Below, piece after piece: positions 1 through 58,207 of a stretch of 58,207 nucleotides of DNA. The stretch's first letter is position 1. Every line of letters starts with the position of its first letter. The stretch is taken from assembly GCA_017467805.1 (NCBI GenBank), contig JAFUKJ010000078.1, forward strand, positions 1 to 58,207, given 5' to 3'. The notes beneath the pieces are model-generated. The model was not told the DNA's origin. It worked only from the letters and a program-made list of their open reading frames with translations, and made no database searches. Made by a program: the position numbers and the translations under genes. This DNA is from Lachnospiraceae bacterium (GTDB lineage: Bacteria > Bacillota > Clostridia > Lachnospirales > Lachnospiraceae).

Positions 1-36
1 ATTCTCGGCTGTTGCACCTAACGCTGTACTGTTCAT
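1..36 (-). CDS. 5' end of an unrecognised gene, cut by the window edge
   Basis: A start codon (ATG read at 36..34) is preceded by an AGGAGG ribosome site at 45-50 with 8-base spacing, so a real gene begins here and runs off the left edge. Only 12 residues are visible (MNSTALGATAEN) and they do not identify a family. It lies downstream of hemZ on the same strand but is separated from it by a terminator-like hairpin, so it probably has its own control or is read through from hemZ. Confidence 0.6.
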   Translation of the reverse strand, partial: MNSTALGATAEN

Positions 37-68
37 TTGCAGTTCCTCCTAATAATTTTTTGACTATA

Positions 69-113
69 ACAAAAAGGACAAACCCATTTGTAAAAAATGA
101 ATTCGTCCTTTAA
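69..113 (-). terminator. Hairpin terminator downstream of hemZ
   Basis: Arms AAAGGAC (73-79) and GTCCTTT (105-111) pair, with further imperfect pairing inside, and on the minus strand the stem is followed by a T-rich run. It sits between hemZ and the start codon of the next gene, so it either ends the hemZ transcript or is a leader hairpin of the next gene. Confidence 0.5.
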
Positions 114-282
114 GGCGTAGTTATTAGGTTATTTGAATACATCGTCATGTGTTATTCGGTACTATTGGGTATTTTTTTGATGTACTATTGATGTACTAAC
201 CCATTTTTGATGTACTGTTTCAGAAATCGAAGTCTTTAAAAAAGCTCCTTTTTCGCTCAATCATTTCGTCAATTCTGGCTAT

Positions 283-1701
283 TTAATTATTGACATCTTT
301 GACATTTTCGCAACGTTCAATCCTTCCGTCCGGATATACCGCTTTGGTGGATGCACCTGCTCCCAATGCCACGATAGTCTGTTTCTCTTCCATAATAAGG
401 ATATTGTAAATACCAAACTTGCCTTCTCTTGCATAGCCTACATTCTCGAAGTTACCAGACATATTCTTCTGTCTATAGAGATAATATGGCTTCATATCAA
501 GCGCCTCTGCTCCTGCTGCCGCAATCTCCATCGTAGTATCTGTATTATTCAAGGTCGCAATGCCATTGGTCTCTATCCACTGGCTCAGCTTTGATGCTCT
601 TTTAATCGCAAGCGAATGTACTGTCAAGCTGTCAGGATCAAGCTTCTTAATCTCTTCAATCGTATTGGTTACATCCTCTTCCATTTCTCCCGGAAGTCCA
701 AGAATAATATCCATATTAATATTGTCAAAGCCCACCTCACGAGCTAAAGCAAATGCATTCTTCACTTGCTCTACATTATGCTGTCTGCCGATAAGCTTCA
801 AAGTCTCGTCCTTCATCGTCTGTGGATTCACTGAGATTCTGGTTACATCGTGCTTCTTCAGCACTTCAAGCTTCTCTCTTGTGATACTGTCTGCACGACC
901 TGCTTCTACTGTGAATTCCTTCACCTGGCTCCAGTCAAATGCCGCTTTGAGCTTTGTAATCAGCCAGTCAAGCTCCTCTGCCTCTAATGTAGTTGGTGTT
1001 CCGCCACCAATATATACGGTATCCAAAATCTTATCCTTATAAGCTTCTGATACATACTGAATCTCTTTATTAACAGCCTCTAAATACTCCTGCATTCTCT
1101 TCTTCCATAATACAATCGGATAAGATGTAAAAGAACAATACAAGCATGTTGTCGGGCAGAAAGGAATACCAATATATAAACTATAACCATCCTTATAATG
1201 AATAGTATCTAATAACGCCTTCTCACGCTTTGCAATATCAAGGCTAAGTAACGCCTTCTCATCGCTCACTGCATGAGTCGCTTGCAGCTTTGCGATAATC
1301 TCCTCATCTGTCATACCTTCATCCAGCATGCTCATTGGAAGCTTAGTTGGTCTAATACCTGTAAGATTTCCCCAAGGAAGCTTCTTTCCTGTATACTCAC
1401 ACAAGATATGATATAACTCCAGTTTGCAGGCATTCTTATATAAGGCAACGCCTGTAGCTTCGTCCGCGCCCTTTACCTGCTCGGAGGTAAATTCACATGT
1501 ATACTCTGCTTTTTCAGAGTGATCCACCTGTAACTCTACCTTCATGCTCTGCTCTGCAAGCAATACCTTCACATATGAGCCTACCTCTTCCTGTGCATGC
1601 TCCATGTCAAACACCTTCACATCCTTTTCAGGATAGAACGCCTTAATCAGCGAATGTAAATCATATTGAAATTTCTCGTTATTTGTAAAAACTTTAATCA
1701 T
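283..1701 (-). CDS. hemZ: HemZ-type radical SAM protein (coproporphyrinogen dehydrogenase-like), probably truncated at the C terminus
   Basis: 472-residue radical SAM enzyme of the HemZ/HemN group, which is linked to oxygen-independent oxidation of coproporphyrinogen III; the true substrate in gut clostridia is uncertain. The [4Fe-4S] motif CPTTCLYC gives Cys182, Cys186 and Cys189 (C-x3-C-x2-C). The HemZ-typical GIRPTK motif is at about 115-120, followed by a GGGTPTTL SAM-binding segment. The protein stops at NVKDVNN, but the frame beyond the TAA (285-283) stays open for 20 codons to a TGA at 222-220 and encodes a charged helix, IARIDEMIERKRSFFKDFDF. That looks like the normal C terminus, so the stop is probably a nonsense change of a Tyr codon. 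The restored length of about 493 is close to the roughly 500 of Bacillus HemZ. Confidence 0.88.
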   Translation of the reverse strand: MIKVFTNNEKFQYDLHSLIKAFYPEKDVKVFDMEHAQEEVGSYVKVLLAEQSMKVELQVDHSEKAEYTCEFTSEQVKGADEATGVALYKNACKLELYHILCEYTGKKLPWGNLTGIRPTKLPMSMLDEGMTDEEIIAKLQATHAVSDEKALLSLDIAKREKALLDTIHYKDGYSLYIGIPFCPTTCLYCSFTSYPIVLWKKRMQEYLEAVNKEIQYVSEAYKDKILDTVYIGGGTPTTLEAEELDWLITKLKAAFDWSQVKEFTVEAGRADSITREKLEVLKKHDVTRISVNPQTMKDETLKLIGRQHNVEQVKNAFALAREVGFDNINMDIILGLPGEMEEDVTNTIEEIKKLDPDSLTVHSLAIKRASKLSQWIETNGIATLNNTDTTMEIAAAGAEALDMKPYYLYRQKNMSGNFENVGYAREGKFGIYNILIMEEKQTIVALGAGASTKAVYPDGRIERCENVKDVNN

Positions 1702-1736
1702 ATATTTCCTTTCTGTTGCTGTATTTATAGCTGTTA

Positions 1737-2279
1737 TTACTTTACCAGATATTCATTTATAACATCATCACTCCAGATATGTGCTTCAATATATCTTTCT
1801 GGCCCATATCTACCATCATCATTCCAATCCTGTGGTAATCCATACTTTTCTATAATATCTAATATTTCATCATACATATATAGTTTCTTACGATATTCTT
1901 TTCCATCATTTACTCTATCACTAAAAGTTGGATGCGAATCTCCATATGTAAAGGATACTGTTCTTATATCAAACTTTTCAATAGGTATTTTTATATATGA
2001 ACTATTTTTATACCAAGTACTTAACCATGGACTATGTTCTACCACCATATAGTGCGGTACTTGCCTGCAAATCAATCCGCCCTTTCTTTTGAACTCATTC
2101 CTCAATATATTTTCATAATAAGTCCTTGCCTGCATATAATCTATACTTCTTTTAGCGCATTGCACATTAGGCTTCGTAATTGCTATTTCTCGAAGCACTC
2201 TATTTGCTTCTTCTGCGGATAGTTCCGACAAATTTTTAAACGGCCCAATACTCTTATCATAATAATGATAAAGAAACAT
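1737..2279 (-). CDS. Uncharacterised 180-residue protein
   Basis: No family recognised. It is a soluble, aromatic-rich protein without signal peptide or membrane segment; conspicuous stretches are HYMVVEHSPWLSTWYKNSSY in the middle and DWNDDGRYGPERYIEAHIW near the end. It is AT-rich like its neighbours and is the first gene of the accessory block next to hemZ. The reading frame is intact and its codon use looks genuine. No function is proposed. Confidence 0.7.
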   Translation of the reverse strand: MFLYHYYDKSIGPFKNLSELSAEEANRVLREIAITKPNVQCAKRSIDYMQARTYYENILRNEFKRKGGLICRQVPHYMVVEHSPWLSTWYKNSSYIKIPIEKFDIRTVSFTYGDSHPTFSDRVNDGKEYRKKLYMYDEILDIIEKYGLPQDWNDDGRYGPERYIEAHIWSDDVINEYLVK

Positions 2280-2314
2280 TTCGCATTACCTCCACAAATG
2301 GGATTTGATAGTCA

Positions 2315-2809
2315 TCATAACTGCGCTATTTCGTCAGCAATCATTTGAACAGTTTTGCTACTGGTATCAATTTTAATAGTGTTGAGGGCCTGATACAGCG
2401 GTATTCTTGCTATACTTCTATCAATAATATCCACAGAACGAATACCCTTATCCACATCTGCTGTTAATCTCTCGCGCAAATCTATTTCATTTGTAGTGAG
2501 TGAAATGCATTTTACATCACAGTTTTTAATGTCCAGTTTTTCAACGATAGAATCAATAACAGACTGTTGATGCATTACCCAACAAAAAATAATATTCTTA
2601 TAAGCCGAACAATGTAAAAAATTATTGAGCAAGTAGCAAATATTATCTGTTACCATTGTCTTTGTCTCTTCAGTTACTTGGAACGGGCTCGCATCCCAGC
2701 ACCAGTCGCCATCAAGAAAAACACTACTGGGCAAATCTCGCTTTAACTGTTGGCTCACCGTTGTTTTGCCAACGCCCATTGTTCCACCGATTAAATATAA
2801 TGTTTTCAC
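2315..2809 (-). CDS. P-loop nucleotide kinase-like ATPase
   Basis: Small P-loop NTPase (164 residues), probably a kinase of the AAA_33/zeta-toxin/shikimate-kinase-like group. It starts VKTLYLIGGTMGVGKTT, with Walker A GGTMGVGKTT. A D-G-D segment (FLDGDWCW) follows at the position of the acceptor/Mg site in such kinases, and arginines lie in a lid-like RERLTAD region. I chose the GTG at 2809: a GGAG site lies 8 bases upstream, and the upstream GNAT gene stops 2 bases before it, which implies translational coupling. The longer frame to 2857 would overlap the GNAT gene out of frame. Substrate unknown. Confidence 0.75.
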   Translation of the reverse strand: MKTLYLIGGTMGVGKTTVSQQLKRDLPSSVFLDGDWCWDASPFQVTEETKTMVTDNICYLLNNFLHCSAYKNIIFCWVMHQQSVIDSIVEKLDIKNCDVKCISLTTNEIDLRERLTADVDKGIRSVDIIDRSIARIPLYQALNTIKIDTSSKTVQMIADEIAQL

Positions 2810-2811
2810 CG

Positions 2812-3261
2812 TTATTTCTCCATAAAATAAGCCTGACCATCTTCTAGATAGCCACAATGCTCATATAGTTTCTTCGCTATTGGGTTATTCACATTCACAT
2901 ATAATCGAATACCCGTTGCTTCTAATTCTATTCTCAAATCCTCTGCTTTTCTCATCAAGGCTTCTGCAAATCCTCTGCCACGGAAATTCTGCTCAACCCA
3001 TAACTCATCTACGTAAATATGACCATGTCCATTCCATCTACTTCCAACTTTAGGAATATAAATCAGAGAAATCCAGCCAACATATCGGCTTTCTACCATG
3101 ACCGCATAAACATACAGATTAGGATTGGCTAATTCTTTTTTCATTTGATCTGAAACTGGCGTTTGTGAAGGTTTGCGTTCAAATCCATTTTCTCGCCAAA
3201 ACACCATATCATCGAATAAAGAGTAGTTCGTTATATTAATTTTTTCAATTCTAAAATTCAT
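2812..3261 (-). CDS. GNAT-family N-acetyltransferase
   Basis: 149-residue acetyl-CoA-dependent acetyltransferase. The motif A acetyl-CoA loop is clear (NFRGRGFAEALM, matching R/Q-x-x-G-x-G/A), preceded by the beta-strand IYVDELWV and followed by the NNPIAKKLYEHCGY signature of motif B. The start at 3261 (MNFRIEKI) has GAGGGAG just upstream; the frame extends 15 codons further without a good ribosome site. It forms a two-gene unit with the P-loop kinase downstream. The acceptor is unknown. The tandem hairpin array lies 74 bases upstream. Confidence 0.88.
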   Translation of the reverse strand: MNFRIEKINITNYSLFDDMVFWRENGFERKPSQTPVSDQMKKELANPNLYVYAVMVESRYVGWISLIYIPKVGSRWNGHGHIYVDELWVEQNFRGRGFAEALMRKAEDLRIELEATGIRLYVNVNNPIAKKLYEHCGYLEDGQAYFMEK

Positions 3262-3334
3262 AGTCTCCCTCAAAAGTTTAAATTTGTTATAACAATCAAG
3301 AAACATCTCTTACTTTTCAAATCACTCAATTCTA

Positions 3335-3756
3335 AAATACGGATATTTCCAAGCATATGCCTCATTTCCGCCGTATTCGCCCGTCCCTGTCAATACAAAA
3401 TACGGATATTTTCAACCATATGCCCCATTTCCGCCGTATTTTATTTTGTCCTTCAATGCAAAATACGGATATTTTCGAGCATATGTCTCATTTCCTCCGT
3501 ATTTTATTTTGTCCTTCAATGCAAAATACGGATATTTTCGACCTTATACCTCATTTCCGCCGTATTCTATTCTGTCCGCCAATGCAAAATACGGATATTT
3601 TCAACCATATACCGCATTTCCGCCGTATTCGCCCATCTTCACCAATGCAAAATACGGATATTTTCGACCTTATGCCCCATTTCCGCCGTATTCGCCCATC
3701 TTCACCAATGCAAAATACGGATATTTTCGACCTTATGCCTTATTTCCTCCGTATTT
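3335..3756. repeat. Tandem hairpin array A: seven units, exact 63-bp period
   Basis: Seven copies whose TACGG cores start at 3338, 3401, 3464, 3527, 3590, 3653 and 3716, exactly 63 bp apart. Each unit is a hairpin of about 42 bp (left arm AATACGG, right arm CCGTATT, conserved interior ATATTTTC...CC.CATTTCCG) plus a spacer of about 20 bp. The spacers fall into two types, TTATTTTGTCCTTCAATGCA-like and CGCCCATCTTCACCAATGCA-like, so whole units were duplicated. The same element occurs singly at 5657 and as a five-unit array at 20839. The array lies between two minus-strand genes and would be transcribed with them. Confidence 0.95.
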
Positions 3757-3846
3757 CTTTCATCACTCTGACATTTTATCATAAGTAAGACAAAAAACCT
3801 CTCTCTTCGCATGCATTAATCGGAACTTATCGTTGCCCAAATATAA

Positions 3847-4149
3847 TCATGCTGTACTTTTTGAAAACTTTATAAATTCATATGGCAGTCCCATGTCTTC
3901 AGAATATTTACAGATTTCTATCTTTTCATCATCACTCATTTCATTATAGAAAGGACGTTCTGATACTTTCCAGTATGTTTTAACTTCATCTATTTTCAGC
4001 ACATCACCCCATGGGGCAGTATATAATTCCCCAACTTTATATTTGCCAATTTCTTTATATACCCTCGTGGTATAGCAATATCCCAGCTTATTTAAATAAT
4101 TTTGGATTGATTCATATTCATGTTCTGGGAATGATATTTTATCAAACAT
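3847..4149 (-). CDS. Uncharacterised 100-residue protein, possibly ASCH-like
   Basis: Small soluble protein with an AACGGAGG-type ribosome site 8 bases before ATG 4149. The pattern of a GKYKVGELYTAPWGDVLKID segment followed by KTYWKVSERPFYNEM resembles the small beta-barrel ASCH/PUA-like proteins, in which a G-x-x-x-Y-x-x-x-W-G strand is followed by a helix; this is a fold guess from residue pattern only. The gene lies directly before array A in the direction of transcription. Confidence 0.65.
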   Translation of the reverse strand: MFDKISFPEHEYESIQNYLNKLGYCYTTRVYKEIGKYKVGELYTAPWGDVLKIDEVKTYWKVSERPFYNEMSDDEKIEICKYSEDMGLPYEFIKFSKSTA

Positions 4150-4192
4150 ACAATAAACCTCCGTTCAATTGCCATCTTTTGTACCTTTTTAT

Positions 4193-4283
4193 TCACCATA
4201 TGTACACGAGTAGCACTCGAATGGCCCCGATAAAAACGCCCAATAATACGCCCATCGTTTGCTTTTTTATTATCTTTTTTCAC
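4193..4283 (-). other. Possible frameshifted small membrane-protein ORF
   Basis: A GTG at 4283 has a GAGG site 8 bases upstream and opens a frame starting VKKDNKKAN. In the next frame, ATG 4255 to TGA 4193 encodes MGVLLGVFIGAIRVLLVYIW, a clear membrane helix. Removing one A from the A6 run between them joins the two into a coherent 29-residue protein with a basic start and one helix. As it stands the frame is broken, so this is a decayed gene, a sequence error or chance. Confidence 0.3.
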
Positions 4284-4314
4284 TTAGATTTCCTCACATT
4301 AACGTATTTAAAAA

Positions 4315-4959
4315 TCAAATCAAGAACCCTAACGCATCCCACACGGAATGTAATATTGCCGACGTCCAAATAGAACGATTCTTTCGAAATATCATACCAA
4401 ACAGTACCCCTAATATAAATACATACACACTTCCATAAACAATATCGCCCATTGTTCTCTCTAACTGAAACCACCTTGGATAATGTATAAATACAAACAT
4501 CGTAGCAGATATTATATTTGCATACTTCTCCTTTACAATCATACTCCAAGCATTAAAAAACCAGCCTCGAAAAACACTTTCCTCAAAAATACCTACTCCA
4601 ACAACCGTCAACAAATAATCCAGCCAATTCATCTCAAAAGAAAACTGAAACCCAACAACTGCCCAACAGATGAAATAGTAGATTAGAATAGTTGGTATTG
4701 CAATTAACAAAGTTTTTCCATGAGGTTTTTTCGTAAGAATTTCTTTCAAATTCCAATTATGTTTCTTCCCAAAGCATTGAATCAATAAAAATGCAAAACC
4801 ACTCCACCACAATCCATAGATTACAAAATTTATACATGCTTCCAGATAAGGATTCAAATACGATAAATCAATATATGTTTCCCGCAAATACCATCCTGTC
4901 GTGAACACTATGTAGCTTACGATAATCACCAAAAGTAAACTTTTCTTTTCTGATTTCAT
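4315..4959 (-). CDS. CPBP-family intramembrane metalloprotease
   Basis: 214-residue polytopic membrane protein of the CPBP (CAAX protease and bacteriocin-processing/Abi) family. The three catalytic motifs are present in order: FEESVFRGWFFN (EExxxR), FVFIHYPRW (FxxxH) and SAILHSVWDAL (HxxxD/N). These form the glutamate/histidine metal site within the membrane. Hydrophobic segments run from residue 8 to the C terminus. Such proteins process prenylated or peptide substrates or give bacteriocin self-protection; which applies here is unknown. It belongs to the AT-rich accessory block with VanZ upstream. Confidence 0.88.
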   Translation of the reverse strand: MKSEKKSLLLVIIVSYIVFTTGWYLRETYIDLSYLNPYLEACINFVIYGLWWSGFAFLLIQCFGKKHNWNLKEILTKKPHGKTLLIAIPTILIYYFICWAVVGFQFSFEMNWLDYLLTVVGVGIFEESVFRGWFFNAWSMIVKEKYANIISATMFVFIHYPRWFQLERTMGDIVYGSVYVFILGVLFGMIFRKNRSIWTSAILHSVWDALGFLI

Positions 4960-5021
4960 ATACCCTCATCTCTTTCTCAGCTTCAAGTTTATCAATCTAT
5001 TTTCCACATACAACTGCCTCA

Positions 5022-5612
5022 TCACACAGGTTCAGAAAATGTTTCGAATTTTCCTATCAATGTTTTACAACATCTCTTTAATAAACTATATACCATCACA
5101 CCTAATAATACACCCATAGTGTTCAACATCAAATCGTCTATATCAGTTACTCTTTTCAAAAACATCTGGCTTACTTCAATAAATAGCGAAGTACAAAATC
5201 CTATAACAAGTGTTCTTTTACAAGATACCTTCCATAGTAATGGAATAACCAGACCAAACGGCATAAATAAAATAATATTGCCTAAAATGTTAATCAAAAA
5301 GTAAGTTACATGTCCATTCACAAAGACTTCGTTATAAGTTTCAACAAACACTCTAAATGGTATTAAGTTTGTTTCGTGAATACCATTTTGAGCTATAGCA
5401 AAACCATTCTCACCAATCTCAATTTTCGGAATAATTGTTTGAGAAGCTAAACCTACTACAAAAACAGCAAAAGCAAACATTACTATTTCACGATACCAAT
5501 TTACTTTTATCTTTTTCACTTTTACAAAGATAGTCCTTATTATTAGATATGCAGGAATTGCTAGCATCATATATGGCATCATTTTTATTACATATCTTAC
5601 TATCGCACTCAT
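5022..5612 (-). CDS. VanZ-like membrane protein
   Basis: 196-residue membrane protein with about five hydrophobic segments. The VanZ signature is the NILGNIILFMPFGLVIPLLW segment, followed by CTSLFIEVSQMFLKRVTDIDDLMLNTMGVLLG (core SLFIEVSQ...DIDDLMLN..G). VanZ-family proteins are associated with low-level teicoplanin resistance or envelope functions, but most homologues have no assigned role. There is no vanA-type cluster nearby, so resistance should not be inferred. A solo hairpin repeat lies upstream at 5657-5698. Confidence 0.85.
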   Translation of the reverse strand: MSAIVRYVIKMMPYMMLAIPAYLIIRTIFVKVKKIKVNWYREIVMFAFAVFVVGLASQTIIPKIEIGENGFAIAQNGIHETNLIPFRVFVETYNEVFVNGHVTYFLINILGNIILFMPFGLVIPLLWKVSCKRTLVIGFCTSLFIEVSQMFLKRVTDIDDLMLNTMGVLLGVMVYSLLKRCCKTLIGKFETFSEPV

Positions 5613-5656
5613 TTCTTTTTATCCTTTTTCAAATCCAAATTCCCCTACCAATCTAG

Positions 5657-5698
5657 GATACGGATATTTTCGACCTTATCTCTCATTTCCGCCGTATT
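5657..5698. repeat. Solo copy of the TACGG hairpin element
   Basis: One unit with left arm GATACGG (5657-5663), right arm CCGTATT (5692-5698) and interior ATATTTTCGACCTTAT plus CATTTCCG, nearly identical to units 4, 6 and 7 of array A. It lacks flanking tandem copies. It lies between the MBL hydrolase gene and the VanZ gene, both on the minus strand. Confidence 0.9.
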
Positions 5699-5788
5699 TC
5701 ACCATCACAACCTCTAAAATCCAGCCAAAACAAATCTAGCGAGCTTCGCCGTTGCTTACTTCTTCAACGCCCAACCGCCATACACACA

Positions 5789-5815
5789 ACAATCCGTGTT
5801 ATAAACACGGATTGT
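5789..5815 (-). terminator. Hairpin overlapping the 3' end of the MBL gene
   Basis: A perfect 12-bp stem, ACAATCCGTGTT (5789-5800) with AACACGGATTGT (5804-5815), and a three-base loop. The TAA stop codon of the MBL gene lies at the loop/left-arm junction, so the last codons are part of the hairpin. There is no clean U-run, so it could act in mRNA 3'-end stability as much as in termination. Confidence 0.55.
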
Positions 5816-6431
5816 ACTGTTCCTCATATGCTACTGTCGTCTTCTCGCCATGACCTGAGTAAAGCTTCGTATCTCCAGGTAAGGTAAGAATCTTCTCACG
5901 AATTGACCTTGCAAGCTGTGACATCGAGCCAGAATAGAAGTCCGTTCTGCCTACAGAGCAATTAAATATCGTATCGCCGCAGAAAAGACATCCGTCAGCC
6001 TCTGCATAATAGCAGCAGCCTCCCTTGGTATGTCCTGGCGTATGAATCACCTTAAAGTGAATCCCAGCCATATCAAACTCCTCACCGTCCTGCAAATATA
6101 CATCCGCATCAAAGCCATAAGGCTCTCCAAACCATCCTGAAAGATTCTTCGCGGCATCCTGCAAAATGTCTGCCTCCTCAGCATGGGCATAAATCTTTGC
6201 TCCGCTCAGCTCCTGAAGCTTCTTTGCTCCGCCTGTATGGTCACCATGACCATGTGTCAACAAAATACCTGCAACACGCTCAAAGCCAAGACTCTTCACA
6301 TCATCATAAACTATTACACCTGCATCGCCTGGGTCAATGACTACAATCTCATCTACACCCTCACGATACACATAGTAACAGTTCGTATCACAAGCACTCA
6401 ACACACGTCTCTTTATCTTAATATCACTCAT
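5799..6431 (-). CDS. Metallo-beta-lactamase-fold hydrolase, glyoxalase II-like
   Basis: 210-residue MBL-fold hydrolase. The metal motif HGHGDH gives His60, His62, Asp64 and His65; the HTPGHTKGGCC segment supplies the next histidine, FCGDTIF the bridging aspartate and YSGHGEKTT the last histidine. This set matches the hydroxyacylglutathione hydrolase-like group common in Firmicutes, which may act on thioesters such as S-lactoyl-thiols; the substrate is inferred. The start ATG overlaps the rel stop by one base (TAATG), so it is translationally coupled to rel in the apt-rel-MBL operon. Confidence 0.88.
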   Translation of the reverse strand: MSDIKIKRRVLSACDTNCYYVYREGVDEIVVIDPGDAGVIVYDDVKSLGFERVAGILLTHGHGDHTGGAKKLQELSGAKIYAHAEEADILQDAAKNLSGWFGEPYGFDADVYLQDGEEFDMAGIHFKVIHTPGHTKGGCCYYAEADGCLFCGDTIFNCSVGRTDFYSGSMSQLARSIREKILTLPGDTKLYSGHGEKTTVAYEEQYNPCL

Positions 6432-8812
6432 TAACCTGTTGTCCTTTCAATGTCGACTACACTATCTATTCCTCTAATCTTGGCAATGATAGAATTCAAC
6501 TCCTCACGACCTCTGATTTCAAAGGTCATTACCATCGTTGCCATGCCCTGCTTACTGGTACGGGTATGCACAGACTGAATATCAACATTCTTCTCTGTCA
6601 ATGCCTTAGACACATCCGCAAGTAAACCGCTACGGTTTGTCGCATAAATAACGATTTCTGCAAGGAACTTCTCGGAAGTAGCTTCTAATGCATCATGCTG
6701 CCACTCTGCATCTATCAAACGGTCTCTTTCAATATCTGAAAGATTCAAGATATTAATACAGTCTGTTCTATGAATAGAAACACCTCGGCCTCTGGTTACA
6801 AAGCCAACAATCTCATCTCCAGGAACAGGCGCACAGCATCTTGAAAATCTAACTGCCACATCATGAATGCCCTTAACTGTAATACCAGTCTTCGCTTTCG
6901 CCTTCATCGGCTTATTCATGGAACTCTCCTGAATAGATGCTAAAAGCTCTTCGTCTGATACAGGCTTCTTATGGTCTCTTTGATAAAGCTCAAGCATACG
7001 GTTAATAACCGCGCCTTCCTTTAATGCGCCATGACCAATTGCCGCTAATACGGCATCCCAGTCTCTAAAGCCATACTTGCGCTGAATCGCACTCTCATAC
7101 TCAGGCTTAAAAATATCCGATGTGTTAATACTCTTCGTCTTACAGTAAGCATGCAGTAATTCTCTACCCTTTACTACATTATCTTCCTTATATTCACTCT
7201 TAAACCACTGGTTAATCTTATTCTTAGCCTGCGAAGACTTTACAATATTCAACCAGTCACGGCTTGGTCCCTTGGAATTCTGAGAAGTCAGAATCTCAAT
7301 ACAATCGCCGTTATTAATCTGATAATCAATCGTTACTAACTTGCCATTTACTCTTGCGCCAATCATCTTATTACCAACAGCACTATGAATACTGTAAGCA
7401 AAATCAATCGGTGTCGAGCCTGCTGGCAGGTTCTTCACATCACCTGACGGTGTAAAGCAATAAACATGGTCAGAGAATAAGTCCAAATCGCTCTTTAAAA
7501 GCTTTAAGAACTCTCTGTTATCCATATCCTTCTGCCATTCCAGAATCTGAGAAAGCCATGCAAGCTTCTCCTCTTCTCCTCCTGCAGATACCTTACCGTC
7601 ACTATTCTCCTTATACTTCCAATGGGCAGCAATACCATACTCTGCTACCTTATGCATCTCAAAGGTTCTAATCTGAATCTCAAACGGTGTTCCTGATGAA
7701 CCAATCAAAGTCGTATGAAGTGACTGATACATATTGGTCTTAGGCATCGCAATATAATCCTTAAAACGCCCAGGCATCGGCTTATACATCTCATGAATCA
7801 CACCAAGTGCCGCATAACAGTCCTTCACTGAATCCACAATAATACGAACCGCAAACAAGTCATAAATCTGGTCTATGGTCTTGTTCTGATTCTTCATCTT
7901 CTTATATATACTAAAGAAATGCTTTACACGTCCATCTATCTGAGCTTCAATTCCCGCATTGGAAATATGCTCACTTACCTCGTCTACAATATCCTGCACG
8001 AACTTTTCTCTGGCACTCTTACGAAGCGAAATCTTCTCCACCAAATCATAATATGCATCATGCTCCAAATATTTCAAAGACAGGTCATCTAACTCAATCT
8101 TAATCTTGGAAATACCAAGTCTTTCAGCCAGTGGGGCGTAAATATCCAAGGTCTCCCTTGCAATACGCTGCTGCTTCTCAGGCGGCATATGCTTCAGAGT
8201 ACGCATATTATGCAGTCTGTCCGCAAGCTTAATAATGATAACTCGAATATCCTTTGCCATGGCAAGGAACATCTTACGAAGATTCTCTGCCTGCATATCC
8301 TCACGGCTTGCCACTCTGTCAGGTGCTGCATCCCCTGTATATTTGAGCTGTTCGAGCTTCGTAACCCCATCTACCAGAAGTGCTACATCCGCGCCAAACT
8401 GCTCTGTAATCTCAGCCTCAGTCATAACAGTATCTTCCACAACATCATGCAAAAGCCCCGCTACAATTGTTTCCTTATCAAGCTCCAAATCAGCCAGTAT
8501 GATTGCCACGCAAAGCGGATGAATAATATACGGCTCTCCTGACTTTCTAACCTGCCCCTCATGAGCATCTCTTGCAATCTCATATGCCTTCTGAATCATT
8601 GTAATATCATCGGACGGATGATATTTCTTGACACGACGAATCAAGTCCTGATATAAATCTTCAGGACTTTGAAACTCTTTGACATATTCAATTCTTCTGT
8701 CATTCGCATCATCAGAAGCATTCTTACTGCCCTTTATAATTAAGGACGCTTCATATGCACTGACATCCGTTTTCTTATTATTAATCTCTGCCACGTTCGC
8801 ACCACCAACCAT
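6431..8812 (-). CDS. rel: Bifunctional (p)ppGpp synthetase/hydrolase (Rel)
   Basis: 793 residues, a full-length long RelA/SpoT homologue that makes and degrades the alarmone (p)ppGpp during starvation. Domains in order: HD hydrolase (about 75-230) with intact HDVVED at 122-127, so hydrolysis is likely active; synthetase (about 280-420) with YQSLHTT and EIQIRTFEMHKVAEYGIAAH; TGS (about 440-510, with VYCFTPSGDVKNLPAGSTPIDFAY); helical/zinc-finger-like region with RFSRCCAPVPGDEI; and a C-terminal ACT domain (about 715-793). The annotated ATG 8812 lacks a strong ribosome site and a GTG seven codons in is an alternative. It lies between apt and the MBL gene in one operon. Confidence 0.96.
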   Translation of the reverse strand: MVGGANVAEINNKKTDVSAYEASLIIKGSKNASDDANDRRIEYVKEFQSPEDLYQDLIRRVKKYHPSDDITMIQKAYEIARDAHEGQVRKSGEPYIIHPLCVAIILADLELDKETIVAGLLHDVVEDTVMTEAEITEQFGADVALLVDGVTKLEQLKYTGDAAPDRVASREDMQAENLRKMFLAMAKDIRVIIIKLADRLHNMRTLKHMPPEKQQRIARETLDIYAPLAERLGISKIKIELDDLSLKYLEHDAYYDLVEKISLRKSAREKFVQDIVDEVSEHISNAGIEAQIDGRVKHFFSIYKKMKNQNKTIDQIYDLFAVRIIVDSVKDCYAALGVIHEMYKPMPGRFKDYIAMPKTNMYQSLHTTLIGSSGTPFEIQIRTFEMHKVAEYGIAAHWKYKENSDGKVSAGGEEEKLAWLSQILEWQKDMDNREFLKLLKSDLDLFSDHVYCFTPSGDVKNLPAGSTPIDFAYSIHSAVGNKMIGARVNGKLVTIDYQINNGDCIEILTSQNSKGPSRDWLNIVKSSQAKNKINQWFKSEYKEDNVVKGRELLHAYCKTKSINTSDIFKPEYESAIQRKYGFRDWDAVLAAIGHGALKEGAVINRMLELYQRDHKKPVSDEELLASIQESSMNKPMKAKAKTGITVKGIHDVAVRFSRCCAPVPGDEIVGFVTRGRGVSIHRTDCINILNLSDIERDRLIDAEWQHDALEATSEKFLAEIVIYATNRSGLLADVSKALTEKNVDIQSVHTRTSKQGMATMVMTFEIRGREELNSIIAKIRGIDSVVDIERTTG

Positions 8813-8841
8813 TAAGAATTGAATTCTATATCTGTGGAAAA

Positions 8842-9366
8842 TTACTTACCCTCATAAACGATTGCCGCATCCAAACGGTAATCCTTAATCCTCTCTCTTC
8901 CCTTCAAGCCTGCAAGCTCCATTAAAACAACAACGCCTACAACCTCTCCGCCAAGAGATTCAATCAACTTAATCATAGCCTCTGTAGTACCACCTGTAGC
9001 AATCAAGTCATCTACAACCAGAACCTTCTGTCCAGCCTTAATAGAATCCTTGTGCATCTCAATTGTCGCAGTACCATATTCCAAATCGTACTCCATCTCC
9101 ACTGTCTCGCAAGGAAGCTTTCCCTTCTTACGAATCAGTACAAATGGCTTGTGATTATTATAAGCAATCGGTGTTCCGAAAATAAAGCCTCTTGATTCTG
9201 CACCAACTACCACATCATACTCCAAATCCTTTACCATATCCTGCATGGTATCCACAGCAAGCTGTAATCCGTCCGCATCCTGCAACACACTGGTCACATC
9301 GCGGAACATAATGCCCTCCTCAGGAAAATTTGGAATTGTTCTTACATAATCTTCAAGTCTTTTCAT
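8842..9366 (-). CDS. apt: Adenine phosphoribosyltransferase
   Basis: 174 residues, the normal length for Apt, which converts adenine and PRPP to AMP and pyrophosphate. The PRPP-binding loop VLVVDDLIATGGTTEAMIKL is intact, as is the N-terminal RTIPNFPEEGIMFRDVTSVL signature. It is the first gene of the apt-rel-MBL operon, 29 bases from rel, and is driven by the promoter at 9445-9473. A 12-base perfect palindrome, CACGCTAGCGTG (9401-9412), lies in its leader. Confidence 0.97.
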   Translation of the reverse strand: MKRLEDYVRTIPNFPEEGIMFRDVTSVLQDADGLQLAVDTMQDMVKDLEYDVVVGAESRGFIFGTPIAYNNHKPFVLIRKKGKLPCETVEMEYDLEYGTATIEMHKDSIKAGQKVLVVDDLIATGGTTEAMIKLIESLGGEVVGVVVLMELAGLKGRERIKDYRLDAAIVYEGK

Positions 9367-9444
9367 TTCTTAATAACCTAGCCTTTCCGCCTATATCCAA
9401 CACGCTAGCGTGAGAATAATCATACAATTAATAAATAATATAGA

Positions 9445-9473
9445 ATTATATTCTTATTTTTCCCATAAGTCAA
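9445..9473 (-). promoter_or_regulatory. SigA-type promoter of the apt-rel-MBL operon
   Basis: On the minus strand, TTGACT (9473-9468), a 17-base spacer and a perfect TATAAT (9450-9445). It abuts the stop codon of the nitroreductase gene. Downstream in the leader lies the palindrome CACGCTAGCGTG (9401-9412), a possible operator or hairpin of unknown role. Confidence 0.75.
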
Positions 9474-9474
9474 T

Positions 9475-10017
9475 CTACAGGAAACGAACAAGCTCCGCAA
9501 CTTCCTTTCTTTTTGGAAGCTCAGGTGCCTCGTCAGGATAGCCCACTGCAATCAATGCAGCAACCTTGCGTCCCTCTTCAAGTCCAATCAGCTCTGCAAT
9601 CTTATTTTCATCAAAAATTCCCATGATAACCGAACCAATTCCCTTATCATGTGCTGCAAGACAGAAGGTCTGAGATGCCACTCCTGCATCATACATCTCC
9701 CAACGGTCCTCCTTGCTTGTTGTATAAGAGCCATCTCTCTCGTAGCCGCATCTGCCGCCAATCATTGTCACTACAACAAGTGCCGCTGCTCTTTCAATTG
9801 TGCCTGTATTATATGCAAAGCCAAGCACGCCTTCATTGGCAATCTTTGACTTTAAAGCTTCACTTTCCACTACCACATAACGGGCAATCTGTGTGTTCTT
9901 CCACGATGGCGCATAGGAAGCTGCCTTTACAATTTCCTCCATTACCTCGTGCGAAATCTTTGTGTCCTTAAATTTACGAATACTTCTTCTTGTTTCAATA
10001 CATTTTAATGCTTCCAT
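9475..10017 (-). CDS. Nitroreductase-family flavoprotein
   Basis: 180-residue FMN-dependent NAD(P)H oxidoreductase of the nitroreductase superfamily. The N-terminal CIETRRSIRKFKDTKIS segment is the FMN-phosphate-binding signature; AASYAPSWKNTQ and the C-terminal AALIAVGYPDEAPELPKRK match the family. Start: I prefer ATG 10017, because the GGAGG site overlaps the first ATG of the frame at 10035 and correctly precedes the second. It is monocistronic. The natural substrate is unknown; related enzymes reduce nitro groups, quinones or flavins. Confidence 0.92.
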   Translation of the reverse strand: MEALKCIETRRSIRKFKDTKISHEVMEEIVKAASYAPSWKNTQIARYVVVESEALKSKIANEGVLGFAYNTGTIERAAALVVVTMIGGRCGYERDGSYTTSKEDRWEMYDAGVASQTFCLAAHDKGIGSVIMGIFDENKIAELIGLEEGRKVAALIAVGYPDEAPELPKRKEVAELVRFL

Positions 10018-10095
10018 CTTTTGTCCAACCTCCATAAATTTAATCTACTTATCTATTAGTATACAAAATTCCAACAATACTTGTAAACCATTCAA

Positions 10096-11229
10096 TTAAT
10101 AAATTCCTCGAATACCTGTATCCGTATCCAAAGTATTCATATTATATAGCAGCAACACATCCGTCACCTCAGGATGCTCATCAATAAATTTCGATGGTCC
10201 CTGCTTATAATATCTGGTATCAAACACATAAATCTTCTGATAATGCGTTGTCAAAAAAGGCACCATGGAATTGGCATAGCTGTCCTTAATCAGCACCAAC
10301 ACATCCTCACTCTCGGCATTTTCATTGGTAATCTCTATCAAAGTGTGAAGATTATCAAGAAACATAGAATATTTGTCCTTCTTCTCCAGATATTCCATAT
10401 TATAAAGTGAATCCGAAGTTTCCTCCGTATCTATATAGCGAACTGTCAAATCGTCCGTAGGATTGGTGTAAATCGTAATCTCATCGCCCTTGCGGCTATA
10501 GTCATTCACCTTGGAATAAATCGTTCCATAGAATTCCGTGGTAACCGTCTCTGCCGACAAATCCTCTAACGCTACAGGCGTAAGCCCCTTCACTTCACAA
10601 TATTCCAAATACCCCTGATACGCTCCGTAAGTGGTCCAGTGGTGGTCAGTCTTGTAAAAAAGCCTATCTGTATCTGCCTGTTCTAACAGTCTGTCACTGC
10701 AATCAATGGCAGGAATTCCAGTCTGCTCATAGATAATCTCTGCCGTTTCCATTTGACTAAGCGATGGTGCAAATTGCGGAAGCTTATCAGCATGTACATA
10801 GCTTGCCGTCGGCACCAGCATCAGATTAACCTCAAGCTTTTCTGTATCCAGTTTCTCATAAAAATTCTTTAGGGTTTCCACAATACGTTCTGTGTTCGCA
10901 GGCGTCTGATAAGCTTCTATCAGATAATCATCCTCTGCAATATATACCTCATTTATTTCCTGCTTTCCCATAGCCATTTCCGCATCTGTCTTTAAGCCCA
11001 TGAAAAAGTCTCTGAACGGAAAATGGTCTGAAAGATAATCAGTAACATCTCCCATATATTCTCCGCTCCTTACATCCGTCCAATTCCACTCAGGAAATGT
11101 GGCAAGATAGCGGTTCTCCTTCTCCGAATATTCCTGCTTAGGCAGGAAAAAGAATATTATCATCAGAACAAGTACCGCGCCTGTCAGCCCAACCGCTGTA
11201 ATTGTTCGCATCCATTTATTCTGTAGCAT
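10096..11229 (-). CDS. DHHW-motif exported O-acetylation protein (AlgJ/AlgX-like)
   Basis: 377 residues with an N-terminal membrane anchor (about 9-28) and an extracytoplasmic SGNH-like domain. The family-defining motif is visible as FYKTDHHWTTYGAYQGYLEY; the Asp and His there are the presumed catalytic pair. A KDSYANSMVPFL segment late in the protein matches the serine block seen in AlgJ/DltD-type partners. It lies 21 bases downstream of the MBOAT gene and presumably receives or transfers acetyl groups delivered by it onto a cell-surface glycan; the glycan is unknown. Confidence 0.85.
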   Translation of the reverse strand: MLQNKWMRTITAVGLTGAVLVLMIIFFFLPKQEYSEKENRYLATFPEWNWTDVRSGEYMGDVTDYLSDHFPFRDFFMGLKTDAEMAMGKQEINEVYIAEDDYLIEAYQTPANTERIVETLKNFYEKLDTEKLEVNLMLVPTASYVHADKLPQFAPSLSQMETAEIIYEQTGIPAIDCSDRLLEQADTDRLFYKTDHHWTTYGAYQGYLEYCEVKGLTPVALEDLSAETVTTEFYGTIYSKVNDYSRKGDEITIYTNPTDDLTVRYIDTEETSDSLYNMEYLEKKDKYSMFLDNLHTLIEITNENAESEDVLVLIKDSYANSMVPFLTTHYQKIYVFDTRYYKQGPSKFIDEHPEVTDVLLLYNMNTLDTDTGIRGIY

Positions 11230-11250
11230 ACTAACTTTTCCTGCCTTTCC

Positions 11251-12681
11251 TTAAAATCTAAAATACAAAAATGGATTATAAGTATCGCTTACCAGACAGG
11301 CAACCGTCATCGCAAAAAGCGCTACATATCCAAGCATGGATACCACTGACAAAGCGTTACCCGCACCGTTCCCCAAAAACTGTATCTTTTTCTTAAGCCA
11401 TGGATAAACAGGAAATGCCAGTATACACGCTACCAGTAAAACCACGCCATAATTTCCAACATACCACAAACAATCTGCTGTAAAGAACGGATTACCCGCC
11501 GCAGCAAACATTGAACTGATATAGGATGCCATTTCCCCTGCATTCTCAAATGTAAAAATAACAAATCCAAACACCACAATCAGTATTGCATACAAATGCT
11601 GACATATGCTCGGAAGCTTTGCTAATTTCTTACCCCACACATATTTTTCAAGTGCCAGCAGTACGCCATAGTACAGTCCCCACAGTACGAAATTCCATGA
11701 AGCACCATGCCACAGTCCTGTCAGGAACCATACGATAAACATATTTAGCAAATGTCTTGGCACCCCTACTCTGTTACCGCCAAGCGGAATATAGATGTAA
11801 TCCCTGAACCATGTAGACAGGGAAATATGCCATCTTCTCCAGAAATCCGTTACAGAAACCGACGAAAGCGGATAATTAAAGTTCTCATTAAAATGGAAGC
11901 CCAGCATCTCTCCCATACCTATCGCCATATCACTATAAGCACTAAAATCAAAGTATAACTGTAAAGTAAACGCCAGTGCCCCAATCCACGCTGCTACCAC
12001 AGAAATCTCTGCCGCCTCCAATACGCGGAGTTCTTCCCACAATGCGCCTATCTGGTTGGCTATCAGTACCTTTTTAAATAAGCCCTGCATGAAGCGGAAT
12101 AAACCATTTTCAAATGCTGCAAATGTAATCGTTCTCTTGTGCAGCTCGGCGTTAATATCCGCAAACCGCACAATCGGTCCCGCCACCAGCTGTGGAAACA
12201 TGGATACATAAGTAAGATAATCAAAATAATTATGCTCTGCTTTTGTCTCACCACGATACAAATCTATGATATAACTCATCGTCTGGAATGTGAAAAAGCT
12301 AATTCCCACAGGAAGCTTCACACCAAGCGTTGGCAGGCTTATATCAAATATACCATTGATGCTGTTTACCAGAAAATCTGCATACTTGTAAAAGCAAAGG
12401 ACCAACAGATTTACCGTTATCGAACAACAGAGGAAAAAGGTTCTCTTTCCCTTCGTATTTCCAAAGCGTTCCATCAGTAGTCCATTTATATAGTCCACCA
12501 AAGTTGCAAAGATAATCAGCTTAATATACCTTGGCTCGCCCCACGCATAAAAAACCAGGCTGAAAATAAGCAAAATCCCATTTTTCAAAGAAAATTTTTT
12601 CTTTGAAAATGGGACCGCATAATACAATATCATACATAATGGTAAAAAGAAAAATAAAAACGGGATGCTGCTAAATACCAT
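11251..12681 (-). CDS. MBOAT-family O-acyltransferase (AlgI/DltB-like)
   Basis: 476-residue polytopic membrane protein with about ten hydrophobic segments. MBOAT hallmarks are present: NYPLSSVSVTDFWRRWHISLSTWFRDYIYIPLGGN and the catalytic-His region FLTGLWHGASWNFVLWGLYYG. Such proteins move an acyl group from a cytoplasmic donor across the membrane to an extracytoplasmic acceptor. A GGAGG site 6 bases before ATG 12681 fixes the start. In the cluster it sits between DUF4358 and the DHHW gene, the usual arrangement for a polysaccharide or peptidoglycan O-acetylation system. Confidence 0.92.
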   Translation of the reverse strand: MVFSSIPFLFFFLPLCMILYYAVPFSKKKFSLKNGILLIFSLVFYAWGEPRYIKLIIFATLVDYINGLLMERFGNTKGKRTFFLCCSITVNLLVLCFYKYADFLVNSINGIFDISLPTLGVKLPVGISFFTFQTMSYIIDLYRGETKAEHNYFDYLTYVSMFPQLVAGPIVRFADINAELHKRTITFAAFENGLFRFMQGLFKKVLIANQIGALWEELRVLEAAEISVVAAWIGALAFTLQLYFDFSAYSDMAIGMGEMLGFHFNENFNYPLSSVSVTDFWRRWHISLSTWFRDYIYIPLGGNRVGVPRHLLNMFIVWFLTGLWHGASWNFVLWGLYYGVLLALEKYVWGKKLAKLPSICQHLYAILIVVFGFVIFTFENAGEMASYISSMFAAAGNPFFTADCLWYVGNYGVVLLVACILAFPVYPWLKKKIQFLGNGAGNALSVVSMLGYVALFAMTVACLVSDTYNPFLYFRF

Positions 12682-12694
12682 GATGTTCCTCCAA

Positions 12695-13255
12695 TTACTT
12701 TAGTCCGTCTTCTATTATTTTCTTAATCGTATCTTCATTCTCTGAGATAACGAGCCAGATATAATTATCCTTTGTCTCAACCTCGGCCTTCTCTACAATG
12801 GCAAACTGCTCAGGCAGATAATTCTCCATCTCATTCCTCTTCTCATCCACCACCACCTGCAGACTTGCACTTAAGCTCTCTACATCCGATGAGGACTTTG
12901 CCTTCATAACTACTATCGTCTCTGCCGAAGCCGCATCCTCCGACATGCTAAATACATATTCTTCTAACAGCGAAGCATCAATTCCATAATAATTCATTAG
13001 GAATTCATCATCAAACTCCATTGGCGAATAAAGCTCTACTCCTTTCTGAATCTCTGCATAAATCTCTGCTAGCGGCTTTGTCACTTCCTGCTCAATTATA
13101 GGCTCTGCCTGTACGGAGTCAGTCTTTGCAACATTTGTCTCCTCCAGCACCTCCACAATCTCCTCCTGCGATGCCTGTCCAGAACAGCCACCCAAAAGCA
13201 TTGCGCCCGCAATAACCAGTGTAAGTCCTCTTATCCGTCTTTTCTTCAATGTCAT
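12695..13255 (-). CDS. DUF4358 lipoprotein
   Basis: 186-residue predicted lipoprotein. The signal peptide ends in a lipobox, MLLGGCSG, with the lipidated Cys at about residue 24. The mature part matches the DUF4358 family, which in Clostridia often accompanies MBOAT/DHHW O-acetylation genes: a FDDEFLMNYYGIDASLLEEY segment followed by VMKAKSSSDVESLSASLQ. It lies 14 bases upstream of the MBOAT gene. Its role is unproven; an accessory surface factor for the acetylation system is the natural inference. Confidence 0.85.
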   Translation of the reverse strand: MTLKKRRIRGLTLVIAGAMLLGGCSGQASQEEIVEVLEETNVAKTDSVQAEPIIEQEVTKPLAEIYAEIQKGVELYSPMEFDDEFLMNYYGIDASLLEEYVFSMSEDAASAETIVVMKAKSSSDVESLSASLQVVVDEKRNEMENYLPEQFAIVEKAEVETKDNYIWLVISENEDTIKKIIEDGLK

Positions 13256-13282
13256 TCTCCCCTTTTTGGTTATTCTTACAAA

Positions 13283-14179
13283 TTATATAGAACCTTTAAA
13301 AACAGCCTCTACTACGCTATTTCTAAAAGGAACTGCCTGTTGTGCAATTACCTCTTTCGCCGTTGCCATTTCCATAGCTTCTAAAGCATCTGCAAATGCC
13401 GTCTCTACTCTAAGGTCAGCTCTTGCATATTCACGCAGCACTACAGTCCACACATCGTAAGCTGCTGCCGTCTGATGTACAAAACCGTCACTACAATATG
13501 CCTCAGCCAAATCTCCATTATCATCTGCAAGTGCATTCGCTACATCAATATAACCCCAGCCATTTTCAATTGCCGCATCCAGGAGCATAAGATTATACTC
13601 TCTAATGGTATCGTTATTCAGCTTACCACTGCTTGCTCCTGCCAATGTATACGTCATACTGATGATATGTATCTCTACCTCAGGACTCTTCTCCTGAATT
13701 CTTCTGATAAGCTCCTTATAGTTATCAAGAGAACCCTGTAAACCTGAAATATTCAAATCATTTAATCCAAGACAAATGAACACCTTATCAGGTGCAATCT
13801 TCTCAATCGAATTCCATGCCTGCAGTTTCTTCCCCTGATAAAGAGGATGTACACTTTCTGTTGTAACTTCCCAAAGCGAGTTAGAAGCAGAATAACTGCC
13901 TGCCGCCAGGAACTGAATCTGCTTTAAAAAGGAATCCGATGCCTGCTTTCTGGTATAATTACGGAAACCAAGCATAATAGAATCACCAAGAAAAACTGAA
14001 TTCTCAAAATAAGCATCTATTTCCTCTTCTGAAATTTCAATCTCTTCCAAATTACCAAATATCTCTGTTGGTGCCGTCTCCTCTGCTGCCAACGCAACTG
14101 CGGATGTCATATCGGAACCGCCAAAAAGGAGTGCCATTCCTACAACCGCTAACCATTTTGCTAAAACTCTTTTCTTCAT
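13283..14179 (-). CDS. Secreted SGNH/GDSL hydrolase
   Basis: 298 residues with an N-terminal signal peptide or anchor (MKKRVLAKWLAVVGMALLF). The SGNH blocks appear in order: block I VFLGDSIMLGF (nucleophilic Ser), a block III-like LGLNDLN (Gly/Asn) and a C-terminal CSDGFVHQTAAAY (Asp...His). It is probably an acetyl-esterase or acetyltransferase on cell-surface glycan. I chose ATG 14179 because the two codons upstream begin with TTG and add nothing. It is the first gene of the O-acetylation operon SGNH-DUF4358-MBOAT-DHHW. Confidence 0.88.
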   Translation of the reverse strand: MKKRVLAKWLAVVGMALLFGGSDMTSAVALAAEETAPTEIFGNLEEIEISEEEIDAYFENSVFLGDSIMLGFRNYTRKQASDSFLKQIQFLAAGSYSASNSLWEVTTESVHPLYQGKKLQAWNSIEKIAPDKVFICLGLNDLNISGLQGSLDNYKELIRRIQEKSPEVEIHIISMTYTLAGASSGKLNNDTIREYNLMLLDAAIENGWGYIDVANALADDNGDLAEAYCSDGFVHQTAAAYDVWTVVLREYARADLRVETAFADALEAMEMATAKEVIAQQAVPFRNSVVEAVFKGSI

Positions 14180-14266
14180 AACCAATCAATCCCCACACAC
14201 GCGAATTTGCATTCGCAAAGCCTTTGTTACATCAAACGCATCGTTCTGTCATAACGTGCTGAGTAT

Positions 14267-14295
14267 ATTTTAGCATTAAATATTATGTTAAGCAA
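14267..14295 (-). promoter_or_regulatory. Candidate promoter of the O-acetylation operon
   Basis: On the minus strand, TTGCTT (14295-14290), a 17-base spacer and TAAAAT (14272-14267). The -10 is good and the -35 is weak. It lies about 90 bases upstream of the SGNH gene. A short hairpin, GCGAAT...ATTCGC, follows in the leader around 14202-14217. Confidence 0.45.
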
Positions 14296-14335
14296 GTTAA
14301 ATTGTCACTCAATTTAATAATTTTGGTAATATTTT

Positions 14336-15190
14336 CTAAATTTCCACTTCAAAACTTATCTCCTGAAATTCTCCTTCGTCCATAAGCTCAACTGTAATCT
14401 CTCCTCCATGACGCTTAGCCAGCATATTTGCCTGATAAAGTCCTAGTCCATGTCCTTCCCGTTTCTCTTTTGTAGAATATCCCTTTTGGAAGAACTTGGA
14501 GACCTCAGCCATAGTCAGGTTTTCTACCTCGTTAGTAATACGAAATAATAATTTATCATCCTTAGAATCTAAGTAAATCCTGATTTTATTATGCTTCTCA
14601 TTGCAAGCCTCAATGGCATTATCCACAAGAGTTCCAATGATTTCCACAAGACTATACTCTGATACGGAAGTAATGATTTCCCTGCTCATAACCTGTATCT
14701 CAATATTCAAATACTCTGGCGCACGCAATATCTTACTATATAGGAAGCCAGCAAGAATCTTGTCAGAAATTCTAAGAAGCATGGTATTTGCCCTATTCCT
14801 GTTCTTACCCTCATATAGCTCCTTACAGTACTTTGACTGCGCAGCCACCAGTTCATCATAATTATCTATTAAAACATGCATGTTCAAAATTGCATTCATG
14901 TGATTGTCAAACTCATGCTGCTTGGCTCTGATATCCTTTGTCAGTTCCTCAAGCGGTTGGATATAGTGCTGATAAATCTTAAGCTCCTGCTCCTGCTTAC
15001 GCATCAGGGCATAGTTCTGCGACCAATCCAGCAAACCAAAAAAAATAACCGCAATCAGAATACCAAACATAACGATAACCTTAACATCCAGACTGCGGCT
15101 CAAATAAAAATCAATCATAAGATAAATAGCCACGATTAAAGCCATAATACAAAATATTCGATATAAAAACTTTCTCCCCAAATCATTCAT
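14336..15190 (-). CDS. AgrC-like sensor histidine kinase (GHKL type)
   Basis: 284 residues: two N-terminal membrane helices (about 10-55), a coiled-coil DHp segment and a GHKL ATPase domain. The H-box is HEFDNHMNAILNMH (about 95-108), typical of the HPK10/AgrC group. ATP-site motifs are TLVDNAIEAC (N-box) and GHGLGLY (G-box). The membrane region is much shorter than in peptide-sensing AgrC proteins, so a different stimulus is likely. It overlaps the response regulator gene by 8 bases. The genes it controls are unknown; the O-acetylation operon lies immediately downstream. Confidence 0.88.
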   Translation of the reverse strand: MNDLGRKFLYRIFCIMALIVAIYLMIDFYLSRSLDVKVIVMFGILIAVIFFGLLDWSQNYALMRKQEQELKIYQHYIQPLEELTKDIRAKQHEFDNHMNAILNMHVLIDNYDELVAAQSKYCKELYEGKNRNRANTMLLRISDKILAGFLYSKILRAPEYLNIEIQVMSREIITSVSEYSLVEIIGTLVDNAIEACNEKHNKIRIYLDSKDDKLLFRITNEVENLTMAEVSKFFQKGYSTKEKREGHGLGLYQANMLAKRHGGEITVELMDEGEFQEISFEVEI

Positions 15191-15905
15191 TTATCTCTTT
15201 CCTCACATTATTTTTATATGTAACACCGATTTCCACAGTATGTCCGTTTTTCATATTCATTAAGCCATTTACCATATCTACATAGTCAATCTCCTGCTTA
15301 TTTACCACATACATTCGATGACACTGCAAAAACATATCCTGAGGCAGCTTCTCCATCAGTTGCTTAATCGAGGTATAAAGAACTGTCAGTTCCTCCTTCT
15401 TCATAACAATGCATATGCCTCTTGGAATTGCCTTGATATACTCGATATTTTTACAAAATACCTTATAATTAATTCCCTCACTCTTTACAACAATATGCGG
15501 CTCCTCCACAACTCTCGTATGGGAAAGCACCTTGCGAATCAGCTCCTCTACTGCTGATTTATCAAAAGGCTTTATGATATATTGATAGCAATGCAGCTCG
15601 CGATACGCCTGCAGCTCCATATGTGCCAGCGAAGTAACCATGACAATCGGTGTAAACTCATACTGGCGCATGGCGCGCACCCTTCTTGCGAACTCAATTC
15701 CTGATATATCGTTCTCATCCTTCACATCCAGATTAATGTCAAGTAAAAAAGCCCGAAAAGGCTCAGACGTATTCTGCAATACGTCCAAAGCTCCCTCCAG
15801 ACTTCTAACGGGAACGACCTCAATCTCCTTCGATACGCTTTCTACCATGGCAGTAAGTACCTTTAAATTCTCCTCACTGTCTTCCAAAATCATAATCTTA
15901 GTCAT
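15183..15905 (-). CDS. LytTR response regulator (AgrA-like)
   Basis: 240 residues: a receiver domain (about 1-125) with acidic residues LEDSEEN near the start, phospho-acceptor Asp in FLLDINLD and Lys in YIIKPFDKS, then a LytTR DNA-binding domain (about 135-235) with the QCHRMYVVNKQEIDYV signature. It pairs with the overlapping AgrC-like kinase. It starts 28 bases after the SPFH gene stops, so it may share that transcript. Confidence 0.9.
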   Translation of the reverse strand: MTKIMILEDSEENLKVLTAMVESVSKEIEVVPVRSLEGALDVLQNTSEPFRAFLLDINLDVKDENDISGIEFARRVRAMRQYEFTPIVMVTSLAHMELQAYRELHCYQYIIKPFDKSAVEELIRKVLSHTRVVEEPHIVVKSEGINYKVFCKNIEYIKAIPRGICIVMKKEELTVLYTSIKQLMEKLPQDMFLQCHRMYVVNKQEIDYVDMVNGLMNMKNGHTVEIGVTYKNNVRKEINE

Positions 15906-15933
15906 CCTTTGTCGTCCCCCTGTTGTTTATATT

Positions 15934-16845
15934 CTACTTTATTACTTCCGTCATTGACTTCGCAAGACCTGCAATTCCCTGAATTTCAGAAGGAATAATA
16001 ATCTTAGTAGCCTGACCATTTGCAGCCTTCTCAAATGCCTCAAGGCTCTTGATTGTAAGTACTGCCTCATCTGCTCCTGCATCCTTTAAGCAACGGATAC
16101 CTTCTGCATTCGCCTGCTGCACGATACGAATCGCCTCAGCCTGACCTTCTGCTTCCTTGATACGCTTCTCCTTTTCAGCCTCTGCTCTAAGGATAGCTGC
16201 CTGCTTCTCAGCCTCTGCCTCAAGAATTGCAGATGCCTTCTTACCCTCTGCTACGAGGATACTTGACTTCTTCTCGCCTTCTGCAATAGTAACTGCCTCA
16301 CGTCTCTCACGCTCAGCCTTCATCTGCTTCTCCATTGCATTACGGATAGCATCTGGTGGAATGATATTCTTAAGCTCCACACGGTTTACCTTGATTCCCC
16401 ATGGGTCAGTTGCCACGTCCAAGGCACTTCTCATGCTGGTATTAATAACCTCTCTTGATGTAAGAGTCTGGTCAAGCTCCATCTCACCGATGATATTTCT
16501 TAATGTGGTAGCTGTTAACTTCTCGATTGCCATAAGTGGATTGTCTACACCATACGCATAAAGCTTAGGGTCTGTAATCTGGAAAAATACAACCGTATCA
16601 ATCTGCATTGTTACGTTATCCTTTGTGATAACAGGCTGTGGTGGGAAATCTACTACCTGCTCCTTAAGGTTAACCTTCTTAGCAACTCGTTCAATAAAAG
16701 GAATCAGCATCTTAAAGCCTACGCTCCATGTTGTCTGATATGCTCCCAAACGTTCAATTACATATGCAGATGCCTGTGGTACAATTCGTATATTTACTAT
16801 AAATACAATAATTAATAAGAAAAAAATAAGTAAAATAATCTCCAT
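15934..16845 (-). CDS. SPFH/stomatin-like membrane protein
   Basis: 303 residues: one N-terminal membrane helix (about 1-20), then an SPFH domain (RIVPQASAYVIERLGAYQTTW, TDPKLYAYGVDNPLMAIEKL) and a long alanine/glutamate-rich coiled coil (about 190-260, repeated EAEKQAAILRAEAEKE-like blocks). This is the QmcA/paraslipin group, which forms membrane scaffolds or microdomains. It overlaps the NfeD-like gene by one base (TAATG); SPFH and NfeD are a conserved functional pair. Confidence 0.93.
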   Translation of the reverse strand: MEIILLIFFLLIIVFIVNIRIVPQASAYVIERLGAYQTTWSVGFKMLIPFIERVAKKVNLKEQVVDFPPQPVITKDNVTMQIDTVVFFQITDPKLYAYGVDNPLMAIEKLTATTLRNIIGEMELDQTLTSREVINTSMRSALDVATDPWGIKVNRVELKNIIPPDAIRNAMEKQMKAERERREAVTIAEGEKKSSILVAEGKKASAILEAEAEKQAAILRAEAEKEKRIKEAEGQAEAIRIVQQANAEGIRCLKDAGADEAVLTIKSLEAFEKAANGQATKIIIPSEIQGIAGLAKSMTEVIK

Positions 16846-17288
16846 TAGTTTGTCTCCTCCTCATACTCTTCAACAATCAATTTAACTCCTGATATGTTGA
16901 TTACCTTTACCAGCTGTCCTGCTGCAATTCTCTTATCGTCCTCGCTGGCTCTCGCTGTCCACTCTAATCCATTTACCATTGCAGCTCCCGTGCCATCAAT
17001 ATTATTGATATCCTCTGTAACCCTTACAATCTTCCCAATGACCCCTTCGTAATTGGTCTTCACATGTGATTTGTTGATAAACTTCATAACAAATGGTCTT
17101 GTAAAGAATAATAAAACAAAAGACACTATCAGGAACACAATTAACTGTAACACCAGATTGCCGCCAAGCGATGAAACAATAATCGCTGCTAATGCTCCGC
17201 CTGCAAACCATATGGTTGTCAGTCCAACTGTCACTATCTCAATCAAAATCAAAACAACCATAATTATCAGCCATGTCATAGCGCTCAT
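16845..17288 (-). CDS. NfeD-like membrane protein
   Basis: 147 residues: N-terminal membrane helices (about 3-25, 30-48 and 50-70) and a C-terminal OB-fold domain (EGVIGKIVRV...AMVNGLEWTARASEDDKRIAAGQLVKVINISG), the short NfeD1b form. The start is ATG 17288, which has GGAGG 8 bases upstream; the frame begins two codons earlier at a TTG. NfeD proteins partner SPFH proteins in membrane quality control, and the SPFH gene follows directly. Confidence 0.9.
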   Translation of the reverse strand: MSAMTWLIIMVVLILIEIVTVGLTTIWFAGGALAAIIVSSLGGNLVLQLIVFLIVSFVLLFFTRPFVMKFINKSHVKTNYEGVIGKIVRVTEDINNIDGTGAAMVNGLEWTARASEDDKRIAAGQLVKVINISGVKLIVEEYEEETN

Positions 17289-17383
17289 ATGCAATTCCTC
17301 CTTTCTGATATTATCCTACATCAACCCAAATTATTCGACAATAGCTTTTGCGTGAATGCGGTGGAATGTTGCGTGAATGAATG

Positions 17384-17734
17384 TTATCTGCCCAATGCTT
17401 CATCAGCTTTCCTTTGAAGCGCCTTTGTTTTAGGTCCCATGTATTTTAATGCTTTTCCTAATATTGTCGTATAGTTTCCAAGAATTTCTAATAGAGTAAT
17501 CTCCAAGACATTTATCAAGTGAAAATTATTACCACTTACTGTTTCTTCGATATATTTGAAAACATTTTCTATTTGCTTGGAATCCTTTTCATCCTTCAAC
17601 ATTTTAAGTATTCTTGGTGCAAAAACATCTTCCATGATGACCGTTTCTAATATTTCATCATACTTCTTCACATGCTCCGCATACTCATCTCTTGCATCTG
17701 GGAAAAATTCCAACATTCTTTCAAAAAAATCCAT
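17384..17734 (-). CDS. DUF7674-like helical protein
   Basis: 116-residue, all-helical acidic protein beginning MDFFERMLEFFPDARDEYAEH. The pattern, with KYIEETVSGNNFHLINVLEITLLEIL in the middle, resembles the small DUF7674 family often found beside SMI1/KNR4 (SUKH) immunity genes, as here. No catalytic motif is visible. It is the last of three consecutive immunity-type genes, 28 bases from the SUKH gene. Assignment rests on residue pattern and context. Confidence 0.65.
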   Translation of the reverse strand: MDFFERMLEFFPDARDEYAEHVKKYDEILETVIMEDVFAPRILKMLKDEKDSKQIENVFKYIEETVSGNNFHLINVLEITLLEILGNYTTILGKALKYMGPKTKALQRKADEALGR

Positions 17735-17762
17735 TTTGCTACTTACATCTCCTACCAGTTCT

Positions 17763-18320
17763 TCAAATCACTACCTCTTCCTGTATCATGTCCTTGTACT
17801 TATCAATTTCTTCCTGCCACATCTGTCGTAAGGCATCTGTAATAATATCTCCACGTCCTCTTGCAATCAATGCAGCCTCTCGCTCTTCAACTGATAGTCT
17901 GAATGACTCATCAATTTCTTCGCTCTCACAAATATTAATAAAATCTCTAAAGTCTTTCACAATACATTTCGCTTTATATCCTTTCTCATGGTCACAGAAA
18001 TATATTTTTCCATTCTTAAAAATATTCAATCCAATTGCTATATAATTCCCAAACGAATCTACTGCAATAGGCAAATATCCCTGTTTCGTCCATTCTCCTA
18101 TTTCAAGCGAATCAAAACTTAGCTTCACATCACCTACACCATAGAATCCTCGTATATCTGAAGATTCCTTCCCCGCTTTAAATTTGGTTTTCGGCGTATA
18201 TCCTCCATTATATGTAAGCAAGAATTCCCTATATTGACTTGGTAATGTAATATGATACTCTTTTTCGAACTCCGCTATTCGACTCTCCATGTTTCCATCT
18301 GCAAACTTTGCTATTAACAT
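17763..18320 (-). CDS. SMI1/KNR4 (SUKH) family immunity-type protein
   Basis: 185 residues of the SUKH superfamily. The N-terminal FEKEYHITLPSQYREFLLTYNGG signature and the central LPIAVDSFGNYIAIGL...GKIYFCDHE block are diagnostic. In bacteria SUKH proteins mostly neutralise nuclease-type polymorphic toxins by direct binding. I start it at ATG 18320, with GGAAAGG 8 bases upstream; the frame extends three codons to a GTG. No toxin gene lies within the window nearby. Confidence 0.88.
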   Translation of the reverse strand: MLIAKFADGNMESRIAEFEKEYHITLPSQYREFLLTYNGGYTPKTKFKAGKESSDIRGFYGVGDVKLSFDSLEIGEWTKQGYLPIAVDSFGNYIAIGLNIFKNGKIYFCDHEKGYKAKCIVKDFRDFINICESEEIDESFRLSVEEREAALIARGRGDIITDALRQMWQEEIDKYKDMIQEEVVI

Positions 18321-18347
18321 AAAAATCACCTTTCCTATCCGATAGTT

Positions 18348-18911
18348 TTACTCTTGTTCGCTATCCCACACGAGCTCAAATTTGAATCCTATTAATTGCT
18401 CCATTTCAACTTTCTCTTTTAACTCTTCTGTTACATATATCTCCGTAGAATAAATCTTCCCATTTAGCAGTACTTTGAACATATGGAGATTCTGAATTTT
18501 TTCCTTTAAAAAAGAATATTTGTCAAAACCAACAACTAATCCCGTATCAAGTCTCCGCAAGACCGCTTCTTCATAATTTATTGCATCCAGTATTTCTAAT
18601 ATATTGACTATATAAAACGTTTTATTATCTGTTCTCGCCTCAACATATTCAACACTGTTACCTAATAAATCATCCAAACATTCCTTCGCTCTTTCACTAA
18701 ACATTAAAATTCCTGAGCAACTCCATAATTTAGGTAAATCACTATACTTCTCTCCTTCAACCAATTCCAGTTCAAGATTTTCAAGCTTTCCTTTTTGGAG
18801 CTGTCCGCTTAATATTTTATCTTTAAAATCCTTTAAAAAATCTTTATCTTGACTAAGCAATTGAAACGACTCATATTCCCCTAATTCGCTTTTTAATTTC
18901 CAGATTTTCAT
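18348..18911 (-). CDS. Imm11/DUF1629-like immunity protein
   Basis: 187 residues resembling the Imm11 (DUF1629) family of polymorphic-toxin immunity proteins: a SERAKECLDDLLGNSVEYVE segment, a YIVNILEILDAINYEEA segment and a C-terminal LIGFKFELVWDSEQE tail. Such tails ending in GF.F..VWDS are characteristic. It heads the immunity-type trio Imm11-SUKH-DUF7674, 27 bases before the SUKH start. The start ATG 18911 has GGAGAAAAGG upstream. Confidence 0.7.
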   Translation of the reverse strand: MKIWKLKSELGEYESFQLLSQDKDFLKDFKDKILSGQLQKGKLENLELELVEGEKYSDLPKLWSCSGILMFSERAKECLDDLLGNSVEYVEARTDNKTFYIVNILEILDAINYEEAVLRRLDTGLVVGFDKYSFLKEKIQNLHMFKVLLNGKIYSTEIYVTEELKEKVEMEQLIGFKFELVWDSEQE

Positions 18912-18990
18912 ACTATCCTTTTCTCCAAATACTCTGCAATCTCAGTTTGCCCATACTTTCTTCTCCTTGATTACGCTACTTTCATCTTAT

Positions 18991-19026
18991 AAAAACGGCA
19001 TTCCTCTGCTAAAAGAATGCCATTTT
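18991..19026 (-). terminator. Terminator of the MNT-HEPN gene
   Basis: Stem GGCATTC (18997-19003) with GAATGCC (19015-19021). On the minus strand it is followed by a GTTTTTAT run, a standard intrinsic terminator 13 bases after the gene. It separates the MNT-HEPN/PD-(D/E)XK unit from the immunity genes. Confidence 0.8.
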
Positions 19027-19038
19027 GTCTATTTTCTC

Positions 19039-19887
19039 CTACATTATTCCCTTTTCTATCATATATGCTTTTACCAAGCCTATCATTTCGTACAATCGCT
19101 CCATTGTCTGGTTTGTGCAGAAGAATTCGGCAATATCCTCTTTATAAACATCCTCACTAATATAGTCGTGTACTACATCATTTCTAACTACCAACATGTT
19201 CAAGCATGCTATCTGCTCTTTCGATAATTTCAATATACTCTGTGCATAACCTACCGCCCATCGAAGCGAACGCTGTGCATCCGTCAATCTATTCGTTTCC
19301 TCATTCAATTGCATAATGGTTGCCATATCAATCACAAACTGCACAAGCTCCTGAAATCTGGTCGCCAAGCCGTCACAGGCACTGATATATTCATAACTTT
19401 CCTTATCACAAGACAGTCTTTCGATATATCCTTTTATAATTTCCAATCCCAGATATGCTTCCTCTATTTTGATGCCTTTGCGCTGCTTTGCCTTCTCCAC
19501 TCTTGAAAGCTTTTGAGCTCCGTATATTGCTGCCATTTCCTGCACATACTGCTGCCAGCTTTCGTTACCATATTCCGTAAGCGGTTTCCCATACATAAGT
19601 ATCGGAATATTGATATAATGACTTTTTTTCATCTCGACAATTACAATATCATGGTCAAGTCCATACCAGGTCATATATTCATCAATATAGTGATAAAGTT
19701 CCATAAGCCGACCTAAATCTTCGCAATATACTCCTATATCTATGTCCGAATCTCCATCAAATTCATCCGTAAGAAAGCTTCCAAATATCCAAACCTGATA
19801 ATTAGACACAGCAAATTTCAGCAATAACTCTTTTTGGAATTGCTCTACAAATTGTTTTCTTGCATCCAACGCTAACAAACCAATCAT
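19039..19887 (-). CDS. Single-chain MNT nucleotidyltransferase-HEPN protein
   Basis: 282 residues combining the two halves of a HEPN/MNT toxin-antitoxin pair in one chain. The N-terminal minimal nucleotidyltransferase domain shows WIFGSFLTDEFDGDSDIDIG (GS...DxD catalytic motif) and DHDIVIVEM with a further acidic residue. The C-terminal helical domain carries RNDVVHDY at about 235-242, an exact R-x4-H-x-Y HEPN RNase motif. In the two-gene system MntA adds AMP to that tyrosine to silence the HepT RNase. Start: I prefer ATG 19887, which has AGGTGG 8 bases upstream; the frame stays open 27 codons further. It lies 95 bases downstream of a PD-(D/E)XK-like gene. Confidence 0.8.
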   Translation of the reverse strand: MIGLLALDARKQFVEQFQKELLLKFAVSNYQVWIFGSFLTDEFDGDSDIDIGVYCEDLGRLMELYHYIDEYMTWYGLDHDIVIVEMKKSHYINIPILMYGKPLTEYGNESWQQYVQEMAAIYGAQKLSRVEKAKQRKGIKIEEAYLGLEIIKGYIERLSCDKESYEYISACDGLATRFQELVQFVIDMATIMQLNEETNRLTDAQRSLRWAVGYAQSILKLSKEQIACLNMLVVRNDVVHDYISEDVYKEDIAEFFCTNQTMERLYEMIGLVKAYMIEKGIM

Positions 19888-19982
19888 CTGCTGCACCACC
19901 TTTCCCACCATATTTACACATCGTGCGACTTCTTTTAATATTGTACAACAATTTAAGACATATGGCAAATTTCAGCCGTCAT

Positions 19983-20777
19983 TTATACCAAGAACTCCTT
20001 TATCAAATCATCCACTGCTTTCATATTTAATGGGTATGTGCTTGTCTCATAGGTAAGTAACAGCTTTTTCCCTGGAAATATATTATTTCTTTGATAGTCT
20101 CCTATCTTTCTAATCGTTTTATTACAGTACTCTATGTCATCCATTCTGCCAAAGTGTTCCCAATAATATTCTTTTCTGGTTCTTCTATTCAAGAGAAGGA
20201 AATCAGGATATACTGTTCCATAACCCCGCAGCTGCAACGGATATTCATATCTGTAGGGAATCTTCATCATATAAAATTTATCCGCTAATATCTTCTCTGA
20301 CTTTGAACGCACTCTTTCTCCTCGCTCCGTATATATTTCAGGTGCATTTTTATCAAATTCTTTTCCTACATAGATTACACCTTCCCACTGTGCAACATAT
20401 TGCTCATCAGGTAACACATATGGCTGTACCAGTCTTTGCCTTTCTGCCGAAAGTTGTTCGTATATATTAGATATATCATACTTTTCCATCTGCCCAACAA
20501 ACCTTTGCATCCTTTTCTTCTGTTCCTCTAACACCTTCAGCACCTGTATATCATATTCCTTTTGCGCAAGCTGATATGCCAGTGCTTGGTTTTCTTTATT
20601 GAGGTATTTTCCACTGCGTTCGTTTTTATCAGTTCTTACATAATACTGAGACCATTCTTTCGTTTTTGAGATTCTTAACATTCCCTGTGGTGCTTGTTTT
20701 ACTGACCTTTCAAGCTTTTCAATCATGGCGTTTACATTATGCAATTCATTCGATAAATAATCTTTTATTTCTTTCAT
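19983..20777 (-). CDS. PD-(D/E)XK nuclease-like protein with N-terminal coiled coil
   Basis: 264 residues. An N-terminal charged helical half (about 1-120, coiled-coil-like) precedes a domain with a PD-(D/E)XK-like pattern: RSKSEKILAD (Glu at about 161), TVYPDFLLL (Asp at about 192) and EYYWEHFG (Glu at about 207). The E...PD...xEHxG order resembles the nuclease modules of some helicases and restriction systems; the usual lysine is replaced by His. The start ATG 20777 has AGAAAGGA 7 bases upstream. It precedes the MNT-HEPN gene and has array B in its upstream region. A nucleic-acid-cleaving or defence role is inferred only. Confidence 0.65.
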   Translation of the reverse strand: MKEIKDYLSNELHNVNAMIEKLERSVKQAPQGMLRISKTKEWSQYYVRTDKNERSGKYLNKENQALAYQLAQKEYDIQVLKVLEEQKKRMQRFVGQMEKYDISNIYEQLSAERQRLVQPYVLPDEQYVAQWEGVIYVGKEFDKNAPEIYTERGERVRSKSEKILADKFYMMKIPYRYEYPLQLRGYGTVYPDFLLLNRRTRKEYYWEHFGRMDDIEYCNKTIRKIGDYQRNNIFPGKKLLLTYETSTYPLNMKAVDDLIKEFLV

Positions 20778-20838
20778 TCTTATTTCCTTTCTCTTTTTCA
20801 ACCTTTAATTACAACTATCTTTCTTCTACAATTAGCTT

Positions 20839-21132
20839 ACTACGGATAATTTCGACTATTGTCTCCATTTCCGCCGTAGTTCGCTCTACTGTGAACTGTC
20901 CACTACGGATATTTTTAGCCATTACTCCTATTTCCGCCGTAGTTCACTCTACTGTGAACCTTTCACTACGGATATTTTTAGCCATTACTCCTATTTCCGC
21001 CGTAGTTCGACCTACTGCAAGCCGTTCACTACGGATATTTTCAACCGTTATCTCCATTTCCGCCGTAGTTCACGCTACTGCAAACCGTTCACTACGGATA
21101 TTTTTAGCCATTATCTCTATTTCCGCCGTAGT
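20839..21132. repeat. Tandem hairpin array B: five units, exact 63-bp period
   Basis: Five copies whose TACGG cores start at 20841, 20904, 20967, 21030 and 21093, exactly 63 bp apart. The stem is ACTACGG/CCGTAGT instead of AATACGG/CCGTATT in array A, and the interior ATATTTTTAGCC...TATTTCCG is closely similar. Spacers differ entirely from array A; several contain a second small hairpin (GTTCAC TCTACT GTGAAC). The array lies between groEL and the PD-(D/E)XK gene, both minus strand, in a gene-free gap of 596 bases. Confidence 0.95.
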
Positions 21133-21316
21133 TTACCTTTCAAGGCTCTACATTAAACAGAAAATGTTGATAATGTCTTCCTCTTCACTACTGCATTTTT
21201 CGTTCTCAATCTCACTGGAAACACATTTGACATGTTAATTTGATTACAGGCATCACTTAGACAGTGCCTGTCCTAGAATCACTAGATTATTTATAGAAAT
21301 TAGATAATATATTCTT

Positions 21317-21348
21317 CTTAAAATGGCTGCCGCCGAAGCGACAGCCAT
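21317..21348 (-). terminator. groESL terminator
   Basis: Minus-strand hairpin ATGGCTGTCGC TTCG GCGGCAGCCAT followed by TTTTAAG, 26 bases after the groEL stop. An 11-bp stem with a TTCG loop makes it a strong intrinsic terminator. Confidence 0.85.
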
Positions 21349-21373
21349 CTACCTATCTCATATGAAATGTAAC

Positions 21374-23297
<1,924 letters not shown>

Positions 23298-23348
23298 GAA
23301 AAATGACCTCCTTCATTTCTATATAAATTATATTTTGTACTTTTTCAA

Positions 23349-23375
23349 TTAGCACTCTTCACTGTTGAGTGCTAA
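23349..23375. promoter_or_regulatory. CIRCE operator (HrcA binding site)
   Basis: A perfect CIRCE inverted repeat, TTAGCACTC (23349-23357), 9-base spacer, GAGTGCTAA (23367-23375), upstream of groES. HrcA represses groESL here until heat shock. It lies at or just after the predicted transcription start. Confidence 0.98.
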
Positions 23376-23383
23376 CAAAACAT

Positions 23384-23412
23384 ATAATAGTTATTTCAAA
23401 AGAGATGCGCAA
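23384..23412 (-). promoter_or_regulatory. groESL promoter
   Basis: On the minus strand, TTGCGC (23412-23407), 17-base spacer and TATTAT (23389-23384), which places CIRCE at about +1. The -35 half lies inside the terminator hairpin of the upstream gene. Confidence 0.5.
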
Positions 23413-23440
23413 GCAGATTTAAATCTCATTTACTTGCGCA
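23406..23440 (-). terminator. Terminator of the GGDEF-like gene
   Basis: Arms TGCGCAAG (23406-23413) and CTTGCGCA (23433-23440) enclose a second palindrome AGATTTAAATCT. On the minus strand a TCTCTTTT tract follows. It overlaps the -35 region of the groESL promoter. Confidence 0.7.
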
Positions 23441-23504
23441 TTCTCTCGTTTTCTCATTTTTTCTCTTGTTTTCTCTTGTTTTTATTACGTACAGCATTTA
23501 ATAT

Positions 23505-24443
23505 TTATTTTAGAAATAGACCTTTTTCCAGTCTTTCCTTATATCCCGTGGCATTTTTCAGCTCCAGCTTATTCTCAAACATCACGTACTCTGCATCAGA
23601 AAATAAATCCTTGAAAGACTCCTCTACATTGGTTCTGAATACGCAGCCGATTGCAACACTTGGTGCAAGAATTGCATCCTCATAATCTGCACACGCCTGC
23701 TGTACCTTCCTGCAATACTCCAATGCTTCGAATTCATCCTCATGGGGAATAATGACATGAAAAACATCACCGTCCACTCTGCCGATTACAGTCTCAGCAG
23801 TTGCACTTTTCTTCAATATATCAGCGATAACCACGATTAATCTGTCGCTTTCCTCTTCACCGTAATGATCATTGACAAACTTCCAGTCATTAATATTGGC
23901 ACAAATAACTGCTGCCGGAGCAACCTCCTGCTCTGTCAATTCCTTTATTCGCTTACCAAAATATGTTTGATTCAGCACTCCTGTAAGCGGGTCCTTCTGC
24001 TCATCATACTTCGCCTGATAAGCCTCCTGCTCCAACGCTTCCTCAAGCTCATCTATATAAACGGCCTGCTCACTGGAAAGATATGACTTCTCACTATAAC
24101 CTTCCAATGTCTTAATATATGCAGAAAGTATCTTCTCCATAACCTCTTTATTCGAAGCACTTACCTTATCAAACTTCGCATATACATGGCTTACCGTTCT
24201 TCCTTTTACGCGGATTTTTATACCAGGGGCATTCACAACATCAGGCTCAAAGCCAGCAAAATCGCCTACTGTAATCACAATGGCTCCATGTCTGTCTGTA
24301 ACAAGCGCTTCAAGTCCAAATGCCTTCTGCATCTGTTCCAAAAAATCTCTACACGCATCCACATCATAAAGCGCCTCAGGACTATAATTCTTACTATTCT
24401 GTTCTAATCGACTTGCAAATTTAATTTTCTTCTGATGGTTCAT
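23505..24443 (-). CDS. Sensor protein with degenerate GGDEF domain
   Basis: 312 residues. The N-terminal half (about 25-125) resembles a PocR-type ligand-sensing domain (ACRDFLEQMQKAFGLEALVTD); a helical linker and a GGDEF-type domain follow (starts KDPLTGVLNQTYFGKRI). The signature loop reads GRVDGDVFHVI, so GGDEF has become DGDVF, with loss of the first Gly and the Glu. Cyclase activity is therefore doubtful; it may bind GTP or act as a sensor. It is monocistronic with its own terminator, upstream of groESL. Confidence 0.85.
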   Translation of the reverse strand: MNHQKKIKFASRLEQNSKNYSPEALYDVDACRDFLEQMQKAFGLEALVTDRHGAIVITVGDFAGFEPDVVNAPGIKIRVKGRTVSHVYAKFDKVSASNKEVMEKILSAYIKTLEGYSEKSYLSSEQAVYIDELEEALEQEAYQAKYDEQKDPLTGVLNQTYFGKRIKELTEQEVAPAAVICANINDWKFVNDHYGEEESDRLIVVIADILKKSATAETVIGRVDGDVFHVIIPHEDEFEALEYCRKVQQACADYEDAILAPSVAIGCVFRTNVEESFKDLFSDAEYVMFENKLELKNATGYKERLEKGLFLK

Positions 24444-24515
24444 TATGCAACTCTCCTTCCACTTTAGTAAATCATACCGTTTTTTCTAAATCTTGTCTAT
24501 ATTTTTAGGTTTATC

Positions 24516-24543
24516 TTGCAAATTCCTATATTTTAGGTAAAAT
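24516..24543 (+). promoter_or_regulatory. Candidate promoter of the ABC-F gene
   Basis: TTGCAA (24516-24521), 16-base spacer, TAAAAT (24538-24543). The divergent gap between the GGDEF-like gene and the ABC-F gene also holds TTGACT at 24552 without an equally good -10. Confidence 0.4.
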
Positions 24544-24594
24544 ATAAGAGTTGACTATTACTATTCGTATTATAAATAAGAAAGGGTTTGTGAC

Positions 24595-26244
24595 ATGATT
24601 AGTGCAAACAATGTAACCTACAGAGTCGGTAAGAAGGCTCTCTTTGAAGATGTAAATATCAAATTCACAGAAGGAAACTGTTATGGTTTAATTGGTGCTA
24701 ACGGTGCCGGTAAATCTACATTTTTGAAAATCTTATCAGGAAAGTTAGAGACTACAAAGGGTGATATCGTTATCACTCCCGGTCAGCGTCTTTCTGTATT
24801 GGAGCAGGATCACTTCAAGTATGACGAGTATCCTGTTATGGACGTTGTTATTATGGGTAATGCCCGTTTATATGAGATTATGAAGGAAAAGGATGCTATC
24901 TATGCAAAGGAAGACTTCACAGATGAGGATGGTATCCGTGCAAGTGAGTTAGAGGGCGAGTTCGCTGAGATGGACGGCTGGGAGGCAGAGTCTAATGCTG
25001 CACAGCTCCTCAATGGTCTTGGTATCGACACTGATATTCACTATTCTATTATGAAGGACCTTAAGGGTAGCGAGAAGGTAAAGGTTCTCCTTGCTAAGGC
25101 GCTCTTTGGTAATCCTGATATTTTATTACTCGACGAGCCTACTAACCATTTAGATTTGGATGCTATCGCATGGCTTGAGGAGTTCTTGATTAACTTTGAT
25201 AATACTGTTATCGTAGTATCTCATGACCGTTATTTCTTAAATAAGGTTTGTACACAGATTGCTGATATTGACTACGGTAAGATTCAGCTTTACGCTGGTA
25301 ACTATGACTTCTGGTATGAGTCAAGCCAGTTACTTGTGAAGCAGATGAAGGAAGCGAATAAGAAGAAGGAAGAAAAGATTAAGGAGTTACAGGAGTTCAT
25401 CTCACGTTTCTCTGCTAACGCTTCTAAGTCTAAGCAGGCTACATCAAGAAAGCGTGCTTTAGAGAAGATTGAGTTAGATGACATTAAGCCTTCCAGCAGA
25501 AAGTATCCATACATTGACTTCCGTCCTGACCGTGAGATTGGTAACGAAGTATTAACTGTTGAGAAGCTTTCTAAGACAATCAATGGCGTGAAGGTTCTTG
25601 ATAATATTTCTTTCATCCTTGGACGTGAGGATAAGGTTGCTTTCGTAGGCGGTAACGAGCTTGCAAAGACTACTCTTTTCCAGATTCTTATGGGTGAGAT
25701 GGAGCCTGACGAAGGTTCTTACAAGTGGGGCGTAACTACATCACAGGCTTACTTCCCTAAGGATCCTACCAATGAATTTAACAACGAATATACAATCGCT
25801 GACTGGTTAATGAGCTACTCTCCTGTTGATGATATTACTTACGTTCGTGGTTTCCTTGGACGTATGCTTTTTGCAGGCGAGGACGGCGTTAAGAAGGTTA
25901 AGGTTCTCTCTGGTGGTGAGAAGGTTAGATGTCTTCTTAGTAAGATGATGATTAGCGGTGCTAACTGTCTTATCCTTGACGAGCCTACTAACCATTTGGA
26001 TATGGAGTCTATCACAGCTCTTAACAACGGTTTAATTAAGTATCCTGGTGTTGCACTCTTTGCATGCCATGACCACCAGTTTGTTGAGACAACAGCTAAC
26101 CGTATTATGGAGATTCTTCCTAACGGTACATTAATCGATAAGATTACTACTTACGATGAGTATCTTGCAAGCGATGAGATGGCTCGTAAGAGAACTATCT
26201 ACTCTGCTGATGCTGAGATTGAGGATGAGAACGAAGAAGCATAA
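24595..26244 (+). CDS. ABC-F family ATPase (YkpA/YbiT-like)
   Basis: 549 residues, two ABC ATPase domains in tandem and no membrane segments, the ABC-F layout of ribosome-associated translation factors. Domain 1: Walker A GANGAGKST, Walker B ILLLDEPTNHLDLD. A charged helical linker (about 245-300, KEANKKKEEKIKELQEF) is the P-site tRNA interaction motif. Domain 2: Walker A is degenerate (GGNELAKTT, the two loop glycines replaced by Glu and Ala), but signature LSGGEKVRCLLSKMM and Walker B CLILDEPTNHLD are intact. It is unlikely to be a resistance-type ABC-F; a housekeeping translation role is inferred. Confidence 0.93.
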   Translation: MISANNVTYRVGKKALFEDVNIKFTEGNCYGLIGANGAGKSTFLKILSGKLETTKGDIVITPGQRLSVLEQDHFKYDEYPVMDVVIMGNARLYEIMKEKDAIYAKEDFTDEDGIRASELEGEFAEMDGWEAESNAAQLLNGLGIDTDIHYSIMKDLKGSEKVKVLLAKALFGNPDILLLDEPTNHLDLDAIAWLEEFLINFDNTVIVVSHDRYFLNKVCTQIADIDYGKIQLYAGNYDFWYESSQLLVKQMKEANKKKEEKIKELQEFISRFSANASKSKQATSRKRALEKIELDDIKPSSRKYPYIDFRPDREIGNEVLTVEKLSKTINGVKVLDNISFILGREDKVAFVGGNELAKTTLFQILMGEMEPDEGSYKWGVTTSQAYFPKDPTNEFNNEYTIADWLMSYSPVDDITYVRGFLGRMLFAGEDGVKKVKVLSGGEKVRCLLSKMMISGANCLILDEPTNHLDMESITALNNGLIKYPGVALFACHDHQFVETTANRIMEILPNGTLIDKITTYDEYLASDEMARKRTIYSADAEIEDENEEA

Positions 26245-26262
26245 GATAATGCATAAGAATTT

Positions 26263-26295
26263 ACAGGCAGATTTTATATCTGCCTGTTTGATTTT
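26263..26295 (+). terminator. Hairpin after the ABC-F gene
   Basis: Stem ACAGGCAGA (26263-26271) with TCTGCCTGT (26279-26287), followed by TTGATTTT. It ends just before the ribosome site of the PHP gene, so it likely terminates most ABC-F transcripts and leaves some read-through to the PHP-HAD pair. Confidence 0.7.
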
Positions 26296-26310
26296 AAAGG
26301 AGGACTCTTT

Positions 26311-27150
26311 ATGGGATGTGTAGACCTGCATGTTCATTCAACTCGTTCAGACGGAACTTATACTCCTACAAAGTTAGTTGATTACGCAGTTGAAAAGGGA
26401 CTTAAGGCTTTTGCCCTCACGGACCACGACACGGTGGATGGTATTGAAGAAGCATTAAATGCTGCCAAGGGTAAGCCAATCGAAGTGATTCCAGGAATTG
26501 AATATTCTACCGAATACCGCCAGCGTGATGTGCATATCGTTGGGCTTTTTATTGATTATAAGGCACCTGTTTTCTTGGAGTATCTTGAGCGTTTTCAGGC
26601 TTCAAGAATTGAGCGCAACCATAAGCTATGTAAGAATTTGCAAGGTGCAGGCTTCGACATTACCTACGAAGCCTTGTTTGCTGAGTTTCCTAATGCGGTT
26701 ATTACCAGAGCGCATTACGCAAAGTATCTTCTTGCTCATGGCTATGTAAAAAGTATGGTGGAAGCCTTTGAGCGCTATCTTGGCGACCATACCCCCTACT
26801 TTGTACATCGTGAGAAGATTACACCCGAAGAAGTGATTGACATTACCCGCAGGGCAGGTGGGATTCCTATCCTTGCGCATCCTACTCTATACAAATTAGG
26901 TCGTGAGCAGCTTGATATCCTAGTTTCCACTCTGACAGATGCTGGATTAATGGGGCTCGAGGCAATCTACAGCACCTACTCTCCTAGCGAAGAAAGTCAG
27001 ATGAAGGCTCTTGCCAAGAAATATAATCTGCTGATTAGCGGTGGCTCTGACTTCCATGGTGCAACAAAGCCAGGACTTGACCTTGGCAATGGCTATGGAC
27101 GCCTCTTTGTCCACGAAGAGGTTCTCGCAAATCTTCGCGGGGCGCTGTAA
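26311..27150 (+). CDS. PHP-domain phosphoesterase (RNase AM/YciV-like)
   Basis: 279-residue PHP-family metallophosphoesterase. Metal ligands are visible in DLHVHSTRSDG (start), ALTDHDTVDG, GIEYSTE, PILAHPTL and GGSDFHGATKPG. This matches the YciV/TrpH group, which hydrolyses 3',5'-nucleoside bisphosphates and trims short 5' RNA ends. AAAGGAGG lies 7 bases before the ATG. It is followed 22 bases later by a HAD phosphatase, probably co-transcribed. Confidence 0.88.
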   Translation: MGCVDLHVHSTRSDGTYTPTKLVDYAVEKGLKAFALTDHDTVDGIEEALNAAKGKPIEVIPGIEYSTEYRQRDVHIVGLFIDYKAPVFLEYLERFQASRIERNHKLCKNLQGAGFDITYEALFAEFPNAVITRAHYAKYLLAHGYVKSMVEAFERYLGDHTPYFVHREKITPEEVIDITRRAGGIPILAHPTLYKLGREQLDILVSTLTDAGLMGLEAIYSTYSPSEESQMKALAKKYNLLISGGSDFHGATKPGLDLGNGYGRLFVHEEVLANLRGAL

Positions 27151-27172
27151 GGGCTTATGAAAGGATAAACAT

Positions 27173-27991
27173 ATGAACACAAAGATTTTATTTACAGATT
27201 TAGATGCTACATTACTAGATGATAGAAAGAATATTTCACAACATACACATGACAAGCTGGAAGAGATGCTGCAGAAGGGACACAAGCTGGTGCTTGCGTC
27301 AGGACGTCCAATTAATAGTATCTTGAGAGTATTAGATAAGCTGAACTTGCATGGCGAAGGTATCTATGCGACTGCTTATAATGGTGCTATGCTCTATGAC
27401 TGCGCTAAGAAAGAGGCTATCATCGAACATCAGGTTCCGATTGCTGTGGCACAGAAGATATTTGAGAAAGCGCAAAGCTATGGTCTTCATATTCAGACCT
27501 ACACTGACGAGCATATCGTAAGCTGCGCTGATGATGCAGAGATTGCTTTCTATACCAAGCATGTTGCAATGAAGTATTCAGTTGGAACTGATCTGTATAA
27601 GGAATTGCAGCACGGACCATATAAGCTTCTGACCATCAGCCTTGATGACAGGGCAAAGTTGGAAGCCTTCCGTGAAGATGTAATGAACTCAGAGCTTGGC
27701 AATACTTTGGACTCTACCTTCTCCAATGCCTATTATCTGGAGTTTTACTGTAAGGAGTCAGGCAAGGGAAATGCCCTGAAAGCTCTTTGTAAATACCTTG
27801 AGATTCCGCTTGAGAATTCGGTTGCTGCAGGAGATGAAGAAAACGATCTTTGCATGGTTACAGCCGCAGGCACAGGCGTCGCCATGTGTAATGGTAATCC
27901 GCTTCTTAAGAATCAAGCCGACTATGTAACCAAGAATGATAACAATCACGATGGTATGGCTGAGATTATTGATAAGTTTATACTTGCATAG
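27173..27991 (+). CDS. Cof-type HAD-IIB phosphatase
   Basis: 272 residues. HAD motif I is FTDLDATLLDD (nucleophile Asp and the +2 Asp), motif II LVLASGRP, and motif IV AAGDEENDLCMV, with a C2B cap between them and conserved Lys in GKGNALKAL. These enzymes dephosphorylate sugar phosphates, PLP or FMN-type metabolites; the substrate cannot be read from sequence. It forms a unit with the PHP gene and ends at a shared terminator. Confidence 0.92.
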   Translation: MNTKILFTDLDATLLDDRKNISQHTHDKLEEMLQKGHKLVLASGRPINSILRVLDKLNLHGEGIYATAYNGAMLYDCAKKEAIIEHQVPIAVAQKIFEKAQSYGLHIQTYTDEHIVSCADDAEIAFYTKHVAMKYSVGTDLYKELQHGPYKLLTISLDDRAKLEAFREDVMNSELGNTLDSTFSNAYYLEFYCKESGKGNALKALCKYLEIPLENSVAAGDEENDLCMVTAAGTGVAMCNGNPLLKNQADYVTKNDNNHDGMAEIIDKFILA

Positions 27992-28034
27992 TGTCAAGTG
28001 CTACGCTTAGTGAAACGCCATTCGGTATAAAATC

Positions 28035-28060
28035 AAAAAGGGCTGTAACCAGCCCTTTTA
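28035..28060. terminator. Bidirectional terminator between HAD and LysR genes
   Basis: AAAAGGGCTG TAAC CAGCCCTTTT, with A and T runs on both sides, placed between convergent genes. The right arm overlaps the stop codon of the LysR gene. Confidence 0.9.
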
Positions 28061-28966
28061 TAATGCTTTATCCTTATACTTCTCCAGCTCTGCGATATAC
28101 TTCTGTCCCAGCGCACTAATTGTTACACCCTTGCGCGCCAGATATCCTATCGTCATAACCTCATCAGACTTCAATCTGACAGCACAGTAATCAGTTCCGT
28201 TCAATTCCTCGCAAATGATTCCCGAACACAGGGTATATCCATGCAAACCTACCATCAGATTTAAAAGCGTCGCTCTATCCGTCGCTCTGATGAGCTGCTT
28301 ATAGCGATAGGTACTTAGCACCTCTTCTGCAAAGTAAAATGAATTATTATTTCCCTGTTCAAATGCAAGGCATGGATAATCCTCCAGCTCCTCCAGTGCG
28401 ATTTCTTCCTTCCCCGCCAATGGATGTCCCTTCCATATATAAACATAAATATGGCAGTCAAGAATAGGCTGAAATTCTAATCCATACTCTGCAAACAATT
28501 TGGTTAAAACCTTTTGGTTAAAATCATTCAAATACAAAATTCCAATCTCACTTTTGAAATTCTTCACATCCTCAATAATCTCGTGAGTCTTAGTCTCCCT
28601 GATGGCGAATTCAAATTCATCCATTCCAAACTGCTTTACCAACTCAATGAATGCATTCACTGCAAAAGTATAATGCTGAGTGGATACACCGAATTTCTTC
28701 TTCACACCTTGCTTTGTAATATACTTTGTCTCCATCAAGGCATACTGCTCCACAACCTGTCTGGCATAACCTATAAATTCCTCACCCTCCTGTGTAACAA
28801 CAACTCCCTTGTTACTGCGGTGAAATACCGTGATTCCAACTTCATCCTCTATTTCTTTGATTGCAGCAGATAAGCTTGGCTGCGAAATAAATAACTTCTT
28901 CGCAGCCTCGTTCATGGACTTCTCCTCTGCAACAGTAATTACATACTTTAATTGTGATAGTGTCAT
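28058..28966 (-). CDS. LysR-family transcriptional regulator
   Basis: 302 residues: N-terminal winged HTH (MTLSQLKYVITVAEEKSMNEAAKKL, then FISQPSLSAAIKEIEDEVG) and a periplasmic-binding-like effector domain. I start it at ATG 28966, which has GAAGG 8 bases upstream; the frame opens three codons earlier at GTG. It lies 100 bases downstream of metY on the same strand. Control of sulfur or methionine genes is an inference from this position and from the palindrome upstream of metY. Confidence 0.9.
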   Translation of the reverse strand: MTLSQLKYVITVAEEKSMNEAAKKLFISQPSLSAAIKEIEDEVGITVFHRSNKGVVVTQEGEEFIGYARQVVEQYALMETKYITKQGVKKKFGVSTQHYTFAVNAFIELVKQFGMDEFEFAIRETKTHEIIEDVKNFKSEIGILYLNDFNQKVLTKLFAEYGLEFQPILDCHIYVYIWKGHPLAGKEEIALEELEDYPCLAFEQGNNNSFYFAEEVLSTYRYKQLIRATDRATLLNLMVGLHGYTLCSGIICEELNGTDYCAVRLKSDEVMTIGYLARKGVTISALGQKYIAELEKYKDKAL

Positions 28967-29066
28967 GTACTGCACCTTCTATTTCCTAGTGTCGTGATAG
29001 GTTTTATTATAATCTTTTATAGCAGTTTGTCAATAATCTCCTAACACATTCTTGGCATACAATACT

Positions 29067-30356
29067 TTATCTCACAGCCTCAAATGCCTGCTCTAAATCC
29101 TCGAGAATATCATCAATGTGCTCTGTTCCGATGGATAAACGAATGGTATTTGGTTTAATGCCCTGCTCTTCAAGTTCCTCTCTGCTTAACTGTGAATGTG
29201 TTGTAGTTGCAGGATGAATCACAAGGCTCTTTACATCTGCTACATTTGCAAGCAATGAGAATATTTGCAGACTGTCAATAAACTTATGGGCCTCTTCCTG
29301 TCCACCTTTGATTTCAAAGGTAAAAATAGTAGCTCCGCCATTTGGGAAATACTTCTGATATAATTCGTGGTCGGGATGTCCTTTCAAAGATGGATGATTT
29401 ACATGCTCCACCTGTGGATGTGAAGCTAAGTATTCTACCACCTTCTTAGTGTTCTCCACATGACGGTCCAGTCTTAACGATAATGTTTCCACACCCTGTA
29501 ATAACAAAAATGCATTAAATGGCGAAATCGTAGCACCTGTATCTCGTAAGAGAACCGCTCTGATATAGGTTACATACGCTGCTTCTCCAGCTGCATCTAC
29601 AAAAGATACACCATGATAGCTAGGATTTGGAGCGGCAATTGCAGGATACTTTCCACTTGCCTTCCAGTCAAACTTGCCTGAATCTACAATAATTCCACCA
29701 AGTGTTGTACCATGTCCGCCAATGAACTTTGTAGCCGAATGAACTACAATATCTGCACCATGCTCAATCGGACGAATCAAATACGGCGTTCCAAAGGTAT
29801 TATCAATTACCAATGGCAAACCATGCTTGTGTGCAAGCTCAGCAACTGCATCAATATCAGGAATATCTGCATTAGGATTTCCAAGTGTTTCCAGATAGAT
29901 TGCCTTAGTATTTGGCTGTATCGCCTGCTCTATCTCTGCTAAATCATGTGCGTTTACAAAGGTTGTGTTAATTCCATACTGTGTTAATGTATGTGCCAAA
30001 AGATTATAGCTTCCTCCATAGATTGTCTTCTGTGCTACAATATGCTCGCCAGCCTGTGCCAACGCCAGTATTGCGTATGTAATCGCTGCTGCTCCTGAGG
30101 ATAATGCAAGTGCTGCAACACCGCCCTCTAAGGCTGCAATTCTCTTCTCTAAGACCTCCTGTGTGGAATTCGTTAATCTTCCATAAATATTTCCTGCATC
30201 TGTTAAGCCAAATCTTGCTGCCGCATGTGCTGAATTCTCAAATACATATGAAGTTGTCTGGTAAATCGGAACTGCTCTTGCTCCTGTTGCCACATCAGGT
30301 GACTCCTGTCCTACATGTAACTGTAATGTCTCAAATCTTAAATTCTTCTTACTCAT
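29067..30356 (-). CDS. metY: O-acetylhomoserine sulfhydrylase
   Basis: 429-residue PLP-dependent Cys/Met-metabolism enzyme that makes homocysteine from O-acetylhomoserine and sulfide. The Schiff-base lysine is in VVHSATKFIGGHGTTLGG; the N-terminal RFETLQLHVGQE and the inserted YGINTTFVNAHD and HPSLKGHPDHELYQKYFPNG segments are typical of MetY rather than cystathionine synthases. The start is ATG 30356, with AAAGGTGG 8 bases before it; a GTG four codons upstream is part of the frame. It is followed by the LysR gene. No S-box riboswitch is visible upstream. Confidence 0.93.
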   Translation of the reverse strand: MSKKNLRFETLQLHVGQESPDVATGARAVPIYQTTSYVFENSAHAAARFGLTDAGNIYGRLTNSTQEVLEKRIAALEGGVAALALSSGAAAITYAILALAQAGEHIVAQKTIYGGSYNLLAHTLTQYGINTTFVNAHDLAEIEQAIQPNTKAIYLETLGNPNADIPDIDAVAELAHKHGLPLVIDNTFGTPYLIRPIEHGADIVVHSATKFIGGHGTTLGGIIVDSGKFDWKASGKYPAIAAPNPSYHGVSFVDAAGEAAYVTYIRAVLLRDTGATISPFNAFLLLQGVETLSLRLDRHVENTKKVVEYLASHPQVEHVNHPSLKGHPDHELYQKYFPNGGATIFTFEIKGGQEEAHKFIDSLQIFSLLANVADVKSLVIHPATTTHSQLSREELEEQGIKPNTIRLSIGTEHIDDILEDLEQAFEAVR

Positions 30357-30449
30357 ATCAATATCCACCTTTCTTATTCTTATGAAGCTAAGTCTTTCAT
30401 GTTATCTTAAATCGTTTCTATATTTTTCCTACCGTTTTAGTATGATATG

Positions 30450-30478
30450 AGTATAGCACCTATTTGCTGGCTTGTATA
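30450..30478 (-). promoter_or_regulatory. Candidate metY promoter
   Basis: On the minus strand, TATACA (30478-30473), 17-base spacer, TATACT (30455-30450). The -35 is imperfect, as expected of an activator-dependent promoter, and a palindrome lies directly upstream. Confidence 0.5.
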
Positions 30479-30482
30479 ATAC

Positions 30483-30508
30483 AGACTAGCTTTCGCTTGT
30501 TATAGTCT
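30483..30508. promoter_or_regulatory. Palindrome upstream of metY, candidate LysR site
   Basis: AGACTA (30483-30488) and TAGTCT (30503-30508) form an inverted repeat centred about 30 bases upstream of the metY -35, roughly the -60 to -65 region where LysR activators bind. The LysR gene two positions downstream is the obvious candidate; this is inference. Confidence 0.4.
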
Positions 30509-30603
30509 ATACCTATATCAAAGTGTTGCCTATCAGCAACACCTCACAAGAATTAGCAAAAGCAAATTCTTGTCTGAATAATCTATCAAGTGTATTTATG
30601 CTC

Positions 30604-30634
30604 AAAAAAGACCATAGACATTACATCTATGGTC
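30604..30634 (-). terminator. Terminator of the 682-residue protein gene
   Basis: Stem GACCATAGA (30610-30618) with TCTATGGTC (30626-30634), followed on the minus strand by TTTTTTGAG. It is a clear intrinsic terminator 8 bases after the gene. Confidence 0.88.
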
Positions 30635-30641
30635 CTAATCA

Positions 30642-32690
30642 TTACTTTTTAAACAACTTTCCAAAGAAGCCCTTCTTCTCCTCTGTCTCAGCGGAAGCTT
30701 CTTCTGTCTTCACTGCTGCCTTTACAGCGGTCTGCTTCTTTGCCGCACTTGGGTCACCCTTAAGACCAAGAAGCATATCATATGCCTCTACTAAAGACAA
30801 TCCCTTCTCTGTCGCAAGAGTCTCAGCAGTATAACCAGCCACCTCGATACCAGCCTTTGAGTACTGTCCGTTTCTCATAGAAACCGTCAGCTCCTTAAAG
30901 ATTTCTCTATCAGTCTTAATACGATTGTAATAACGCTTTGCCTCTGCAAAGGACATATCGCAACCCTGTGTCATATAAATCAGCATCTCTTCTCTCAGAG
31001 CCTCTTCCATCTTACGCTGCTTTACAATCTCAATTATCAGTCTGATGTCTAACAGACACATTACATTTGGTCCATCTGTTACGACTACTACCTGACTCTT
31101 CTGCGCAAGCTGCTCAAGGAATGCCAGATTCTCTACACTTGCAGGTGCAAGCTTACCCTCGCCGCTTCTAGATGATTCGTAACGGTTCGTAATGATAATA
31201 TACGCCAACTCATCCTTGGTATAAATCTCACCCTGCTCATCACGAAGTGTAAAGATAATCGGCTTATCACATAACGCATCTGTCAAAATCAAAGATAACT
31301 TATTCATCAACAGATTACAACTCTTAACCTTTGCCTCATCCTTTGCCTGTCTTGCCGCATCAAAATCCAAAGTAGCTGCCTGCATTGCAAGTATCATCTC
31401 TGAGATAGTCGCATCTCCCGCAAGGTAAGAAACACCATTGTCAAAGTCTTCCTTCACATGCTTAAGGATTTCATTCTTTCTCTCTTCTGAAATCACATAT
31501 GGCTTTTCCTGATTCACAAACGGAATCGGATAGAACTGTTTCTGCTCCTCAGGACAGTCCACAGTATAACCTAATGTCTCAATCAGATAATCCACCTTAC
31601 AGCCAATTGCCTTTGGTGTATCCATATCAAAGTTCACACCTGTTACATTCAAATGCTTCGCAATACACAAAAACTTCTCAAAACTGCTATACTGATTACC
31701 CTTCTCAAGCACACCGACTGGATATACTCCATCTATAATTGGTAACACCATAGGATTCTGCACAGTATAATTCACTGCATCCTCATACTTCTCAAAAAGC
31801 ATAAGCCCTACACCCTGACCATCCACTCTCATGGCATATGGCAAGCCCAGATTACTCTTATAATCTGAATGCGATGCTGCCAATAAGACATACACCTTAT
31901 CCATCTGCGCATACTCAACTACTCTCGCCTTTACTCTGTCAGCAGTCCAAAGCTCACCTGTAAACATTGCCTTCGCATCAATCTGCGTAGGGTCAAACTC
32001 CAGAAAATAATTTCTATGAGGCTCAATGATCACCTGCAAACGTCCTCTTACAAACTGTGAAAGCATACCAAGCTTGTACTTATTTACAGGCTTCTTATCA
32101 GGATTAAACTTCATAGCACTCTGACCTGTCAGAAATACCTTCAAAGCCTCGTATTCTGTCTCATCCTCACGCTTACGCTTCATTGTCATCAATTCAAAGG
32201 TAATCTTCTGCTCAGGATTCGCAGGCTTCTGCATAGGAGGCAAATTACCGATAATAAATACATCCTTAGACCAAAGTGAAGCAATTACCTCCTCCTTTGT
32301 CTTTCTCTCGGTTGCTGCCGCAAACATCATATGATAACTGTCTGCGATATCCGCTACCTGTCTCAAATCCTCTTCCGATAAGTATCTTTCTTCAAAAAGA
32401 ACATTCTTAGCAACCTCTGCCTGTGCCTGCATGTGAATTACCATACCAGGAATCTGCTCATCAAATACCTGATAAATAACCTCTCCCATCTTATCCTCAT
32501 GATATGCATAGCGATGCTTGCTATACTTAGCAGCCTTTGCCACATAAGCATCATAATATTCCTTCTCTAAGAATACATGAATCGCCTCATCAAATACCTC
32601 TTCCTCATCTCTCTGCATTACCATGACGTCTCTATCAAATGCATCAAACAGCCCAAGCTGCCATGTTGTTATGTTTGATTTTCTTTCCAC
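30642..32690 (-). CDS. Large uncharacterised protein, possibly with an SseB-like region
   Basis: 682 residues, family not recognised. It is soluble with no signal or membrane segment. The middle (about 275-370: YVLLAASHSDYKSNLGLPYAMR...GLMLFEKYEDAVNYT...MVLPI) has the rhythm of an SseB-type domain. The tail (about 640-682) is Ala/Lys/Glu-rich and ends in GFFGKLFKK, a pattern of amphipathic C-terminal anchors. The start is GTG 32690 with AAGG 9 bases upstream. It stands alone between metY and the amino-acid transporter. Confidence 0.75.
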   Translation of the reverse strand: MERKSNITTWQLGLFDAFDRDVMVMQRDEEEVFDEAIHVFLEKEYYDAYVAKAAKYSKHRYAYHEDKMGEVIYQVFDEQIPGMVIHMQAQAEVAKNVLFEERYLSEEDLRQVADIADSYHMMFAAATERKTKEEVIASLWSKDVFIIGNLPPMQKPANPEQKITFELMTMKRKREDETEYEALKVFLTGQSAMKFNPDKKPVNKYKLGMLSQFVRGRLQVIIEPHRNYFLEFDPTQIDAKAMFTGELWTADRVKARVVEYAQMDKVYVLLAASHSDYKSNLGLPYAMRVDGQGVGLMLFEKYEDAVNYTVQNPMVLPIIDGVYPVGVLEKGNQYSSFEKFLCIAKHLNVTGVNFDMDTPKAIGCKVDYLIETLGYTVDCPEEQKQFYPIPFVNQEKPYVISEERKNEILKHVKEDFDNGVSYLAGDATISEMILAMQAATLDFDAARQAKDEAKVKSCNLLMNKLSLILTDALCDKPIIFTLRDEQGEIYTKDELAYIIITNRYESSRSGEGKLAPASVENLAFLEQLAQKSQVVVVTDGPNVMCLLDIRLIIEIVKQRKMEEALREEMLIYMTQGCDMSFAEAKRYYNRIKTDREIFKELTVSMRNGQYSKAGIEVAGYTAETLATEKGLSLVEAYDMLLGLKGDPSAAKKQTAVKAAVKTEEASAETEEKKGFFGKLFKK

Positions 32691-32761
32691 TTCTTTACAC
32701 CTTTTCCAATCTAATATATTTCTTTCAGAATACCCTTATTTGCAAGTATAATCAAGCCTTT

Positions 32762-33505
32762 TTACAGAACTCTGGCTAAGAATTCCTGCAATCTTGCATT
32801 CTGTGGCTGTGTGAATAAAAGCTCTGGCTTATTCTCCTCCTGAATATTTCCATCGTTCATAAACACAACTCTGTTTGCAACCTCTCTGGCAAAGCCCATC
32901 TCATGTGTTACCACTACCATGGTCATACCTTCCGTTGCCAAATCCTTCATCAATCCTAATACCTCACCAACCATCTCAGGGTCAAGTGCCGAGGTCGGCT
33001 CGTCAAATAAAATGATATCAGGATTCATCGCAAGAGAACGGACAATCGCTACACGCTGCTTCTGACCACCTGACAACATTGGCGGATACATATCAGCCTT
33101 ATCACTAAGTCCGATTCTCTCTAAAAGCTGCGTTGCCTTCTTATCAGCGTCCTCTTTCGTCATCTTACCAAGCTGAACAGGTGCCAGCATAATATTTTCC
33201 TTAATCGTCATATTGGGAAACAGATTAAAATGCTGAAATACCATTCCTATCTTCTCTCGAATCTGGTTAATATCTACTTTACTTTCTGTAATATCAGTTC
33301 CCTCAAAGATAACCTGCCCCTTTGTTGGAACCTCCAACAGATTCAAGGTTCTAAGAAATGTCGACTTACCGCATCCGCTCGGACCGATAATTGCCACCAC
33401 TTCACCTCTGCTGATGGTTGTATTGATACCCTTTAATACCTCCTGCTTTCCGAAGGTTTTATGCAGGTCTTTTACTTCCAGTATAATATCACTCATCTCT
33501 TTCAT
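32762..33505 (-). CDS. Polar amino-acid ABC transporter ATPase
   Basis: 247-residue ATP-binding subunit of the GlnQ type. Walker [11 protein letters not shown]-loop VFQHFNLFP, signature LSGGQKQR, Walker [15 protein letters not shown] and H-loop [10 protein letters not shown] are all intact. It overlaps the end of the substrate-binding/permease gene. I start at ATG 33505 (AGAGGAG 11 bases upstream); ATG 33496, which overlaps the upstream stop, is the alternative. It powers uptake through the fused permease. Confidence 0.95.
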
Positions 33506-34994
33506 TGCTGCGTAAACTCCTCTCAAGCTTATTCATTCCATGGGTTAAAAGCATAACTATCACCAGATATACAATTGCTACTGCAATCAATGGCATAAAC
33601 GCATCAAAGGTAACACTTCTGATAATATCGCCACCCTTAGTAAGGTCTGCCAGACCAATATATCCACTAATAGAAGTTTCCTTCAGCAAGCTGATAAACT
33701 CATTGCACAATGCAGGCAGAATATTCTTAACCGCCTGTGGTAAAATAATAAATCTCATGGTCTGATTATAGGTAAGACCCAAGCTTCGTCCTGCCTCGAA
33801 CTGTCCCTGGTCTACTGCCATAATACCTGAACGAACTACCTCAGCCACATATGCTGCCGAGTTAATACCGAAGGCAATAATCGCTACCACAAGCTTATTG
33901 ATACTTGTACTTGCAAAGATAACGTAATAAATAATCAAAAGCTGTACCATCGCAGGCGTACCTCGAATAATCGTCAGATACACCTTACATATTGCATTCA
34001 ATATGGTCAGTCCGCCATTTCTGTCATGACTGGTTCTTATAATTGCAATAATAAATCCAAGAATAATACCAATGATTACTGCAAAAATGGTAATAATCAA
34101 TGTATTAAAAAATCCCTTTACCAGATACATATAACGGCTGTCTTCGATAAAGTTAGAATGGAACTTCTCTGCAAGAGATGCTGTTGCCTTCTCCTCACCG
34201 CCACGCACAATGATTACCTGCTTAGCAGTGGTATATGATGTTGTAAAGTTAATGTTCTTCTTACGCTCCTCCGTAACTGTAAGACCTGATGCTCCCACAT
34301 CTGCCTTGCCCGATGCAACAGCTGTGATGACAGAGTCAAACTCCATATCCTCAATCACCATCTCCATGCCAAGCTCGTCACAGATTGCCTGCATAATATC
34401 AATATCTATACCAACAATCTCACCGTTCTCATAATATTCATATGGCTTAAACGCTGCATTCGTCGCTACTACAATCGTTCCGTTACTACGGTCAACTTCC
34501 CTTTTCTGATAAGGCTTTGTACCCTTTACCTCATCAGAACCAATATAATTCTCATTAATATCATCCAATGTTCCGTTTGCCTTAAGCTTCTCCAACGCAT
34601 CATTCATACTGTTCAGTAATGCATCATTCTCCTTACCAACAGCAAATGCATAATCCTCAAGGGCAAATTCTTCATCAAGTATGGTTAATCCGCTGTTTAG
34701 CGCCACATACTGAATCGCAGGCTGCTCGTCAATCAGTACGCAGTCAATCTTCCCCTGCTTGAGCGCCTGTATCGCATCCGTACCCTTGTTGTAACGCTCT
34801 ACAACAGTACCTGCCGCGTCTCCTTCATAATCTGTTACATAAATATCACCTGTTGTCCCCAGCTGAACACCGATTACGGAGCCTTCCAAATCGTCCACTC
34901 CGAAAACCTTGTTCTCAGGAATATCATTCCCGCAGCCTGCAAGCATCAAAATACTTGCCGCCAGAACCAACAGAACCTTTGTCAGTTTCTTCAT
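33489..34994 (-). CDS. Amino-acid ABC transporter: fused substrate-binding domain (swapped lobes) and permease
   Basis: 501 residues. It has a lipoprotein-type signal (ILMLAGCGN, Cys at about 21). Residues about 33-157 match the second lobe of SBP_bac_3 proteins ([54 protein letters not shown]). Residues about 173-275 match the first lobe ([48 protein letters not shown]). The lobes are thus in reversed order. A His/Gln-type permease follows (about 285-495) with the ATPase-coupling loop [20 protein letters not shown]. It overlaps the ATPase gene, giving a complete two-gene importer. Ligand unknown. Confidence 0.88.
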
Positions 34995-35025
34995 TTTGCC
35001 TCATCCTTATATATTATTTTAACAA

Positions 35026-35060
35026 CGAAAAAGCTCCCTGAAGCATATTCAAGGAGCTTC
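35026..35060 (-). terminator. Terminator of the pheA-maf operon
   Basis: Minus-strand stem AAGCTCC...GGAGCTT (arms 35053-35059 and 35031-35037) followed by TTTTCGTTGTT. It sits 72 bases after the last gene of the operon and just upstream of the ABC transporter gene. Confidence 0.85.
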
Positions 35061-35131
35061 ATAACATACGCCTATCTTATCACAGATTAGGGTTGTCTTT
35101 CCACATATTTATTCATTAGAATTCATAAAAA

Positions 35132-35395
35132 TTAGCTTTCCACAATAAGATATCTTCCATCGCCAACATCAAATACCTCAGCGGCATCAAGAATCTCTTC
35201 CTTAGACTGTCCCTCAATGTCCATGCCTTCCTCGTCAAAGTACTCCCATACCTCATCTACAGAGTCTACAACAACTGCCATACACTCCTCCAGGAAAGCT
35301 TCTGCCTCATCAATATTATCAGCTACCTTCTCAGGTAATAACTGCAACTGGTTCTTTAAAAAACATTTTAATACTGCTTCATCATATTCATGCAT
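35132..35395 (-). CDS. Small acidic uncharacterised protein
   Basis: 87 residues, strongly acidic (many Glu/Asp, for example FLEECMAVVVDSVDEVWEYF and the C-terminal VFDVGDGRYLIVES). No motif or family recognised. It is 17 bases downstream of maf and is the last gene of the six-gene operon before the terminator. The frame, spacing and composition support a real gene. Confidence 0.75.
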   Translation of the reverse strand: MHEYDEAVLKCFLKNQLQLLPEKVADNIDEAEAFLEECMAVVVDSVDEVWEYFDEEGMDIEGQSKEEILDAAEVFDVGDGRYLIVES

Positions 35396-35412
35396 AATCC
35401 TCGCCCACCTTT

Positions 35413-36009
35413 CTAGTTAATCAGTCCCTGTCCTACCAGCTCCTGATATAATCTTCCTACAGGAAGTCCCACAACATTGTTATAATCGCCTACGATACCT
35501 TTGATATAAGCTGCACACCTTCCCTGTATGCCATAGCTTCCTGCTTTATCCATCGGATCTTTCGTGTCCACATACGCCTGAATCTGCTCCTTCGTCATCG
35601 GATACATCATAACATCTGTCTTCTCGTGGAAACGAATCACACGTCTGTCGCCAAGTCCTAAAACAATCAGCGTTACTCCTGTATACACCTGATGTGTATT
35701 ATTCTGCAAGGCACTCAGCATACGCACCGCATCCGCCTCATCCTTAGGCTTTCCCATAATCTGAGTTCCAAGTGCTACAATCGTATCTGCACCGATGATT
35801 ACAGTAGGTCTGCTGACAGTAGAATCTGCCTCATAACGGTCTGCCACCTCTGCTGCCTTTTCATAGGAAAGCTCCTCTACAATCTCTGACGGCAGTGTCT
35901 TAGTGATAATCTCCTCACCATCTGCTACCATAATTTCAAAAGAGATTCCTATCTGTCCTAATAATTCCTTTCTTCTGGGTGACCCCGAAGCTAAAATAAA
36001 CTTTATCAT
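35413..36009 (-). CDS. maf: Maf/YhdE nucleotide pyrophosphatase
   Basis: 198 residues of the Maf family, which hydrolyses non-canonical or pyrimidine nucleoside triphosphates (dTTP/UTP type) and is linked to division arrest. Key motifs: the N-terminal LASGSPRRKELL, VIIGADTIVALG, the KTDVMMYPMT segment and DKAGSYGIQG. The length is typical. It is 43 bases downstream of ppk. Confidence 0.93.
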   Translation of the reverse strand: MIKFILASGSPRRKELLGQIGISFEIMVADGEEIITKTLPSEIVEELSYEKAAEVADRYEADSTVSRPTVIIGADTIVALGTQIMGKPKDEADAVRMLSALQNNTHQVYTGVTLIVLGLGDRRVIRFHEKTDVMMYPMTKEQIQAYVDTKDPMDKAGSYGIQGRCAAYIKGIVGDYNNVVGLPVGRLYQELVGQGLIN

Positions 36010-36052
36010 TCTTATATCCTTTTCCTAAAATACATCAGCTTCATACGCCGTA

Positions 36053-38218
36053 CTATTCAATATGTGTCTCAGGCTTGAAGGTTCTCGCCATCTGTGCTTC
36101 CTTCTTCTGCGTCTGACTCCTTGCCATATATTCCTTACAGAATTCATCCTGAGCAATCACTGCTTCCTTGCCTCTTCTGTCAAGCTTCTCATAGGTTCCG
36201 TCAGGCTGCATAAACTGCGCCTTTACCGTATCTCTTAACTGTGTTTCCAAAATGTGATATACCTCATCCTGCAATCTTGAATCAATTACAGGGAAAAGTA
36301 TCTCTACTCTTCGCTCTAAATTTCTTGGCATCCAATCTGCACTGCCCATATAAAGCTCAGGCATTCCGCCATTCTCAAAATAAAATATTCTTGCATGCTC
36401 AAGGAAATTACCAACAATAGAACGTACTGTTATATTATCATGTGTACCAGGAACGTCAACCCTTAAACAACAAATTCCTCGTACAATCAACTCAATCTTT
36501 ACTCCTGCTGCTGCCGCTTCATAGAGTGCCTTAATGATATCAAGGTCGCAAAGAGAATTCATCTTTGCAATAATCTTTGCAGGTCTGTTCTGCTTTGCAT
36601 TCTCCTTCTCTCTTCCAATCAGATACAGGAACTTATCCTTCAGCCAAAGCGGTGCAAGAGAAAGCTTATTCCAGCTAAGCGGCTCTGAATATCCTGAAAG
36701 CATATTAAATACGGCTGTTGCGTCCTCACCAATAGCCTCATTACAGGTCAAAATACCCGTGTCAGTATAAAGCTTTGCTGTCTGGTCATTATAATTACCA
36801 GTTCCAAGATGCACATATCTTCTAATACCCTCTTCCTCTCTTCGAACGACAAGAGTAATCTTACTGTGAGTCTTTAAGCCCACCAGACCATAGATAACAT
36901 GGCAGCCTGCCTGCTCCAGCTTTCTGGCCCATACGATATTATTTTCCTCATCAAATCTTGCCTTCAGCTCTACCAATACGGATACCTGCTTACCATTCTC
37001 TGCTGCCTGGGCAAGTGCTGCGATAATCGGCGAATTACCACTGACTCTGTACAGTGTCTGTTTAATCGCCAATACGTCAGGGTCCTTTGCTGCCTGCTGA
37101 ATAAACTCCACTACAGGAGCGAAGGTCTCATATGGATGATGTAACAAAATATCCTGCTTACGAATCTTATCAAAAATACTTCCATCCATGCTGGCAAGCG
37201 CTTCTACAGGCTGTGGTGTATATGGCGCTGTCTTATGCTTCTCAAAGCCAGGCAAACCATACATCTTCATTAAAAAGGTCAAATCAAGAGGACCTGCTAT
37301 ATTGTAAATATCACGTTCTTCAATCTCAAGTTCCTTTTTAATAATCTGTAAAAGCTTCTGGTCAATTCCAGCCTCTACCTCTAATCGAATCGCCTGTCCC
37401 CACTGACGCTTCTTAATCTGACGCTCGATTTCCTTTAATAAATCTGCTGCATCATCCTCATCAATGGCAAGGTCTGCGTTTCTCATGATTCTGAAAGGAT
37501 ACACGCAAACGATATCGTAATTCAAAAAGAGCTTATCCATATTACGCTCAATAATCTGCTCCAGTAAAATAACACGCTTTACACCTGCCTGGGCTTCTGG
37601 AAGCTGTACAATTCTTGGAAGTACACTCGGTACCTGAACTGTTGCAAATTCAAGCTCCTTCTTATGCGCTTCCTTTTTCTGTCCGTGCTTTTCAGCTCCC
37701 TTTTTCGACACAAGCGCCCCCAGATTCAGCGATTTATTACGAATCAGAGGAAACGGTCTTGAAGAATCCACTGCCATAGGTGTCAATACAGGATACACAT
37801 TATCCTGAAAATATCTGTCTACATATCCACAATCTTCTTCACTTAATTCCTCATGCTTTTCCACAACCACAAGACCATTCTGCTTTAATAGAGGAAGCAA
37901 GGAACGGTTATAAGTTGAATACTGCATCTCAACAAACTCGTGCGTTGCCTGATTAATCTTCTCAAGCTGCTCTCCTGGTGTCATTCCTGCAATATCCTTC
38001 TTCACGTAGTCCGCATTCACCATATCCTTCAAGGATGCTACTCGCACCATGAAAAACTCATCCAGATTCGATGATGTAATACTTAAGAACTTTAATCTTT
38101 CAAACAACGGATTACTCTTATCTCTTGCCTCACCTAATATTCTATTGTTAAAAGCAAGCCAGCTTAACTCTCTGTTCTGATAAAACTCTGATTTTCCATA
38201 ATCAATTTTCTCTCGCAT
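36053..38218 (-). CDS. ppk1: Polyphosphate kinase 1
   Basis: 721 residues, the full PPK1 length. It polymerises the ATP gamma-phosphate into polyphosphate. Domains: N (about 8-115, YQNRELSWLAFNNRILGEA), head (about 120-320, LTPMAVDSSRPFPLIRNKSLN) and two C-terminal phospholipase-D-like domains, with the autophosphorylated His in IYGLVGLKTHSKITLVVRRE and the second His in HLGTGNYNDQTAKLYTD or the late NFLEHARIFYF region. It lies 23 bases downstream of ppx; synthesis and breakdown genes are paired. Confidence 0.96.
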   Translation of the reverse strand: MREKIDYGKSEFYQNRELSWLAFNNRILGEARDKSNPLFERLKFLSITSSNLDEFFMVRVASLKDMVNADYVKKDIAGMTPGEQLEKINQATHEFVEMQYSTYNRSLLPLLKQNGLVVVEKHEELSEEDCGYVDRYFQDNVYPVLTPMAVDSSRPFPLIRNKSLNLGALVSKKGAEKHGQKKEAHKKELEFATVQVPSVLPRIVQLPEAQAGVKRVILLEQIIERNMDKLFLNYDIVCVYPFRIMRNADLAIDEDDAADLLKEIERQIKKRQWGQAIRLEVEAGIDQKLLQIIKKELEIEERDIYNIAGPLDLTFLMKMYGLPGFEKHKTAPYTPQPVEALASMDGSIFDKIRKQDILLHHPYETFAPVVEFIQQAAKDPDVLAIKQTLYRVSGNSPIIAALAQAAENGKQVSVLVELKARFDEENNIVWARKLEQAGCHVIYGLVGLKTHSKITLVVRREEEGIRRYVHLGTGNYNDQTAKLYTDTGILTCNEAIGEDATAVFNMLSGYSEPLSWNKLSLAPLWLKDKFLYLIGREKENAKQNRPAKIIAKMNSLCDLDIIKALYEAAAAGVKIELIVRGICCLRVDVPGTHDNITVRSIVGNFLEHARIFYFENGGMPELYMGSADWMPRNLERRVEILFPVIDSRLQDEVYHILETQLRDTVKAQFMQPDGTYEKLDRRGKEAVIAQDEFCKEYMARSQTQKKEAQMARTFKPETHIE

Positions 38219-38241
38219 TCTCTCATCCCCTTTTCTCTATC

Positions 38242-39792
38242 CTAAAATACACTACTCTTTTTCTGCTTAATAACAGGCTTAATATTATAAACCTCCTCAA
38301 AGAAAACTGCATTACGCTCAAACATTCCAAGCTCCAGCGTAAGGTCTGCAGGTGTCTCTAAGGTAATCATCATCACATCATCCTTAATTACCAGCTTCAC
38401 ATCATCGTACTCAGCCTTATGACTGATATCCAGACTGCTGACAAGGCGGATAATTGCTGTAAGCTTTGCAATCTTAAGATAGGACTCTCTATCCATCGTA
38501 GTCGCCTTTCGCAGGGTATCATAATACTCAAATGGCACGGTTACATACTTAACAATATTGGCTACAATCTCTCGTTCCAGATGGGACAAACCAATCATCT
38601 CTGTTGCCATTACAATACTGTAGGAACACTCACCTACGTTATTCAGGCTGATATATTTGCCGCAATCACACAAAATAGCCGCAATCTGTAGCAATAAACG
38701 TTCACGCTTTGACTGACCATGTATCTTCTTCATATTATCAAAAAGTCTTAGCGCCACCTTTTCTCTTGCCCTTGCACGTTTGTCATTTCCGCAGTAACGC
38801 TTATTAATCTCTCTTGCACAAGCCACAATATCCTGCTCGAAATTATGTGTCGCACGCAAAAGCTTACTCTTCTCCGCATACTCATAAGCGATACCGTCGC
38901 ACAGGGAAACTCCTGGCGCCCATAACATCTGGGCCCCTAACAGCTCTATCATGTGCTGTATCATCAGTGCTGACAAATACAAGAGCGATGTATTCTCCTG
39001 TGGAATTCCAAGCTCTTCCGCAATCTCCTGAGGCTTCTTCTGCTTTAATCCACTTACAAAGCGCAGGAAATCCTTGGTCTTCATATGTCCCTTATCCACA
39101 TTCTTCAAAACACTCTTTTGCAGAATGTTAGAAACATAATCATCCACCAATATGATATTCTGAATCTTACTGTCTCCTACAAACAGTTCCTTGAAGGACT
39201 GCAGGCTTCCGCCAATCATCTCCTCCACCAGCTCTTCTAACTGGTAAGAACGATAAGACAACTTACCAAGCTCCTCACGCATACGAAGAACGCCTGGACG
39301 AATGTTCTGTGTTGTTACCAGACTATCCTTATCAAAGAGGGAAATCTGAATACTTCCACCACCAATATCAATAAATGCTGTCGGCTGTTCAATGATATCC
39401 GCAAAAGACTGTCCCTTAGACGCTACCGACTTATAATCCAAAAATCTTTGCTCTGAGTTGCTCAAGAGACCGATATCGATACCTGTTCTGGTACGAATCT
39501 GGTCTAATAAAATCATAGCATTCTCAGTTTCACGAATCGCACTCGTACCATATGCGCGATAGCTCTCTACCTTATAGGAGTCCATAATCTGCGTAAATTC
39601 CCGCAGCATTCTGCATAATTCATCAATTCGGTCATTACTTAACTTCCCCGTCAGATAAGAATCTGTTCCTAATTCAATCTTATGTCTGATATGGTCAACT
39701 TCCTTCATGCCATTCTTGGCGGAAATCTCAAATATCTTCATTGCAAGCTCATAAGAGCCTACATCAATCGCTGCAAAAGTCTTATACGCCAT
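38242..39792 (-). CDS. ppx: Ppx/GppA-type phosphatase with C-terminal HD-like domain
   Basis: 516 residues: an ASKHA-fold exopolyphosphatase/pppGpp phosphatase domain (FAAIDVGSYELAMKIFEIS at the start, FIDIGGGSIQISLF in the middle) and a C-terminal all-helical HD-type region. In the HD part the metal-binding His-Asp is not obvious (LLQIAAILCDCGKYISLNN has CD in place of HD). I start at ATG 39792, AAAGGGGA 6 bases upstream. It degrades polyphosphate or pppGpp, opposing the adjacent ppk1. Confidence 0.93.
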   Translation of the reverse strand: MAYKTFAAIDVGSYELAMKIFEISAKNGMKEVDHIRHKIELGTDSYLTGKLSNDRIDELCRMLREFTQIMDSYKVESYRAYGTSAIRETENAMILLDQIRTRTGIDIGLLSNSEQRFLDYKSVASKGQSFADIIEQPTAFIDIGGGSIQISLFDKDSLVTTQNIRPGVLRMREELGKLSYRSYQLEELVEEMIGGSLQSFKELFVGDSKIQNIILVDDYVSNILQKSVLKNVDKGHMKTKDFLRFVSGLKQKKPQEIAEELGIPQENTSLLYLSALMIQHMIELLGAQMLWAPGVSLCDGIAYEYAEKSKLLRATHNFEQDIVACAREINKRYCGNDKRARAREKVALRLFDNMKKIHGQSKRERLLLQIAAILCDCGKYISLNNVGECSYSIVMATEMIGLSHLEREIVANIVKYVTVPFEYYDTLRKATTMDRESYLKIAKLTAIIRLVSSLDISHKAEYDDVKLVIKDDVMMITLETPADLTLELGMFERNAVFFEEVYNIKPVIKQKKSSVF

Positions 39793-39828
39793 AACCAATC
39801 CCCTTTCTACGTCCTAGTAAAATCGGAC

Positions 39829-41121
39829 TTACTGCTGTCCCAGTAAATAATCAATAAACTGCTGTGCAGTTCTTCCTGACAAGCCGCCATGAGACAGCTC
39901 CCATGCATTTGCCGCTAATAATAGCTTTTCCTCTTCCATCTGAATACCATTTCTGGCAGCAAGCTCCTTAACAATCGTCTGGAACTCACGCTTATCAGGC
40001 GCACAGAAGAAGATGGATACACCAAATCTTGCTACAAGGGAAAGCTTCTCCTGTACAGTATCTGAAGCATGTAAATCATCTCTGCGTTCTTCCTTATCCG
40101 AGAACTTCTCTCTTACCAGATGTCTGCGGTTAGTCGTTGCATAAATCAACACATTATCAGGCTTAACCTCCAGACCACCCTCTATAATCGCCTTTAAATA
40201 TTTATATTCGATTTCAAACTCTTCAAAACTTAAATCATCCATATAAATAATAAATTTGTAATTTCTATTCTTAATCTGTGCAATGACATCATTCAAATCA
40301 TGGAACTGATGCTTATACACCTCAATCATACGGAGTCCCTGGTCATAATAACGGTTAATAATACCCTTGATGCTGGAGGACTTACCTGTTCCCGCATCAC
40401 CAAAGAGCAGACAGTTGTTGGCAGGCTTACCCTGCACAAATGCCTCTGTATTATCAATCAGCTTCTTCTTTGGTATCTCGTAGCCTACCAAATCCTCAAG
40501 CTTCACATGGTCAATATTCTTAATCGCCTTAATCTCCATCTCCTTACCCTCAGGATGGGAAATTCTAAAGGACTTGTTCAGACCAAACTTGCCTACACCA
40601 TAAGTGGTGTAAAAGTCTGTCACTATCTGCTTAATCTCTTCTGCTGTTGTTGCCACACCAATCTTACGTGCCAGCTCACATATCTGATTACGAATTCGGC
40701 TGTTATACACACGGCTCTTCTCGGTATTGCCTTCAAATGCACTTAAGTAAGAAAAGCACTCGTTTCCAAACACCTTACCCATGGCACTAAAATCATAATC
40801 CAGAAACTCTTTAATAATCGCAAAATCATGTAATGCGACTGCGCTTAAGGTTCCTGGCTGCTCTCCCTTTATCTCACAGGAAAGACTGTAGGAATTCTCA
40901 TCGTTTACCAAAAGATTTGCTAAAAAGCAATGCCACAGATTCCCATAGAATCCATGATGCGCCGCCTTATCCAAAAGCTTATGTACACAATCATAGAACA
41001 GCTCTTTTCTGTCCTCTTTGTTATAATAATCATCCTCAAAATGCTCCATCAGCCATGCCATATCTCTCAGGAGCTTATCTTCCTTTAGATTGCGATATAC
41101 AATCAATTCCTTTTCTCTCAT
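39829..41121 (-). CDS. DUF815 AAA-type ATPase
   Basis: 430 residues. The C-terminal two thirds is a P-loop ATPase of the DUF815 family: Walker A LLFGDAGTGKSSSIKG (about 240-255), Walker B FIIYMDDLSFEE, sensor IYATTNRRHLVREKFSD. The N-terminal 180 residues are helical without known domain. The family is widespread but its role is unsettled. It is 30 bases upstream of ppx and 42 bases downstream of pheA in one operon. Confidence 0.9.
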   Translation of the reverse strand: MREKELIVYRNLKEDKLLRDMAWLMEHFEDDYYNKEDRKELFYDCVHKLLDKAAHHGFYGNLWHCFLANLLVNDENSYSLSCEIKGEQPGTLSAVALHDFAIIKEFLDYDFSAMGKVFGNECFSYLSAFEGNTEKSRVYNSRIRNQICELARKIGVATTAEEIKQIVTDFYTTYGVGKFGLNKSFRISHPEGKEMEIKAIKNIDHVKLEDLVGYEIPKKKLIDNTEAFVQGKPANNCLLFGDAGTGKSSSIKGIINRYYDQGLRMIEVYKHQFHDLNDVIAQIKNRNYKFIIYMDDLSFEEFEIEYKYLKAIIEGGLEVKPDNVLIYATTNRRHLVREKFSDKEERRDDLHASDTVQEKLSLVARFGVSIFFCAPDKREFQTIVKELAARNGIQMEEEKLLLAANAWELSHGGLSGRTAQQFIDYLLGQQ

Positions 41122-41163
41122 TGCAACTATGTCCTTTTGTTAATCTATTAGTAATTTCAGAAA

Positions 41164-42294
41164 TTAATAGTTTCCTAAAATTTTCATATTTCTTGTTTCT
41201 TCTCTCAAGCCTCTTAATGCATTCTTTACGGCAGGGTCATTGAGATTTCCTTCAAAATCAAGGAAGAAACGATACTCCCAGTTATGTCCAGAAAGCGGAC
41301 GGCTTTCTATCTTTGTCATATTCAAGCCATTGAAAATCAAATGAGACAAAGTATGATACAAAGCACCACTCTCATGATTCACCTCAAAGCAAAGACTAAT
41401 CTTATTGGCATCCTTGGCATATACCTTCTGATTGGTGATGATGATAAATCGGGTAGAATTATTCTTCTCATCATTCACGCCCTGCTCTAATATCTCTAAC
41501 CCGTAAGTCTTTGCTGCATGCGCACTTGCAATTGCCGCCTGTGACTTATCGCCATCTGTTGCAACCTTCTGTGCTGCAAAAGCATTATTCTTCATACTAA
41601 TCTGTTGCCAGCCTGTATCCTGCAGATAATGTGCTGTCTGCATCAATGACTGAGGATGGGAATATACCATCTTGATATCCTCCTTCTTCGCACCAGGACA
41701 GCCAAGCAGACAATGTTCCACCGCAATAATCTGCTCACCTACGATAAAATTCTCAAACTCTACTAGCAAATCATATATCTCACTTACGATTCCTGCTGAC
41801 GAATTCTCTATCGGCAGCACTGCAAAGTCCGCACTTCCCTCATCAATTGCAAGCATCGCATCACGGAAAGTGTTCACATTAAAGCAATTCACATCATCTC
41901 CAAAATACTGAAGCATTGCCATCTGAGAGTAAGCACCCTCTGCGCCCTGAAATACAACTCTTATCTTCTTAGGGTCATAGTCCTGCATCTCTAAAAATGC
42001 GAGATTTCCTCCCTTGCCATTCTCTGCAAGAAGCTGATACTGACGCTTACGGCTCAACGACATAATCTGCTCAAACAGCTCCTTAACGCCCTTTGCATTA
42101 AAATCATTATGTGTCAGCTCGCTGACTGCCTTCAGCTTTGCCATCTCTCTTTCTTTATCAAACACGCGCTTACCTGTCTCTATCTTATAAGCAGCTACCT
42201 GTTCACATACTTCCATTCTCTTCTCATACAAATCCACAATCTGTCTGTCAATCCCATCCAATTGTTTTCTCAAATCCAGTAAATCCATTTTCAT
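41164..42294 (-). CDS. pheA: Bifunctional chorismate mutase/prephenate dehydratase
   Basis: 376 residues: an AroQ-type chorismate mutase (about 1-90, MDLLDLRKQLDGIDRQIVDLYEKR), a prephenate dehydratase domain (about 110-285, VVFQGAEGAYSQMA, LPIENSSAGIV, NNSTRFIII) and a C-terminal ACT domain for Phe feedback (about 300-376). The ESRPLSGHNWEYRFFLDFEG motif of the Phe site is intact, so the enzyme should be feedback-inhibited. It commits chorismate to phenylalanine. It is the first gene of the operon that continues to maf. Confidence 0.96.
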   Translation of the reverse strand: MKMDLLDLRKQLDGIDRQIVDLYEKRMEVCEQVAAYKIETGKRVFDKEREMAKLKAVSELTHNDFNAKGVKELFEQIMSLSRKRQYQLLAENGKGGNLAFLEMQDYDPKKIRVVFQGAEGAYSQMAMLQYFGDDVNCFNVNTFRDAMLAIDEGSADFAVLPIENSSAGIVSEIYDLLVEFENFIVGEQIIAVEHCLLGCPGAKKEDIKMVYSHPQSLMQTAHYLQDTGWQQISMKNNAFAAQKVATDGDKSQAAIASAHAAKTYGLEILEQGVNDEKNNSTRFIIITNQKVYAKDANKISLCFEVNHESGALYHTLSHLIFNGLNMTKIESRPLSGHNWEYRFFLDFEGNLNDPAVKNALRGLREETRNMKILGNY

Positions 42295-42338
42295 CCATGC
42301 CTTTCCGCTAAAACTCTCTGAGCGTTACACTCCTTTTC

Positions 42339-42368
42339 AGTATAACACATCCATTTCTCCCATGCCAA
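42339..42368 (-). promoter_or_regulatory. Promoter of the pheA-DUF815-ppx-ppk-maf operon
   Basis: On the minus strand, TTGGCA (42368-42363), 18-base spacer, TATACT (42344-42339). Both hexamers match 5 of 6 consensus positions. No T-box or leader terminator is visible between it and pheA. Confidence 0.7.
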
Positions 42369-42516
42369 AGAAGTTTACAATTTCTGCACATTTTATTTGT
42401 AAAATTTTATTTACAATTATATATTTTGTTTTATTTTTAGCAAAAGTCTTTTCTTTTTTCTGAAAATAATGTAAAATTTTTATATACGACTTATGTAAAT
42501 AACAGGGGGCTTATTC

Positions 42517-43560
42517 ATGAACAAGAAAATCATTGTATCCATCTGTGTTGCCGTAGTTGTTATACTTTTTGCTGCAGCACTGGTGAATGTATATCTAGAA
42601 GACCGAATATTGGAGAATCCGCAAGGTACAGTTGGTAATTCCACTGGCAATCTTTACAATGGCGGACTTTTCTGTGAAACCGACGAATATGTATACTTTG
42701 CAAATCCATATGACAATTATGCACTGTATCGTATGCTGCCCGACGAAACTCAAATAGAAAAATTAATTACCACTCCTTCTGCCAGTATCAATGCTGCGGG
42801 CAATCACGTTTTCTACTACCAGTCCAGCAGCGGCTCTGGTTCAGGACTTGGATACGTCATCAATACCTATGGTATTCGTCGTTTCAGTAAAAATAATAAA
42901 CGTACGGTATCAGGTATTGATAATGCCTTAATCGAAAGCTTTGTGTTGGCAGATAACAGCCTATACTATCAGGTGGCTGATATGGGACAGCATGTAAATT
43001 ATATTAAAGAAATCAGTTTAGACGGTGAAAACTCAGAGCAGATTGTACTCCCATCGGACGCAATGCTTGCCTGCGTTGACCATTCTACCATGTATTTTAC
43101 CAATGCAATCGAGAACTTCCATTTGCTGGCAATGGACTTAAATGACAAGAGTCACACACTAAAGGAAGTACTTTCCGAAGATGTTTATATGCCGATTGTT
43201 GAGGGGAATGACGTATACTGTATTGATATTCATAATAATTATGCATTAGTACACTATAATCTGGCGACACAACAAAAAACAGTGCTGGACGCATCCCGCA
43301 CTGATATGTTAAATGTAGACGATAATTATATTTATTATCAGACCTCTGGAGAGAATCCTCAATTAAAGAGAATTACCAAAGACGGTTCTTCTATTGAAGT
43401 TATTGCAGATGGTGCATATAATTCGATACATACCACTTCAAAATATGTATACTTCATGAAATATGGAGATAAATCGACGGTTTACAAGATACCTGCAAAT
43501 GGAGCACCTGTTATTTCAACCTTTACCGCCGCACAAAGTGCTGTAACTACAGCTAAATAA
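42517..43560 (+). CDS. DUF5050 membrane-anchored beta-propeller-like protein
   Basis: 347 residues with an N-terminal membrane helix (about 4-24, IIVSICVAVVVILFAAALVN) and an extracytoplasmic domain of repeated YxYF-type strands (DEYVYFANPYDNYALYR, NNYALVHYNL, DDNYIYYQTSGENPQLKRI, SKYVYFMKYGDKSTVYKI). These repeats are the DUF5050 signature, probably a beta-propeller for binding at the cell surface. An AGGGGGC site 6 bases before ATG sets the start. It is monocistronic with its own terminator. Confidence 0.85.
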   Translation: MNKKIIVSICVAVVVILFAAALVNVYLEDRILENPQGTVGNSTGNLYNGGLFCETDEYVYFANPYDNYALYRMLPDETQIEKLITTPSASINAAGNHVFYYQSSSGSGSGLGYVINTYGIRRFSKNNKRTVSGIDNALIESFVLADNSLYYQVADMGQHVNYIKEISLDGENSEQIVLPSDAMLACVDHSTMYFTNAIENFHLLAMDLNDKSHTLKEVLSEDVYMPIVEGNDVYCIDIHNNYALVHYNLATQQKTVLDASRTDMLNVDDNYIYYQTSGENPQLKRITKDGSSIEVIADGAYNSIHTTSKYVYFMKYGDKSTVYKIPANGAPVISTFTAAQSAVTTAK

Positions 43561-43563
43561 ATT

Positions 43564-43612
43564 ATAAGCGATACTCCGTGGTGTCAAATGGCATCCCATG
43601 GGTATCGCTTAT
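43564..43612. terminator. Bidirectional terminator between DUF5050 and PH-domain genes
   Basis: Arms ATAAGCGATAC (43564-43574) and GTATCGCTTAT (43602-43612) pair perfectly over 11 bp, with further pairing inside. It lies between convergent genes. Confidence 0.8.
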
Positions 43613-43620
43613 TTCATTCA

Positions 43621-44007
43621 TTATAAATCATCAGGTACATCAATCGCCTGAATCTCTTCTGTATCCGCACCAATATCAAGTGTAGCCATCGTGCGGCGCT
43701 TTCTTCTAGCCACCTCAGACTGCTCAAATATGTACTGCTTAATCTCCTTAGAATTCTTAACATGCTGAATCACCAGCTCAGGACTTGTCGTATCACCTGT
43801 ATAGCATACAATTGTTCCCAAACCAAACATTCTCTCAAATAAGGAACTCTTCAAGGTTACATCCTGAATCTTATACATGTAACAGTCATTCTCCACCTTA
43901 TTCAAAAATCCCTGATTCACTGTTACAGTCTCCTCATTTACTGAATAAACTGTAAAAGTAAACGGTAAACCTAAAAATACCCATCTCTTACGCTCTCTAA
44001 ATGCCAT
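43621..44007 (-). CDS. Bacterial PH-domain protein (YdbT-like)
   Basis: 128 residues: a single bacterial pleckstrin-homology-like domain (about 8-95), with the FTFTVYSVNEETVTVNQGFL start and the YKIQDVTLKSSLFERMFGLGTIVCYTGD block typical of the bPH_2 family, then a basic tail RRKRR. There is no membrane segment, unlike YdbT proteins. The gene diverges from the pyrBI leader promoter. Function unknown. Confidence 0.8.
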   Translation of the reverse strand: MAFRERKRWVFLGLPFTFTVYSVNEETVTVNQGFLNKVENDCYMYKIQDVTLKSSLFERMFGLGTIVCYTGDTTSPELVIQHVKNSKEIKQYIFEQSEVARRKRRTMATLDIGADTEEIQAIDVPDDL

Positions 44008-44147
44008 GTGAATTCCTCCTTAATATAATTAACACAATTAATATAATAGATTACGTAAAGTATATCACGGATTTTTGCAAGAGAGAAGAAGATTATCATA
44101 AAACTATGCTCCTTTTAAATTTCATACAAAATTTCAAAAATTTATCA

Positions 44148-44176
44148 TTGAAACACGAATGCCAATGTGCTATGAT
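44148..44176 (+). promoter_or_regulatory. pyrBI promoter
   Basis: TTGAAA (44148-44153), 17-base spacer, TATGAT (44171-44176), upstream of the leader peptide. The predicted start is near 44183, giving a leader of about 200 bases before pyrB. Confidence 0.8.
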
Positions 44177-44209
44177 AGTAAAAATGTATGGTGGAAGGGA
44201 GCAGATGAA

Positions 44210-44326
44210 ATGTATATAGCAGCATGTTGTATTAGAAAATCACATATTGCAAAGCATTCTATTTCAAAGGCTTCTTTTTTACATTCCAAAAATTCTGTAT
44301 ATATCGACAATTTTCAGAAGAGATAA
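44210..44326 (+). CDS. pyrBI leader peptide (pyrL-like), 38 residues
   Basis: A short ORF starting at ATG 44210, with AAGGGAG 8 bases upstream, encodes 38 residues and ends at TAA 44324-44326, inside the left arm of the terminator hairpin that precedes pyrB. A T-rich tract (CTTCTTTTTTACATTCC, about 44271-44287) lies within it. In Escherichia coli pyrBI, a ribosome closely following polymerase that pauses at U-rich sites when UTP is low prevents the leader terminator; the layout here is the same. The peptide sequence itself is unlike enterobacterial PyrL, so homology is not claimed. Confidence 0.6.
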   Translation: MYIAACCIRKSHIAKHSISKASFLHSKNSVYIDNFQKR

Positions 44327-44346
44327 TTTATATTATCTCTTTTTTG
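44318..44346 (+). terminator. Leader terminator (attenuator) of pyrBI
   Basis: Stem AAGAGATAAT (44318-44327), loop TTAT, ATTATCTCTT (44332-44341), then a T6 run to 44346. No plus-strand gene ends upstream, since the preceding gene is divergent, so the only transcript it can stop is that of pyrBI. It overlaps the stop codon of the leader ORF. Confidence 0.85.
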
Positions 44347-44379
44347 ATGTTTAAAACCAAACAGAAAGGATGAAAGATT

Positions 44380-45294
44380 ATGAGACATTTAATGAGCCCA
44401 TTGGATTTTAGTGTTGAGGAATTAGACAAGCTCTTCGACCTTGCCGCCGATATCGAGGCAAATCCACAAAAATATGCACACGCTTGTGCAGGTAAGAAGC
44501 TTGCAACCTGCTTCTATGAGCCAAGTACCAGAACACGTTTAAGCTTCGAGTCAGCTATGTATAACTTAGGAGGTAATGTATTAGGCTTCTCTGATGCAGG
44601 CTCCTCTTCTGCTGCAAAGGGCGAAAGCGTATCTGATACCATTCGCATGATTTCCTGCTACGCAGACATCTGTGCTATGCGTCATCATAAGGAAGGTGCT
44701 CCTATGGTAGCTGCTACCAAGTCAAGTATCCCTGTTATCAACGCAGGAGATGGCGGTCACCAGCATCCGACACAGACCTTAACTGACCTGTTAACAATCC
44801 GTTCTATTAAGGGACGTTTGAATAACTTTACCATTGGATTATGTGGAGACTTGAAGTTTGGAAGAACTGCTCATTCCCTGATTCATGCATTAACACGCTA
44901 TGCAAATATTCGCTTCATCTTCATCTCACCTGAGGAGCTTAAGGTTCCTGAGTATATTACTGAGATGCTTCGTGAAGAGAACATTCCTTTTGAAGAGGTA
45001 ACTAAGCTTGAAAGTGTTATGTCAGAGCTTGATATTCTCTATATGACTCGTGTACAGAGAGAGCGTTTCTTCAACGAAGAGGACTATGTAAGATTAAAGG
45101 ACTTCTATATTTTAAATAAAGAGAAGATGGAGCTTGCAAAGGATGATATGATTATCCTTCATCCACTTCCAAGAGTAAATGAAATCTCCGTTGAGGTTGA
45201 TGATGACCCTAGAGCAAGATATTTCCAGCAGGTACAATACGGTGTGTACGTTAGAATGGCTCTCTTGCTTACACTGTTAGAAATCGAGGTATAA
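44380..45294 (+). CDS. pyrB: Aspartate carbamoyltransferase catalytic subunit
   Basis: 304 residues. It makes carbamoyl-aspartate in pyrimidine synthesis. The carbamoyl-phosphate motif [16 protein letters not shown], the [18 protein letters not shown] segment, [12 protein letters not shown] and the C-terminal HPLPRVNEI are all intact. AGAAAGGATGAAAGATT precedes the ATG. pyrI follows after 14 bases, so the enzyme is the allosteric class B type, and the pair is controlled by the leader attenuator. Confidence 0.98.
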
Positions 45295-45308
45295 TAGGAG
45301 GTATGTAT

Positions 45309-45743
45309 ATGTTAAACGTTGGAAAGATTGAAGAAGGCTTCGTATTGGACCATATTAAGGCTGGCGAAAGCTTAAATATCTACCGTCATCTTGGTTTGGA
45401 CAAGCTTGATTGTACCGTAGCAATTATCAAGAATGCCAAGAGTGAGAAGATGGGTAAGAAGGATATCCTCAAGGTTGAATGTAACATTGATACTCTGAAC
45501 CTTGATATCTTAGGATTCATTGACCACAATATCACAGTGAATGTGGTACAGGATAGCAAGATTGTGGAGAAGCTTCCACTCTTCCTTCCTAAGGAAATTA
45601 AGAATGTATTGAAGTGCAAGAACCCTCGATGCATCACTTCCATCGAGCAGGAGCTTCCACATATCTTCGTCTTAACAGACGCAGCTAAGGAAGTTTATCG
45701 TTGCAAATATTGCGAAGAGAAGTATGGTAATTCAGATTTCTAA
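45309..45743 (+). CDS. pyrI: Aspartate carbamoyltransferase regulatory subunit
   Basis: 144 residues. The N-terminal allosteric domain (LNVGKIEEGFVLDHIKAGESL) binds nucleotides; the C-terminal zinc domain has the four cysteines C-KNPR-C (C-x4-C) and C-KY-C (C-x2-C). It confers CTP/ATP control on PyrB. I start at ATG 45309, which has GGAGG 7 bases upstream; an ATG two codons earlier is too close to that site. Confidence 0.97.
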   Translation: MLNVGKIEEGFVLDHIKAGESLNIYRHLGLDKLDCTVAIIKNAKSEKMGKKDILKVECNIDTLNLDILGFIDHNITVNVVQDSKIVEKLPLFLPKEIKNVLKCKNPRCITSIEQELPHIFVLTDAAKEVYRCKYCEEKYGNSDF

Positions 45744-45756
45744 TTGAATAAATGTG

Positions 45757-45798
45757 TACAACAAACGAGCAGGATTCACCTCCTGCTCGTTTGTTGTA
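45757..45798. terminator. pyrBI terminator
   Basis: A perfect 18-bp stem, TACAACAAACGAGCAGGA (45757-45774), with a six-base loop, between convergent transcription units. Confidence 0.85.
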
Positions 45799-45802
45799 TA
45801 AG

Positions 45803-45822
45803 AGGCAGTTATATAACTGCCT
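45803..45822. terminator. 20-base palindrome after the CobW gene
   Basis: AGGCAGTTATATAACTGCCT, fully palindromic, 8 bases from the CobW stop and 5 bases from the pyrBI terminator. It is probably the minus-strand 3' end signal or a protein site. Confidence 0.5.
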
Positions 45823-45830
45823 TACCATCT

Positions 45831-46763
45831 TTAGTTAAAGCTGATAACATCATCCTTTGGCTTCTTAGCAGGCTTAACGCTGACTGCATGAAGCACAGGT
45901 CCTTCACCATTATAATCCTTCCAATATTCCTGAGATACAGTCGCTGTTACCTCTACCCAGTCCTTATTGGATAATTCACCGCTCTTGTCATACTTGCAAA
46001 CATAGCCTAAAAATGCCATATCGTCAGCACAACAGGTCATCGCCATTCTGCCTGGCACAAAATAATCATCTCCTGAACCCTTCGGACGAAGCACCATCGC
46101 TGTAAACTGAATCGTCTTACCAATATATCTTCCAAGATTCTCCATAGAATCAAGATACCAGATACCATAGCCTTCATTATCCAGCTTGATAATATCCTGA
46201 TTCAAATCATATGGTAAATCTTCCTCTAAAATCTGATTCACCTCTCCGTCCTTATCCTCGAAGATAACATCTGCCTGCGGATTCACTGCCTTTACATTTC
46301 TCTTGAAATTGCCAAGCTGGTCATTCAAGCCGTCACAGCGATTAAAGATAATCAACTCTGACTTACGAAGCATCTCTGCCAAGAGTGAACGCATATTGGT
46401 GTAATAATTCTGGAATGTAGACGCATCGATAATCGTAATCTGCTGCTCTAACTCCCAATGCCAAGGCATCTTCATATCCTTGCAGTTCCATACACCATTA
46501 TACTCGATTACAATTCGCTCAGGCTTATGAGCCTTCTCAAGCTCTAACAGCTTCTCTGGAGTGAAATCCTCTTCCTCATCAATAATCTCCATGATTGTTC
46601 CACTCTTTTTCAGGAGAATCGGGTCATATTCGTTCTCACCCTCTTCACATACAACAAGAAGAGTCTTTCCCTTTATCTGAAAGTACGGCTGTGACAAAGT
46701 ATAAGAAATAAACTCGGTCTTACCGCTCTCTAAAAATCCATTAATGATATAGACTGGTTTCAT
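45831..46763 (-). CDS. CobW/COG0523-family GTPase (second copy)
   Basis: 310 residues. P-loop GFLESGKTEF (about 10-19), a CobW C-terminal domain (GRYIGKTIQFTAMVL) and EYNG / NRCD (about 170, nucleotide base recognition). The GCxCC metal motif of the family is missing: the equivalent position reads LVVCEEGENEYD. It may thus be a partner rather than a metal-delivering GTPase. The start ATG 46763 has GGAGG 6 bases upstream. It lies 28 bases downstream of the His-rich CobW and is probably co-transcribed. Confidence 0.8.
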   Translation of the reverse strand: MKPVYIINGFLESGKTEFISYTLSQPYFQIKGKTLLVVCEEGENEYDPILLKKSGTIMEIIDEEEDFTPEKLLELEKAHKPERIVIEYNGVWNCKDMKMPWHWELEQQITIIDASTFQNYYTNMRSLLAEMLRKSELIIFNRCDGLNDQLGNFKRNVKAVNPQADVIFEDKDGEVNQILEEDLPYDLNQDIIKLDNEGYGIWYLDSMENLGRYIGKTIQFTAMVLRPKGSGDDYFVPGRMAMTCCADDMAFLGYVCKYDKSGELSNKDWVEVTATVSQEYWKDYNGEGPVLHAVSVKPAKKPKDDVISFN

Positions 46764-46791
46764 TTTCTTCCTCCTAAGCATATCTAGTCAC

Positions 46792-47922
46792 CTATTTAGA
46801 AAACAAATTCTTAAGGTTCTCTTCATTGAGCTTAGAACCAATCACGCAAATCTTGCCTGTCACCTCAGGTGCGCCCTGTCTTACATTGCTCTCACCAGGT
46901 ACATAGTCAAAGTTAATCCATGTGCCATCTCCTGCGGGAAGCATACCCTTTGCACGAAGTACAAAGCCGTACTTGCTCTCGTTCTCAAGCTCTTCTAATA
47001 TATCTTCAATTGCTTCCTTACTATATGCAACAGGAGTCTCTAAGCCCCAGCTTGTAAATACATCATCTGCGTGGTGATGTCCATGCTCATGATGTCCATG
47101 ACATCCACAGCTGCATTCCTCACCATGCTCATGATGGTGATGCTCGTACTCATGTTCATGATGATGCTCATGGTCGTGGTCATGATGACAGCACTCATGG
47201 TCATGCTCATGCTCGTGATGATGCTCATGGTCATGACATCCGCATGTACACTCCTCACCATGCTCATGATGATGGTGATGGTCATGATGATGCTCCACCT
47301 CTGCCATAAGCTCAGCTTCTAAGTCCTTTGCATTCTCGATTGTCTCTAATATCTTCTTACCGTCAAGCTCATCCCAAGGTGTTGTGATTACAGTAGCCTT
47401 GTTATTATGCTCTCTGATAATCTCAAGTGCTGTATGAAGCTTTGCCTCGCTAATATCTGCAGTTCTACTAAGGATAATAGTTCCTGCATGCTCAATCTGA
47501 TTCAAGAAGAACTCTCCAAAGTTCTTCGCATACATCTTACACTTATTAGCATCTACCACTACAACTGCACTATTTAAACAAACCTCAACGTCAGAATTCA
47601 CATCCTGTACCGCCTTCATAACGTCTGATAACTTACCTACACCTGAAGGCTCGATAAGAATTCTCTCAGGATGATACTGCTCTAATACCTCTGCCAAAGA
47701 TGTTCCAAAGTCACCTACTAAGGAACAGCAGATACAGCCTGAATTCATCTCCTTAATCTCGATACCTGCTTCCTTCAAAAAGCCGCCATCAATACCAATC
47801 TCACCAAATTCATTCTCAATCAATACAACCTTGGATGCATCCAAAGCTTCTGTTAAAAGCTTCTTAATCAGAGTTGTCTTACCAGCTCCTAAAAAGCCTG
47901 AAAAAATATCTATCTTTGTCAT
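46792..47922 (-). CDS. CobW/COG0523-family GTPase with duplicated His/Cys-rich segment
   Basis: 376 residues. G1 loop FSGFLGAGKTTLIKKLL, canonical metal motif GCICCS (about 62-67), SRTAD near the G4 position and a C-terminal CobW_C domain. Between the domains (about 212-293) lies an extreme His/Glu/Asp/Cys stretch containing two copies of the block EHGEEC(T/S)CGCH, separated by His-rich linkers. COG0523 GTPases deliver metal, often zinc, to client proteins or under shortage; the stretch would store or sense several ions. AGGAGG precedes the ATG; a 13-bp inverted repeat lies directly upstream. Confidence 0.93.
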   Translation of the reverse strand: MTKIDIFSGFLGAGKTTLIKKLLTEALDASKVVLIENEFGEIGIDGGFLKEAGIEIKEMNSGCICCSLVGDFGTSLAEVLEQYHPERILIEPSGVGKLSDVMKAVQDVNSDVEVCLNSAVVVVDANKCKMYAKNFGEFFLNQIEHAGTIILSRTADISEAKLHTALEIIREHNNKATVITTPWDELDGKKILETIENAKDLEAELMAEVEHHHDHHHHHEHGEECTCGCHDHEHHHEHEHDHECCHHDHDHEHHHEHEYEHHHHEHGEECSCGCHGHHEHGHHHADDVFTSWGLETPVAYSKEAIEDILEELENESKYGFVLRAKGMLPAGDGTWINFDYVPGESNVRQGAPEVTGKICVIGSKLNEENLKNLFSK

Positions 47923-47937
47923 ATTAGCCTCCTAACA

Positions 47938-47973
47938 AATCGTGTTACTACAACTATTTATAGTAACACGATT
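47938..47973. promoter_or_regulatory. Inverted repeat upstream of the CobW operon, candidate operator or terminator
   Basis: AATCGTGTTACTA (47938-47950) and TAGTAACACGATT (47961-47973) pair perfectly over 13 bp, 10-base loop, immediately before the CobW ribosome site. On the minus strand a possible -35/-10 (TTGAAA, TATAGC) lies upstream. The AATCGT...ACGATT ends recall Zur boxes of Firmicutes, but the spacing does not match; it may equally end the yolD transcript. Confidence 0.5.
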
Positions 47974-48009
47974 ATTTTAATATTGCTATAGTCTTAATGA
48001 TTAAATATT

Positions 48010-48441
48010 TCAAAACTCTTTATTCAAACACCCTTTCACCATACATATCATAGATATTTTCACAATTGTATTATCTTCCAGAATAATTCTGCCTTCATAC
48101 TCATCCAACTTCTTTACCCTTCCTGTGACTGTCACATACGAACCGCCATCCTTACGCTCATCGGGTACAAAAAAAGTAATCGTAACCTCTGGATGCTCAG
48201 ACAAATGCGCTCGTATCTCCTGTAGCTGCCTGTCCAGTTCTTCTTTTCGTTCCTCATCCAACTCCACCTGCTCATCCGTAAGCCTTGCGGTCTCCTTAAT
48301 AGCTGCATCATGCCCTGTTAAAGCCGCAAAGGGCGAAAACTGCGCTGCCCTGTCCAATGCTGGCATATGAGGATGCTTGGAGGATACATGATGCGGTAAA
48401 TTTATAATATCATCATAACGGTGTTCATCGTAATTACTCAT
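48010..48441 (-). CDS. YolD-like protein
   Basis: 143 residues of the YolD family: an N-terminal DIINLPHHVSSKHPHMP block, the AALDRAAQFSPFAALTGHDA-type segment (here ALDRAAQFSPFAALTGHDAAI) and a C-terminal small beta-domain (GRVKKLDEYEGRIILEDNTIVKISMI). YolD genes accompany UvrX/UmuC-type polymerases in Firmicutes. It overlaps the polymerase gene by four bases (ATGA) and is the last gene of the LexA-controlled operon. Confidence 0.92.
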   Translation of the reverse strand: MSNYDEHRYDDIINLPHHVSSKHPHMPALDRAAQFSPFAALTGHDAAIKETARLTDEQVELDEERKEELDRQLQEIRAHLSEHPEVTITFFVPDERKDGGSYVTVTGRVKKLDEYEGRIILEDNTIVKISMICMVKGCLNKEF

Positions 48442-50006
48442 GCCTTATGTCCTCCTATCTGATTATTACGCTCTATCGTCATCGCACCTTCCTGCAAATT
48501 TGTTCCCTTAAGAATCGCATTCTTCCCGTACTTCTTCTTTACTGAAAGCATCGCCTCCTGCAGTCTGCGCTCCTTTGACAATGCCTCCTTCTCTTCTTCC
48601 TGTTCCCTCTGTCTCGCCTCGTAGTCAGTAAAGAAATTCAGTTGCTCATAGTTTTCCTTCTCCACAACCGTACTCTCATCTACCAGTCGGTTCGCAGCTA
48701 TCGTGACTCGTCGCACCAATAGCTGAGGATTCACAATCCTGTCATACAACTCCATCACCGCATCTATAATCAGCTTGGTAGAAGATGTCTGCCTGTCTAA
48801 GTTCACACTGCCATGCGCTGCCTTTGGCACCTGTCTCCCATAGTGGTCTGTCGTAATCTCTCCATGATAACTGCTCCTAATCCTTGAATCTGACAAATTC
48901 TCAATATCATATCCTACCGTTAATACCATCTGGTCTGTCACCAGTCTCTTCTCTACCAAATCAAGCACCAGTAAATCCGTCATCTCCCGTACAATCAGCT
49001 TTCCCTTTTCAAAATCATAAGGACACTGCAGTACCTGACCCGAACTTAAGCTATTTACACTCGGCTTATATGCCTTAATCAGCTCAATCGTCGTAGGCTC
49101 CCAGCCCCATGCATGGTCAATCAAAAGCTCCGCATTGACACCAAATAGCTTATATAGTAAATCCTCATTATAATAATCTCTCGGTCCACCAATAGAACAT
49201 CTGGCAACATCGCCCATAGTAAACAAACCAACCGACTCCAGCCTCTTCTGATATCCTCGACCAACACGCCAAAAATCCGTAATCGGTCTATGACTCCACA
49301 GAAGTCTTCGATAGCTCATCTCATCCAACTCAGCAATACGCACACCACTTTCGTCAGGCTTAACACGCTTTGCTACAATATCCATAGCTACCTTACACAG
49401 ATAAAGATTTGTTCCAATTCCTGCAGTTGCCGTAATCCCAGTCTCCTCAAGCACCTGCTGAATCATCTTCTGTGCAAGCTCTCTTGCTGTCAGCTTATAG
49501 GTAGCCAAATACTGTGTCACGTCCATAAATACCTCATCTATGGAGTATACATGAATATCCTCTGGTGCCACATACTTCAAATAAATATCGTAAATCCGCG
49601 TACTATACTCCATATACAATGCCATTCGCGGAGGTGCCGTAATATAAGATATCTCTAACTCAGGATGCTCATCCAGCTCTGTTGCCAGATATGACTGCCC
49701 CGCAAAGCTTCTCGCAGGCGCTTTATTCTTACGCTCTATATTCACTTCCCTTACCTTCTGAACTACCTCAAATAGTCTTGCTCTTCCTGGTATCCCATAA
49801 CGCTTAAGTGATGGCGATACTGCAAGACATATCGTCTTCTCTGTTCTAGAAGGGTCTGCTACCACCAGATTCGTAGTAAGCGGGTCCAAGTCTCTCTCCT
49901 TACACTCCACGGAAGCATAGAAAGACTTCAGGTCAATTGCGATATACTGTCGCGGGACATAAGAGTTTTTATCGTCTTGTAACAGCGGTTTTGTATTAAA
50001 ATCCAT
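48438..50006 (-). CDS. Y-family translesion DNA polymerase (UvrX/UmuC-like)
   Basis: 522 residues. Active-site carboxylates are visible: Asp25 in YIAIDLKSFYASVEC and Asp157/Glu158 in VYSIDEVFMDV. The little finger region follows after about residue 230 and is long. QLNFFTD near about 450 is a likely sliding-clamp-binding motif, and the C-terminal part is charged and helical. It copies past DNA damage. It is in an operon with YolD (ATGA overlap) and the LPD-like gene upstream, under a LexA box. Confidence 0.95.
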   Translation of the reverse strand: MDFNTKPLLQDDKNSYVPRQYIAIDLKSFYASVECKERDLDPLTTNLVVADPSRTEKTICLAVSPSLKRYGIPGRARLFEVVQKVREVNIERKNKAPARSFAGQSYLATELDEHPELEISYITAPPRMALYMEYSTRIYDIYLKYVAPEDIHVYSIDEVFMDVTQYLATYKLTARELAQKMIQQVLEETGITATAGIGTNLYLCKVAMDIVAKRVKPDESGVRIAELDEMSYRRLLWSHRPITDFWRVGRGYQKRLESVGLFTMGDVARCSIGGPRDYYNEDLLYKLFGVNAELLIDHAWGWEPTTIELIKAYKPSVNSLSSGQVLQCPYDFEKGKLIVREMTDLLVLDLVEKRLVTDQMVLTVGYDIENLSDSRIRSSYHGEITTDHYGRQVPKAAHGSVNLDRQTSSTKLIIDAVMELYDRIVNPQLLVRRVTIAANRLVDESTVVEKENYEQLNFFTDYEARQREQEEEKEALSKERRLQEAMLSVKKKYGKNAILKGTNLQEGAMTIERNNQIGGHKA

Positions 50007-50030
50007 CTATTTTCCCCCTTCTCTGCTTAA

Positions 50031-50078
50031 TTCTCTTGACATTTTCATTCACACGCTCTATGATATATATCAAGAGAA
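50031..50078. promoter_or_regulatory. Inverted repeat between the LPD-like gene and umuC
   Basis: TTCTCTTGA (50031-50039) and TCAAGAGAA (50070-50078), perfect 9-bp arms, 30-base loop, in the 95-base gap. It may be an mRNA structure or a second operator; no LexA-type GAAC...GTTC is present here. Confidence 0.4.
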
Positions 50079-50101
50079 ATGGGTTTTCACCGTACAGTAT
50101 G

Positions 50102-50626
50102 TTACTCAAGCGGGCTGCTCGTTTCTTTTTTTATTGCTAACAAATCATATAAATATTTCTTGCCATCCTCATCATGACGAACCAACATCCTTGCTCCATA
50201 TATATTACGTCGAATCATTTTACCTGATTTATCATCATACACTGGTAATGCAAATCTCACATCGTATCTATACCACCCTAACTTTGCATTCTTACTATGC
50301 TTCTCTTTTACATTTTCCGAATATTCAACATTATTAGCAATTTGTATTAATTCAGGAATACCTTGTGATGCATTTGCTTTCGCCTTAGCAACTGCTCCTT
50401 TTAATGCTAACCTGCTATTAGAACTTGCGTATTCATCAGGAAAATCTCTCGATATATAAACTTTCTCCGCCGATTCTTCAATCTCATAAAACTTTCCTAC
50501 ATACTCCTTTAGAAAATTCTCTACCTCATCCCAATCTTCTCTATTCTTGGCTTTAAAACGCACATCATTTATTAATACAATACTCTTTCCTTCGTAATCC
50601 TTCATAATTTTTACATTTCTATCCAT
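50102..50626 (-). CDS. SOS-regulated protein with LPD/BECR-like C-terminal domain
   Basis: 174 residues. The N-terminal 70 residues are unrecognised. The C-terminal part (about 85-168) contains GIPELIQIANNVEYSENVKE, then KNAKLGWYRYDVRFALPVY, RRNIYGARMLVRHDEDGKKY and LYDLLAIKKE. This strand order and the R..A...RxxD...KYLYDL pattern resemble phage LPD3-type domains of the barnase/EndoU/colicin E5-D/RelE-like fold, often toxins or modifying domains. This is residue-pattern recognition, not a match to a database. It is the first gene after the LexA box. Confidence 0.55.
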   Translation of the reverse strand: MDRNVKIMKDYEGKSIVLINDVRFKAKNREDWDEVENFLKEYVGKFYEIEESAEKVYISRDFPDEYASSNSRLALKGAVAKAKANASQGIPELIQIANNVEYSENVKEKHSKNAKLGWYRYDVRFALPVYDDKSGKMIRRNIYGARMLVRHDEDGKKYLYDLLAIKKETSSPLE

Positions 50627-50649
50627 ATATGAATCAACTCCCTTTGTAA

Positions 50650-50661
50650 GAACATTTGTTC
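50650..50661. promoter_or_regulatory. LexA (SOS) box
   Basis: GAACATTTGTTC, a perfect GAAC-N4-GTTC as in Firmicute LexA sites, 24 bases upstream of the LPD-like gene and just downstream of the -10 at 50672. Repression by blocking transcription start is expected. Confidence 0.85.
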
Positions 50662-50671
50662 CTACGAAAGG

Positions 50672-50700
50672 AGTATATCATTTATTCAACAATAATACAA
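50672..50700 (-). promoter_or_regulatory. Promoter of the SOS operon
   Basis: On the minus strand, TTGTAT (50700-50695), 17-base spacer, TATACT (50677-50672). The LexA box begins about 11 bases after the -10, over the transcription start. Confidence 0.75.
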
Positions 50701-50730
50701 TAGCCAAGCGGAACTTATGTTCTTATTTTT

Positions 50731-50759
50731 AAAAGGCTCCGCAGTAAACCGCGAAGCCT
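50731..50759 (-). terminator. Terminator of the glycoside operon
   Basis: Minus-strand stem AGGCTTCGCGG...GCGGAGCCTTTT, followed by a TTTTAAAAA tract, 11 bases after the transporter gene. Confidence 0.85.
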
Positions 50760-50769
50760 CTCTTACATC

Positions 50770-52299
50770 CTATTCCTTTATATCATCCATCGTTTTCCAC
50801 TTCTCCAGTGCTTCTTTTAAAGGCATTCCTTCTGCAATCGCGTTCTTTCGAACATTATTTACAGCCTGGATTTCCTTCATGCGGGTTCCCGTCAAAGTAT
50901 ACCCCTTCATCGCCCACAGTGTCGCAACCCATGCAACCATCGGAACAACACAGAACAATACAACAACAACGCCCTTCATTCCAGGTGCATACGGTGTTGA
51001 AGCATCTGGTAACGTATTAATTCCAATCATCGCAAGTGCAACGCCCACAATGGTAGAGCCAAGAGCACTTACAAGCTTATCTACCAGACTGAACAAAGTT
51101 CCCATGATGCCTGGTACATAACGTCCCGAACGATAGGTCTCGTAGTCGGAACAATCTGCAACCATCGGAATCGACATGTCCGCTGTCGCATAATAAGCAC
51201 CATATCCAACACCAAAGAACAGAACAAATAATATCGTATACAGATTAATACTTGTAACAGACAATGTTGTGGCTGGATTTCCCTGCTGCCAGACTAGTAG
51301 CAATGCCAAAACTCCCACATACATCACAAGCGCAATCATCGTATAGCGAACCAGAGACGCCTTCTGTCCCAGCTTCTGCGAGGTACGAACCGTTAATAAG
51401 AAAAATGGCACTGAGAATATATAACCTACAATCATCATCGGAAGATACAATGTACTGTAGCTTCCCATCATCGCTCCATAAAGCATACAAAGCACTGTCA
51501 TATTCGTTGCAATAGAGAACGCCAGCTTACAGCCCGCTCCTGCAACCATCAGACGTTGCAGCTCCTTGTTGGCGCCAAGAATAGAAAGATACTCTCTAAT
51601 CTTAACCTTCTCCTGATTTCCTCCAACACCGAAGAACTCAGGTCTGTCCTTCTCCCAAATACCGATTACCGCAAGCACTGTAAGGACTGCAGATACCACA
51701 ATTGCAAGAGGAATCATAAAATTAAAGAATCCCTGGCTATTATATCCCCCCAGTTTTCCCTCTAAAATCGGTGCAAGGAACTGAACCAATCCCATTCCTA
51801 ATAAGCTTGCAATTGTATTAAAAATAGTAAACATCGGTCTCTGCTTCGGGTCATTGGTCAGACAGGTCTGTCCTGAACGGGTACAGGCTGTCTGAAAGGT
51901 ATAACCGATTACATACAAAGCATAAAATAAAATAAATAAGGTGTATCTTAACCACATCCAATCCTGAGATACCAGACGTGTTCCAAAATACAGCAGCACC
52001 GCCGACAATGCCATAATCGCATTGCCAAGAACCATGTATGGTCTAAACTTACCAAACTTGGAATTGGTCTTATCAATCAACATACCAATGATTGGGTCAG
52101 TTACTGCATCAAACAAGCGCATCACGGTTACCATAGTCGTTGCAAACATCATTGCAAGTCCCAGTACACCATTTGCATAATAAGCGATAAAGTTCAAAGT
52201 CAAAATATAGTAAACATTTGTTGCACCGTTATTAAATGGAAACAATACCAGCTGATAAGGCTTTGCTCTGTTCACGGTGTCATTTGTTTGCTGACTCAC
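50770..52299 (-). CDS. GPH-type sugar transporter (MFS)
   Basis: 509 residues with about 12 membrane segments. The N-terminal LFPFNNGATNVYYILTLNFIAYYANG and the loop FDAVTDPIIGMLIDKTNSKFGKFRPYMV are typical of glycoside-pentoside-hexuronide:cation symporters (RP loop D-P-I-x-G). GTG 52299 is the likely start; the frame extends to 52368 through the intergenic hairpin. It is the last gene of the GH2-GH3 operon and imports the sugar the two glycosidases release or need. Confidence 0.88.
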   Translation of the reverse strand: MSQQTNDTVNRAKPYQLVLFPFNNGATNVYYILTLNFIAYYANGVLGLAMMFATTMVTVMRLFDAVTDPIIGMLIDKTNSKFGKFRPYMVLGNAIMALSAVLLYFGTRLVSQDWMWLRYTLFILFYALYVIGYTFQTACTRSGQTCLTNDPKQRPMFTIFNTIASLLGMGLVQFLAPILEGKLGGYNSQGFFNFMIPLAIVVSAVLTVLAVIGIWEKDRPEFFGVGGNQEKVKIREYLSILGANKELQRLMVAGAGCKLAFSIATNMTVLCMLYGAMMGSYSTLYLPMMIVGYIFSVPFFLLTVRTSQKLGQKASLVRYTMIALVMYVGVLALLLVWQQGNPATTLSVTSINLYTILFVLFFGVGYGAYYATADMSIPMVADCSDYETYRSGRYVPGIMGTLFSLVDKLVSALGSTIVGVALAMIGINTLPDASTPYAPGMKGVVVVLFCVVPMVAWVATLWAMKGYTLTGTRMKEIQAVNNVRKNAIAEGMPLKEALEKWKTMDDIKE

Positions 52300-52334
52300 T
52301 TTTATACCACACCCTTCTTTCAAATTCGGAAATA

Positions 52335-52355
52335 CCCCCACCATAACGGTGGGGG
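52335..52355. other. Very strong intergenic hairpin between GH3 and transporter
   Basis: CCCCCACC (52335-52342), loop ATAAC, GGTGGGGG (52348-52355): 8 bp with seven G-C pairs. It is not followed by a U-run on the minus strand. It may lower transporter expression or stabilise the GH3 mRNA end. Confidence 0.6.
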
Positions 52356-52377
52356 ATATCATCACCAATTATTCTTT

Positions 52378-55359
52378 CTACTCTACAGGCTTATATACAT
52401 AGGACTTTTTAAATGCACTTCTCTTACGAATCCACATTACCAGTGAAACAACAAAGAGTAAGCTAAATACAATCGCAATTGCCTTGCAGGTTGTTACTAT
52501 ATTAATCTCCAAGATATCAATGGTTGTATCAGGTCCGACACCATTCATACCGCTTGAATTCGCTACTGAATACAATGTCTGGTGACAAGCCTCTACCATT
52601 GCATTTACAATAACAGGATCATCCTTGTATTCAGGAAGCTGATTTAAGATATATGGCATCATCGCATCAAAGGCTGATACACCACCTGCCATAATACCGT
52701 CAGTACCTGTTACATAGGTTGTGATAACGTTATCTGTAATGATAAGACCTTTCTTGCCCCACTCTTCACGAACAACATCTGTCATCAAGCCTTTATTTCC
52801 GCCTGACCAGATAGCACCCCAACGTGTATAAGCTACCATTAAGCCTGCATCTGCTTCTTCTACAGGTGCCTGGAATGCCTTCAGGTAGATTTCACGGGCT
52901 GCCTGCTCGCTCAACCATGCGGCCTGACCGATTCTGTCCTGCTCACAGTCATTCAATGCAAAGTGCTTCATTACTACAAATACACCCTTGTCCGTCATAG
53001 CCTGAACTTCGTTCTTTCCCATCTCTCCTGCAAGATATGGGTCCTCTGAATAATACTCAAAGTTACGTCCGCCAAATGGTGTTCTGTGCATGTTACTTCC
53101 AGGTCCATACAAGCATGCAATCTTTGCATTAATACAGTTATTAGCGATTACTCTACCAACATCATAGATTAACTCTGTATTAAAGGTCGCTGCCATAACA
53201 TCCTCAGATGTGAACGCTGTTGCCTCTAAAGCTGTACGGCCGTCTGATACATCTGTTGTAAACAGAGACGCTGTAAGTCCCTGTGGTCCATTCTCATCAC
53301 GGGTACCTGGTGCTTCGATTGACTTAATTGGCATTGTCCAATGGAATGCATCACCAATCAATGTCACCATTTCATCAAAGCTCATCTGTGCTAAAAGCTG
53401 ATCCCACTTTGGATCGTCATAATCAAGACCAATCATATCGTAAAGCTTTAATCCATAATCTGCATCTAACTCAGGCATATCCATGGTCTCATAATTGTCA
53501 GCATTATACTGAACCTCCTGTAGCTTCGCAATCAAGGTCTCTGTTAATTTCAGCTGCAGAATCTTGGTTGGGAAGGTTCCCTGCCAATCATTTCGTGAAA
53601 GGTAAGTAATCTTCTGCCCATCCAAATCATTGGATAAATTGATATCTGAATCTGAAAGCTGATTCTCAATCTTTGTACCATTCAAAGTGGTTGAATACGT
53701 GGTTGCATCAAACTCAGGATTATTCCACTTATATGATAATGCTGCATTTCCATCTGCATCCATACGTCCATCTGTGTTAGCAACGGTATAACCCTTTGCT
53801 GCCAATGTATTATTTACAGCACTGTGTGCATCTGTTGCTACTGTCAGATAATAATCGCCTGCATCTAAGATATAAGTGCCTGCACCGTAAGCATCATAGG
53901 ATGCCATGTCTCTCTTATCTACATAGATTGTCAATGTCTCAGAAGCACCTGGAGCAAGAAGCTTTGTCTTACCAAATCCACAAAGCGCTACAGAAGACTT
54001 CTCTACGCCATTATCAATATCATACTGTGTATATGGCGACTGAACATATACCTGAACAGTCTCCTTACCCGAATAAGTGTCACCTGTGTTTGTAACTGTT
54101 ACCGTTACTTCAAATTGGTCTGTTGAAGCATTATAATTTACAGACATATTGCTGTATGCAAACTCTGTATAGCTAAGACCGAAGCCGAATGGATATGCTA
54201 CATCATTATGATAAGCATACTCACCTGCATTACCTGTCTGCATTACATAGTCTTCATAACGTGTCTCATAATATCTATAGCCTACATAAATACCTTCCTG
54301 ATAAATCATATAGGTCTTAGCTGACTCAGGAATCAATCCCTCCTCATAACCTTCATAAACAGTCGGTGTAAAGTTTACCATTGCTGGAGAAGAGTAATTG
54401 TTATAGCAGTAGGTATCAACAAGACTTCCTGAAGGTGTAACATTACCTGCAAGAATCTCTGCTACTGCATCAATACCTGTAATACCTACATCGCCAATCC
54501 AAAGACAAGCGTCAACACTATACTCATTATCCTTTAAGAAATCAACCTGTAATGGGTTTGCTGAGTTGATTAATACGATAATCTTCTTGATGGTTCCATT
54601 TGCCTTCATCGCTGCGACATTCTCCATCATTTCCTTTTCATTCTCATCTAAGGCAAGATAATTGAGTGTATCATAGGTAAGGTCGTGTCCCTCACCACCT
54701 ACTCTTGAGAAGGTAACGATTGCCGCATCCCCATAAGAAGCTACTGAGTTCTTAACATCATCTGTATATACATCCCAAGGACACTCCGATGTAGTTGCAG
54801 CTGTCATTGTAACCACACCGCCAACCTCTCGCAAATAGGTTGCTGCCACTTCATCCTTCAGATAAAAGTCCCAAAGGGTTGGGTTTACCTCAAAACCTGA
54901 GTTCTCTAACGCGCCCTTTAAGGTATTGGCTGTAGATGCATCAATATTACCTGAACCTGTACCACCATATACAAGATTACCTGATGAGTTTGAGAAACAG
55001 CTTACCTTTGAGCCTTTCGCTAACGGCAGCACATTGTTCTCATTCATAAGAAGCGCTGCGCCCTCTGCTTCTACCTGCTCGCAAAGCTCTAAACCATATT
55101 CCACCATCTCTTCCGCTGATGCGAAATCTGATTCGAAATAAATTGCGTTAGGGTCTTCATTTTCTAACTCATAGAAGTTACCTCCTACAAAGATAGAAAG
55201 CGTGTTATCAAACATGCTTGTAATAACGGTTGCCACTATACCGATAATTGCAATCGGTGCACTAAGAAATGTCAAACCCTTCCACGGCCTTGTAGCTTTC
55301 CGACGTGCCTTGCGATACGCTTTCTTACGCATCTTTTTTTCCTGCTTTGTCTCTTCCAT
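52378..55359 (-). CDS. Membrane-anchored GH3 glycosidase with reversed domain order
   Basis: 993 residues. An N-terminal basic stretch and membrane helix (about 29-49) and a C-terminal helix (about 957-977) with basic tail anchor both ends. Between them, the usual C domain of GH3 comes first (about 90-350, GAALLMNENNVLPL), then an Fn3-like domain (about 390-510, VQVYVQSPYTQ, LLAPGASETLTIYVD), and last the catalytic barrel (about 655-930). The barrel has CLYGPGSNMHRTPFGGRNFEYYSEDP, FVVMKHFALNDCEQDR and the nucleophile Asp in GLIITDNV. Reversed order is known in some ruminal GH3 beta-glucosidases. The activity is probably beta-glucosidase-like. Confidence 0.9.
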   Translation of the reverse strand: MEETKQEKKMRKKAYRKARRKATRPWKGLTFLSAPIAIIGIVATVITSMFDNTLSIFVGGNFYELENEDPNAIYFESDFASAEEMVEYGLELCEQVEAEGAALLMNENNVLPLAKGSKVSCFSNSSGNLVYGGTGSGNIDASTANTLKGALENSGFEVNPTLWDFYLKDEVAATYLREVGGVVTMTAATTSECPWDVYTDDVKNSVASYGDAAIVTFSRVGGEGHDLTYDTLNYLALDENEKEMMENVAAMKANGTIKKIIVLINSANPLQVDFLKDNEYSVDACLWIGDVGITGIDAVAEILAGNVTPSGSLVDTYCYNNYSSPAMVNFTPTVYEGYEEGLIPESAKTYMIYQEGIYVGYRYYETRYEDYVMQTGNAGEYAYHNDVAYPFGFGLSYTEFAYSNMSVNYNASTDQFEVTVTVTNTGDTYSGKETVQVYVQSPYTQYDIDNGVEKSSVALCGFGKTKLLAPGASETLTIYVDKRDMASYDAYGAGTYILDAGDYYLTVATDAHSAVNNTLAAKGYTVANTDGRMDADGNAALSYKWNNPEFDATTYSTTLNGTKIENQLSDSDINLSNDLDGQKITYLSRNDWQGTFPTKILQLKLTETLIAKLQEVQYNADNYETMDMPELDADYGLKLYDMIGLDYDDPKWDQLLAQMSFDEMVTLIGDAFHWTMPIKSIEAPGTRDENGPQGLTASLFTTDVSDGRTALEATAFTSEDVMAATFNTELIYDVGRVIANNCINAKIACLYGPGSNMHRTPFGGRNFEYYSEDPYLAGEMGKNEVQAMTDKGVFVVMKHFALNDCEQDRIGQAAWLSEQAAREIYLKAFQAPVEEADAGLMVAYTRWGAIWSGGNKGLMTDVVREEWGKKGLIITDNVITTYVTGTDGIMAGGVSAFDAMMPYILNQLPEYKDDPVIVNAMVEACHQTLYSVANSSGMNGVGPDTTIDILEINIVTTCKAIAIVFSLLFVVSLVMWIRKRSAFKKSYVYKPVE

Positions 55360-55394
55360 AGTCGTCTCCCTTTCATTTACTTTTATTCGTTGAT

Positions 55395-57317
55395 TTACAT
55401 CCAGTTGGAGCTATCGCCCTTTTTAAGCTTATACTCCGGTTTTGCTTTCTTACATCTATAAATCACAGTGCTGTCTTTACAATCTCCTGCACGAACCTCA
55501 AGCTGATTTGTTTCCTGCATCGGAAGCTGAAACTTGAATACATGCTCTCCCTTTCTTGTTGCAATGAAGGTTTGGTTATTGTAAAGCGTAACTTCCTTTT
55601 GGTTGGAATACACTGTAATCTCGGTATACTTACCTGTACGATACGCAAATCTTCTACCTGCCAGATACACAAACGGCGTATCTGTCCAGTATGCTTTGTA
55701 GAGATAAAAGCTATCCTTTTTCAGCTTTCTGTCAAAGGTAACCATCCCCTTATGATTCATACCAGGCTCACCGCCCTGATTTCTGGCATCTGCCGCGAAA
55801 TCAAACATATTCCATATATAGGTCGCCCACATATACGGATGCCGTTTGAAGCATCTGAGCATAAATTCATGATACCTATTCTGATATTCCTCCGTATTAT
55901 CTCCACGTCTTGGATGTCTGCTATGGAGATTTGGCATGCCCTCTGCACCATACTCTGAGTAAGACAGACATCTGTTTGGATAGATTAAATGATAAAAGCC
56001 TACCCACAAATCATTTAAGAAAAATCCTGGTACATACCAACCAAGATATAAATTCCAGCCAACCAAATCTGTAATCTTCGATACAGGATGGAATGGGTGA
56101 CACATTGCAAAGCATGCCAGTGTCGTTGGTCTTGTCGGGTCCATCTCCTTACATAGCTTCTGTAATGCATGATGATTGTCCAGCATATCCGCCCTATGCT
56201 TTTTTCCCGAAATGGTAATCTCATTGGAAATTCCCCATGTCACAATGCAAGGATGATTATAATTCTGTACAATCAGCTCCTTCATCTGCGAAAAGGTATT
56301 CTCACGCCCATTTGGTAAATGCTCCGAAATATAAGGAATCTCTGCCCATACTATCATTCCATATTTATCGCATAAGTCATAGAAATACTGATTATGCTGA
56401 TAATGTGCCAATCGAATGGTATTCGCTCCAATCTCACGAATCAATTCCATATCCATATCCATTTTCTCTGTATCTATCGCATTTCCAAGGTCTCTCCAAT
56501 CCTGATGTCGTGATACGCCATGTAGCGGATACGGTCTGCCATTCAGGTGGAAACCATCCTTTGGGCTAAATTCAAAGGTTCTCACACCGCAATTACAGCT
56601 TATCTCATCCACTACAATCTCATCCTTTATAAGCTGTGCCTGCAGCTTATAAAGATACGGGTCTGCAAGTCCATCCCACAAATGAACGTTTGCAACAGTC
56701 AGTATCACATCGCGTCCCTGATTCTCTGCTACCACTTTCCCTTGGGCATCCAAAAGCTGAACCTTAATATCCATACCTTTTGCCATGTCATTCAAATACA
56801 GCTGGGCATGGATTTTTGAAGTAGTGCCTTCCACTTCTGTAGTATATTTCATACCTGAACCACCATAGTAATCCAAGTCAAAATGTGCCTCATTTACAAT
56901 AAGGTACTCTACATCTCTGTAGATACCGCCATAAAAGGTAAAATCTGCTTTCTGTGGATATATGCAGTCATTTACACTATTATCTACTTCTATCTTCAGT
57001 TGATTCTCAGCCAAAAGCTTATCTGTCACATCCACACGGAAGGTCGAATAGCCTCCATCATGGGTGCAAATCTCCTGCTCATTCAAAAGCACCCTTGCTG
57101 ATGAATTCACTCCATGAAATTGCAGATATACTCTTTCGTCTGCCTTATGGTCAGGCTTTGCAATCATACGTTCATAAACACAGGTTCCTCGATAATAATC
57201 ATTTCCGCCATCCTGCCCATCCCTACCATTCCATGTATGTGGCAAATCAAGAAGCACCGTCTTTCCTTCCTGATTAGTAAAATTCCAGCCATTCATCAAT
57301 TTTTCAATTCTTCTCAT
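55395..57317 (-). CDS. GH2-family glycosidase (beta-galactosidase-like)
   Basis: 640 residues, no signal peptide, so cytoplasmic. Sugar-binding jelly roll (about 1-140), Ig-like domain (about 165-245) and TIM barrel (about 250-560). The acid/base is Glu366 in WGISNEITIS and the nucleophile Glu455 in CLSYSEYGAEG; GVSRHQDW marks the barrel start. It is shorter than LacZ and closer to LacA/BgaB-like GH2 enzymes. AGAGG lies 8 bases before the ATG. First gene of the operon; an upstream TACAAT (57358-57353, minus) may be the -10, without a good -35. Confidence 0.93.
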   Translation of the reverse strand: MRRIEKLMNGWNFTNQEGKTVLLDLPHTWNGRDGQDGGNDYYRGTCVYERMIAKPDHKADERVYLQFHGVNSSARVLLNEQEICTHDGGYSTFRVDVTDKLLAENQLKIEVDNSVNDCIYPQKADFTFYGGIYRDVEYLIVNEAHFDLDYYGGSGMKYTTEVEGTTSKIHAQLYLNDMAKGMDIKVQLLDAQGKVVAENQGRDVILTVANVHLWDGLADPYLYKLQAQLIKDEIVVDEISCNCGVRTFEFSPKDGFHLNGRPYPLHGVSRHQDWRDLGNAIDTEKMDMDMELIREIGANTIRLAHYQHNQYFYDLCDKYGMIVWAEIPYISEHLPNGRENTFSQMKELIVQNYNHPCIVTWGISNEITISGKKHRADMLDNHHALQKLCKEMDPTRPTTLACFAMCHPFHPVSKITDLVGWNLYLGWYVPGFFLNDLWVGFYHLIYPNRCLSYSEYGAEGMPNLHSRHPRRGDNTEEYQNRYHEFMLRCFKRHPYMWATYIWNMFDFAADARNQGGEPGMNHKGMVTFDRKLKKDSFYLYKAYWTDTPFVYLAGRRFAYRTGKYTEITVYSNQKEVTLYNNQTFIATRKGEHVFKFQLPMQETNQLEVRAGDCKDSTVIYRCKKAKPEYKLKKGDSSNWM

Positions 57318-57692
57318 TTCCTCATCCTCTCATAACGCAGAGTTCTCTCTCCATTGTACCACTTATTTTCTCAAATTTACAGACTTTTTGTGTGTTGTTT
57401 TTTGTTTTATTTGTCAATTCTTTCCATTTTTATACAAATTCAAGTTTGTCGAGCTGTTCCCGCTTCACTCGCCTGCTACACGACCAAACTATATTTTGTC
57501 TCAAAAGTTAGAGTTCCGAGCATAAGTGGTACTAGATGTTTTTATTTAAATGTTCTAAGACGTACGCAACCGAGGCATATTCGTGTTCAGCTGTATACGG
57601 CGATGCCATACATGAGGAAGTAGCCCGCAAGGGCGGATTCCGAATGTAGCATGGTGTCGTCTATCACTATTATTTAGAGAATTATGTATTTT
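57318..57692. other. Gene-free region upstream of GH2
   Basis: No convincing gene. Near 57353 is a possible -10 for the GH2 operon. From about 57440 to 57660 the base composition shifts to a more GC-rich mixture (for example GAGCTGTTCCCGCTTCACTC and GTAGCCCGCAAGGGCGGATT, with the palindrome GCCCGCAAGGGC). This has the look of an interspersed genomic element or a decayed segment, but one copy only is seen in the window. Confidence 0.45.
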
Positions 57693-57913
57693 GGTGTACC
57701 ACAGCGATTTTTGCTCTCCTGTACACCTTTTTTGCTGTAATACAAGCATATCTGGTGTACCACAGCAGTTTTATGCTCTCCTGTATACCTTTTTTGCTGT
57801 AATACAAGCATATCTGGTGCACCACAGCAGTTTTACGCTCTCCTGTACACCCTTTTTGATGAAATACAAGAATATCTGGTGTACTACAGCATGTTTTTGT
57901 TCTGCTGTACACC
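57693..57913. repeat. Tandem hairpin array C: four units, 61-62-bp period
   Basis: Units start at 57693, 57754, 57816 and 57878. Each is a hairpin of about 35 bp (left arm GGTGTAC, right arm GTACACC, with the asymmetric CCA/CTA bulge then CAGC) and a spacer of about 26 bp (TTTTTTGCTGTAATACAAGC followed by ATATCT). The last unit has no copy of the spacer after it. The architecture, hairpin plus fixed spacer in about 62 bp, mirrors arrays A and B, with unrelated sequence. Confidence 0.93.
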
Positions 57914-58045
57914 ATTTTAGCCGATTAAATAGTGGTACAACAAAGGTCAAAGTACTTATAAACAGACCCAACTATCTATGCGTACTGCACAAACCTTGTT
58001 AGCGCATGCGCCTGAGTAGTCAGACATTCCAAAATGTGACATATG

Positions 58046-58130
58046 AGGTACAGGCAAAATAATTTAAGCACAAGATATCGAAAACTAGCAAAACCGATAT
58101 CCTATGCTCGATAAAAGTGTTCCTGTACCT
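58046..58130. repeat. Nested inverted repeats
   Basis: Outer arms AGGTACAGG (58046-58054) and CCTGTACCT (58122-58130) enclose inner arms GATATCG (58074-58080) and CGATATC (58095-58101). Both pairs are perfect. No gene is visible in this stretch. Confidence 0.7.
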
Positions 58131-58166
58131 AAAAATCTTATTAAATGGATATAAAATACCTAGATT

Positions 58167-58203
58167 CGAGGTACCACGACAGGATTTTCGTTACAGTACC
58201 TCG
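58167..58203. repeat. Hairpin resembling the array C unit
   Basis: Arms CGAGGTAC (58167-58174) and GTACCTCG (58196-58203) pair perfectly. The inside begins CACGACAGGATTTTCG, comparable to CACAGCGATTTTTGC in array C, while the outer stem is different but still paired. Possibly a diverged relative; the window ends 4 bases later. Confidence 0.55.
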
Positions 58204-58207
58204 CAGG

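Follow-up and report, generated by a model that had tools for sequence, protein, structure and literature searches.

The window, a 58,207-nucleotide stretch of the genome of a Lachnospiraceae bacterium, carries arrays of inverted-repeat units that we judge, by a narrow balance of probability, to be BIME-like, helically phased candidate protein-binding sites in double-stranded DNA at operon boundaries. The sequence of the units turns over fast while their geometry stays, units being homogenised within an array.

Repeat arrays in the window and its genome

The elements of the ACGGA-type family found in the window, with one pair of half-sites given as an example, are as follows.

20841..21130, plus strand: array B, five 38-bp inverted-repeat units (20841-20878, 20904-20941, 20967-21004, 21030-21067 and 21093-21130) at a period of exactly 63 bp
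20839..20846, plus strand: left half-site of the first array B unit, ACTACGGA, with its mirror at 20873-20880
20873..20880, minus strand: right half-site of the same unit, reading ACTACGGC on the minus strand
3338..3753, plus strand: array A, seven 38-bp units at a period of 63 bp
5659..5696, plus strand: a single unit of the family of arrays A and B

Allowing up to three mismatches, we found the 38-mer pattern 13 times in the window and not once in 100 dinucleotide shuffles. The arms read ACTACGG/CCGTAGT in array B and AATACGG/CCGTATT in array A, the base before TACGG being A..T in 7/7 array A units and C..G in 5/5 array B units, and by eye the spacers of the two arrays are unrelated. The description in the sequence-only reading, of a second array sharing the 63-bp period with unlike spacers and a matched A-T to C-G difference on the arms, is thus accurate for every unit of both arrays. 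The single unit lies between a VanZ-like gene (5022-5612) and a metallo-beta-lactamase-fold gene (5799-6431), both on the minus strand.

In the genome of the window (G000; a draft assembly of 3.0 Mb in 121 contigs), the same pattern at up to three mismatches gave 37 matches, against none for a reversed control; with pattern variants we count 42 units in 11 places. The period is 63 bp in six of the arrays, 62 bp in C58 and 53 bp in C38 and C111, and the two remaining places hold single units. The contig 38 array has the same C..G edge as array B, the contig 111 array has C opposite C before TACGG, and in C42a G stands opposite T, a wobble at best. Unit interiors vary, and spacers are similar inside an array.

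Several further features were observed in the window. Array A and the single unit at 5659 are separated by a 100-aa ORF and genes for a CAAX-protease and VanZ (window 3338-5696). A 349-bp segment with the 100-aa ORF is duplicated at 89% identity (window 3814-4162 and L034 3609-3957, beside arrays A and C42b, respectively) and has no Pfam match above the cut-off. Elsewhere, an ORF on the minus strand (46792-47922) starts with a P-loop and contains an extended stretch rich in His/Asp/Glu/Cys, the latter encoded by DNA repeats at 47134-47298; we presume a resemblance to CobW-kind metal-handling GTPases.

Distribution among genomes

A scan with an exact pattern over 84,980 species, one genome each, returned 30 matching stretches. 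Twenty-nine came from four named MAGs, namely Lachnospiraceae Horse_feces272 (G434), Candidatus Pseudolachnospira avium (G435; Clostridia incertae sedis in the NCBI taxonomy), Lachnospiraceae RUI574 (G436) and Candidatus Treponema equifaecale (G437; Treponema by MAG name). The remaining one, from CANDAG (G438), was a lone 41-bp match. In all, relatives of the arrays were found in six genomes besides that of the window, the carriers being G000, G010, G261, G434, G435, G436 and G437. Among these G010 is a sister species of G000, with a groEL identity of 95-96% over the two pieces compared.

Within the family a TACGGAG pair occurred in 15/397 genomes, and more than one pair only in G000 and G261. 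Among the congeners the G000-type pattern matched in 7/39, in six of these once, with 2-3 mismatches. A looser ACGGA pattern gave 25 hits in G000 and 59 in G010, with none in the control for either, and 0-4 in each of the other 37 congeners, for a total of 45 against 41 in the control. Three of 196 Treponema relatives had one hit each, against two control hits; this comparison carries little weight, because the pattern used is unable to detect arrays of 84 bp and gave a score of 0 even for G437.

Such patchiness is what the main rival explanation leads one to expect, a mobile palindromic repeat of the REP or MITE kind, the half-sites of which would bind a transposase or recombinase whose oligomer sets the geometry, and which would spread without benefit to the host. 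The flanking sequence that arrays A and C99 have in common, 50 bp to one side and 83 bp to the other, speaks for it as well, as do the shared spacer sequence of the G434 arrays and the occurrence of units in a MAG named Treponema. Nevertheless, plasmids searched with array A and phages searched with array B gave no match, and two viral stretches had one match each with no second unit; on these results carriage by viruses, plasmids or phages was rejected. Taken with the transposase searches and the orthologous loci described below, this leaves a mobile palindrome an unlikely origin for the arrays.

Spacing follows the helical repeat of DNA

Within the range of 45-95 bp, centre-to-centre distances between units fall at 51.5-53.5, 61-64, 73-75 or 84 bp. 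Their best zero-phase period, computed from 20 genome-level values, is 10.49 bp, which none of 20000 uniform draws equalled; spacing by whole helical turns, as in phased operator arrays, is therefore present. Start-to-start distances are 51-53, 61-63, 72-75 and 84 bp, and three more of 114-125 bp skip one unit. As the period is inherited within an array, independent values are few and come from the separate genomes and, in G436 and G261, from arrays that are irregular. In G436, where units differ within arrays and spacings are varied, the 12 distances were again unmatched in 20000 uniform draws, and in G261, where spacers are irregular, successive distances are 62, 63, 62, 53 and 52, 62, 63, 62 bp.

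The same geometry emerges when half-sites are counted without defining arrays. The outer length of inward half-site pairs is 36-38 bp in 210/219 cases, and outward gaps are 15-16, 25-27, 37-38 or 47 bp in 173/181. Two results count against phased protein sites. Eight of the 181 outward gaps lie off the ladder (9, 9, 13, 13, 61, 78, 92 and 100 bp), and a looser unit definition adds centre distances of 59, 60, 65 and 70 bp, which arise from odd-length units; under that definition phase coherence is weaker (0.69 over 24 values), the maximum still lying at 10.4-10.5 bp.

The earlier suggestion that spacing itself matters is hence borne out more strongly than it was made, the spacing being quantised in helical turns. 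The step of the ladder is one turn of the B-DNA helix, which points to a protein bound to double-stranded DNA. Helical phasing is unnecessary for RNA hairpins and is needed by a protein that sits on one face of the DNA, and so the DNA-protein reading is favoured. The arrays would then act at the DNA level. Each unit of 36-38 bp contains a pair of inverted ACGGA-type half-sites whose outer distance is constant and which enclose A/T tracts. Successive units lie whole helical turns apart (5, 6, 7 or 8), and this would place their bound proteins on one DNA face. We infer a dimeric or paired protein on each unit, with neighbours in contact. On the model of the BIME-2 arrays of E. coli, the likeliest role would be to hold a nucleoid or topology protein, gyrase-like or IHF-like, or else to insulate adjacent operons. 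Protein binding, cooperative contact and function are what this model would add to the observed geometry, quantised spacing, location and turnover.

Two traits of the arrays would equally suit neutral tandem repeats, produced by slippage from founder units and serving no function, with the differences between arrays A and B as founder effects: on inspection the outer units are more diverged than the inner ones, as in satellites, and each array in G000 has a private spacer. Against this, seven genomes share the inward length and the spacing ladder, the ACGG core is almost invariant and one orthologous locus differs by a single turn, which makes neutral repeats very improbable.

Sequence turnover at orthologous loci

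Arrays stand at the same places in G000 and G010: on the 3' side of groEL, at the contig-38 locus, upstream of araA and on the 3' side of the beta-lactamase-fold gene. At these orthologous places the unit sequence has changed between the two species. In G010 the groEL array has GACGG..CCGTC arms at a period of 63 bp, and the 264-aa ORF beside it is kept (77% over 666 bases). At the contig-38 locus, where flanks can be aligned on both sides, the spacing is 53 bp in G000 and 63 bp in G010. Upstream of araA both species have arrays, with opposite polarity, in a comparison made from one flank only. Beside the beta-lactamase-fold gene the single unit at 5659 of G000 corresponds to six units in G010. 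Both the difference of 53 versus 63 bp at one orthologous locus and the presence of orthologous arrays with changed units speak for phased protein sites, in addition to the 10.49-bp ladder, and the persistence of arrays at orthologous loci during sequence turnover speaks against a mobile repeat.

At the beta-lactamase-fold locus, no counterpart was found in a 3.3-kb stretch of G010 for the G000 segment that separates array A from the single unit and carries the 100-aa ORF and the CAAX-protease and VanZ genes, as if the arrays were sites of gene gain or loss.

Genomic location and flanking genes

The surroundings of array B comprise the following features.

21374..23020, minus strand: groEL (Cpn60), 3' end facing array B
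21322..21349, minus strand: strong terminator-like hairpin beyond the stop codon of groEL, its 3' edge carrying a short run of T
19983..20777, minus strand: 264-aa ORF, start 64 bp from array B, no Pfam match above the cut-off

Array B lies beyond the hairpin at 21322-21349, for which folding of 63 bases gave -22.8 kcal/mol. A consensus terminator scan of 20700-21450 found none and missed this hairpin, as did the tail rule of the hairpin script. That script was applied to 26 chosen stop-to-array gaps behind 3'-facing genes, in search of hairpins that precede the array, fold at less than -15 kcal/mol and end in a T-rich tail. By our reading 10/26 gaps have such a hairpin, in C48 and C58 the nearest unit is itself a hairpin, and 14/26 show neither; groEL is counted among these 14 by the script, yet has its hairpin on folding. 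In C48 and C58 the array starts 22-24 nt past the stop codon and the nearest unit folds as a terminator, as if hairpins arose where a unit is transcribed.

By simple ORF calls on 57 rows, 26 arrays lie between tandem genes, 3 between convergent and 7 between divergent genes, and 21 at the ends of stretches. Operon boundaries of every kind carry arrays, some of them placed directly behind the terminator of the upstream gene. For phased protein sites, the terminators that precede some arrays count in favour, and the 14/26 gaps with neither kind of hairpin and the 7/57 rows between divergent genes count against. Placement 30-60 bp upstream of start codons was rejected, as it does not hold outside the window.

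Pfam matches among the flanking genes include groEL, GNAT, VanZ, GH35, araA, leuS, prfA and pullulanase; in G434 the neighbours include phosphoglycerate mutase, argS, typA/BipA and an MgsA-type ATPase. The operator of a single regulon was rejected on the ground that these genes have no common function, and unrelated flanking genes are a further point for phased protein sites. A palindrome, GAACNNNNGTTC, which we take to be a LexA-type box, stands 38 bp outside an array in two genomes (L035 4336-4347 and L224 2338-2349).

The polarity of the arrays was counted for gaps below 500 bp with a clear skew. In G434 (9/9 cases), G000 (7/8), G010 (4/4), G437 (2/2) and G261 (1/1) the T-rich strand lies opposite the 3'-facing gene, whereas in G435 it is the strand of the gene itself in 6/6 cases. 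G436 is mixed, with 4 same and 3 opposite, one row being a spurious cluster. At third codon positions T exceeds A on the gene strand in 6/6 genomes measured; base composition was accordingly rejected as the cause of the polarity, as this bias is uniform and leaves the reversal in G435 unexplained. The reversal in G435, like the difference between G000 and G010 at araA, is not what a polar function predicts, and it counts against phased protein sites. A polarity fixed relative to the gene within most genomes and differing between them is what directional insertion of a mobile repeat would give.

Covariation and folding of the arms

The matched change between arrays A and B had been taken as the mark of selection for a folded form, which would mean a structured RNA or an extruded DNA cruciform with paired arms. 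For covariation, arrays and not units were used as rows: from 70 clusters 13 were dropped as spurious, leaving 57, and three more were dropped to give 54 arrays. With shuffles kept within genomes, the edge positions -1 and 1 together gave 92/108 matches against 85.6 expected (p=0.014), from 41/54 against 37.0 at position -1 (p=0.069) and 51/54 against 48.6 at position 1 (p=0.073). Positions 7-8 gave 84/108 against 86.6, and positions 9-12 fell far below the shuffles, at 64/216 against 102.3. When G-U pairs were counted and orientation kept, the edges gave 98/108 against 93.0 on the T-rich strand (p=0.018), 98/108 against 91.7 on the opposite strand (p=0.0045) and, in six genomes, 87/94 against 80.8 on the gene strand (p=0.0055); by arbitrary strand the p values were 0.001 and 0.20. 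Shuffles across all genomes had made position -1 stand out strongly (41/57 against 14.5) because each genome has its own edge base, and a strong covariation of the edge base was given up once shuffles stayed within genomes.

Among 18 representative arrays drawn from the two sister species, six cells are changed on both sides, all at -1 and 1. Their covariation score exceeded all 500 shuffles, which mix the two species, and a slide of -3 scored higher. Pair types are T-A, G-C and A-T at position 1 and A-T, C-G and G-T at position -1. Three of the four ACGG pairs are invariant in these representatives and the fourth departs in one row; as they hardly vary, they yield almost no covariation evidence. 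In most L224 units, 3/5 L221 units and the C42a and C111 consensus the edges are non-Watson-Crick, with some G-T on one strand. The interior is unlike a stem, in that T-rich tracts on both sides tend toward the same strand.

Folding was compared with interior-shuffled controls, for up to 15 units in each of six carriers. Mean z values, as read and reversed, were -0.6/-0.8 in G000, -1.1/-0.8 in G261, -1.7/-2.1 in G434, -0.6/-0.9 in G435, -0.9/-0.5 in G436 and -0.3/+0.2 in G437. The interior adds little folding energy except in G434.

The arm edges are coupled somewhat, and a symmetric half-site explains this coupling as well as pairing does. Of the earlier claim of a compensated change, then, some edge coupling stands, and as a sign of folding the change is weak. 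The contrast of arrays A and B amounts to one event, because the units of one array share a founder (the contig 38 array has the same C..G); the core is nearly invariant, and positions 9-12 are below shuffles. Unpaired arms and variable periods at other loci, named in the sequence-only reading as grounds against it, do occur (C opposite C in contig 111; arrays of 53 and 62 bp), with the edge coupling on the other side. An RNA or cruciform could draw on the symmetric arms, the several pair types at 1 and -1, the edge statistics (p=0.014, or 0.0055 for the gene strand when G-U pairs count) and the z of about -2 in G434. Against it are the helical quantisation that RNA does not need, the near-invariance of the ACGG pairs, the deficit of matches at positions 9-12, the non-Watson-Crick edges and the position of some arrays past a terminator-like hairpin. 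No Rfam match at gathering scores was found in the whole window. In cruciforms, loops of 24-28 nt on stems of 5-7 bp are unfavourable, which further counts against that form. We consider a folded RNA or cruciform improbable and rank it third, after the mobile palindrome. Phased protein sites are favoured by the deficit at 9-12 and by how little the interior contributes to folding outside G434, and have to accommodate the edge coupling (p=0.014, or 0.0045-0.018 with G-U), the score above all 500 shuffles and the better folding of G434 units relative to interior shuffles.

Comparison with known repeat systems

A literature search for earlier descriptions of such arrays found nothing on point beyond work on REPs and BIMEs, and the accessible part of PMC12306157 contains none of six terms looked for. 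According to the part of PMC2817692 available to us, BIMEs consist of regularly spaced REPs in alternating orientation, BIME-2 elements bind gyrase and the inter-REP DNA of BIME-1 binds IHF; one of the titles it cites locates IHF-bound RIBs at the 3' end of transcription units. The present arrays are likewise extragenic palindromes with regular spacing, and their units of 36-38 bp, between ORFs by simple calls, fall within the 20-40 bp of an intergenic REP or BIME unit. They differ in having short ACGGA half-sites 36-38 bp apart and a spacing quantised at about 10.5 bp across genomes.

The Y1 transposase domain of the RAYT family (PF01797) was searched for in the seven draft genomes; it had no match in G000 or G435 and was matched in the other five, weakly and partially in G437. 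A link to RAYT, and identity with ordinary REPs, was rejected with two carriers lacking a match, and the same result weighs against a mobile repeat. REP families tagged with GTAG or CGTC are described, in the accessible part of PMC3733652, as palindromic repeats in dimers and in tandem groups with spacers, most of 20-100 bp. The arrays share the palindromic repeats and the spacers in tandem groups; however, array A ends in CGTATT and GTAG occurs only in C-edged arrays. A constant GTAG or CGTC end tag is absent, the edge base differing by genome and array.

Phased operator, iteron and plasmid partition arrays hold repeats on one helix face that are read by an oligomerising protein. The arrays resemble them in the placement of repeats on one face and differ in being chromosomal and scattered over many unrelated loci; a search among neighbours gave no rep or par gene. 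CRISPR arrays have repeats of 36-38 bp with inverted ends and spacers of 25-26 bp, dimensions that recur here, but in CRISPR the repeat is constant and the spacers are unrelated. Here spacers are alike within an array, unit interiors vary and periods differ by helical turns, and identity with CRISPR was rejected on the first two of these grounds.

Further half-site families and implications

A second family is present in the window at 57692-57918, as tandem GGTGTAC..GTACACC palindromes in 35-36-bp units at a period of 61-62 bp. This array lies inside a dispersed repeat that runs from about 57573 to the contig end; additional copies are present in G010 and, chiefly at the ends of contigs, in G000. 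A third family, with TGGACC..GGTCCA units of 36 bp at 52 bp, was seen in G010 (L144 4078-4273) beside a GGTGTAC array.

The half-site families thus comprise ACGGA at 53-84 bp, GGTGTAC at about 62 bp and TGGACC at 52 bp. Their shared geometry without shared sequence is the ground for a broader and rather doubtful proposal, that there is a class of chromosomal arrays set by geometry and not by sequence, with inverted pairs of 35-38 bp on a 10.5-bp ladder. The half-sites would differ from one sister species to the other and, within a genome, from family to family, and a fast-evolving putative reader protein would chase them. Centromere proteins chase satellites in a parallel manner.

With phased protein sites as the preferred reading, a repeat with conserved spacing becomes a quantitative and testable rule, namely that the sites lie on the same helix face. 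The arrays suggest that gut Clostridia have a protein with an organising or insulating role in the chromosome. Two sister species with the same loci, changed units and one period a turn longer constitute a natural experiment for finding that protein, and the same contrast lets one ask how DNA geometry persists when sequence does not.
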